A DNA stretch of 37,651 bases from Comamonadaceae bacterium. GTDB taxonomy: Bacteria > Pseudomonadota > Gammaproteobacteria > Burkholderiales > Burkholderiaceae_C. Position numbers and translations under genes: made by a program. The notes under the pieces are model-generated. The model made no database searches. It was not told the DNA's origin and saw only the letters and a list, made by a program, of their open reading frames with translations. Location of the stretch: positions 1 to 37,651 of the forward strand of contig JANXRP010000047.1 in the NCBI GenBank assembly GCA_025352965.1, read 5' to 3'. Numbering within the stretch: the stretch's first letter is position 1; the number at the start of each line of letters is the position of its first letter. This document shows, piece by piece, positions 1 to 37,651 of this stretch.

Positions 1-312
1 AGTCTCGCCACCTGTATCGCGCAGTCGCACGCTGCACAGGACGCCAGCACCCTATTGTCTTGCCCCGAGTTAAGGTACCCAACCCGAAGCCAGCCGATAA
101 AATTATCTTTACAGCCTGGAACCTCTGACTTGCGCTAGAGACCCCTTGCCCAGCCTATCGGCCTGCTGTTGTAAAGCTCACAGGCAATTAAGCTGCGAGT
201 GCGAAACGTTCGTCGTTTGCAGTTAGTTTTTTGAATCGATTTTTACGAGCGTGAATCAAGCTCGACATGCCCTGCTGCGCGTCCGTACCCACGTCGAAAC
301 CAGTGCAGCCCC
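1..312 (-). ncRNA. ssrA: tmRNA (ssrA), 3' end cut by window edge
   Basis: tmRNA rescues stalled ribosomes by acting first as an alanyl-tRNA and then as a short mRNA that adds a degradation tag. Read on the minus strand, the RNA starts GGGGCTGCACTGGTTTCGAC, the characteristic 5' half of the tRNA-like domain. About 90 nt further on is a short reading frame encoding ANDERFALAA followed by TAA (220 down to 188), a tag of the type known from Burkholderia and Bordetella. The remaining sequence fits the pseudoknot region. The 3' tRNA-like arm with the T loop and CCA end would lie before position 1, so roughly the last 60-90 nt are missing. The 5' end is 12 nt past the icd stop codon. The 5' motif and tag are seen directly; the exact 5' nucleotide is inferred. 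Confidence 0.95.
188..220 (-). other. tmRNA proteolysis-tag reading frame (ANDERFALAA-stop)
   Basis: Ten codons plus TAA on the minus strand, starting with a GCA resume codon and reading A-N-D-E-R-F-A-L-A-A. The C-terminal ALAA is the usual recognition end for ClpXP/ClpAP and SspB-assisted proteolysis. The codons are read directly from the sequence; the role is known for the family. Confidence 0.95.
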
Positions 313-321
313 AAGTCTCCT

Positions 322-350
322 ATTCTAAGCCGCTGCCAGCGCCGCATTAA
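322..350 (-). promoter_or_regulatory. Candidate ssrA promoter overlapping the end of icd
   Basis: On the minus strand, TAGAAT (327-322) lies 9 nt before the inferred tmRNA 5' end at 312 and is a good -10 element. It overlaps the icd stop codon. A weak -35-like TTAATG (350-345) sits 17 nt further upstream, inside the last icd codons. The -35 match is only about half of the consensus, so this is a tentative call. Confidence 0.4.
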
Positions 351-2556
351 ACGTGGCGCTTGGGCGCATGATCGCGGCCATCTTGGCAGGATCGGGCATG
401 TAGTAGCCGCCAATGTCCACGGCATGGCCTTGCACGGCGTTTAACTCATCCACAATTTTTTGCTCGTTGGTCGTCAGCGCTTTTGCTAACGGCGCAAAAC
501 GCGCTTGCAGGTCTTTGTCCTCGGTTTGCGCGGCCAATGCCTCAGCCCAGTACATCGCGAGGTAGAAGTGGCTGCCGCGGTTATCCAGCTGTCCTGTTTT
601 GGTTCTGGGACCTTTGTTGTTGTCCAGTAACTTGCCCGTAGCTTCGTCCAACGTTTTAGCGAGCAGTTTGGCTTTGTTATTGTTGGTTTTGATGCCAAGA
701 TCTTCAAAGCTGACCGCCAGCGCCAAGAACTCGCCCAAGGAGTCCCAGCGAAGGTGATTTTCTTCGACCAATTGCTGCACGTGCTTAGGTGCCGAGCCGC
801 CTGCGCCCGTTTCGTACATGCCGCCGCCTGCCATCAAGGGCACGATGGAGAGCATCTTGGCGGACGTTCCCAGTTCCATGATTGGGAAGAGGTCGGTCAG
901 GTAGTCGCGCAAGATATTGCCCGTAGCGGAAATGGTGTCTAGGCCACGTGCGACGCGCTCTAGCGTAAAGCGCATGGCGCGCACTTGGCTCATGATTTGG
1001 ATGTCGAGTCCAGCCGTATTGTGCTCGTGCAGGTACATCTTGACCTTGGTAATGAGCTGCGCTTCGTGCGGACGATATTGATCGAGCCAAAACACCACAG
1101 GCATGCCCGAGTTGCGTGCGCGCGTCACGGCAAGCTTCACCCAGTCGCGAATCGCGGCGTCTTTGACTTGGCACATTCGCCAGATGTCGCCCGCCTCGAC
1201 TTCCTCACTGAGCAGTACTTCGCCTGTGGCGATGTCCACGATATTGGCTGTGCCGCCTTCCGTCAGCTCAAACGTCTTGTCGTGCGAGCCGTATTCTTCG
1301 GCTTGCTGTGCCATCAGACCGACATTGGGAACGGTACCCATGGTCTTTGGATCAAACGCGCCATGCCATTTGCAAAAGTTGATGATCTCTTGGTAAATGC
1401 GAGCAAAGGTTGATTCTGGCATCACAGCCTTGACGTCTTTCAAGCGACCATCCGCGCCCCACATCTTGCCGCCGTTACGAATCATGGCTGGCATGGATGC
1501 ATCCACGATCACATCGTTGGGCGAGTGGAAGTTGGTGATGCCTTTGGCGGAGTCCACCATGGCGAGTTCTGGGCGGCCTTCGTGGCAGGCGTGCAGGTCG
1601 CGCTTGATTTCGTCTTGTTTGGACTGGGGCAACGTGGCAATCTTGTTATACAGATCAACCATGCCGTTATTGACGTTCACGCCCAGTTGGTCAAAGAGCT
1701 TGCCGTGCTTGTCAAAGGCATCTTTATAAAAAATCTTGACGCAGTGACCAAACACGATGGGGTGCGACACCTTCATCATGGTGGCTTTGACGTGTAGCGA
1801 GAACATCACGCCTGTGTCGTAAGCGTCCTCAATTTCTTTGGTGTAGAACTCGACGAGCGCTTTTTTGCTCATGTACATGCTGTCGATCACCTCACGGTCT
1901 AACAGCGATACCTTTTCTTTGAGCACAATGGTTTTGCCGCCTGCGGTAATCAGTTCCATGCGTACATCACGTGCGCGGTCTAGCGTCATCGATTTTTCGC
2001 CGTGATAGAAATCGCCCGCGTGCATGTGCGAGACGTGTGAGCGCGAGGCTTGACTCCAGTCGGCCATGCTGTGCGGATTTTTGCGGGCGTATTCTTTAAC
2101 GGCCTTAGGTGCTCGGCGGTCGGAGTTACCCTCGCGCAGCACAGGGTTGACGGCACTGCCCACGCAGCGGTTGTATTTGGCGCGGATAGCTTTTTCTTCT
2201 TCTGTTTTAGGCGCTTCTGGGTAGTCGGGAATCGCGTAGCCTTTGCCTTGCAGCTCTTTAATGGCACTGACCAATTGCCCCACCGACGCACTGATGTTGG
2301 GTAGCTTGATGATGTTGGTGCTGGCCAGGTGCGTCAGTTTGCCAAGTTCCGCCAGGGTATCGGGTACTTTTTGCTCAGGCTTTAAGCACTCAGGAAACTG
2401 CGCCAACGCACGCGCTGCGACTGAAATATCGCTCTCGGCTACTTCAATACCGGCAGGCGCAGCAAAGGTGCGAATGATGGGCAGTAGCGAACTGGTGGCT
2501 AGCAAAGGCGCTTCGTCTGTAAGGGTGTAGATGATTTTTGATTTGCTGGCAGCCAT
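325..2556 (-). CDS. icd: Isocitrate dehydrogenase, NADP-dependent, monomeric type
   Basis: Oxidative decarboxylation of isocitrate to 2-oxoglutarate with NADP+ in the TCA cycle, cytosolic. The 743-residue length matches the monomeric IDH family (about 740 aa), which is unrelated in size to the roughly 415-aa dimeric Icd. Family hallmarks include KLPNISAS near residues 85-92 and [11 protein letters not shown] at 140-150, the substrate-binding segment, plus long conserved blocks through the C-terminal half. The ATG at 2556 is preceded by TTAGGATCGCC, a reasonable ribosome-binding site. It is transcribed towards ssrA and away from the MFS gene at 2624. The frame is intact, with no oddities. Confidence 0.97.
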
Positions 2557-2623
2557 GGCGATCCTAAGAGTGGTGAAATTGAGATGCCTTATTTTATCTG
2601 TTCCAGCGACTAGACTCCTATAT

Positions 2624-3781
2624 ATGACAAATGACTCAACTACTTTGCCTTCTTTGCGTGTAGCCGTGATCTTTGCGGCTGCTGTCGCTGTTGTGAATGG
2701 CTTTGGCCGCTTCGCCTACGCGCTCTTGCTCCCCGTGATGCGAGACGATTTGCACTGGGACTATGCGCTGTCAGGTTGGCTCAACACGGCTAACTCGGCG
2801 GGCTACGGCCTTGGCGCTTTGCTCGGGATGCTGCTTTTGGCTCGTACCAAACCAGCGCTTTTATTTGTCTGGGGGTTAGCGATTGCGGTGGCGACGCTGC
2901 TCTTGTGTGGGCTCACACGCGAGTTGTCCACCATGATGTTTTTACGTTTCATTTGCGGTATTGGTTCGGCATGGGTATTTGCTTGCGGCGGCGCATTGAT
3001 TGCGGCCAAGTACAGCAGCGAGCCCGCTAGGTCCGCATCGGCTATTGCGATCTATTACGCGGGCGGTGGGCTTGGGATTGCAACCAGCGGCCTCTTGATC
3101 TACCCCGTGCTAAGCCAAGACTGGGCATGGCCTCTTGGCTGGTTGGCGCTTGGTGCGGCAGGGTTGATTTTGTCGCTGTGGCCAGCAAAATTGGCGCTGC
3201 AAATTGGCGGAGCGTCTAGCTCAAAAAATAACGAGTCCATGCCACGGGGACGCTTTCAAATCATCAGCTGGGCATACTTTCTCTTTGGCGTGGGCTACAT
3301 CGTCTACCTGACGTTTGTGGTGGCATGGTTGCGTGAGATGCAGCTAGGTAACAGCGCTGCCACGATGGTTTGGTTGGTGCTAGGCGTGGCCTGCATGGGC
3401 TCGGGCTATGTGTGGAAGGGCGTGATGGCGCGTTGGCAGCCGACCACCACGTTTGCTGCGGCGACGCTGTGTACGGCAATGGGGACGGCACTGCCATTGG
3501 CTTCCCAGAGCATCCTTGTCTTACTCATCTCCGCTGTACTGGTTGGTGGCTCATTCTTTATGGCACCAGGCGCCATGATGGCACTGGCTCGAAAGACCCT
3601 ACCGCAAAACCTGTGGGCAAAAGCCATGAACTTCTTCACCATGATTTTTGCTGTTGGCCAAGCGGCAGGCCCCGTGGCGGCTGGTTGGATCGCCGATACC
3701 TACGGCATGAATATCGCCATGGCGGCGGGGGCAGGTGTGCTGGTGCTTGCAGCGGGACTGGCGAAATTGCAGCGTAGCTAA
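2624..3781 (+). CDS. MFS transporter, YbfB/YjiJ-like family
   Basis: Predicted inner-membrane major facilitator with about 12 hydrophobic segments and 385 residues. The N-terminal [14 protein letters not shown] and the following [19 protein letters not shown] are typical of the YbfB/YjiJ branch; substrate unknown. An upstream ATG at 2531 would extend the protein by 31 residues but would run back into the icd start. The ATG at 2624 (MTNDSTTLP) places the first membrane helix directly after a short cytoplasmic tail and is preferred, although no clear Shine-Dalgarno precedes it. The gene is divergent from icd and convergent with gph; its TAA directly abuts the gph stop with no bases between. Confidence 0.85.
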
Positions 3782-4462
3782 TTAGCCCAGCAGCGCTAGT
3801 AAATCCGCAGGCTGATGCAGCACATGATCTGCGTTCCAAGTCGTCAGTTCATGTTCGCCTTCGTACCCCCAAGTCACGGCGATGGTCGTTATGCCAGCGG
3901 CGTGACCTGCGTCAATGTCGCGTTTATCGTCACCCAAATACCAGCAGCGTGCGGGGTCAACGTTTGCGAGGCGGCAAGCCTCTAAAAGCGGTGCTGGATG
4001 GGGCTTGGCGTGAGGTGTGGTGTCGCCGCTCACCACGGCGCAGCAGCCTTGCAGTACGGGCATCAGCGCGACGAGCGGATCGGTAAAGCGCTTTGACTTG
4101 TTGGTCACGATACCCCATAAGATGCCACGTGCCTCAATGCCTCGCAGCATGTCGTTTACGCCAGTAAAGGCGAAAGTGCGAGCATTGGCAGCACCAATCG
4201 AGGCTTCGTAATTGGCAAAAAATTCTTCACGCATCGCTGCAAAATCGGCGTGATCGGGTGCCATATCAAATGCTATTTTGAGCATGCCGCGTGCGCCAGC
4301 ACCAGCCATCGGACGATAGAGCGCATCTGGTAGCGAGGGCAGTCCACGCGCTAATCGCATTTTGTCGGCTGCGGCGCCTAAATCGGGTGCGCTGTCGATA
4401 AGTGTGCCGTCTAAATCAAAAAAAATCGCAGCAGGACGTGCGAGTTGTTTAGCGCCATTCAT
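3782..4462 (-). CDS. gph: Phosphoglycolate phosphatase-type HAD hydrolase
   Basis: HAD-superfamily phosphatase of 226 residues, the usual size for Gph. Motif I is DLDGT, with nucleophile D16 and acid/base D18. Motif II is the TNK at 120-122, motif III is K153 in HAKPHP, and motif IV is GDDKRD at 177-182. A helical cap domain lies at about residues 28-95. It would dephosphorylate 2-phosphoglycolate or a related small phosphosugar; a MupP-like (MurNAc-6-phosphate) role is also possible for this subfamily. Its ATG overlaps the ubiG stop by 4 nt (ATGA), so the two are co-transcribed, as is common in Burkholderiales (from memory). Confidence 0.88.
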   Translation of the reverse strand: MNGAKQLARPAAIFFDLDGTLIDSAPDLGAAADKMRLARGLPSLPDALYRPMAGAGARGMLKIAFDMAPDHADFAAMREEFFANYEASIGAANARTFAFTGVNDMLRGIEARGILWGIVTNKSKRFTDPLVALMPVLQGCCAVVSGDTTPHAKPHPAPLLEACRLANVDPARCWYLGDDKRDIDAGHAAGITTIAVTWGYEGEHELTTWNADHVLHQPADLLALLG

Positions 4463-5193
4463 ATTTTTTGCATCGCAATCATGTAATTCACGCTGGTGTT
4501 GTCATTCAAGGAATAGCGCTGGGTGATTGGGCTGTAGCCCAATCCCCGTGTGGCTTGCGGGGCAAGACCGCTACTTCGTGCCCAGCGCATGAGTTCGGCG
4601 GGCTGGATGAATTTGGCATATTCATGCGTGCCGCGCGGAATCAGTCCGAGTACATATTCCGCGCCCACAATCGCCTGTGTAAAAGATTGCAAATTGCGGT
4701 TGATGGTAGAAAAAAACACCCAGCCGTTTGGTTTTACTAAATCGGCACAAGCGCGGACGATGGCAGCGGGATCGGGCACATGCTCTAGCATCTCCATGCA
4801 GGTCACGATGTCAAACGATGCGGGCGACTCCTCTGCCAGCGCCTCCGCACTAATCTCACGATAACTCACGCTGGGCGTACCTGCTTCCAGCGCATGTAAC
4901 TGCGCAATTTGTAGTGATTCACGGCCTAAATCAATCCCTAAAACTGAAGCACCAATCGCATCTTTGTTGGCGAGGTGTGCCATGCTGTCGGCAAGAATAC
5001 CTCCGCCGCAGCCCACGTCCAGTATGCGTTTTCCCCTTAGAGAAGCCATAGAGTCAATCCAATCGAGGCGCAGTGGATTGATGGTGTGCAGTGCGCCAAA
5101 TGAGCGACTGTTGGTATTCCACCAATCGTGAGCGACATCGGTAAACTTAGCTAGCTCGGCAGAGTCGAAGTTTGGAGGGGCGGGTGCGTTCAT
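4459..5193 (-). CDS. ubiG: Ubiquinone biosynthesis O-methyltransferase
   Basis: SAM-dependent O-methyltransferase performing both O-methylations in ubiquinone synthesis (a 3-demethylubiquinone to ubiquinone step and an earlier 2-polyprenyl-catechol step). The protein is 244 residues, close to E. coli UbiG (240). The SAM-binding motif ILDVGCGGGILADS is at 57-70 and the conserved CMEMLEHVPDP follows at about 132-142. The NPLRLDWI segment near residue 39 is also a family signature. The frame is open for 40 codons further upstream, but MNAPAPPNFDSAELAKF aligns with the family N-terminus, so I chose 5193. The start lies only 16 nt from the divergently oriented FAD-oxidoreductase ATG. Confidence 0.95.
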   Translation of the reverse strand: MNAPAPPNFDSAELAKFTDVAHDWWNTNSRSFGALHTINPLRLDWIDSMASLRGKRILDVGCGGGILADSMAHLANKDAIGASVLGIDLGRESLQIAQLHALEAGTPSVSYREISAEALAEESPASFDIVTCMEMLEHVPDPAAIVRACADLVKPNGWVFFSTINRNLQSFTQAIVGAEYVLGLIPRGTHEYAKFIQPAELMRWARSSGLAPQATRGLGYSPITQRYSLNDNTSVNYMIAMQKI

Positions 5194-5201
5194 GCTGTAA
5201 T
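5172..5201 (+). promoter_or_regulatory. Candidate sigma-70 promoter for the lipid operon, implying a leaderless mRNA
   Basis: TTGGAG (5172-5177) and TGTAAT (5196-5201) are separated by 18 nt and resemble -35 and -10 boxes. Transcription would begin at about 5208-5210, directly at the ATG at 5210, which has no Shine-Dalgarno in front of it. The boxes lie across the 5' end of the divergent ubiG gene. This is a pattern match by eye only. Confidence 0.35.
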
Positions 5202-5209
5202 TGTCTCTT

Positions 5210-6529
5210 ATGAACCATAAACAAACGATGTGCGAGGTTGCTGTGGTCGGCAGCGGGATTGCGGGTCTTTCCGCCGCTTGGCATTTGGCGCAAGATGTGC
5301 GGTGCAAGGTCACGCTGTATGAGTCCGAGTTGCGCCCTGGCGGTCACGCGCATACGGTGGATGTCACGATTGGCAGAAAAACCTTTGGCGTGGATACGGG
5401 GTTTTTGGTCTTCAATCACAAAACCTATCCTGGGCTCACGCCATTTCTTGAGCACCTAGGTGTGGTGACAGCGCCATCCGATATGGGGTTTTCTGTGCAA
5501 GTTGGGAAGTCTCTTGAGTGGGCGGGCAATAGCCTATCGAGCGTTTTTACCCAGCGCAAAAACTTGGCTAACCTTCGTTTTTGGCGAATGCTGCAAGGCA
5601 TGCTGCGCTTCAATAAAGCTGCCACAAGCTTTGCGCTAGCGCCACCCAACACCACGCAAACCTTGGGCGAATATCTGGTTGCCAATCGATACAGTGCCGA
5701 GTTGCGCGATTGGTATTTGATCCCGATGGCGGCGGCCATTTGGAGTTGCCCGACCGAGACCATGCTGGCGTATCCGATGGCGACGTTCTCGCGCTTTTGC
5801 CATAACCACGGACTCTTGCAAATCACGAATCGTCCCCAGTGGTACACAGTGCAGGGCGGCTCCCGACATTACGTGAATAAAGTGCTGGAGGCCTTATCCA
5901 TTAAGGGTTGTGAGCTACACCTGGGACAAGCAGTGACGAAGATTGAGCGCAGGCTTAGCAAGGGTGATGCTGGCGTTACCGTGCATACAGCAACGGGCTC
6001 AGAGCGTTTTGATGCCGTCGTTGTGGCGACGCATTCGGATCAAGCGCTTCGCTTGCTGGACGCGCCAACCGAGGGCGAGCAGCGTATTTTGGGAGCGATT
6101 CGGTATCAACCCAACCTTGCCGTGCTACATACAGATCGTTCGGTGCTGCCTAGTCATTCGAGGGCTTGGGCGGCGTGGAATTACGAGACTCAATCTAGTG
6201 GCACTCATCCAAACAGTCAGCGCGTTTGCCTGCACTATTTGCTCAACAAACTACAGCCATTGCCTGTGGGGTTGGACACGCCCGTGCTGGTGAGTTTGAA
6301 TCCGCTGGGCAAGATAGACCCTGCCAAAGTGATCCAAACGTTTGACTATGACCATCCCGTATTTGACAGTGCGGCTATTGCGGCGCAGCAAGCGCTGCCA
6401 AGCATTCAAGAGGATAAGGCGGGAGGCGGCATCTGGTTTGCTGGCGCGTGGGCGAATTACGGATTTCATGAAGATGGCTTCCAGTCGGGCAGGTCGGCTG
6501 CACAGGCGTTGTTGGCTGGGTTGGCATGA
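5210..6529 (+). CDS. FAD-dependent oxidoreductase (amine-oxidase fold, COG2907-like)
   Basis: Predicted FAD-binding oxidoreductase of 439 residues from the ATG at 5210. The N-terminal Rossmann motif GSGIAGL is at residues 14-20, followed by a YESELRPGGHAHT segment that contacts FAD in amine oxidase-like enzymes. The C-terminal FAGAWANYGFHEDGFQSG block is the second FAD-contact region. Proteins of this family sit next to DUF1365 and a CFA-synthase-like methyltransferase in many proteobacteria, as here, which points to modification of membrane fatty acids; the reaction is not established from the sequence. TTG at 5201 or ATG at 5228 are alternative starts. The stop overlaps the next gene by 4 nt (ATGA). 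Confidence 0.88.
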   Translation: MNHKQTMCEVAVVGSGIAGLSAAWHLAQDVRCKVTLYESELRPGGHAHTVDVTIGRKTFGVDTGFLVFNHKTYPGLTPFLEHLGVVTAPSDMGFSVQVGKSLEWAGNSLSSVFTQRKNLANLRFWRMLQGMLRFNKAATSFALAPPNTTQTLGEYLVANRYSAELRDWYLIPMAAAIWSCPTETMLAYPMATFSRFCHNHGLLQITNRPQWYTVQGGSRHYVNKVLEALSIKGCELHLGQAVTKIERRLSKGDAGVTVHTATGSERFDAVVVATHSDQALRLLDAPTEGEQRILGAIRYQPNLAVLHTDRSVLPSHSRAWAAWNYETQSSGTHPNSQRVCLHYLLNKLQPLPVGLDTPVLVSLNPLGKIDPAKVIQTFDYDHPVFDSAAIAAQQALPSIQEDKAGGGIWFAGAWANYGFHEDGFQSGRSAAQALLAGLA

Positions 6530-7383
6530 AGCCCTCTTTAACAGCAGATGTTGCGCTTGAGTTTGGCTTTGGCGTGACGCGTCACAAAAGGCTCTGGCCG
6601 AAAGAAAACAGCTTCGAGGTGGGCAGTGTGTTTGTGCGTCTTCCTATGCGGACTATTGCCTCGCAGCCCGCATCCCGATTGGCTTTTGGGCTATTTGGTC
6701 TGAACAAGCCCAGCCCGCTTGGCTTTGCGGACAGTGACCATTTTGAGCGTCACAAAACGCACGGTAGCGCGTTGGCGGCACTCGACAAACTGCTAGTTGA
6801 GCAGGGCATCACGTCTTGCACGGGTGAGCAGGCGGGCGAGGTGTGGCTACACACGTTTCCGCGTGTGCTGGGCTATGCGTTTAAACCCGTGAGCTTTTGG
6901 TTTTGTCACGACAGCAGTCATGTGCTGCGCGCTGTGGTGGTTGAAGTGCACAACACCTTTGGCGAGCAGCATAGCTATTTGCTGCATCACAAAGACGGCT
7001 CGCCGCTTTTGGATGGGCAAATGATGGTGGCACAAAAGGTGTTTCATGTCAGTCCGTTTTTCCCTGTGCGCGGTGAGTATCGCTTTAGATGGCATATCGG
7101 AGCGACCGATTTGAATCCAAACCGCTCGGTCGTGCGTATTGACTATATGGACGCGCACCACCATCCCGAGCAACCACATGACATCACGCTGTCGACCAGT
7201 ATTGCTGGACGGCATGTGTCCGTGACGGTTTTGAGTAGCCTGCGCGTCTTGATCGGGTATCCCTTTAGCGCCTTGATGGTAGTCTTGCGGATACATTTTC
7301 AAGCGCTCAAGCTATGGTGCAAGGGTGCGCATTTTTATCGCTTGCCAAGCAAGCCTTCTACCGATGTCACGCACAGTCAATGA
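6526..7383 (+). CDS. DUF1365 family protein
   Basis: Protein of 285 residues matching the DUF1365 family, recognised by the N-terminal HKRLWPKENSFEV (about 20-32), the central GYAFKPVSFWFCHD (116-129) and conserved HVSPFFPV and PFSALMVVLRIHFQALKLW segments. The biochemical role is unknown. It is regularly found between a COG2907 FAD oxidoreductase and a CFA-synthase-like methyltransferase, and that linkage suggests a part in making or handling modified acyl chains. It starts inside the stop of the preceding gene (ATGA) and its last 20 nt overlap the likely start of the next gene, so translation is probably coupled. Confidence 0.88.
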   Translation: MKPSLTADVALEFGFGVTRHKRLWPKENSFEVGSVFVRLPMRTIASQPASRLAFGLFGLNKPSPLGFADSDHFERHKTHGSALAALDKLLVEQGITSCTGEQAGEVWLHTFPRVLGYAFKPVSFWFCHDSSHVLRAVVVEVHNTFGEQHSYLLHHKDGSPLLDGQMMVAQKVFHVSPFFPVRGEYRFRWHIGATDLNPNRSVVRIDYMDAHHHPEQPHDITLSTSIAGRHVSVTVLSSLRVLIGYPFSALMVVLRIHFQALKLWCKGAHFYRLPSKPSTDVTHSQ

Positions 7384-8545
7384 ACGCATTATTTTTGGAA
7401 TGTTGGAGAAACTCCAGCACGGGACATTAACACTCACAGCGCCTAGTGGCAAGGTGTATCCATTTGGCACGGCTCAAAGCCTTGATCCATATGGCTTGTC
7501 GGCCGATCTCCAGATTTTGGACAAGCAGGTCTACAGCGATATCTTGCGTGGTGGCGATATCGCTTTTGCTGAAATGTTTATGCACGGCAAAGTGACCACG
7601 ACGGATTTGCCGTTACTACTCAAACTTTTTGTCAAAAACCGTCAAGCGATTGAGGCTGCGCTGCATGGTAGTTGGTGGGGCGTGCTATTAGATCGTTTGC
7701 TGCACGTCTTCAGGCGCAACACCAAGCGCCAAGCGCGAAAAAACATTGAGGCGCATTACGATTTAGGCAATGATTTTTATAAGCTGTGGTTAGACCCTAG
7801 CATGACCTATAGCAGTGCATTGTTTTTGGGTGCTGACGTTTCTTTGCCAGTGGCGCAAGAAGCCAAGTACCAACGCGTGCTGGGGCAGCTTGGGAACGCC
7901 AAAAATATTCTGGAAATTGGCTGCGGCTGGGGTGGTTTTGCAGATGTGGCAAGCGCAGCAGGACGACGCATCACGGGGTTGACGCTCTCGACCGAGCAGT
8001 TGAACTACGCCAATGAGCGAATCGCCAAATTGGGACGCGCGGAGGCAGCTGATTTGAAATTGCAAGACTACCGCGACGAATCTAATCAATATGACGGCAT
8101 TGCCAGCATCGAAATGTTTGAAGCCGTCGGTGAGGCCTATTGGCCATCGTACTTTGCGTGCGTCGCGCGTAATTTGAAAGCGGGCGGTAGAGCCTGTATC
8201 CAAAGCATCACGATTCGCGACGAGCTGTTTGAGCGTTATCGCAAGGGAACAGATTTTATTCAGCGCTATATTTTTCCTGGCGGTATGTTGCCAAGCCCGA
8301 GCGTCTTTGCGCAGGTCGCATCCAGCCATGGCTTGCGCGTGATTGAGACGTTTGAGTTTGGCGCTGACTATGCGCGAACGTTGGCGGTATGGCGAAGTCA
8401 TTTCTTAGCTAAATTGGACGAGGTGCGCGCGCTGGGATATCCAGATAAATTTATCCGTATGTGGGATTTTTATTTGGCGTATTGCGAAGCAGGCTTTGAG
8501 TCGGGTGATACCAGTGTGATGCATTTCACGCTAGAAAAAGCGTGA
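7364..8545 (+). CDS. Cyclopropane-fatty-acyl-phospholipid synthase-like methyltransferase
   Basis: SAM-dependent methyltransferase of the CFA synthase family, 393 residues, expected to act at the membrane on unsaturated acyl chains of phospholipids. HYDLGNDFYKLWLD (131-144) and the SAM-binding ILEIGCGWGG (182-191) are family signatures, and the C-terminal YLAYCEAGF (about 370-378) is conserved. A GTG at 7325 would add 13 residues but overlaps the DUF1365 gene by 59 nt; the ATG at 7364 (MSRTVNERI) overlaps it by 20 nt and is preferred, with the ATG at 7400 a further option. Whether the product is a cyclopropane ring or a methylated or furan precursor cannot be told from sequence. Confidence 0.9.
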   Translation: MSRTVNERIIFGMLEKLQHGTLTLTAPSGKVYPFGTAQSLDPYGLSADLQILDKQVYSDILRGGDIAFAEMFMHGKVTTTDLPLLLKLFVKNRQAIEAALHGSWWGVLLDRLLHVFRRNTKRQARKNIEAHYDLGNDFYKLWLDPSMTYSSALFLGADVSLPVAQEAKYQRVLGQLGNAKNILEIGCGWGGFADVASAAGRRITGLTLSTEQLNYANERIAKLGRAEAADLKLQDYRDESNQYDGIASIEMFEAVGEAYWPSYFACVARNLKAGGRACIQSITIRDELFERYRKGTDFIQRYIFPGGMLPSPSVFAQVASSHGLRVIETFEFGADYARTLAVWRSHFLAKLDEVRALGYPDKFIRMWDFYLAYCEAGFESGDTSVMHFTLEKA

Positions 8546-8555
8546 TGATGTAGCC

Positions 8556-9338
8556 ATGAGCTTCAACCCCAAAATCAAAGCCACCGATTGGCAAGGCAAA
8601 AGCATCTGGTTGATTGGCGCGTCCACGGGCATTGGGGAGGCGTTGGCGCGACGACTCTCTAGCCTTGGTGCGCAGGTCATCTTGAGCGCGAGACATGCGG
8701 AGCGTTTGGCGGCTCTCTCAAACGAGCTACCACGCTCTAGCCCATTAGCAATGGACTTTACCGATAGTAAGGCTGTAGAAGCCATATGGCATAAGGCTTG
8801 CGAGGCATCTGCGCCAAGCGCTTTGCCTGATATGGTGATTGTGAATGCGGGTAGCTACGAGCCGATGCTGGCGCAGGATTTTGATCTTCAGCGTGCCAAA
8901 CAGCAGTTTGAGGTTAACGTAGGGGGCCCTCTCAATGTGCTGGCTGAGGTGCTGCCTGCGTACACGGCGGCCAAGCGTGGGCATGTGGTGCTGGTCTCCA
9001 GCGTGGCGGGTTATCGTGCACTGCCCAAAGCCTTGGTGTACGGCGCTAGCAAGTCGGCGCTGAGTTATATGGCGGAGACGCTCTATTTGGAGCTAGCAAA
9101 CAAGGGTGTTGCCGTGACGCTGGTGTGCCCAGGGTTTGTCAAAACGCCGCTCACCGCCGACAATGATTTCGACATGCCAGCACTCATTTCGGCCGCGGAG
9201 GCAGCAGAGCAGATTGTGCGTGGACTTGCCAAAGGTGAGTTTGAAATTCATTTCCCCAAACGGTTTACGCGCTTCTTAAAAGTGCTGGGTTGGCTGCCGC
9301 GCAGTATTTATTTCAAACTGGTGAGAAAACTTTTATGA
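8556..9338 (+). CDS. Short-chain dehydrogenase/reductase
   Basis: Classical SDR of 260 residues. It has the cofactor motif GASTGIGE (21-28), the structural NAG (97-99) and the catalytic set S149, Y162 and K166 (YxxxK in VYGASK). The basic residues after the first strand (SARHAER) favour NADP(H). The C-terminal hydrophobic stretch (about 238-258) with arginines may associate with the membrane. It starts 10 nt after the methyltransferase gene and ends in a 4-nt overlap with the NTF2-like gene, so it belongs to the same operon. The substrate is unknown; by context it is a lipid or lipid-derived carbonyl or hydroxyl. Confidence 0.9.
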   Translation: MSFNPKIKATDWQGKSIWLIGASTGIGEALARRLSSLGAQVILSARHAERLAALSNELPRSSPLAMDFTDSKAVEAIWHKACEASAPSALPDMVIVNAGSYEPMLAQDFDLQRAKQQFEVNVGGPLNVLAEVLPAYTAAKRGHVVLVSSVAGYRALPKALVYGASKSALSYMAETLYLELANKGVAVTLVCPGFVKTPLTADNDFDMPALISAAEAAEQIVRGLAKGEFEIHFPKRFTRFLKVLGWLPRSIYFKLVRKLL

Positions 9339-9787
9339 ACTCAATTTTGAATATCGACACTGCTGCAGACCATATCCGACAAGGCTTTGAAGGCCTCACG
9401 CTGGCTGGCGTCGATGCGCTTGTCGAGCTGTATGCGGGCGATGCAAGGTTCAAAGACCCGTTTAACGATGTGCAAGGGCGCGGCGCGATTGCGCACATCT
9501 TTAGTCACATGTTTAGTCAAGTGGATGAGCCCAAGTTTGTAGTCACGGCATTGATTGCCCAAAACGATGCGCTGGGTACTTTCCCGCAAATTTTTATGCG
9601 CTGGGACTTTTCGTTTCTAGCTCGCGGTAGGTTACAGACGATTCGCGGTGCGACGCATTTTGAATTGAATGCGCAGGGTCTTATTAGCTTGCACCGCGAT
9701 TATTGGGATGCTGCTGAAGAGCTATACGAAAAGATTCCCGTGTTGGGCAGTTTGATGAGGTGGTTGAAATCTAAATTGAAGGCATAA
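9335..9787 (+). CDS. NTF2-like (SnoaL-type) fold protein
   Basis: Small protein of 150 residues. The pattern DALVELYAGDARFKDPFNDVQGRGAI followed by alternating beta-strand segments is typical of the NTF2/SnoaL superfamily, cone-shaped folds that act as isomerases, hydratases or binding proteins. The catalytic role is unknown. The frame is open from a TTG at 9290 inside the SDR gene, but the ATG at 9335 overlaps the SDR stop as ATGA and gives the natural N-terminus. It is the last gene of the five-gene lipid operon and is followed at once by a terminator. Confidence 0.85.
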   Translation: MNSILNIDTAADHIRQGFEGLTLAGVDALVELYAGDARFKDPFNDVQGRGAIAHIFSHMFSQVDEPKFVVTALIAQNDALGTFPQIFMRWDFSFLARGRLQTIRGATHFELNAQGLISLHRDYWDAAEELYEKIPVLGSLMRWLKSKLKA

Positions 9788-9798
9788 AGTTCAGACGT

Positions 9799-9825
9799 AA
9801 AAAAACCTGCCGAGGCAGGTTTTTT
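9799..9825. terminator. Bidirectional rho-independent terminator between lipid operon and ompA-family gene
   Basis: Stem CCTGC/GCAGG with loop CGAG (9806-9819), flanked by seven A on one side and six T on the other. It can therefore work in both directions, as suits two convergent genes ending at 9787 and 9842. Confidence 0.9.
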
Positions 9826-9841
9826 GTGGATTCAAACAGGA

Positions 9842-10492
9842 TTAATTGTTTGAACGTGTACCCACAACTTCGATCTCAACGCGGCGGTTTTTAGCCTTGC
9901 CTTCGTTGGTCTTGTTGTCAGCAACTGGCCGCTTCTCGCCTTTGCCTTCGGTGTAAACGCGGTTTTTCTCAATGCCTTTAGACACCAAGTAAGCCTTGAC
10001 GGCTTCAGCGCGACGAACGGATAGCGATTGGTTAGATGCGTCGCTACCATCAGAGTCAGTGTGACCCACGGCAATGATGACTTCTAAGTTGATCGCTTTA
10101 ACTTTGCTGGTCAAATCGTCAAGCTTGGCTTTGCCGTCAGCTTTAACAACTGATTTGCCAGAGTCAAAGAAAGCGTCAGCAGCGTAAGTTACTTTAACGG
10201 CAGCAGGAGGAGCGACTGGAGCTGGAGCCGAAGGTGCAGCGGCAGGTGCGCCTGCAGCTGCAGGTGCTGCGGCAGGTGCTGCATCTCTAGGAGCAACGGC
10301 ACCAGGTGCTGCTGCGATTGCGCCGTCGCAACCTGCAGTCGCAGTTGCTGGTGTCCAAGTACCGCTTCTCCAGCAAAGACTTTCAGCTCCGCTTTTCCAA
10401 GTTGGGCCAGTGCTGCTGCCCCAGTTTTGTGCGCTAGCACTTGCTGCGATGGCAACAGTTGCGAAAAGCATTGCTACTTTATTGAGTTTCAT
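9842..10492 (-). CDS. OmpA-family outer-membrane/peptidoglycan-associated protein
   Basis: Secreted protein of 216 residues. A signal peptide is clear at 1-21 (cleavage after ASASA). A short Cys- and Trp-containing segment (about 22-56) follows, then an Ala/Pro-rich linker (about 60-98). The C-terminal OmpA domain (about 100-214) contains GHTDSDGS near 143-150 and LSVRRA at 157-162, the peptidoglycan-binding pattern. There is no N-terminal beta barrel, so it is probably a periplasmic or lipid-facing anchor to peptidoglycan rather than a porin. The ATG is preceded by GAGGACTCACA. It is divergent from gyrA; in many Burkholderiales it is followed by ubiG and gph, but here the lipid operon intervenes. 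Confidence 0.92.
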   Translation of the reverse strand: MKLNKVAMLFATVAIAASASAQNWGSSTGPTWKSGAESLCWRSGTWTPATATAGCDGAIAAAPGAVAPRDAAPAAAPAAAGAPAAAPSAPAPVAPPAAVKVTYAADAFFDSGKSVVKADGKAKLDDLTSKVKAINLEVIIAVGHTDSDGSDASNQSLSVRRAEAVKAYLVSKGIEKNRVYTEGKGEKRPVADNKTNEGKAKNRRVEIEVVGTRSNN

Positions 10493-10665
10493 TGTGAGTC
10501 CTCGAGTTTAAAAATGAATGCAGCAACGCTGCGGAAAAAATAACCAACGGCGGTTTTTAACCACACGAGGCGTATGTTACATCAAAATCATCACTATTTC
10601 GCCATTCGATGTCCTCTAAAATCTAACGGTTTACATAAATACAACAATACCGAGCCAACATTCCC

Positions 10666-13293
10666 ATGCAATTCGCCAAAGAAACACTCCCTATTAGTTT
10701 AGAGGAGGAAATGCGCCGTAGCTACCTTGATTACGCGATGAGCGTGATTGTGGGACGGGCGCTTCCCGATGCGCGTGATGGTCTTAAACCTGTGCATCGC
10801 CGGGCACTTTTTGCGATGCACGAACAAAACAACGATTGGAATCGTCCGTTTAAAAAATCGGCTCGTATCGTGGGTGATGTGATGGGTAAATACCATCCGC
10901 ATGGCGATAGCGCCATTTACGACACCATTGTTCGGATGGCGCAGCCGTTTTCGCTGCGGCATATGTTGGTGGATGGACAAGGCAATTTTGGTTCAGTGGA
11001 CGGTGATAACCCCGCCGCCATGCGTTACACCGAAATCAGGCTCACTAAAATCGCGCATGAAATGTTGGCTGACATCGACAAAGAAACCGTCGATTTTGGC
11101 CCTAACTACGACGGCTCTGAAAAAGAACCGCTGGTATTGCCCAGTCGCATTCCTAATTTGCTTATCAACGGCTCGTCGGGCATTGCCGTGGGTATGGCGA
11201 CTAACATCCCGCCGCATAATTTGAATGAAGTGGTTGACGCGTGTTTACACATGCTTAAGAACCCAGATGCTTCCATTGACGATTTGATGGAGATCATCCC
11301 TGCACCAGACTTTCCGACTGCCGGCATTATTTATGGCATGAACGGTGTAAAAGATGGTTACCGAACAGGGCGCGGACGCGTCATCATGCGCGCCAAAGTG
11401 CATTTTGAAGACATTGATAAAGGCCAACGCCAATCCATCATCGTAGACGAGTTGCCCTATCAGGTGAATAAGAAGACGTTGCAAGAGCGTATTGCGGAAC
11501 TGGTCAACGAGAAAAAAATCGAAGGCATTTCGCACATTCAAGATGAGTCCGATAAAAGCGGTATGCGCTTAGTCATTGAGCTCAAGCGCGGTGAAGTACC
11601 CGAGGTGGTGCTGAATAATTTGTATAAACAAACGCAGTTGCAAGATTCGTTTGGTATGAACATGGTGGCTTTGATTGATGGTCAGCCCAAGCTGTGTAAT
11701 CTCAAGGACTTAATTAGCGTGTTCTTGCTGCATCGCCGCGAAGTGGTGACGCGCCGTACTGTCTTTACGCTCAAAAAAGCACGTGATCGCGGCCATGTGC
11801 TTGAGGGCTTGGCTGTCGCGCTCGCCAATATCGATGATTTCATTGCGCTCATTCGTAGCGCTCCGACACCACCTGTGGCTAAAGCGGCACTCATGGAAAA
11901 AACATGGGACAGCGCCATCGTGCGTCAAATGCTGACACGTGCACGGGATGATGGCTCCGTGGTCAACGCTGATGACTATCGCCCGAGCGGGCTAGACGCG
12001 CTGTTCGGGTTGCAAAGCGACGGGCAATATCGCTTATCTGAAACGCAGGCGCAAGAGATTTTGCAAATGCGTCTGCAGCGTCTGACGGGACTTGAGCAAG
12101 ACAAAATCGTCTCCGAATACAAAGAAGTGATGAGCGAGATTGAAGACTTGCTCGACATTTTGGCGAAACCTGAGCGCGTGTCCATCATCATCAGCGACGA
12201 GCTCACAGCTGTGCGTACCGAGTTTGGTCAGACCAAGCTGGGCCTGCGCCGCAGCGTGATTGAGCATTCAGCGTTTGACCTCTCGACCGAAGACTTGATT
12301 ACGCCGACTGATATGGTCGTGACGATGAGCCACAGTGGCTACATCAAGAGTCAGCCGCTCTCCGAATATCGTGCGCAAAAGCGCGGCGGTCGCGGTAAGC
12401 AGGCTACCGCGACCAAAGAAGACGACTGGATTGAACAGCTGTTTATTGCGAATACGCACGATTACATTCTGTGCTTTAGCAACCGTGGTCGTATGTACTG
12501 GCTCAAAGTGTGGGAAGTGCCAGCGGGTTCTCGCGGTTCTCGCGGCCGCCCGATTGTCAACATGTTTCCGCTTGCCGAGGGCGAAAAAATTACTGTCGTG
12601 CTGCCAGTCACGGGCGACAACCGTACCTTCCCAGCCGATCACTACATCTTTATGGCGACCAGCATGGGCACGGTTAAAAAGACGCCGCTCGACGACTTCT
12701 CCAATCCACGCAAGGCAGGCATCATTGCCGTCGATTTGGATGATGGTGACTTTTTGATTGGCGCAGCGCTGACGGATGGCAAGCATGACGTGATGTTGTT
12801 TTCGGACGGCGGAAAAGCTGTGCGTTTCGATGAAAACGATGTGCGCCCTACAGGCCGCAATTCACGCGGTGTGCGTGGCATGATGTTGGATGAAACCGTG
12901 TCTGTGATTGCGATGTTGGTAGCCGAAGATGAGCAGCAATCGGTGCTGACGGCAACCGAAAACGGTTTTGGCAAACGCACGCTCATCACTGAGTACACGC
13001 GTCATGGTCGCGGCACCAAGGGCATGATCGCCATCCAACAATCCGAGCGCAACGGTAAAGTCGTGGCGGCAACGCTGGCGCACTCTGAGGACGAAGTGAT
13101 GCTGATTACGGATAAAGGTGTTTTGGTGAGAACGCGGGTGTCCGAAATCCGCGAAATGGGCCGAGCGACGCAAGGCGTGACCTTGATGTCGCTAGACGAT
13201 GGCAGCAAACTGAGTGGTTTGCAGCGCATTGTTGAGAATGATGCGGCAGTCGATGCTGAGAGCGAGGCGGATACAGATGGAGCGCTTGAGTGA
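10666..13293 (+). CDS. gyrA: DNA gyrase subunit A
   Basis: The breakage-reunion subunit of DNA gyrase, 875 residues, full length. The catalytic tyrosine is Y121 in [10 protein letters not shown] (E. coli Y122). The quinolone-resistance region reads [10 protein letters not shown], keeping S82 and D86 (E. coli S83 and D87), so no classic resistance change is present. The C-terminal DNA-wrapping domain carries a GyrA-box-like QKRGGRGKQ. The ATG at 10666 follows 173 nt of intergenic DNA opposite the ompA-family gene; no strong Shine-Dalgarno and no confident promoter could be picked there. The stop overlaps the GTG start of pheA by 4 nt. serC, usual next to gyrA in this order, is absent. Confidence 0.98.
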
Positions 13294-14366
13294 AAACGCT
13301 CCCTCAGCTGCGTATTGACATTGACGCGGTTGACCAGCAGTTGCTGGCACTGCTCAACCAACGCGCGGGTCTGGCGCATGAGGTGGGCGAGGTTAAAAAA
13401 TTAGACGGCTCGCCCGTGTTTCGTCCTGATCGCGAAGCGCAGGTGATTGCCAAGATGCAGGGGGCTGGTTCGGCTTTGAAGCCAGAGGGCGTGAGCGCGA
13501 TTTGGCGTGAAATCATGTCAGCTTGCCGAGCGCTCGAAGAGCCTCAGCAAGTTGCATTTTTAGGCCCCAAAGGCACGTATAGCGAAGAGGCTGCGATTGA
13601 GTTTTTTGGCTCCTCCATGGGGTCGCTACCTTGCCAGTCCATTGACGAAGTGTTTCGGGCAACCTCGGCAGGTGCTGCCGAATTTGGTGTCGTGCCGATT
13701 GAAAATTCGACTGAAGGCGTGATTGCCCGCACCATGGATTTACTGCTTGCGTCCAACGTTCACATTGTGGGTAACGTGAGCTTGATGGTTCGGCACAACT
13801 TGCTACGCCAGTCGGAATCGATGGATGGTATCAAGGTTGTGTATGGTCATCCGCAGGCTTTGGCGCAGTGTCAGGCTTGGCTGTCTAAGCATCTGCCAAA
13901 TGCTGAACGAAAAGTAGCCTCTAGTAATGCAGAAGGTGCTCGCCAAGCCACACTGGATAAGGCTTCTGCGGCCATTGCCAGCCACCGAGCAGGCGTTGAA
14001 TTTGGCTTGCAAACGGTCGCCCGCGCGATTCAAGATGAGGTGCATAACCGCACGCGCTTTGCTGTGATTTGCCGCCCTGAAGTATTACCACTACCGGCCA
14101 AAACAGGGCGCGATGCAGTCAGCCTTGTGGTTTCGGTCAAAAATCAGCCAGGCGCCTTGCATGATTTGCTCGTGCCAATGAAAACGCACGGCGTGTCGAT
14201 GACGCGTTTTGAGTCACGCCCCGCGCGTTCGGCCCAGTGGGAGTACAACTTTTATATTGATCTGGTGGGGCATGTGAGTGATGCACCTGTGGCGGCAGCG
14301 CTTGCCGAGTTGCAAGCGCTATGCGCCTTCTATAAGGTGCTGGGCTGTTATCCAGCAGCGGACTGA
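13290..14366 (+). CDS. pheA: Bifunctional chorismate mutase / prephenate dehydratase (P-protein)
   Basis: Converts chorismate to prephenate and then phenylpyruvate in phenylalanine synthesis. Of 358 residues, the AroQ-type chorismate mutase domain occupies about 1-85 ([20 protein letters not shown]). The prephenate dehydratase domain begins at [12 protein letters not shown] (88-99), with IENSTEGVI and the NRTRFAVI motif near residues 252-259. A C-terminal ACT domain with an ESRP motif near 306 provides feedback control by phenylalanine. The start is a GTG at 13290, which overlaps the gyrA stop (GTGA). The stop overlaps the tyrA ATG by one base (TGATG), so translational coupling is likely on both sides. 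Confidence 0.96.
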
Positions 14367-15256
14367 TGAAAAAATTCAAACAGCTCGGGCTGATTGGCTG
14401 CGGCATGATGGGCGGCTCGTTCGCATTGGCGCTTAAGCGGGCTGGGTTGGTTGAGCGCGTGGTGGGTTACAACAAATCACCTAGCAAAACTGAGACTGCC
14501 AAGCGAATGGGAATTATTGATGACGCTGCCGCTTCCATTTTGCAGGCCGTCATGGGGTCGGATTTGGTTTTGATTGCAGTCCCTGTATCAGCCACTTTTG
14601 ACGTTTTGAAATCCGTGCAGTTTGGTTTGAATAAGGAAGCGCTCATCTTAGATGTGGGATCAACGAAGCAAAGTGTGATTCAAGCGGCCGAAAGCGTTTT
14701 TGGCGCACTGCCATCTCATTTCGTACCATCTCACCCGATTGCAGGCAAAGAGCAAGCAGGAATAGAAGCAGCAGACGCTGATTTATATGTGGGTAAACGT
14801 GTCATTTTGACGCCAACAGAACTTACCGATAGTGGTGCTATTGCGAATGCAATTGCCGTATGGAAATCACTCGGGATGAGTGTTTCGCAAATGACGTCCA
14901 CTGAGCACGATGCGGTCTTTGCCGCCGTGAGTCATTTCCCGCATTTGCTAGCGTTCGCCTACATGAATGGGCTTGCGGGTCAAACCGAGGCTCGGCAATT
15001 TTTGCAAATGGCGGGCCCTGGGTTTAAAGATTTCACACGCATTGCGGCGGGCGATCCAGAGCTATGGAGCGATATATTTTTGGCAAATAGCCAAGAAATC
15101 CTGAACCAATCGGCTGCCATGTCGTTGAGCTTAAAGAAATTAGAAGATGCAATGCGCTTGGGCAGTCCGCAGACTTTGAAAGAACTCATTGCCACGGCCA
15201 GTGCGCTTCGTGGCGGTTGGACACTCAGTAACAAAAGTGCTGTTGATGATGTTTGA
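14366..15256 (+). CDS. tyrA: Prephenate dehydrogenase (TyrA family)
   Basis: NAD(P)-dependent oxidative decarboxylation of prephenate (or arogenate) in tyrosine synthesis. The protein has 296 residues, a dehydrogenase-only form without a fused chorismate mutase. The cofactor motif GCGMMGG is at 11-17, and [11 protein letters not shown] (about 121-131) and the [11 protein letters not shown] segment are conserved in the substrate pocket. The ATG overlaps the pheA stop. The hisC gene often found between pheA and tyrA in Burkholderiales is absent. The stop lies inside the first codons of the aroA-cmk gene. Confidence 0.93.
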
Positions 15257-17237
15257 CACTGCATTTTTAGATGTTCCGCCGCTGCAAGCCGTGACTGGAA
15301 CTGTTCGTTTGCCGGGCTCCAAAAGCATTTCTAACCGCGTACTGCTACTCGCAGCGCTGTGCGAAATGGCGGGTGATGAGCCAACGCAGATTCACGATTT
15401 GCTCGATTCTGACGATACGCGCGTGATGATTGCGGCATTGGCACAGCTCAAAGAAAACTCAAACGCGACAAAAAAACTGTTTTTAGGAAATGCTGGCACA
15501 GCGATGCGACCGTTGACGGCAGCGCTAGCCTTGCGTGGCGGTCAAGTGGGGGGCTATGAGTTGTCTGGTGTGCCGCGCATGCACGAGCGCCCGATTGGCG
15601 ATTTGGTCGATGCGCTGCGTTTGCTGGGTTGCGACATTCAATACCTAGGAAACGAAGGCTTTCCGCCGCTCAAAATTGGCGAGCCAAAACTGAAGCTGGA
15701 TGCGCCGATTCAAGTGCGTGGTGATGTTTCCAGCCAGTTTTTGACGGCCTTGTTGTTGGCGTTGCCCTTGGTAGCGATGCAGGATATTCATGTCGATGTG
15801 GTGGGTGAGCTGATCTCTAAGCCCTACATCGACATCACGATCAAGCTTTTGGCACGTTTTGGCGTGACAGTGCAGCAGCAAGGCTGGAGCCGATTCACCA
15901 TTCCTGCGGGTTCAAAGTACACGTCGCCTAAAGAAATTTACGTTGAAGCGGATGCTTCGTCTGCTAGCTATTTTGTGGCGCTTGGTGGGCTGGCGGCTAT
16001 GGCTGATAAGCCGCTACAGATATTGGGTGTGGGTGCAGATTCGATTCAAGGCGATATCAAATTCATAGAGGCTGCGGCGCAAATGGGCGTGCAGGTGAAG
16101 TCCGAGGCTAATAGCCTGACCGTTTGGCGAGCCGAATGGTCAAAAGCGACGGGTTTCTTGAAGGCTATTGACCTCGATTGCAATCACATTCCTGATGCTG
16201 CCATGACGCTGGCTGTGATGGCGCTGTATGCCGACGGCACAACGACGCTTCGCAATATCGCCAGCTGGCGCGTTAAAGAAACCGACCGCATTGCGGCCAT
16301 GGCGATCGAGCTACGCAAGCTAGGTGCAACGATTGAAGAGGGCGCGGATTTCATTCGCATCACCCCTCCTGCAAGCCATACTGGATGGCGCTTTGCGAGC
16401 ATCCATACGTATGACGATCACCGCATGGCGATGTGCGCATCGCTTGCTGCATTCAACCCAGCTGGCGTGCCCGTGCGCATCGAAGATCCTAAATGCGTGG
16501 CAAAAACTTTCCCCGATTACTTTGAAGCGCTGTTTTCGGTTGCGCAAACCGATGCTAAAAATATCCCCGTGATTTGCATTGATGGCCCCACGGCCTCGGG
16601 CAAGGGCACGCTGGCATCTTTAGTTGCCAAGCAACTGGGCTATCACTATCTCGATTCGGGTGCGCTGTATCGTTTAGTTGGCTTTGCGGCTAAGCAAGCG
16701 GGTGCGAGCTTGGATGATGAGGCTGCCGTTGCCACCATCGCTTCGCAGATCTTGGTGGATTTCGATGGTGATCGCGTCAGTCTTGATGGTATTGACGTAT
16801 CGGACGATATTCGCTCGGAAGCCTCTGGAATGTTGGCCTCCAAGGTGTCAGCCTACCCATCTGTGCGCGAGGCGTTGTTTAATTTGCAATTAGACTTTAG
16901 GCGACTGCCGGGTCTTGTGGCTGATGGTCGTGATATGGGGACGGTAATTTTCCCCGAAGCCCCGCTCAAAGTCTTTTTGACGGCAAGCGCGGCAACCAGA
17001 GCCGATCGCAGGTACAAGCAGTTGATTTCTAAAGGAATTTCTGCTAATATCGAGGGTCTTCGCGCAGACCTTGAGGCACGCGACGCTAGGGATCAATCTC
17101 GTAGCGCCGCTCCCCTAGTGGCTGCCAAAGACGCGTTGCAGCTGGATAACTCCAATCTTACGATTGAAGGCTCCGTTACTCAAGTTCTTGAGTGGTGGAA
17201 CAAGTTATCTGGTGGCGATGCACCCAGCCAGCTTTAG
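15249..17237 (+). CDS. aroA-cmk: Fused 3-phosphoshikimate 1-carboxyvinyltransferase / cytidylate kinase
   Basis: One uninterrupted frame of 662 residues joining two enzymes. Residues about 1-432 are EPSP synthase (AroA), which condenses phosphoshikimate with [11 protein letters not shown] near the N-terminus, the [16 protein letters not shown] loop, the [10 protein letters not shown] motif and DDHRMAMC. Residues about 438-662 are CMP kinase with the P-loop [11 protein letters not shown] and a [15 protein letters not shown] segment. Each half has normal length. The ATG at 15249 (MFDTAFLDV) fits the family N-terminus; the adjacent ATG at 15246 is equivalent, and a long extension to 15189 inside tyrA is not supported. 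Such fusions are known in some Burkholderiales. Confidence 0.95.
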
Positions 17238-17243
17238 TCGCCT

Positions 17244-17273
17244 TTGTAAATGCACTCATTCCGAGTGCATAAA
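17244..17273 (+). promoter_or_regulatory. Hairpin within a possible rpsA promoter
   Basis: An 8-bp inverted repeat ATGCACTC/GAGTGCAT with a 5-nt loop occupies 17250-17270 in the 77-nt gap before rpsA. TTGTAA (17244-17249) and CATAAA (17268-17273) could be -35 and -10 boxes with an 18-nt spacer, so the repeat fills the spacer. There is no T-run after it, so it is not an ordinary terminator. It may be an operator, an RNA-processing hairpin or a leader structure; this is visual inference. Confidence 0.35.
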
Positions 17274-17314
17274 GTACCGACTTTCAACAAGCTTGGCTAA
17301 GAAAGAAAAACTAA

Positions 17315-18991
17315 ATGTCTGAATCTTTTGCCGCCCTATTTGAAGAATCCCTACAACGCAGTGAAATGCGCACGGGCGAAGTGATCACTGCTGAAGTTGT
17401 CCGCGTTGACCACAACCACGTTGTTGTGAATGCTGGCCTCAAGTCTGAGTCGTTTATCGACATCAACGAATTTAAAAACGACCAAGGCGTTCTCGAAGTC
17501 CAAGTTGGCGACTTCGTGTCTGTCGCGATTGACTCCATCGAAAACGGCTTTGGCGACACGATGCTGTCGCGCGATAAAGCTAAGCGTCTCGCAAGCTGGA
17601 TGAGTCTTGAGAAGGCGCTTGAGTCTGGCGAATTTGTCACGGGTCAAACCAGCGGCAAAGTTAAAGGCGGCCTCATGGTTCTGGTTAACGGCATCCGCGC
17701 GTTCCTGCCAGGCTCACTCATCGAAGCACGTCCAATCAAAGATTTGTCTCCTTATGAGAACAAAACGCTTGAGTTCAAAGTGATCAAGCTTGATCGTAAG
17801 CGTAACAACGTCGTGCTGTCGCACCGTGCTGTTCGTGATGTCACGATGGGCGAAGAGCGCGCTAAGGCGATGGAGAACCTCAAAGAAGGTTCTATCGTTA
17901 CCGGTATCGTTAAAAACATTACCGAGTACGGTGCGTTTGTTGACCTCGGCGGTATCGACGGCTTACTCCACATCACCGACATGGCATGGCGCCGCGTGCG
18001 TCACCCATCCGAGGTGGTGCAGCCTGGTCAAGAAATCAGCGCCAAGATTCTTAAGTTTGACACCGAGAAAAACCGCGTGTCCTTGGGCATCAAACAAATG
18101 GGCGACGACCCATGGATGGGTGTGAATCGCCGTTACCCACAAGGTACGCGTATGCACGGCAAGATCACCAACATCGCCGACTACGGCGCGTTTGTGGAAA
18201 TCGAACCAGGTATCGAAGGCCTTGTGCACGTCTCCGAAATGGATTGGACGAACAAGAACGTGGCACCAAGCAAATTGGTTGCGCTGGGTGACGAAGTCGA
18301 AGTGATGGTCCTTGAGATCGACGAAGACAAGCGCCGTATCAGCCTTGGCATGAAGCAGTGCAAGGTTAATCCTTGGAACGAATTTGCTGCTAACAACAAG
18401 CGCGGTGACAAGGTCAAAGGCCCTATCAAGTCCATCACTGACTTTGGTGTGTTTGTTGGTTTGGCCACTGGCATTGACGGCTTGGTTCACTTGTCCGATC
18501 TGTCATGGACAGAAACAGGCGAAGCAGCGGTTAAGAGCTTCAAAAAGGGTCAAGAAGTTGAAGCTATTATTTTGGCCATCGACATCGAGCGCGAGCGTAT
18601 CAGCCTGGGCATCAAGCAATTGGATGCTGATAGCTTCACGACCTTCACGTCGGTCAATGACAAAGGCTCTACCGTCACAGGTAAAGTCAAGACCGTTGAC
18701 GCTAAAGGCGCCGAAATTGATCTAGGTGATGACGTGACGGGCTATTTGCGCGTGTCAGAGATTAGCCAAGACCGTGTGGAAGACGCACGCTCGGTGCTGA
18801 AAGAAGGCGATGAAGTGACCGCTGTGATCGTGAACATTGATCGCAAGTCACGCGGTATCCAACTGTCAATCAAAGCGAAAGACAACGCGGACCAGCAAGA
18901 AGCCATGGCGACTTTGAGCAGTCAATCTTCTAAAGAAAACGCGGGCACGACAAGCTTGGGCGCACTGCTGCGCGCAAAGCTCGACGCTTAA
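17315..18991 (+). CDS. rpsA: 30S ribosomal protein S1
   Basis: mRNA-binding ribosomal protein of 558 residues, the length expected for the six-S1-domain form of proteobacteria. Six OB-fold S1 repeats can be followed, most clearly in the [28 protein letters not shown] and [21 protein letters not shown] segments; the first two domains form the ribosome-binding part. The ATG is preceded by the A/G-rich AAGAAAGAAAAACTAA. It lies in the usual cmk-rpsA-ihfB order. Codon choice looks optimised (frequent AAC, ATC, GGC), consistent with a highly expressed protein. Confidence 0.98.
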
Positions 18992-19035
18992 GTACAGCAC
19001 GACGAAGTTCAACTAGTTTAGAGATTGAAATCAAG

Positions 19036-19356
19036 ATGACAAGATCTGAGTTAGTTGAACGCTTGGCTGCACGCATGGGGCAACTTACGCTGCGCGATGC
19101 CGAGCAAGCCGTCAAGACCATCTTCGATGCTATGGCTACAAGCCTTAGCAAAGGTCATCGCATCGAAATCCGTGGTTTTGGCAGCTTTTCTGTGAATCAC
19201 CGTCGCCCGCGTGTGGGTCGTAACCCTCGCTCGGGCGAGTCGGTTTTAGTGCCAGAAAAACGCGTGGCACATTTCAAACCTGGCAAGATTTTGCGTGCAG
19301 CGGTTGAGGCTATCCCGCCTAACCAAACTGTGCTAGATCAGGTTTTGCCAGCATGA
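19036..19356 (+). CDS. ihfB: Integration host factor subunit beta
   Basis: DNA-bending nucleoid protein of the HU/IHF family that pairs with IhfA. It has 106 residues with the family signature [22 protein letters not shown], including the arginine- and proline-rich beta arm that intercalates into the minor groove. The tail after residue 90 ([16 protein letters not shown]) is slightly longer than in E. coli (94 aa). It lies 44 nt after rpsA as in many proteobacteria. The stop overlaps the lapB start as ATGA. Confidence 0.96.
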
Positions 19357-20438
19357 CCTTCGTCATCGATTGGATCTGGTTATTGCTTGCGCTACCAGTG
19401 GCTTTTGGTTTGGGTTGGTTTTTTTCTCGTCTCGATGTCTGGCAGTGGAAGCTGGAATCAAGGCATCAACCGCGTGCTTATTTCAAAGGTCTTAATCATT
19501 TGCTGAATGGTCAACAAGATCACGCCGTCGATAGTTTCATCGAGGCGGTGCAAAACGATCCTGATACCTCAGAGTTGCACTTTACATTGGGCAATCTCTT
19601 TCGTCGTCGCGGTGAGTACGACCGCGCCGTGCGCGTGCACGAGCATTTACTGGCGCGTGCCGATCTCACAAGTCTAGACCGCGAGCGTGCCCAGTTTGCG
19701 CTAGCGCAAGATTATGCTAAGGCGGGACTGCTTGATCGCGCGGAAGCAGCAATTACAGGTACCAGCCTTGGCCTTAGCAAGTTAAAAACTCGCGAAGCAC
19801 AGCAACTCTTACTCTCTATTTATGAGCGAGGCCGTGACTGGGCGGGCGCTGGTCAAATGGCTGAGCAACTGGAGATGTCGGGCGCTGGCAGTTACACCAA
19901 GCGCCGCGCACACTACCTGTGCGAGCAGCAGTTGTTTGAAGCTGCCATGACCTTGTCGCCCACGTCACCTCGCGCTTACATTGAGTTAGCCCGTCAACAC
20001 ATGGACGCAGGCGACTTTTCGGCAAGCCACGTTCTGCTTGCCTCCGCAGCCAGTCATGCTCCGCAAGCCTTGCCGCTTTTGGCTTTCCAGCTTTGGGCAA
20101 CGGCAAAAACAGATGATCACAAACAAAGGAGCATTCAAACGCTGGCAGCAGCGTATGCCGAGTCGCACAGCCTAGCTGTGCTGGAAGCCTTGGTAGGCGC
20201 GGGCTGGCAGGATGCTCGCATTGCTTATGCGGCGCATTTGCTCAAAGAGCCATCGTTAGTCGCCGCCAGCTATTTGATTGAGTCACCCGAGACACAAGCA
20301 GCGCTCCAAAAAGCATGTGAGCCACTCAAGCGCTACCGCTGCGCGGCTTGCGGTTTCGAGGCCAAGCAATACTTCTGGCAATGCCCAGGCTGCCAAGCTT
20401 GGGATAGCTATCCATTCAAGCGTGTTGAAGAGCTCTAA
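19353..20438 (+). CDS. lapB: Lipopolysaccharide assembly protein B (TPR / rubredoxin-like)
   Basis: Inner-membrane-anchored regulator of LPS synthesis, known as LapB/YciM, which in E. coli controls LpxC turnover with FtsH. Of its 361 residues, one N-terminal membrane helix (about 7-25) is followed by a cytoplasmic TPR domain (for example [20 protein letters not shown] and [20 protein letters not shown]). A C-terminal rubredoxin-like metal site has paired cysteines (CAAC and CPGC, about 330-352). Usually lapA (a DUF1049 membrane protein) precedes lapB; here ihfB abuts lapB directly, so lapA is missing from this locus. The gene lies next to LPS heptose genes, in keeping with its role. Confidence 0.93.
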
Positions 20439-21678
20439 CAACGTACGTGCGGTTTTGATGTTTGCGGCGTTTGCCGCCGCCTACTTTATTTCTGCGGCTC
20501 TGCGCACGGTGACGGCGACACTTGCCCCGACGCTGACGCAAGAGTTCGCGCTGCAAGCCAGAGATTTAGGCCTCTTGTCAGGCGGGTACTTTTTGGGTTT
20601 TGCCGCCTTGCAAATTCCGTTAGGCGTCTGGCTGGATCGCTATGGTCCGAGGCGAGTGATTTTATGTATGCTTTCGATTGCTGTGCTGGGCTGCGCTGTG
20701 TTTGCTGTGGCTACCAATTTTTACAGTTTGTTAATCGCGCGCGTGCTTTGTGGCCTTGGCGTTAGCGTGTGCTTGATGGCGCCACTGACGGCATATCGCC
20801 GCTGGTTCAATCCCGAGACGCAGTTACGTGCGAATTCGTGGATGCTGATGACGGGTTCGCTCGGCATGCTGTGTGCGACACTGCCTGTACAAGCAGCCAT
20901 GCCCGTGTTGGGTTGGCGCGGCATCTTTTGGGCGCTAGCGCTGTTTGTGGCCATTGCCATGATTTTGATTGCTTTGTGCGTGCCTGTTTGGCGTGAGGCT
21001 CTGGTAGATAAAGATAAGCCAGTTCAGCCATCGGTGGTTGGTGAGGGGCAGATCATATCGATTTGGCGACACCCTGCTTTTGTGCGCATGGTGCCGATTG
21101 GATTTTTTACATATGGCGGCATGATTGCGATTCAGACATTGTGGGTCGGACCTTGGATGACACGCATAGCTGGCTACACCGCAGTAGAAGCGGCAGGTGG
21201 CTTGTTCGCGATCAATTTCGCTATGCTGATCAACTATTGGGCATGGGGATGGGTCAACCCAAAATTGGCGAGTCATGGCTGGGATGCCGTGCGATTGATG
21301 CGCATAGGGTTGCCGTTTAGTTTGCTCGCATTGCCACTCGCCGTGCTGGTGGCAACGGACACACCGCTTGCTGCGGGTTGGGTTCTGCCAATCTGGATCG
21401 TGTGGATTTTTTATTTTGTAAGTAGCGCCTTCGTGTCCCTTGCGCAGCCTGCAGTTGGGATGGCGTTCGAGAGTCACATGGCTGGTCGAGCGCTGACGGC
21501 TTATAACTTGGTGATCTTCATGGGCGTATTCATAGTGCAGTGGGGCATTGGATTGGGTATCGATCTGTTTCGCTGGTTTGGGATGAGCGAAGTGCAGGCG
21601 TACACCGCAGCATTTGGCGCATTTTGGTTATGTTGCTTGGCTTCATACGCGCATTTTTATCGTCATGCTCGGGGATAA
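20422..21678 (+). CDS. MFS transporter
   Basis: Predicted 12-helix major facilitator of about 418 residues; substrate unknown. The GVWLDRYGPRRV motif after the second helix is the MFS loop 2-3 signature, and the following PLTAYRRWF segment is family-like. The frame is open from a TTG at 20278 inside lapB, but the extra residues are out-of-frame lapB sequence and unlikely. No ATG exists before 20458, where the first helix has already begun, so I suggest the GTG at 20422 (or TTG at 20425), giving a short basic N-terminus. It overlaps the end of lapB by 17 nt. It is placed between lapB and hldA in the co-directional run, but nothing in it proves an LPS role. Confidence 0.75.
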   Translation: MLKSSNNVRAVLMFAAFAAAYFISAALRTVTATLAPTLTQEFALQARDLGLLSGGYFLGFAALQIPLGVWLDRYGPRRVILCMLSIAVLGCAVFAVATNFYSLLIARVLCGLGVSVCLMAPLTAYRRWFNPETQLRANSWMLMTGSLGMLCATLPVQAAMPVLGWRGIFWALALFVAIAMILIALCVPVWREALVDKDKPVQPSVVGEGQIISIWRHPAFVRMVPIGFFTYGGMIAIQTLWVGPWMTRIAGYTAVEAAGGLFAINFAMLINYWAWGWVNPKLASHGWDAVRLMRIGLPFSLLALPLAVLVATDTPLAAGWVLPIWIVWIFYFVSSAFVSLAQPAVGMAFESHMAGRALTAYNLVIFMGVFIVQWGIGLGIDLFRWFGMSEVQAYTAAFGAFWLCCLASYAHFYRHARG

Positions 21679-21685
21679 TCGCAAG

Positions 21686-22618
21686 ATGCAAGCAAACATC
21701 AAACCTCATTTAGCGAACGCCAAAGTACTCGTGGTGGGAGATGCCATGTTAGACCGCTATTGGTATGGCGCGGTGGATCGTATTAGCCCCGAAGCACCTG
21801 TGCCTGTTGTCAAAATTAATAAACGCGAAGACCGTGTTGGCGGTGCGGCGAACGTGGCCTACAACGCCGTGACCCTAGGGGCTCAAACGTCTTTTTTAAG
21901 TGTGGTGGGTGATGATGATGCGGGTCGCGAATTAGAGGATCTGATGCGCAGCACGGGTATTTCTACGCATCTCACGCGCGACGCTAAGCTGGAAACCACC
22001 GTTAAGCTGCGCGTGATTGGACGAGCCCAGCAGCTCATTCGCCTCGATTTTGAAAATACGCCTGAGCAAGACGTACTGGCGGCACAAACTGAGTCTTTCA
22101 AGCGATTGGTTGGCGCGCATGATGCCATTTTGTTTTCCGATTACGCCAAGGGTGGACTGGCGCACGTGGCAGAGATGATTGCGATTGCTCGCGCGGCCAA
22201 GAAGCCCGTGCTGGTTGATCCCAAAGGTTCTAACTATACGCACTACCAAGGCGCTACCGTGATAACGCCTAATCGCAGCGAGCTGCAACAGGTGATTGGC
22301 TCGTGGGCGGACGAAGATGATTTGCGAATCAAGGCTCAAAACCTGCGTGAATCACTAAAACTAGAGACGCTTCTTTTTACGCGCAGCGAAGATGGCATGA
22401 GCTTGTACGATGCCAAAGGCGACTTGCACGTGAAGGCCGCCGCGCATGAAGTGTTTGATGTGACGGGTGCAGGTGATACGGTGATTGCAACCTTGGCATC
22501 GCTGGTGGCATCGGGAATGAGTTTGCGTGAAGCCATGCCGCATGCCAACCGTGCGGGTGGTATCGTGGTGGGCAAGTTTGGTACGGCAACCGTGAGCTAT
22601 GAGGAATTATTTCAATGA
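21686..22618 (+). CDS. hldA: D-glycero-beta-D-manno-heptose-7-phosphate kinase (RfaE domain I, HldA-like)
   Basis: Phosphorylates heptose 7-phosphate at C1 in the pathway to ADP-heptose for the LPS inner core. The protein is 310 residues of the PfkB carbohydrate-kinase family, with [13 protein letters not shown] near 16-28, GGAANVA at 52-58 and the C-terminal DVTGAGDT (258-265) holding the catalytic aspartate D264. It lacks the nucleotidyltransferase half of E. coli HldE (477 aa), so a separate HldC is needed elsewhere in the genome, as is usual in Burkholderiales. The ATG at 21686 (MQANIKP) is preceded by GGGGAT; an ATG at 21665 overlapping the transporter gene is less likely. It overlaps hldD by 4 nt. 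Confidence 0.93.
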
Positions 22619-23610
22619 GCACAAACAAGCGCATCGTTGTGACAGGCGCAGCAGGTTTTATTGGCAGCAATATCGTGCAAGGCTTGAATGCACGCGGCAT
22701 CACAGACATTATTGCTGTTGATGATTTAAAACAGGGTGACAAATTTCGCAACCTTGCAGATTTGAAAATTAGTGACTACGTTGATGCCAATGATTTTTAC
22801 GTTGACTTCAGCACGGATCGTTATGGCAAGGTTGATGCAATCTTTCACGAAGGTGCTTGCAGTGACACGATGGAGAGCGACGGCGCGTACATGATGCGCA
22901 ACAACTTTAGTCTCTCGTGTCAGCTGTTTGATGCTTGTCAGGCACAAGGGACGCGCCTGCTCTATGCCTCCTCAGCAGCCGTGTATGGCGGTTCGGATAC
23001 GTTTAAAGAACTGCCAGAGTATGAAAAACCACTTAACGTCTATGGCTACAGCAAGCTCCTATTCGACCAGTGGGTGCGCCGCAAAACGTCGATGTTTACG
23101 ACTCAAAAGGCTCAAGTCACGGGTTTTCGTTATTTCAATGTTTATGGGGCGCGTGAGCAGCACAAAGGTCGCATGGCCAGTGTGGCGTTTCATCAATTTC
23201 ATCAATTTCAAGCAGAAGGTGCTGTCAAGCTGTTTGGGGGCTACGATGGCTACGCGGCGGGCGAGCAAAAGCGCGACTTTGTCTATGTAGATGACGTGGT
23301 TGCTGTGAACTTATGGTTTTTTGATCATCCAGAAAAATCAGGTGTTTTTAACTTGGGCACAGGACGTTCGCAGCCTTTTAATGACGTGGCACTGGCGGTG
23401 GTGCAAGGCCTCACAGGGCAGACATCCAGCTTAGAACAGATAGTTGAAAACGAAGCGATTGCTTACATTGATTTTCCAGATGCTTTGAAGGGTAAGTATC
23501 AAAGCTATACCCAAGCGGATCTTTCGGCTTTGCGTCATACAGGTTGCGATCATGTTTTTGTCGATGTTGCGCAAGGTGTCTCGAGCTATTTGAAGCGCCT
23601 GTCAACCTAG
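22615..23610 (+). CDS. hldD: ADP-L-glycero-D-manno-heptose-6-epimerase
   Basis: Last step of ADP-heptose synthesis: epimerises ADP-D-glycero-heptose to the L-glycero form used in the LPS inner core. The protein has 331 residues of the extended SDR family, with the N-terminal cofactor motif GAAGFIGS (11-18), a [10 protein letters not shown] segment and YGYSK with the catalytic Tyr and Lys. [18 protein letters not shown] is a strong HldD signature. It starts within the hldA stop (ATGA), so the two are translationally coupled. It ends the long co-directional run that began with gyrA; a weak terminator follows at 23640. Confidence 0.96.
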
Positions 23611-23639
23611 TACACTAGCATCCGTTTATTAAATACGTG

Positions 23640-23664
23640 CTCAGTCGTTTACTGAGTTTGTTTT
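23640..23664 (+). terminator. Likely terminator after hldD
   Basis: Stem CTCAGT/ACTGAG with a 5-nt loop (23640-23656) followed by the T-rich TTTGTTTT. The 6-bp stem is short and AT-containing, so termination may be partial. Confidence 0.55.
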
Positions 23665-23690
23665 CATCCTCACTCACTTAAGGAGTTTCC

Positions 23691-24272
23691 ATGGTTAAGA
23701 AATTTATTGCTGCAATCGCTATGTTTGCAGCCATGCTCTACGCAGCAGCAAGCTTTGCCGCTGTTGACGTTAACAAAGCGACAGCTGCCGAACTTGACGG
23801 TGTCAAAGGCATTGGCCCTGCTATTTCCGCAAAAATTGTGGACGAGCGTAAAAAAGGTAATTTTAAAGATTGGAATGATTTCGTGACTCGCGTCAACGGC
23901 ATTGGCGAGAAAAGTGCAGCCAATCTGTCAACCAATGGTTTAACCGTTGGCGGCGCAGCATACAAAGGCGCACCAGCTAAAGCAGAAGAAAAACCTGCAG
24001 CTGCGGCTAAAAAGGATGACAAGCCAGCGGCTAAAGCTGATGCAAAAGCGGCTCCAGCCGCTGCCGCAGCGCCTGCAGCAAAGGCCGATCCAAAAGCTGA
24101 CGCAAAAGCAAAAGCTGCTGCTGACAAGCAAGCCAAGGCCGATGCTAAAGCCAAAGAGAAAGCTGACAAGAAAGCTGCAGCTGATGCCAAAGCCAAAGAA
24201 AAAGCTGACGCTAAAGCTGCTAAAGCCGACAAAAAGGCCGATGCCAAACCATCTGCTGACGCGAAGAAGTAA
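23691..24272 (+). CDS. ComEA-like helix-hairpin-helix DNA-binding protein with Lys/Ala-rich tail
   Basis: Predicted secreted or periplasmic DNA-binding protein of 193 residues. A signal peptide spans about 1-23 (ASFA/AVDV). Two helix-hairpin-helix motifs follow, LDGVKGIGPAISAKIV (35-50) and VTRVNGIGEKSAANL (65-79), a complete ComEA-type module of the kind that binds incoming DNA in natural competence. Residues about 90-193 are low complexity, built from short Lys, Ala and Asp repeats such as KADAKAK, unlike short ComEA proteins. A strong AAGGAG at 23680-23685 precedes the ATG. It stands alone between two terminators. The HhH module is seen directly; a role in DNA uptake is inferred, and a cytoplasmic nucleoid-like role cannot be excluded. 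Confidence 0.85.
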   Translation: MVKKFIAAIAMFAAMLYAAASFAAVDVNKATAAELDGVKGIGPAISAKIVDERKKGNFKDWNDFVTRVNGIGEKSAANLSTNGLTVGGAAYKGAPAKAEEKPAAAAKKDDKPAAKADAKAAPAAAAAPAAKADPKADAKAKAAADKQAKADAKAKEKADKKAAADAKAKEKADAKAAKADKKADAKPSADAKK

Positions 24273-24290
24273 TCTTTTTGAACTTCACAC

Positions 24291-24316
24291 AAAACCCGCT
24301 TCGGCGGGTTTTTTTA
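24291..24316 (+). terminator. Rho-independent terminator after the ComEA-like gene
   Basis: Stem CCCGC/GCGGG closed by a TTCG tetraloop (24295-24308), preceded by four A and followed by seven T. It separates the ComEA-like gene from yaaA. Confidence 0.92.
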
Positions 24317-24330
24317 TTGATAATTGGACT

Positions 24331-25107
24331 ATGATTTTTTTACTCTCTCCCGCCAAATCACTCGATTACGAAACGCCAGTTCCAGCGGACTTACCCAGTA
24401 CCAAGCCAATTTTTATGGGCTCTGCGGGGGAGTTGATCGGTATTTTGCGCGGCAAATCCCCCGCGCAAATTGCTAACCTCATGGATATAAGTGACAAGCT
24501 CGCTACGCTCAACGTGGCGCGTTACCAGGCTTGGAAGCCTCGTGCCACGATCAAGAATGCCAAGCAAGCCGTGCTGGCTTTTAATGGTGATGTGTACGAT
24601 GGACTGGATGCTGCATCGCTTTCGAATGCCCAGCTACTATGGGCGCAGGCGCATGTGGTGTCGCTGAGTGGTCTCTATGGCGTGCTGCGTCCGCTCGACT
24701 TGCTGCAGCCCTACCGCCTTGAGATGAGCACGTCACTTGCTAATAATCACGGAAAAAATTTGTATCAATTCTGGGGATCCACAATCGCCGAGTATTTGAA
24801 CCAAGCACTCAAGACCGATAAAGTGCCTGTGGTTGTCAATCTTGCATCGCAAGAGTACTTTAAGGCTGTCGATAAAAAACATTTGAAGGCACGTGTTGTT
24901 GAGTGTGTTTTTGAAGAATATAAAAAAGGCAATTACAAAGTAATTAGTTTTATGGCCAAACGCGCACGCGGCTTGATGGCGCGGTATGCCATTGAAAAAC
25001 GGATTGTTAAAGTCGATAAGCTGCAAGCCTTTAATAGCGATGGCTATGCGTATAGCGCTGAAGCTTCGAGTGAAGATCGCTGGATTTTCCGTAGGCGTAT
25101 CACGTGA
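24331..25107 (+). CDS. yaaA: Peroxide stress protein YaaA (DUF328)
   Basis: YaaA-family protein of 258 residues. In E. coli it limits intracellular free iron and DNA damage during hydrogen peroxide stress and has been shown to bind DNA. The [19 protein letters not shown]-terminus and the [46 protein letters not shown] and [13 protein letters not shown] blocks are diagnostic. The same frame is open a further 128 codons upstream through the comEA tail, but that part is a repeat shadow and crosses a terminator. The ATG at 24331 has no strong Shine-Dalgarno. The stop overlaps the queF GTG by 3 nt within GTGA. Confidence 0.95.
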
Positions 25108-25943
25108 AATCACTACCTCAATCTCTCTCGCAAGCCCCGTTGGGTAAGGCTTCCAGCTATGCCGATCAATACGATGCATCTTTGCTTTTTCCTATTGCGC
25201 GGCATGACAAGCGAGTTGAAATAGGCGTGCGTGGCACACCACCGTTTTTTGGCGCTGATATGTGGACGGCGTATGAAGTCTCATGGCTGAACGCACGTGG
25301 TAAGCCACAGGTGGCATTGGCCCAAATCGTCGTGCCTTGCGAAAGTCCAAGCATCGTGGAGAGCAAATCGTTCAAGCTGTATTTGAATAGTTTGAATGGC
25401 AGCGAGTTTGCCGATTTTGATGTAGTAGCTCAAACCTTGAAGCGAGATGTAAGCGCTGCAGTTGGCGCTGGCGTCAGCGTGCGCTTGACGAGGCCTGAAG
25501 TATTTGATGCCCAGGCTATTCACGAGCTGGATGGTTTGAGCTTGGATAGGTTAGATATTGATTGCAGTCGTTATACGCCAGCCCCCGAGCTATTGAAATT
25601 GGAAGCCGAGGAAATCCCTGTGTCAGAAGTCTTGGTCAGTCATTTACTCAAAAGCAATTGTTTGGTCACGGGTCAGCCCGATTGGGCATCGGTGCAAATT
25701 AGCTATTCTGGGCGAGCCATTAACCAAGAAGGCTTGCTGCAATACATAGTCAGCTACCGCAACCACAATGAGTTTCATGAGCAGTGCATTGAGCGTATTT
25801 TTATGGATATTTGGACACGTTGTAAGCCAACTAAGCTCGCGGTCTATGCACGTTATACAAGGCGTGGTGGACTGGATATTAATCCCTATCGCACGAGCCA
25901 TCCAGCAGCTTTGCCTGCCAATATTCGGACGGCTAGACAATAA
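25104..25943 (+). CDS. queF: NADPH-dependent 7-cyano-7-deazaguanine reductase
   Basis: Reduces preQ0 to preQ1, the nitrile reduction of queuosine tRNA-modification synthesis. It is the long bimodular QueF form (279 residues, E. coli 282), with [11 protein letters not shown] (86-96) in the first half. The second half holds the catalytic [11 protein letters not shown], with nucleophile C186 and D193, and the substrate-binding HNEFHE (H225, E226). The [11 protein letters not shown] near the C-terminus is also typical. It uses a GTG start overlapping the yaaA stop. No other queuosine genes lie in the window. Its stop is 6 nt from the convergent mlaB stop. Confidence 0.96.
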
Positions 25944-25949
25944 ATTTTT

Positions 25950-26234
25950 TTAAATGATGAGTTCGCTCACGCCATACAGTGTCGCTAATTGCGTGAGCCT
26001 AGCGGGCGCATGATGAATAGCCAGTTTGGCGTTTGCGGTCATTGCGCTGCGCCGTAAATCAAGTAAGAGTGCGAGTGCAGAGGAGTCAAAAGCTTTTAAT
26101 TGAGAAGCATCAACTTGCCAATCAGCTGCACGCGCCTGTTCTACCCAACTACCTGCGTCGGAACGGCTGGAAGCCTTGCTGGACGAGGCCTGCGAGTGAT
26201 CAAGCTTGGCGGGTAGAGTGAGCATGGTAGCCAT
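25950..26234 (-). CDS. mlaB: STAS-domain protein, MlaB-like
   Basis: Small 94-residue cytoplasmic protein matching a STAS domain, recognised by WQVDASQLKAFDSSALALLLDLRR (about 39-62), whose serine-rich turn is typical. In E. coli MlaB binds the MlaF ATPase and is needed for stability and activity of the MlaFEDB complex. The N-terminal 30 residues are Ser-rich and poorly conserved. It starts 7 nt after mlaC and closes the mlaFEDACB operon. The alternative ATG at 26225 would remove three residues; neither start has a good Shine-Dalgarno. The identification rests on both the STAS pattern and the operon position. Confidence 0.82.
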   Translation of the reverse strand: MATMLTLPAKLDHSQASSSKASSRSDAGSWVEQARAADWQVDASQLKAFDSSALALLLDLRRSAMTANAKLAIHHAPARLTQLATLYGVSELII

Positions 26235-26241
26235 GATGCAA

Positions 26242-26883
26242 TTATTTTTTAATGCTTTTATTTTTTTCAGCTAGCGATTTAATCAAACCATCAATGCCAT
26301 TAGCGTTGACTTCTTGCGCAAATTGACCGCGATACGTCTCGACTAACCATACGCTGAGCACATTAATGTCATATATCTTCCAAGTCGTGCTGCCGCTGGC
26401 ATCCGTCACTTTACCGACACGATAGTCAAGTTGAATGGGGTCTCCCTTGCCGCGTACCTCAGAGCGCACGATGACAGTGGTGTCATCTGCCGCCAGGCGC
26501 AAGGGTTTGACAACCACGGCCTGATCTTTGATTTCTTTGACCGCACCAGCATAGGTTCGAATCAGGAGTGTTTTAAATTCTTCTTGCAAACGCTTTTGCT
26601 GCTCGGGTGTCGCGCTACGCCAGGCAGGGCCAACGCTCGAGGCGGTCATGCGCTGGAAGTTCACAAACGGAATAATTTTGGTGTCGATTAAATTGGCCAC
26701 CTTGGCCGCATCGCCCGCTGCCAAACCTTTGTCTGCTTTGACGGCATCCGTAATTTCAGTTGCTAACCGTTTGACGAGCGCATCGGGCGCTTCTGCCGTA
26801 GCAGATGGGGTAGTGGTTTGCGCAAAGCTTGCAGTACAGCTAGCTGCTAGTAAAAGACTTAGGAAAAACCGTTTTGTGCTCAT
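26242..26883 (-). CDS. mlaC: Phospholipid-binding periplasmic protein MlaC (Ttg2D/toluene-tolerance family)
   Basis: Periplasmic shuttle that carries phospholipid between the outer-membrane MlaA complex and the inner-membrane MlaFEDB transporter. The protein has 213 residues with a signal peptide at about 1-21 (ASFA/QTT). The NFQRMTASSVGPAWRSATPEQQKRL block (about 75-99) is the family hallmark. TWKIYDINVLSVWLVETYRGQF near residues 167-188 is also conserved. AAGGAG precedes the ATG closely. It lies between mlaA and mlaB in the order common to Burkholderiales. Confidence 0.93.
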   Translation of the reverse strand: MSTKRFFLSLLLAASCTASFAQTTTPSATAEAPDALVKRLATEITDAVKADKGLAAGDAAKVANLIDTKIIPFVNFQRMTASSVGPAWRSATPEQQKRLQEEFKTLLIRTYAGAVKEIKDQAVVVKPLRLAADDTTVIVRSEVRGKGDPIQLDYRVGKVTDASGSTTWKIYDINVLSVWLVETYRGQFAQEVNANGIDGLIKSLAEKNKSIKK

Positions 26884-26939
26884 TAAAAACTCCTTGGTTC
26901 TTTATTAACGAAGAATCGTGAAATTGGTGGACGGTGCGA

Positions 26940-27737
26940 CTATCTCAAAATACCAGACGGTATGGGAATCGTTGGTAATTTTGGTAACGCTTGATCTGGC
27001 GTGGATTTGGCAGGATCTTCCACAGAATAGTCGATGTCGTCATCATTGGCAGGTTTTTGCGGCTTGATCATATTTTGTCTGCGCTTCAAATAAACATCAC
27101 GGATGAAGCTGTATTTGTCCAGAGCAATAGCGTCTACTGCATCGGTTGCGTTGAGTAGCTGTGTACGGATGTCCACAAGACGTGTGACGGTGAGCACATT
27201 ACGCGTTGCGTTGTCGGAGACCCTATTGACGGGATCATAGTAAGTGGCTGTGACGGTGCCTGTACCATCACGCACACTGGAAGGACCCAAAATAGGAATG
27301 ACAACATAGGGGCCACTTGGAACTCCCCATTTGCCAAGCGTCTGTCCAAGGTCGGCTTTGGGTGGTTGAATGCCTGCATCAGTTGCTATATCAAAAATAC
27401 CGCCAATACCAAAAATCGTATTAATTCCTAAACGCACGGCTGTCTTGCCTGCGTTAACGATTTCAAATTGCAACGCGTGATTGATCATGGACCACACATC
27501 ACCGATATTGCTAAAAAAGTTACTCACGCCTTGCCGTACCGGTGATGGCACGACAGCCTTGTAGCCATTCGCCATAGGTTTGAGAACTGTGCCATCGACG
27601 GCATCATTAAATTTGTAGATGCTACGATTCATCGGCTCTAAAGGATCCGATGGGTTCGCAGTAGGCCCCGTCGCGCAGCCTGCAAAGGCTAACAACAGCA
27701 TTGCCGAAAAAAGAAGTCGCCATGCGCTTTGCATCAT
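26940..27737 (-). CDS. mlaA: Outer-membrane lipoprotein MlaA (VacJ)
   Basis: Outer-membrane component of the Mla system that removes misplaced phospholipid from the outer leaflet. The 265-residue precursor has a lipoprotein signal peptide ending at LAFAGC with the lipidated cysteine C21. DPLEPMNRSIYKFNDAVDG and the following SNFFSNIGDVW and TIFGIGGIFDIATDAG blocks are diagnostic of VacJ/MlaA. QTLGKWGVPSGPYVVIPILGPSSVRDGTG is a second strong signature. The C-terminal 40 residues are Pro- and Asp-rich and variable. The ATG overlaps the mlaD stop by 4 nt. Here mlaA sits inside the operon, whereas in E. coli it is encoded elsewhere. Confidence 0.96.
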   Translation of the reverse strand: MMQSAWRLLFSAMLLLAFAGCATGPTANPSDPLEPMNRSIYKFNDAVDGTVLKPMANGYKAVVPSPVRQGVSNFFSNIGDVWSMINHALQFEIVNAGKTAVRLGINTIFGIGGIFDIATDAGIQPPKADLGQTLGKWGVPSGPYVVIPILGPSSVRDGTGTVTATYYDPVNRVSDNATRNVLTVTRLVDIRTQLLNATDAVDAIALDKYSFIRDVYLKRRQNMIKPQKPANDDDIDYSVEDPAKSTPDQALPKLPTIPIPSGILR

Positions 27738-28231
27738 TTCGCCTTTGTACCCGTGCTATCAGTTTTGCTATCTGAGTTATCAGCTGCTTTGCTGTACAAA
27801 AATTTACTAATCAAATCTTCTAAAACGATGGCAGATTGAGTGCTGCTTAGGGCATCGCCGTTGACTAAATTTTTATCATCAGCACCAGCCGCAATACCAA
27901 TGTACTGCTCTCCCAAGAGACCACTTGTCAAAATTTTGAGTGAACTGTCTTTGGGGAATGCAAACTTGTTCTGCATTAAGAGCACGGCTTTTGCCTGAAA
28001 AGTCTTATCGTCAAACGTGATCGACTCTACACGTCCCACCACCACACCAGCACTTTTGACGGCTGCTTTGGGTTTGAGACCACCAATATTGTCAAACTTG
28101 GCTGTTACTTTGTAGTTGGAGTCAAAGCTGAGGCTCAGTAAATTGGCCGATTGCAACGCCAAAAACAAAATCGCTGCAAAGCCAATAACGACAAAGAGTC
28201 CGACCCAAATATCATTTTTAGAACGTGTCAT
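27734..28231 (-). CDS. mlaD: MCE-domain lipid transport protein MlaD
   Basis: Substrate-binding subunit of the MlaFEDB transporter: a single MCE domain anchored in the inner membrane and forming a hexamer in the periplasm. The 165 residues comprise one N-terminal membrane helix (about 9-31) and an MCE core beginning YKVTAKFDNIGGLKPKAAVKSAGVVVGRVESI. A LLGEQYIGIAAGA segment further on fits the family pore loop. The C-terminal tail (about 140-165) is charged and variable. The ATG is preceded by GGAG. It ends in a 4-nt overlap with mlaA. Confidence 0.94.
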   Translation of the reverse strand: MTRSKNDIWVGLFVVIGFAAILFLALQSANLLSLSFDSNYKVTAKFDNIGGLKPKAAVKSAGVVVGRVESITFDDKTFQAKAVLLMQNKFAFPKDSSLKILTSGLLGEQYIGIAAGADDKNLVNGDALSSTQSAIVLEDLISKFLYSKAADNSDSKTDSTGTKAK

Positions 28232-28266
28232 TTTTAAACTCCGAATTTCTACTTTTGAATTTCAAA

Positions 28267-29055
28267 TTAAATACTAAACATCAGCGCGGTCAAGATGAAA
28301 TCGAGGCCCAGCACTGCCAGCGACCCCATCACCACGGTACGTGTTGTGGCGCGAGATACGCCTTCTGGGGTGGGCTCAGCAAGATAGCCTTGTAAGAGTG
28401 CCACAAAAGTCACCGTCACGCCAAACACCAAGCTCTTCACTGCACCGTTGCCCACGTCATGCCACCAATCCACGCCGCCTTGCATTTGACTCCAAAACGA
28501 GCCACCATCAATACCAATCATCAGCACACCCACTGCCCAGCCGCCAATAATACCGACGGCACTAAACACAGCCGCCAGTACGGGCATAGCAATCACGCCA
28601 CCCCAAAAGCGCGGCGCTAGTATGCGTTTGATGGGGTCAACCGCCATCATTTCCATCGCAGATAGCTGCTCGCCCGCTTTCATAAGGCCAATTTCGGCTG
28701 TGAGCGATGTGCCTGCACGTCCCGCAAACAAAAGCGCTGTAACGACGGGACCAAGCTCTCGCACCAAGCTGAGCGCTACTAATAAACCGAGCGCCTCGGC
28801 AGAGCCATAACGCTGCAGGGTGTAATAGCCTTGCAGCGCCAGCACAAAACCGACAAACAAGCCTGAAATCGAAATGATAGACAGCGAATAATTGCCCAAG
28901 AAGTGAACTTGATCGCGCACTAGGCCAAAGCGTTTGAGGCACGCACCGCCGTACGCAAATAATTTTGCGAACAGCGCTGCGCCATAGCCAATCTCTGCCA
29001 GCTTGCCACGAACGGCCGAGCCGATGTTTTCTAAAAATTGAGAGATGACATTCAT
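28267..29055 (-). CDS. mlaE: Phospholipid ABC transporter permease MlaE
   Basis: Membrane subunit of the MlaFEDB lipid transporter, 262 residues. It carries several hydrophobic helices and the MlaE family segments [27 protein letters not shown] and [25 protein letters not shown], the latter being the cytoplasmic coupling region. The ATG overlaps the mlaF stop (ATGA), so the two are translationally coupled; a 35-nt gap with a Shine-Dalgarno separates it from mlaD. Confidence 0.95.
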
Positions 29056-29873
29056 GTGGCATCTCTCTGCGTAGCAAAATCTTCTGCTACTGTTTTGGCG
29101 GGGTAATGGAAGCGTACGGGGCCATCTGGCAGGGCGTGCACAAACTGATGTACGAGCGGATCGGTACTGCTGCGGACCATATCGGGTGTGCCCTCGGCGG
29201 CGATTTTGCCATTTGCCAGTACGATAACCTGATCGGCAATTTGGAAGGTTTCTTCTAAGTCGTGCGAGACGATGATGCTGGTGATGCCCAGTGAATCGTT
29301 CAATGTACGGATAAGCCTTGCTGCCGTGCCCAGCGAAATAGGATCGAGTCCCGCAAACGGCTCGTCGTACATGATGAGATCGGGGTCTAAAGCAATGGCT
29401 CTGGCGAGTGCCACGCGGCGTGCCATCCCTCCAGAAATTTCTGAAGGCATCAAATCCCGCGCACCGCGTAGACCCACAGCGTTGAGCTTCATCAGCACGA
29501 TGTCGCGAATCATGGCTTCGGACAGCGCGGTGTGCTCGCGCAGCGGAAAAGCCACGTTGTCAAACACGGTGGAATCGGTAAACAGCGCACCGAATTGAAA
29601 TAGCATGCCCATACGGCGGCGCATGGCGTAGAGCGCACTTTGCTTCATTTGCCCAACATCCGCGCCATCAAACGCGACTTGCCCGCTATTGGCTTGGTAT
29701 TGCCCCGCAATCAGCCGCAAAACCGTGGTCTTGCCACCGCCCGATGCGCCCATGATGGCCGTGACTTTGCCTCTAGGGATGGACAGTGTGATGTTGTCCA
29801 AAATCACCCGATCGCTGCGAGCAGCAGGATACGAAAAGGTGACGTTTTGGCAGGTGACTAAATTGTCTTGCAT
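29052..29873 (-). CDS. mlaF: Phospholipid ABC transporter ATP-binding protein MlaF
   Basis: ATPase of the MlaFEDB complex, 273 residues. The Walker A motif is GASGGGKT (42-49), the signature ISGGM is at 146-150, Walker B is LIMYDEP ending at residue 172, and the switch histidine is H204. FAGLDPI and the [21 protein letters not shown] segment are typical of the MlaF/Ttg2A family rather than other ABC importers. It starts 23 nt after gltD, without a clear promoter or terminator between, so the mla genes may be read through from gltBD. Confidence 0.96.
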
Positions 29874-29896
29874 CGGGCTATTCTGCCATGCAAAAA

Positions 29897-31378
29897 TTAA
29901 CGCGGTAAATCACTGTAGCCCATCAAAAACTCATCTACCGCCCGAGCCGCTTGACGGCCTTCGCGGATCGCCCAAACGACCAGCGATTGACCACGACGCA
30001 TATCGCCCGCAGCAAACACGCCTGCCACGTTGGTTTTGTAGCCACCCTCAAACTCAGTCGATGCTTTTGCATTGCCGCGTGCGTCTTTGTCCACACCAAA
30101 AGCTTCTAGCACGGTCGCGACTGGGTTCACAAAGCCCATGGCCAGCAGCACAAGGTCGGCTTTGTAGGTCTGCTCTGATCCTGCGACTTCGACCATCTTG
30201 CCGCCTTGCATTTCGATGCGAACGGTAGTGAGCTCCGTCACCTTGCCATCTTTGCCGCTAAAGGACTTTGTGGAGATGGCAAACTCGCGTCCCAGCATTC
30301 CATTTTCAGAGCCCTCGTCGTGGCTAGAGCTGGTGCGCAATTTCAGCGGCCAGTACGGCCACGTCATAGGGCGGTTCTCTTCCTCGGGCGGCTGCGGCAT
30401 CACTTCAAATTGCGTGACGCTCACCGCGCCATGGCGAATGCTCGTACCTACGCAGTCGCTGCCCGTATCACCACCGCCAATCACGACGACGTGCTTGCCG
30501 TCTGCTCGCAGTTGGTCTTTGAGTTTGTCACCCGCATTGATCTTGTTTTGCAGCGGCAAAAACTCCATGGCGAAGTGAATGCCAGCGTTCTCGCGTCCTG
30601 GCACAGGCAAATCACGCGATTGCTCGGAGCCGCCTGTCAGCAGCACGGCATCAAAATCTTTTTTGAGCTGCTCGGCGGTGATCGTCTCTTTCGCCCAGTT
30701 GGTGACTTTGGAATCTTTAGGGAAGTTGCCAATCAAAACGCTGGTGCGAATGGTCACGCCCTCCGCTTTCATCTGCTCCACACGGCGGTCGATATGCGAC
30801 TTTTCCATTTTGAAATCTGGAATACCGTAGCGCAATAAGCCGCCCACGCGGTCGTTCTTTTCAAAGAGAGTGACGTCATGACCCGCTCGCGCTAACTGCT
30901 GCGCTGCCGCCATGCCCGCTGGGCCAGAGCCGACGACGGCAATTTTTTTACCGGTCTTGTGCTTTGCCAAAACTGGTGTGACCCAGCCGTTCTCCCAAGC
31001 CTTGTCAATGATGGCGTGTTCAATCGATTTGATGCCAACTGCGTCGTCGTTCACGTTCAGCGTACAAGCTGCTTCGCACGGCGCAGGGCAAATGCGCCCT
31101 GTGAACTCAGGGAAGTTGTTGGTGCTGTGCAGCACGGTAATCGCGTTCTTCCAATCGCCTGAGTAAACAAGATCATTGAAATCGGGGATGATGTTGTTGA
31201 CAGGGCAGCCGTTGTTGCAAAACGGCGTGCCGCAATCCATACAGCGCGCGGCTTGCAGCTTCGATCCTGCTTCGTCCAGCCCAATGACAAATTCTTTGTA
31301 ATGTTTGAGGCGCTCAGGTACGGGCTTGTAGCCTTCTTCCAAGCGTTCGATTTCCATGAATCCTGTGACTTTTCCCAT
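29897..31378 (-). CDS. gltD: Glutamate synthase (NADPH) small subunit
   Basis: The NADPH-oxidising beta subunit of glutamate synthase, which feeds electrons to GltB for glutamate formation from glutamine and 2-oxoglutarate. From the ATG at 31378 ([12 protein letters not shown]) it has 493 residues. Cysteines C46, C49, C54 and C58 (CMDCG...CNNGC) are the N-terminal iron-sulfur ligands. The FAD motif GSGPAG and the NADPH motif GGGDTG lie in order, and [19 protein letters not shown] closes the FAD site. The upstream start at 31405 is less likely because a GGAG lies 8 nt before 31378. The frame is intact, 27 nt after the gltB stop. Confidence 0.96.
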
Positions 31379-31405
31379 GATGTGTGCTCCGATTCTTGAT
31401 GTCAT

Positions 31406-34400
31406 TTAAGCAGCAACAGCAGCTTTAGATTTGTCTTTTGCCGGTGTGGCCAAGGCCTTTGCCTTCGCCGCCGCCATTTCGCCCAGCGCCCGCTTGTATT
31501 CGTTCGGAAACACTTTGACGAACTTGGTCCGCGCCGTATTCCAGTTATCCAAGAGTTCGCGTGCGCGCTTGCTACCTGTCCAACGATGATGATCCTCTAA
31601 CAACGTTTTAAGCTGCACTTCGTCTGCCAAGCCCTTATGCCATATGGCTTTGTCGAGTGTCGTTTCTTGCTCTTTGGCTGTCAGAACTGCTCCCATGCTG
31701 ACCATCGCCGTGTTGCAACGCTCGGCAAATGTGCCGTCTTCATCGTACACATAGGCCAAGCCACCACTCATGCCTGCGGCGAAGTTGCGTCCTGTTTTGC
31801 CAAGCACCGCGACCGTGCCGCCCGTCATGTACTCGCAGCCGTGGTCACCCGTGCCTTCTACAACGGCGGTTGCACCAGATAGACGTACTGCAAAGCGCTC
31901 GCCTGCTACGCCGCTAAAGAACGCTTCGCCGCTGGTAGCGCCGTACAGCGCGGTATTGCCCGTCGTAATGTTCTTGGTAGGGTCACCTCTAAAGTCGATG
32001 CTGGGGCGTACCACCACGCGTCCTCCCGAGAGGCCCTTGCCTGTGTAGTCATTGGCATCACCGATGAGGTACAGCGTGATGCCTTTTGCGAGGAATGCGC
32101 CAAACGATTGACCGCCTGTGCCCTCCAACTGGATGTGGATGGTGTCGTCGGGCAAACCTTCAGGACGTGCTTTGGTCAGAGCCCCAGATAGCATCGCACC
32201 GACCGAGCGGTTGACGTTACGCGTTTGCTCGATAAATTTGACTTTTTCGCCGCGCTCAATCGCTGGTTTCGATTTTTCAATCAAGATGTTGTCGAGAGCT
32301 TTGGTCAGACCGTGGTTTTGATTTTCAATGTGAAATTTCGCCACAGTTGCAGCAACGTTTGGCACGGCCAACAAGCGCGAGAAGTCCAGCCCTTGTGCCT
32401 TCCAGTGCGAAATACCTTTTTGCGTATCGAGTAAATCAGCACGACCAATCAAGTCATCAAACTTGCGGATACCCAGCTGCGCCATGATTTGGCGTGCCTC
32501 TTCGGCGATGAAGAAGAAGTAGTTCACCACGTGTTCTGGCTTGCCTGCAAACTTTTGACGCAGAGTAGGATCCTGCGTGCAACGCCCACAGGGCAGGTGT
32601 TCAGGTGGCATTTGCGCATCATGATGCAGCCCTCGACCACCAGCGGCGCGGTCGCAAAACCGAACTCGTCTGCGCCAAGAAGCGCACCAATCACCACGTC
32701 GCGCCCCGTCTTCATTTGACCATCGGCTTGCACGCGGATGCGGCTTCGTAGGCCATTCAGGACAAGGGTTTGCTGGGTCTCTGCCAGCCCAATTTCCCAA
32801 GGGCTTCCCGCGTGTTTGATGGATGACCAAGGCGATGCGCCTGTGCCGCCGTCGTGCCCTGCAATCACCACGTGATCGGCTTTGCACTTGGCAACGCCTG
32901 CGGCAATCGTGCCGACGCCAATTTCAGAGACGAGTTTGACGCTGACATCGGCATGCGGTGCAACGTTTTTCAAATCGTGAATCAGCTGCGCCAAATCTTC
33001 AATCGAATAAATGTCGTGATGCGGCGGAGGGGAGATGAGACCCACACCTGGCACGGAGTGGCGCAGCTTGCCGATGTACTCAGTCACTTTGCCGCCTGGC
33101 AATTGCCCGCCCTCGCCTGGCTTGGCACCTTGCGCCATCTTGATTTGGATTTGATCGGCGCTTACCAAATATTCCGCCGTCACGCCAAAACGACCCGATG
33201 CGACTTGCTTGATTTTGGAGCGCATAGAGTCACCCGCGTTCAAGGCGTAATCGACTTCAAAGACTTCTTTGCCCAAGAGGTCGGACATCATCTGACCTTG
33301 CTTGATGGGGATGCCTTTGAGTTCTTGGCGATAACGCGCGGGGTCTTCGCCGCCTTCCCCTGTATTGCTCTTGCCGCCAATGCGGTTCATGGCGACAGCC
33401 AGCGTAGCGTGGGCTTCGGTGGAGATGGAACCCAGCGACATCGCACCTGTGGCAAAGCGTTTGACGATGTCTTTGGCGGGTTCCACTTCATCGACCGAAA
33501 TAGCTTTGGATGGATCGACTTTGAACTCGAACAAACCGCGCAGCGTCATGTGGCGCTTGCTTTGGTCGTTGATAATTTGCGCGTATTCTTTGTACGTGTT
33601 CCAGTTGTTGGCACGTGTGCTGTGCTGTAATTTTGCAATCGCGTCAGGCGTCCACATGTGCTCTTCGCCGCGCGCGCGCCAAGCATATTCGCCGCCTGCG
33701 TCTAACATCGAAGCTAGCACGGGGTCATCGCTGAACGCGGCTTTGTGTGTGCGAATGGACTCCAAGGCAATCTCAAAAATACCAATACCTTCGACGCGGG
33801 TGGGCGTGCCTGTGAAGTATTTGGCAACGGTCTCGGTGTTGATACCAATCGCTTCAAACAGCTGCGCGCCGCAGTAACTCATGTAGGTAGACACGCCCAT
33901 TTTGGACATGATTTTGGAGAGCCCTTTGCCAATCGCTTTAACGTAGTTGTAAATCGCTTTGTCGGCTGACAAGTCACCCGATTGACCTTGGTGCATGTCA
34001 ACTAAAGTCTCCATCGCTAAATACGGGTGAATCGCCTCTGCGCCGTAACCTGCCAGCACGCCAAAGTGATGCACTTCGCGTGCAGTGCCTGTCTCGACAA
34101 CGAGGCCTGCCGTGGTGCGCAGGCCTTCGCGGATCAGGTGCTGGTGAATGGCGGAGAGTGCCAAAAGTGCTGGGATGGCAATCTGCGTGGGCGTGATCGC
34201 ACGGTCGCTGATGATGAGAATGTTGCTGCCCGATTTGATTGCGTCCACGGCTTCGGCGCAAAGCGATGCCAGCTTGGCTTCTACGCCTTCGTGTCCCCAA
34301 GCCAATGGATACGTGATGTCCAGCGTGCTGCTCTTGAATTTGCCTTGCGTGTGCGCGGCAATGTCGCGTAATTTCGCCATGTCGGCAAAATCCAAAATTG

Positions 34401-36126
34401 GTTGCGACACCTCTAAACGCATGGGCGGGTTGACTTGGTTGATGTCCAGCAAGTTGGGCTTAGGACCAATGAAGCTGACCAGCGACATCACAATCGCTTC
34501 GCGAATGGGGTCAATCGGTGGATTGGTCACCTGCGCAAACAGCTGTTTAAAGTAGCTATAGAGCGGTTTGTTTTTGCTCGATAACACAGCTAGTGGGCTG
34601 TCATTGCCCATCGAGCCAATGCCTTCTTCGCCATTGGCAGCCATAGGCGCCATGAGGAACTTGATGTCTTCTTGGGTAAAGCCAAAAGCTTGTTGACGGT
34701 CAAGCAGCGCGGCTGCTGCGGAAGCAGGCGCAGCTGGCGTAGAAGTTGCACGGGCATCGGACACGTCGTCTAACTTGATACGCAGATTTTCAATCCACTG
34801 TTTGTACGGCTTGCTGTTGGCGAGATTGGCTTTGAGCTCCTCGTCATCAATCATGCGACCTTGTTCAAGGTCAATCAAAAACATCTTGCCAGGCTGCAAA
34901 CGCCATTTGCGAACGATCTTGCTCTCGGGCACGGGTAGCACGCCTGACTCGGAGCCCATGATGACGAGATCGTCATCGGTAATGCAATAGCGGCTGGGTC
35001 GCAGGCCATTCCTATCAAGGGTTGCACCAATTTGACGACCATCGGTAAACACGATAGAGGCAGGGCCATCCCACGGCTCCATCATGGCGGCGTGGTATTC
35101 GTAAAACGCTTTGCGGCGCTCGTCCATCGTGGTGTGTTGCTCCCACGGCTCGGGGATCATCATCATCACGGCTTGCGAGAGCGGATAGCCAGCCATGGTG
35201 AGCAGCTCTAAGCAGTTGTCGAAGGTGGCGGTGTCGGATTGGTCTGCAAAGCTAATCGGGTAGAGCTTTTGCAGGTCGGCTGCTAGGACGGGGGACGACA
35301 TCACGCCTTCACGCGCTTTCATCCAGTTGTAATTGCCTTTGACGGTGTTGATCTCGCCGTTGTGCGCGACATAGCGATACGGGTGAGCTAGTGGCCACTC
35401 GGGGAAAGTATTGGTGGAGAAGCGTTGATGCACAAGGCCTAGCGCCGAGACGCAGCGCGGGTCTTTCAAATCAAGGTAATAAGTGCCAACCTGATCGGCC
35501 AGCAGCAATCCTTTGTAAATCACGGTGCGGCTGGACATGCTGGGTACGTAGTACTCGTGGCTGTGCTTGAGCTGCAAGTTTTGAATCGCTGCGCTGGCCG
35601 TTTTGCGGATGACGTACAGCTTGCGTTCTAACGCATCTTGCACGATGACATCGTTGCCGCGACCAATAAACACTTGGCGCAAGATAGGCTCTTTCTCGCG
35701 CACGGTTGGCGACATCGGCATCTCGCGATCCACAGGCACATCGCGCCAACCTAAAAACACTTGTCCTTCAGCCTTGATAGCGCGTTCCATCTCTTGCTCG
35801 CAGGCCATACGGCTGGCGTGCTCTTTGGGCAAGAAAATCATGCCGACACCGTATTCACCCGACGGGGGCAGGGCGACACCTTGCTTTGCCATGTCTTCGC
35901 GGTAGAGTGCATCAGGTAGCTGAATCAAAATGCCAGCGCCGTCGCCCATGAGCTTATCTGCGCCCACTGCACCCCGATGGTCAAGATTCTCCAAAATCTT
36001 AAGCGCGTTGCTCACAATCGCGTGCGACTTTTGCCCCTTGATGTGTGCCACAAAGCCCACGCCGCAAGCGTCGTGCTCGTTGGCGGGATCATAAAGACTG
36101 GGTTGGTTAAAGGTTATTTCAGACAT
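31406..36126 (-). pseudogene. gltB: Glutamate synthase (NADPH) large subunit, interrupted by a one-base frameshift
   Basis: Large subunit of ammonium-assimilating glutamate synthase. The frame from the ATG at 36126 (MSEITFNQP; good GAGGTG Shine-Dalgarno) has the glutaminase nucleophile C21 in DACGVGF, the central domain, and the FMN domain up to the [3Fe-4S] cysteines C1167, C1173 and C1178 ([12 protein letters not shown]). Just after CPVGVA the frame is lost and stops at 32524. The remaining family sequence ([12 protein letters not shown] onward, through the GXGXG C-terminal domain) continues in another frame to 31406. Restoring one base gives 1,573 residues, normal for GltB. Both parts look unscarred, so the change is recent or a sequencing error; I cannot tell which. 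Confidence 0.9.
32575..32582 (-). other. Frameshift site in gltB (one base missing)
   Basis: The minus strand reads GGCGTTGCACGCAGGATCC, translating as G-V-A-R-R-I. Inserting one A (GTTGCAACGCAG) gives the family sequence G-V-A-T-Q-D-P-T-L. The missing base would be one of a TT pair on the plus strand near 32578. It is not in a long homopolymer. Confidence 0.88.
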
Positions 36127-36183
36127 AGCAGCACCTCGCAAAAATGAGTAGTTGCCCAAGGATAAACCGTTTTAATGGAGTTA

Positions 36184-36225
36184 AATTAGGATCTGACCCT
36201 AATTAATTAGGGTCAGATCCTAATT
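36184..36225. repeat. Perfect 42-bp palindrome, gltB side of the RAYT gene
   Basis: Two 21-nt arms without a loop, AATTAGGATCTGACCCTAATT and its exact complement, centred between 36204 and 36205. As RNA or single-stranded DNA it would form a long hairpin of the type recognised by RAYT proteins. It lies 4 nt beyond the transposase stop codon and 57 nt before the gltB ATG, and could influence gltB transcription. Confidence 0.95.
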
Positions 36226-36229
36226 AAAT

Positions 36230-36928
36230 TTAACTAGGGACAGGTTTGTTTGGTCCTCGACCGACTTTCATTTTTGTGGTGCGGCGTGAGGTGCGTGCTT
36301 GCAATGTGGTGATAAATGCTGCATCACCTAATGCCCAGCCTTTGAATGCGGATTCGGTGAGCTCTGCTTGATGTTGCGTAGCCAGCCCACTTGCCACTAA
36401 TTTTGAGTACGCCGTTTCGCGGGCAAACGGCGTATTACCTAACGTCCACAGCAGTGGATGGGGCGTGATGAATGGAATGGTTTGTTGCCCAATATAGCAT
36501 TTGTGGCTGGACCACTGAAAATCTACAGGTGAGTTGACCATGCCTGCTCGGACTGGATTCAGGTCGATATAGGTCATGCAAGTGAGTAAGTACTTATCGT
36601 CTTGAATGAGCGTGGACTTGTAACGTCCTTCCCATAGCGTGCCCGTTCGTTTGTGAAAATGATTGAAACTTTGCGCATAACGCTTGCCCAGCGCTTGCAT
36701 GAGATTCGGCACGCCCGAGTCATCTTGCGGTGTGAGCAGCAAATGTGTGTGGTTGTCCATTAGCACAAAGGCATGAACGGCCACGTCAAACTTGTCTGCA
36801 TACTCGGAAAGCCATGCCAGATAAGCCTTGCGGTCGTCATCTGAGTAAAAAATAGCTTGTCGATTATTCCCACGCTGAATCACGTGATGTGGGTAACCAG
36901 CCAAAGAGAGTCGGGGTTGTCGTGCCAT
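36230..36928 (-). CDS. REP-associated tyrosine transposase (IS200-like Y1 family)
   Basis: HUH-type single-strand DNA transposase of 232 residues. The HUH motif is H60-T-H62 in LMDNHTHLLL, and the catalytic tyrosine is probably Y84 in ALGKRYAQSFN. GTLWEGRYKSTLI and YIDLNPVRAGMV are strong family signatures, and the N-terminal PRLSLAGYPHHVIQRGNNRQ is typical of RAYT proteins. About 70 C-terminal residues, ending in a basic stretch, are variable. All key residues are kept and the frame is complete, so the protein may still act on its palindromes. It is flanked by such palindromes on both sides, 12 nt before its start and 4 nt after its stop. Confidence 0.93.
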   Translation of the reverse strand: MARQPRLSLAGYPHHVIQRGNNRQAIFYSDDDRKAYLAWLSEYADKFDVAVHAFVLMDNHTHLLLTPQDDSGVPNLMQALGKRYAQSFNHFHKRTGTLWEGRYKSTLIQDDKYLLTCMTYIDLNPVRAGMVNSPVDFQWSSHKCYIGQQTIPFITPHPLLWTLGNTPFARETAYSKLVASGLATQHQAELTESAFKGWALGDAAFITTLQARTSRRTTKMKVGRGPNKPVPS

Positions 36929-36939
36929 GATTGAATTTT

Positions 36940-36983
36940 AAATTAGGATCTGACCCCAATTAACTAGGGTCAGATCCTAATTT
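36940..36983. repeat. Imperfect palindrome, aroB side of the RAYT gene
   Basis: Arms AAATTAGGATCTGACCC (36940-36956) and GGGTCAGATCCTAATTT (36967-36983) are perfect complements over 17 bp, with a 10-nt centre CAATTAACTA that differs from the other copy. The aroB stop codon (TAG at 36979-36977) lies in the right arm. The palindrome sits 12 nt upstream of the transposase start. Confidence 0.95.
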
Positions 36984-37651
36984 AGTGACGCAATCACCAA
37001 ATGATCAGGTGCCGCTCGTATCGTCGCGTGACCTGGTCTTTCAATCACAACAAATTTGATTTGCCCAGCATCAGCTTTTTTATCCACGCTCATGTGATGT
37101 ATGTATTCATCGGCAGAGATCGAGTCTGGCCCTACCACGGGCAAACCTGCACGAACGATGAGTTGGGTGACGCGCTCTACAAACGCGCTATCGACATAGC
37201 CTAGGCTTTGGGACAACTTTGATGCCATCACCATGCCGCAAGCCACCGCTTCGCCGTGCAACCACACGCCAAAGCCAAGCCCTGCTTCAATGGCGTGACC
37301 AAAGGTGTGCCCAAAGTTAAGCGTAGCGCGAATGCCACTTGAACCTTCGCGTTCATCCAAGCTCACCACGCGTGCCTTGATTTCGCAGCTAACCCTTACT
37401 GCATAAGCCATGGCAACCATATCACCCTGCAAGAGCTTATCCATATTGGCTTCCAACCATTCGAAGTAAGCCCAATCTGCCATCACACCGTGTTTGATGA
37501 CCTCGGCAAGACCTGCCGAGAGCTCACGCTTGGGCAATGTCATTAACGTTGAAATATCGGACACCACAAGTGCGGGCTGATAAAAAGCACCAATCATGTT
37601 TTTACCCAGCGGATGGTTGATGGCCGTTTTGCCGCCGACCGACGAATCGAC
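36977..37651 (-). CDS. aroB: 3-dehydroquinate synthase, C-terminal part (5' end beyond window)
   Basis: Second step of the shikimate pathway, converting DAHP to 3-dehydroquinate with NAD+ and a divalent metal. The visible 224 residues begin at [17 protein letters not shown], which contacts the cofactor and substrate, and contain the metal ligands in GLAEVIKHG, the [11 protein letters not shown] segment and [10 protein letters not shown]. The reading frame runs to the window edge, so the ATG at 37597 is internal. The last residues (ASLN) and the stop codon come from, or directly join, the RAYT palindrome arm, so the native end has probably been replaced by a few residues. The domain is otherwise complete. 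Confidence 0.96.

Follow-up and report, generated by a model that had tools for sequence, protein, structure and literature searches.

Introduction

Furan fatty acid (FuFA) synthesis in purple bacteria has been traced to three proteins: according to the available text of PMC7380195, UfaM, UfaD and UfaO of Rhodobacter (Cereibacter) sphaeroides (RSP2144, RSP1091 and RSP1090, the last being the one with the DUF1365 domain) are sufficient for 9M5-FuFA, with cis-vaccenate as the substrate of UfaM, and RPA2569, RPA2571 and RPA2570 of Rhodopseudomonas palustris perform the same steps. The R. sphaeroides proteins have the UniProt accessions Q3J4I7 (UfaM), Q3IYV7 (UfaD) and Q3IYV8 (UfaO), as given in PMC10940516. 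The available part of a further report (PMC12089945) places the three genes consecutively in Halomonas sp. YLGW01 and describes a methylated intermediate formed by its UfaM in Escherichia coli. Furan fatty acids were not found together with Burkholderiales in the open-licence PMC literature. Here we describe a five-gene block at 5210-9787 of a 37,651-nucleotide stretch of DNA from a Comamonadaceae bacterium (hereafter the window), which, to judge from its sequence, is probably a compact FuFA operon, a reading to which we give a probability of roughly 0.86.

Gene content and layout of the block

Sequence and Pfam matches confirmed the original prediction of five packed plus-strand genes of the families listed in Table 1, oriented opposite to their neighbours. 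The ufaD and ufaO frames overlap by 4 nt (ATGA), as do those of SDR and snoaL; ufaO and ufaM overlap by 20 nt if ufaM starts at ATG 7364, the equivalent of which opens the frame in two of the five genus genomes examined (G000-G004), namely G003 and G004, and ufaM and SDR do not overlap, being separated by 10 nt. Spacers of 16 nt to ubiG and 54 nt to ompA, both on the opposite strand, set the block off from its flanks. Because the same five families recur in identical order in 20 of 22 related loci (a set selected for carrying UfaO or UfaD, which includes three loci from the window's genus that have either the same gene arrangement as the window or its ortholog), this arrangement goes beyond chance.

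Table 1. Features of the five-gene block and its borders in the window.
Feature	Positions	Strand	Details
ubiG, left neighbour	4459-5193	-	TIGR01983 above cut-off
ubiG/ufaD divergent start-codon spacer	5194-5209		16 nt; same sequence in G000, G001 and G003
ufaD-like FAD oxidoreductase (putative acyl desaturase)	5210-6529	+	439 aa; PF01593, NAD_binding_8
ufaO-like protein, DUF1365 (putative furan-ring oxygen insertion)	6526-7383	+	285 aa; PF07103, 215 bits (cut-off 25)
ufaM-like SAM methyltransferase, CFA family	7364-8545	+	393 aa from ATG 7364; PF02353 CMAS, 262 bits (cut-off 27)
SDR; RSP1087 counterpart by cluster place	8556-9338	+	PF00106, 137 bits (cut-off 26.6)
SnoaL/NTF2-like protein	9335-9787	+	150 aa; PF12680 SnoaL_2, 55 bits (cut-off 27)
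A-run/hairpin/T-run palindrome between convergent snoaL and ompA	9799-9825		Read from sequence
ompA, right neighbour	9842-10492	-	NF045787 above cut-off

The palindrome downstream of snoaL is likely a two-way terminator, and it is absent from the sites listed by a promoter/terminator scan of 4900-9900, which returned two promoter-like and four terminator-like sites, both numbers lying below the shuffle means, and no site upstream of ufaD. An Rfam scan of the window matched only the tmRNA at 1-312.

Proposed assignment to the furan fatty acid pathway

Three marks of a FuFA operon were all observed in the window: a UfaO of the DUF1365 family, a UfaD beside it and a UfaM distinct from Cfa. Across related loci, ufaD-ufaO-ufaM is contiguous and in the same order, ufaD first and adjoining ufaO, in 22 of 22 relatives and in all 5 loci of family code f228, and all 14 f235 loci (a family code that we take to be Rhodobacteraceae) carry ufaD-ufaO followed by zero to several genes and then SDR, as in RSP1091-1087. 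The window UfaD, with its GxGxxG close to the N terminus, is 37-41% identical to the UfaD of 11 f235 loci, and the window UfaO is 35-40% identical to 33 UfaO proteins from named Rhodobacteraceae-group records. Three histidines of UfaO, H20, H149 and H257, are invariant in the UfaO alignment. Among the best 80 matches listed by a scan of genome contigs with a Rhodobacteraceae-type UfaO alignment, none came from Cereibacter sphaeroides. Orthology to the R. sphaeroides set would rest on family, order and these Rhodobacteraceae-group relatives at 35-41% identity. The kinship to Rhodobacter singlet-oxygen and furan fatty acid genes that had been proposed earlier is supported, and so is lipid modification, also proposed; the first three genes match UfaD-UfaO-UfaM by family, order and active-site pattern.

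From homology we infer three reactions and their product. UfaM would methylate a mono-unsaturated acyl chain of a phospholipid at its double bond to give a methyl-branched trans-alkene, UfaD would take off hydrogen to leave a conjugated methyl-diene, and UfaO would put in oxygen derived from O2, thereby closing a furan ring of the 9M5-FuFA type that may act as a membrane antioxidant. The original prediction of a modified acyl chain thus stands, but not its view that the product is unknown, because the first three genes form the full UfaD-UfaO-UfaM set found sufficient in R. sphaeroides (PMC7380195, available text), which makes a furan acid predictable. An operon of unknown product thereby yields a directly testable prediction, namely that a Burkholderiales genus makes furan fatty acids.

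Comparison of the UfaO sequence with the PDB returned no match; a predicted model of UfaO (pLDDT 79, pTM 0.80) had a best Foldseek E value of 0.017, with none at or below 0.001, and VIA Z scores of up to 7.3 linked it to a designed barrel, nitrobindins (Z about 6-7), Rv2717c, YwiB and the OlmO/OssO spirocyclases. These matches to the model would reflect a common barrel arrangement and are no proof of function.

Position and origin of the block

Of 21 same-family loci, 16 have ompA and ubiG next to each other, three have the operon between them and in two neither arrangement was seen; two of the 16 come from the window's genus, and one of these has an orthologous operon elsewhere. The original prediction that ompA and ubiG are usual neighbours therefore holds within the family but is too broad for Burkholderiales as a whole, since only 2 of 9 order-level loci outside the family have this neighbourhood. 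Within the genus, the operon sits between the two genes in G000, G001 and G003, and at a different place in G004. The observed position is derived. The simplest course would be a single relocation, in the lineage of G000, G001 and G003, into the gap bounded by the ompA terminator and the start of ubiG.

Whether the block was also acquired horizontally, from a source beyond the genus or family, is a separate matter, and we consider such an acquisition rather unlikely. It would fit the differing operon location in G000/G001/G003 and G004, as well as a concatenated tree that places the window clade outside the family clade holding G002 (SH-aLRT 100) and that exceeds the tree with the genus held together by 20.8 in log-likelihood. 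It would also fit a survey of 299 family genomes in which, among the matches listed, there was no close relative outside the genus (best-scoring UfaD 58%, highest 60%), UfaD identity within the genus being 82-84%. However, the AU test on the concatenated genes did not reject one genus clade (p 0.105), and for UfaD alone the tree with the genus held together was even better (AU p 0.788), a same-family row (L107) grouping with the window clade in the UfaD tree; the window and G002 lineages, moreover, are both on long branches. The GC and GC3 values of all five genes fall inside the range of 12 neighbours, and the two block junctions are not linked by a direct or inverted repeat. Neither atypical composition nor a rejected vertical phylogeny, either of which would mark a horizontal island, was thus found. 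Of the idea that the block is an insertion, the derived position survives (3 of 21 loci versus 16 of 21), but foreign origin does not follow, given a composition like that of the neighbours and the non-rejecting AU test.

These trees were sampled as follows. The first concatenated tree covered the 87 loci with all three genes long enough, so that the UfaD-centred family loci (L083-L109, 27 in all) mostly dropped out. The second concatenated set kept 44 of these 87, with seven class-level and no phylum-level rows, and went without L172, L175 and L180 (same family, other clade), the distant L028 and L029, and L160 (the second locus of the L122 genome). The UfaD tree comprised 71 rows, five of them class-level and none phylum-level, and likewise left out these six loci, together with L027 and rows shorter than 330 aa.

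SDR and SnoaL genes

The last two genes each occur in 20 of the 22 related loci, SDR also in 14 of 14 f235 loci, and the FKDPFN motif occurs in 18 of the 20 SnoaL proteins. In the PDB, SDR matched generic reductases and SnoaL had two weak matches. The tight coupling of both genes to the operon, their presence in 20 loci and the kept motif could mean that SDR and SnoaL add steps on the acyl chain and that the product goes beyond a plain furan acid, which we regard as unlikely. Deletion of the R. sphaeroides SDR gene, RSP1087, left the fatty acid profile without detectable change (PMC7380195, available text), and SDR as an added step on the acyl product, as originally proposed, is therefore unsupported; this evidence covers SDR alone, since the available text lists no SnoaL gene among RSP1091-1087.

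The two proteins are conserved accessory members of the cluster which, more speculatively, could act once synthesis is complete or alongside it, for instance on furan products that have been oxidised. A furan ring that quenches singlet oxygen is turned into reactive dicarbonyl lipids. A bolder and quite doubtful extension would see the five genes as a make-and-mend module without known singlet-oxygen or light regulators, in which SDR and SnoaL reduce or rearrange such lipids and UfaO is an oxygenase with a calycin-like barrel of some ten long strands that might bind haem as nitrobindin does.

Methyltransferase residues

Compared with E. coli Cfa, the window UfaM has the PF02353 domain, E239, I268 and Y317 in common with it but carries E, Q and S where Cfa has G236, H266 and C139. 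Among 90 operon methylases in a local-pair alignment, E236 was observed in 90, Q266 in 89 and S139 in 73, with E239, I268 and Y317 kept in all 90 (an earlier automatic MAFFT alignment of 83 methylases gave weaker counts of E 81, Q 80 and S 70); these 236E/266Q counts cover operon methylases, the characterised UfaM proteins lying outside the set. None of three canonical Cfa enzymes (E. coli Cfa, the second Cfa of G002 and the Lactobacillus acidophilus enzyme) has 236E/266Q, and all have G and H instead. Of the Cfa bicarbonate ligands E239, H266 and Y317, the second of which is documented for E. coli Cfa in the available text of PMC11387697, the window enzyme keeps the first and last and has Q in place of the other. 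Checking a sequence for the pair 236E/266Q may be a simple way to separate UfaM-type methylases from true cyclopropane synthases within one Pfam family.

Synthesis of cyclopropane fatty acids by this enzyme, with the FAD enzyme and DUF1365 protein modifying them, for example to cyclopropenes, is very improbable and was rejected on the residue pattern of the methylase: its PF02353 membership, best NCBIfam matches to cyclopropane synthases, status as the genome's only full CFA-type gene (besides which there is a 27-bit cross-match to ubiG) and the fact that RSP_1090/1091 were formerly annotated as cyclopropane/cyclopropene proteins (PMC3818230, PMC7074977, available text) would suit it, but the NCBIfam Cfa scores lie far under their cut-offs (251 versus 600, 232 versus 400, 201 versus 650), H266 is replaced, as in 89 of the operon methylases, and G236 likewise, as in all 90, that annotation appears unjustified according to the available text of PMC3818230, and the actual products in PMC7380195, as far as its available text goes, are a methyl-branched alkene and diene.

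Missing genes and regulation

The FuFA operon proposed here is also observed to be reduced, in that the window locus is without the CHI-like protein, the MFS_2 transporter and the divergent LitR common in related loci. DUF3833 lipoprotein searches found none in G000 and G001, with G003 and G004 matching as controls, and ChrR (TIGR02451) gave no match in G000-G004, with a Caulobacter control matching and G000 consisting of 203 contigs at 97% completeness. The MerR plus B12-binding domain pair, which we take to be LitR, was found neither beside the operon nor in G000-G004, and all five comparison genomes matched, one of them being the source of the query. The name LitR for this pair follows the available text of PMC9758184. 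Exact matching of the ECF11 motif TGATCC-N15-18-CGTA (PMC5507510) gave no match in the window. Most likely, the pathway already known from purple bacteria is present here in a moved, trimmed form without the usual light or singlet-oxygen switch, which suggests that five genes, at a new location and with no detectable ChrR or LitR, can be enough for this antioxidant pathway to persist.

Comparison with known systems

The R. sphaeroides and R. palustris pathway uses the same three families as the window; the numbering order RPA2571-2570-2569 in R. palustris equals ufaD-ufaO-ufaM, and the R. sphaeroides cluster RSP1091-1087 includes an SDR, as here. In contrast to both, the window joins all three genes with SDR and SnoaL in one five-gene unit, its locus is without MFS and DUF3833, and G000-G004 yielded no ChrR; relative to the Rhodobacteraceae group, moreover, UfaD and UfaO show only 35-41% identity. 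The light-induced LitR/phrB/ufaM region of Pseudomonas, as described in the available text of PMC9758184, groups SDR, an FAD oxidoreductase and UfaM with hypothetical proteins, and has LitR-type control and a photolyase neighbour, whereas no LitR was detected in G000-G004. Among related Burkholderiales, the eight-gene cluster ufaD-ufaO-ufaM-CHI-MFS_2-DUF3833-SDR-SnoaL is often accompanied by a divergent LitR-like regulator; the window, without LitR, CHI-like protein, MFS_2 and DUF3833 and placed between ubiG and ompA, has five genes in common with this cluster, and 20 of 22 loci keep these five in the order seen here.

Operon content and predicted function

The five-gene operon of the window most likely belongs to the furan fatty acid operons already known; its place is derived and its gene set is reduced. 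As the original prediction had it, five packed genes face opposite to ubiG and ompA, and we saw the families and orientation claimed (see table), with successive junctions of a 4-nt overlap, a 20-nt overlap, a 10-nt gap and a 4-nt overlap, and with minus-strand flanks on both sides (ubiG at 16 nt on the left, ompA at 54 nt on the right). The first three genes belong to the UfaD, UfaO and UfaM families, in the order of Rhodopseudomonas palustris RPA2571-RPA2570-RPA2569, which are UfaD, UfaO and UfaM, respectively, in Lemke et al. 2020 (PMC7380195). In that study, the three proteins acted on cis-vaccenoyl phospholipid chains, giving first a methyl-branched alkene, next a conjugated diene and finally the furan acid 9M5-FuFA, with UfaD being an NAD/FAD-binding desaturase and UfaO, where DUF1365 is found, inserting oxygen that comes from O2. 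We therefore predict with confidence, from families and gene order, that ufaD, ufaO and ufaM serve furan fatty acid synthesis; the proposed lipid modification is supported for these three genes, and a furan acid predicted by homology replaces a product left unnamed.

Coordinates of the features discussed
Feature	Position	Strand	Families or content
Five-gene operon	5210-9787	+	FAD oxidoreductase PF01593, DUF1365 PF07103, CFA-like methyltransferase PF02353, SDR PF00106, SnoaL_2 PF12680
TetR regulator gene, distant ufa operon of G002	L031:3820-4452		
tmRNA gene, truncated at window end	1-312	-	Rfam RF00023
EPSP synthase-cytidylate kinase fusion	15189-17237	+	PF00275, PF02224
Glutamate synthase large subunit	31406-36159	-	Glu_synthase
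IS200-like Y1 transposase, 232 aa	36230-36928	-	PF01797

The ufaD-ufaO-ufaM order was kept in 22/22 related loci, which had been picked for carrying UfaO or UfaD, and in 5/5 loci of family f228. All 14 loci of f235, taken as Rhodobacteraceae, possessed ufaD-ufaO and then an SDR after zero to several genes, with ufaM inside the cluster in three. Window UfaO shared 35-40% identity with 33 named relatives of the Rhodobacteraceae group, these being the 33 of the best 80 loci taken in. Counted by UfaD-like or UfaO-like proteins rather than by the whole pathway, and with the window genome always included, the family is widespread: UfaD-like proteins occurred in 238/299 family genomes (E <= 1e-60), and UfaO-like proteins in 28/40 close relatives (E <= 0.001), 68/369 class genomes (E <= 1e-20) and 151/398 phylum genomes (profile, E <= 1e-20). 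A structure model of UfaO (pLDDT 79, pTM 0.80) was mostly beta structure, with about ten long strands and a long C-terminal helix; its best solved-structure matches were weak (Foldseek E 0.017, Z <= 7.3) and included nitrobindins, a lead towards a possible haem or other metal site.

Genomic position and origin

Among the best 30 ubiG loci, the window's included, from the 36 of 40 genomes with a match, 18 had ompA and ubiG as direct neighbours on one strand, three had the operon between them (G000, the window genome, and its congeners G001 and G003), and ompA was not found within the fetched flank in nine; for the 21 same-family loci these numbers were 16, 3 and 2. The same-genus genomes G002 and G004 had an empty ompA-ubiG site. 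G004 carried an orthologous operon elsewhere (L033, UfaD 82%), and G002 a far more distant one elsewhere (L031, 51%) next to a divergent TetR gene. At the empty G004 site, ompA was followed by a terminator-like hairpin with a T-run, about 15 nt and the ubiG start, and the window operon sits between a comparable hairpin and the ubiG start.

The operon has indeed changed its place, and this part of the proposed insertion stands, but composition, trees and repeats do not establish a foreign source. The five operon genes (GC 49-55%, GC3 54-61%) fell within both ranges of 12 other window genes (GC 48-57%, GC3 41-67%), and no repeat pair linking both operon junctions was found. The concatenated tree placed the window clade outside a family clade that contains G002; holding the genus together was not rejected on these data (p-AU 0.105) and scored better for UfaD alone (p-AU 0.788). 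One same-family row of the UfaD tree, L107 of genome G159, grouped with the window clade. Loci L107 and L282 (G159) and L283 (G242) come from another genus of this family, in which all eight genes of the cluster are present together with LitR.

Accessory genes and regulation

Twenty of the 22 related loci carried an SDR gene and as many a SnoaL gene. DUF3833 (18 loci), an MFS_2 transporter (17) and a chalcone-isomerase-like protein (16) were also common, and 11 loci had a divergent regulator of the LitR-like MerR/B12 type. Two loci lacked both SDR and SnoaL; in one of these, L049, the locus ends near a contig end, and the genes may be cut off there. The R. sphaeroides operon RSP1091-1087 encodes a sugar/cation symporter (1089) and an SDR (1087) as well as a hypothetical protein (1088), the counterpart of which in P. 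syringae is termed a lipoprotein (PMC7074977, PMC5507510). Deleting 1087, 1088 or 1089 left fatty acids without detectable change (PMC7380195), which is evidence against the suggestion that the SDR adds acyl-chain steps.

DUF3833 was retained between ufaM and SDR in G003 and G004, was absent from the operon and the rest of the genome in G000 and G001, and had no match in the G002 genome. The concatenated tree made G000 and G001 sisters (SH-aLRT 88), consistent with a single loss; the UfaD tree conflicts with this, pairing G000 with G003 at 82. Neither ChrR nor LitR was found in the five genus genomes, and control genomes gave matches. These absences are not absolute, because the assemblies are incomplete (G000 96.7% complete in 203 contigs; G003 only 78% complete). 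The TetR gene of G002, standing where 11/22 loci have a LitR-like gene, represents a regulator exchange at the same operon.

The start codons of ubiG and ufaD, which point away from each other, are separated by 16 nt that were identical in G000, G001 and G003, so any promoter of ufaD would need to reach into ubiG or else yield a nearly leaderless message; a promoter scan found no consensus promoter upstream of ufaD.

Other features of the window

The glutamate synthase gene is split into two overlapping frames, with Glu_synthase profile positions 2-329 matched in a 1211-aa frame and 325-369 in a 493-aa frame, by either a small assembly error or a genuine frameshift. The transposase gene lies between gltB and an aroB-like gene (by eye), and the fused EPSP synthase-cytidylate kinase, a single open frame, comes after gyrA, pheA and tyrA.

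Comparison of UfaM with cyclopropane synthases

We aligned 90 operon methylases to E. coli Cfa, whose numbering is used here. Position 236 was E in all 90 and position 266 Q in 89; position 139 was mostly S (73), otherwise A (12), C (3) or G (2), and E239, I268 and Y317 were conserved throughout. Apart from a 27-bit cross-hit to ubiG, no other CFA-type enzyme was found in the window genome. This pattern, drawn from the operon methylases, differs from the G, H and C at 236, 266 and 139 of both E. coli Cfa and the second, separate Cfa of G002, and from the G and H at 236 and 266 of the L. acidophilus enzyme. H266 of E. coli Cfa is a bicarbonate ligand (PMC11387697). The pattern argues that the window's enzyme would methylate without ring closure, as in UfaM.
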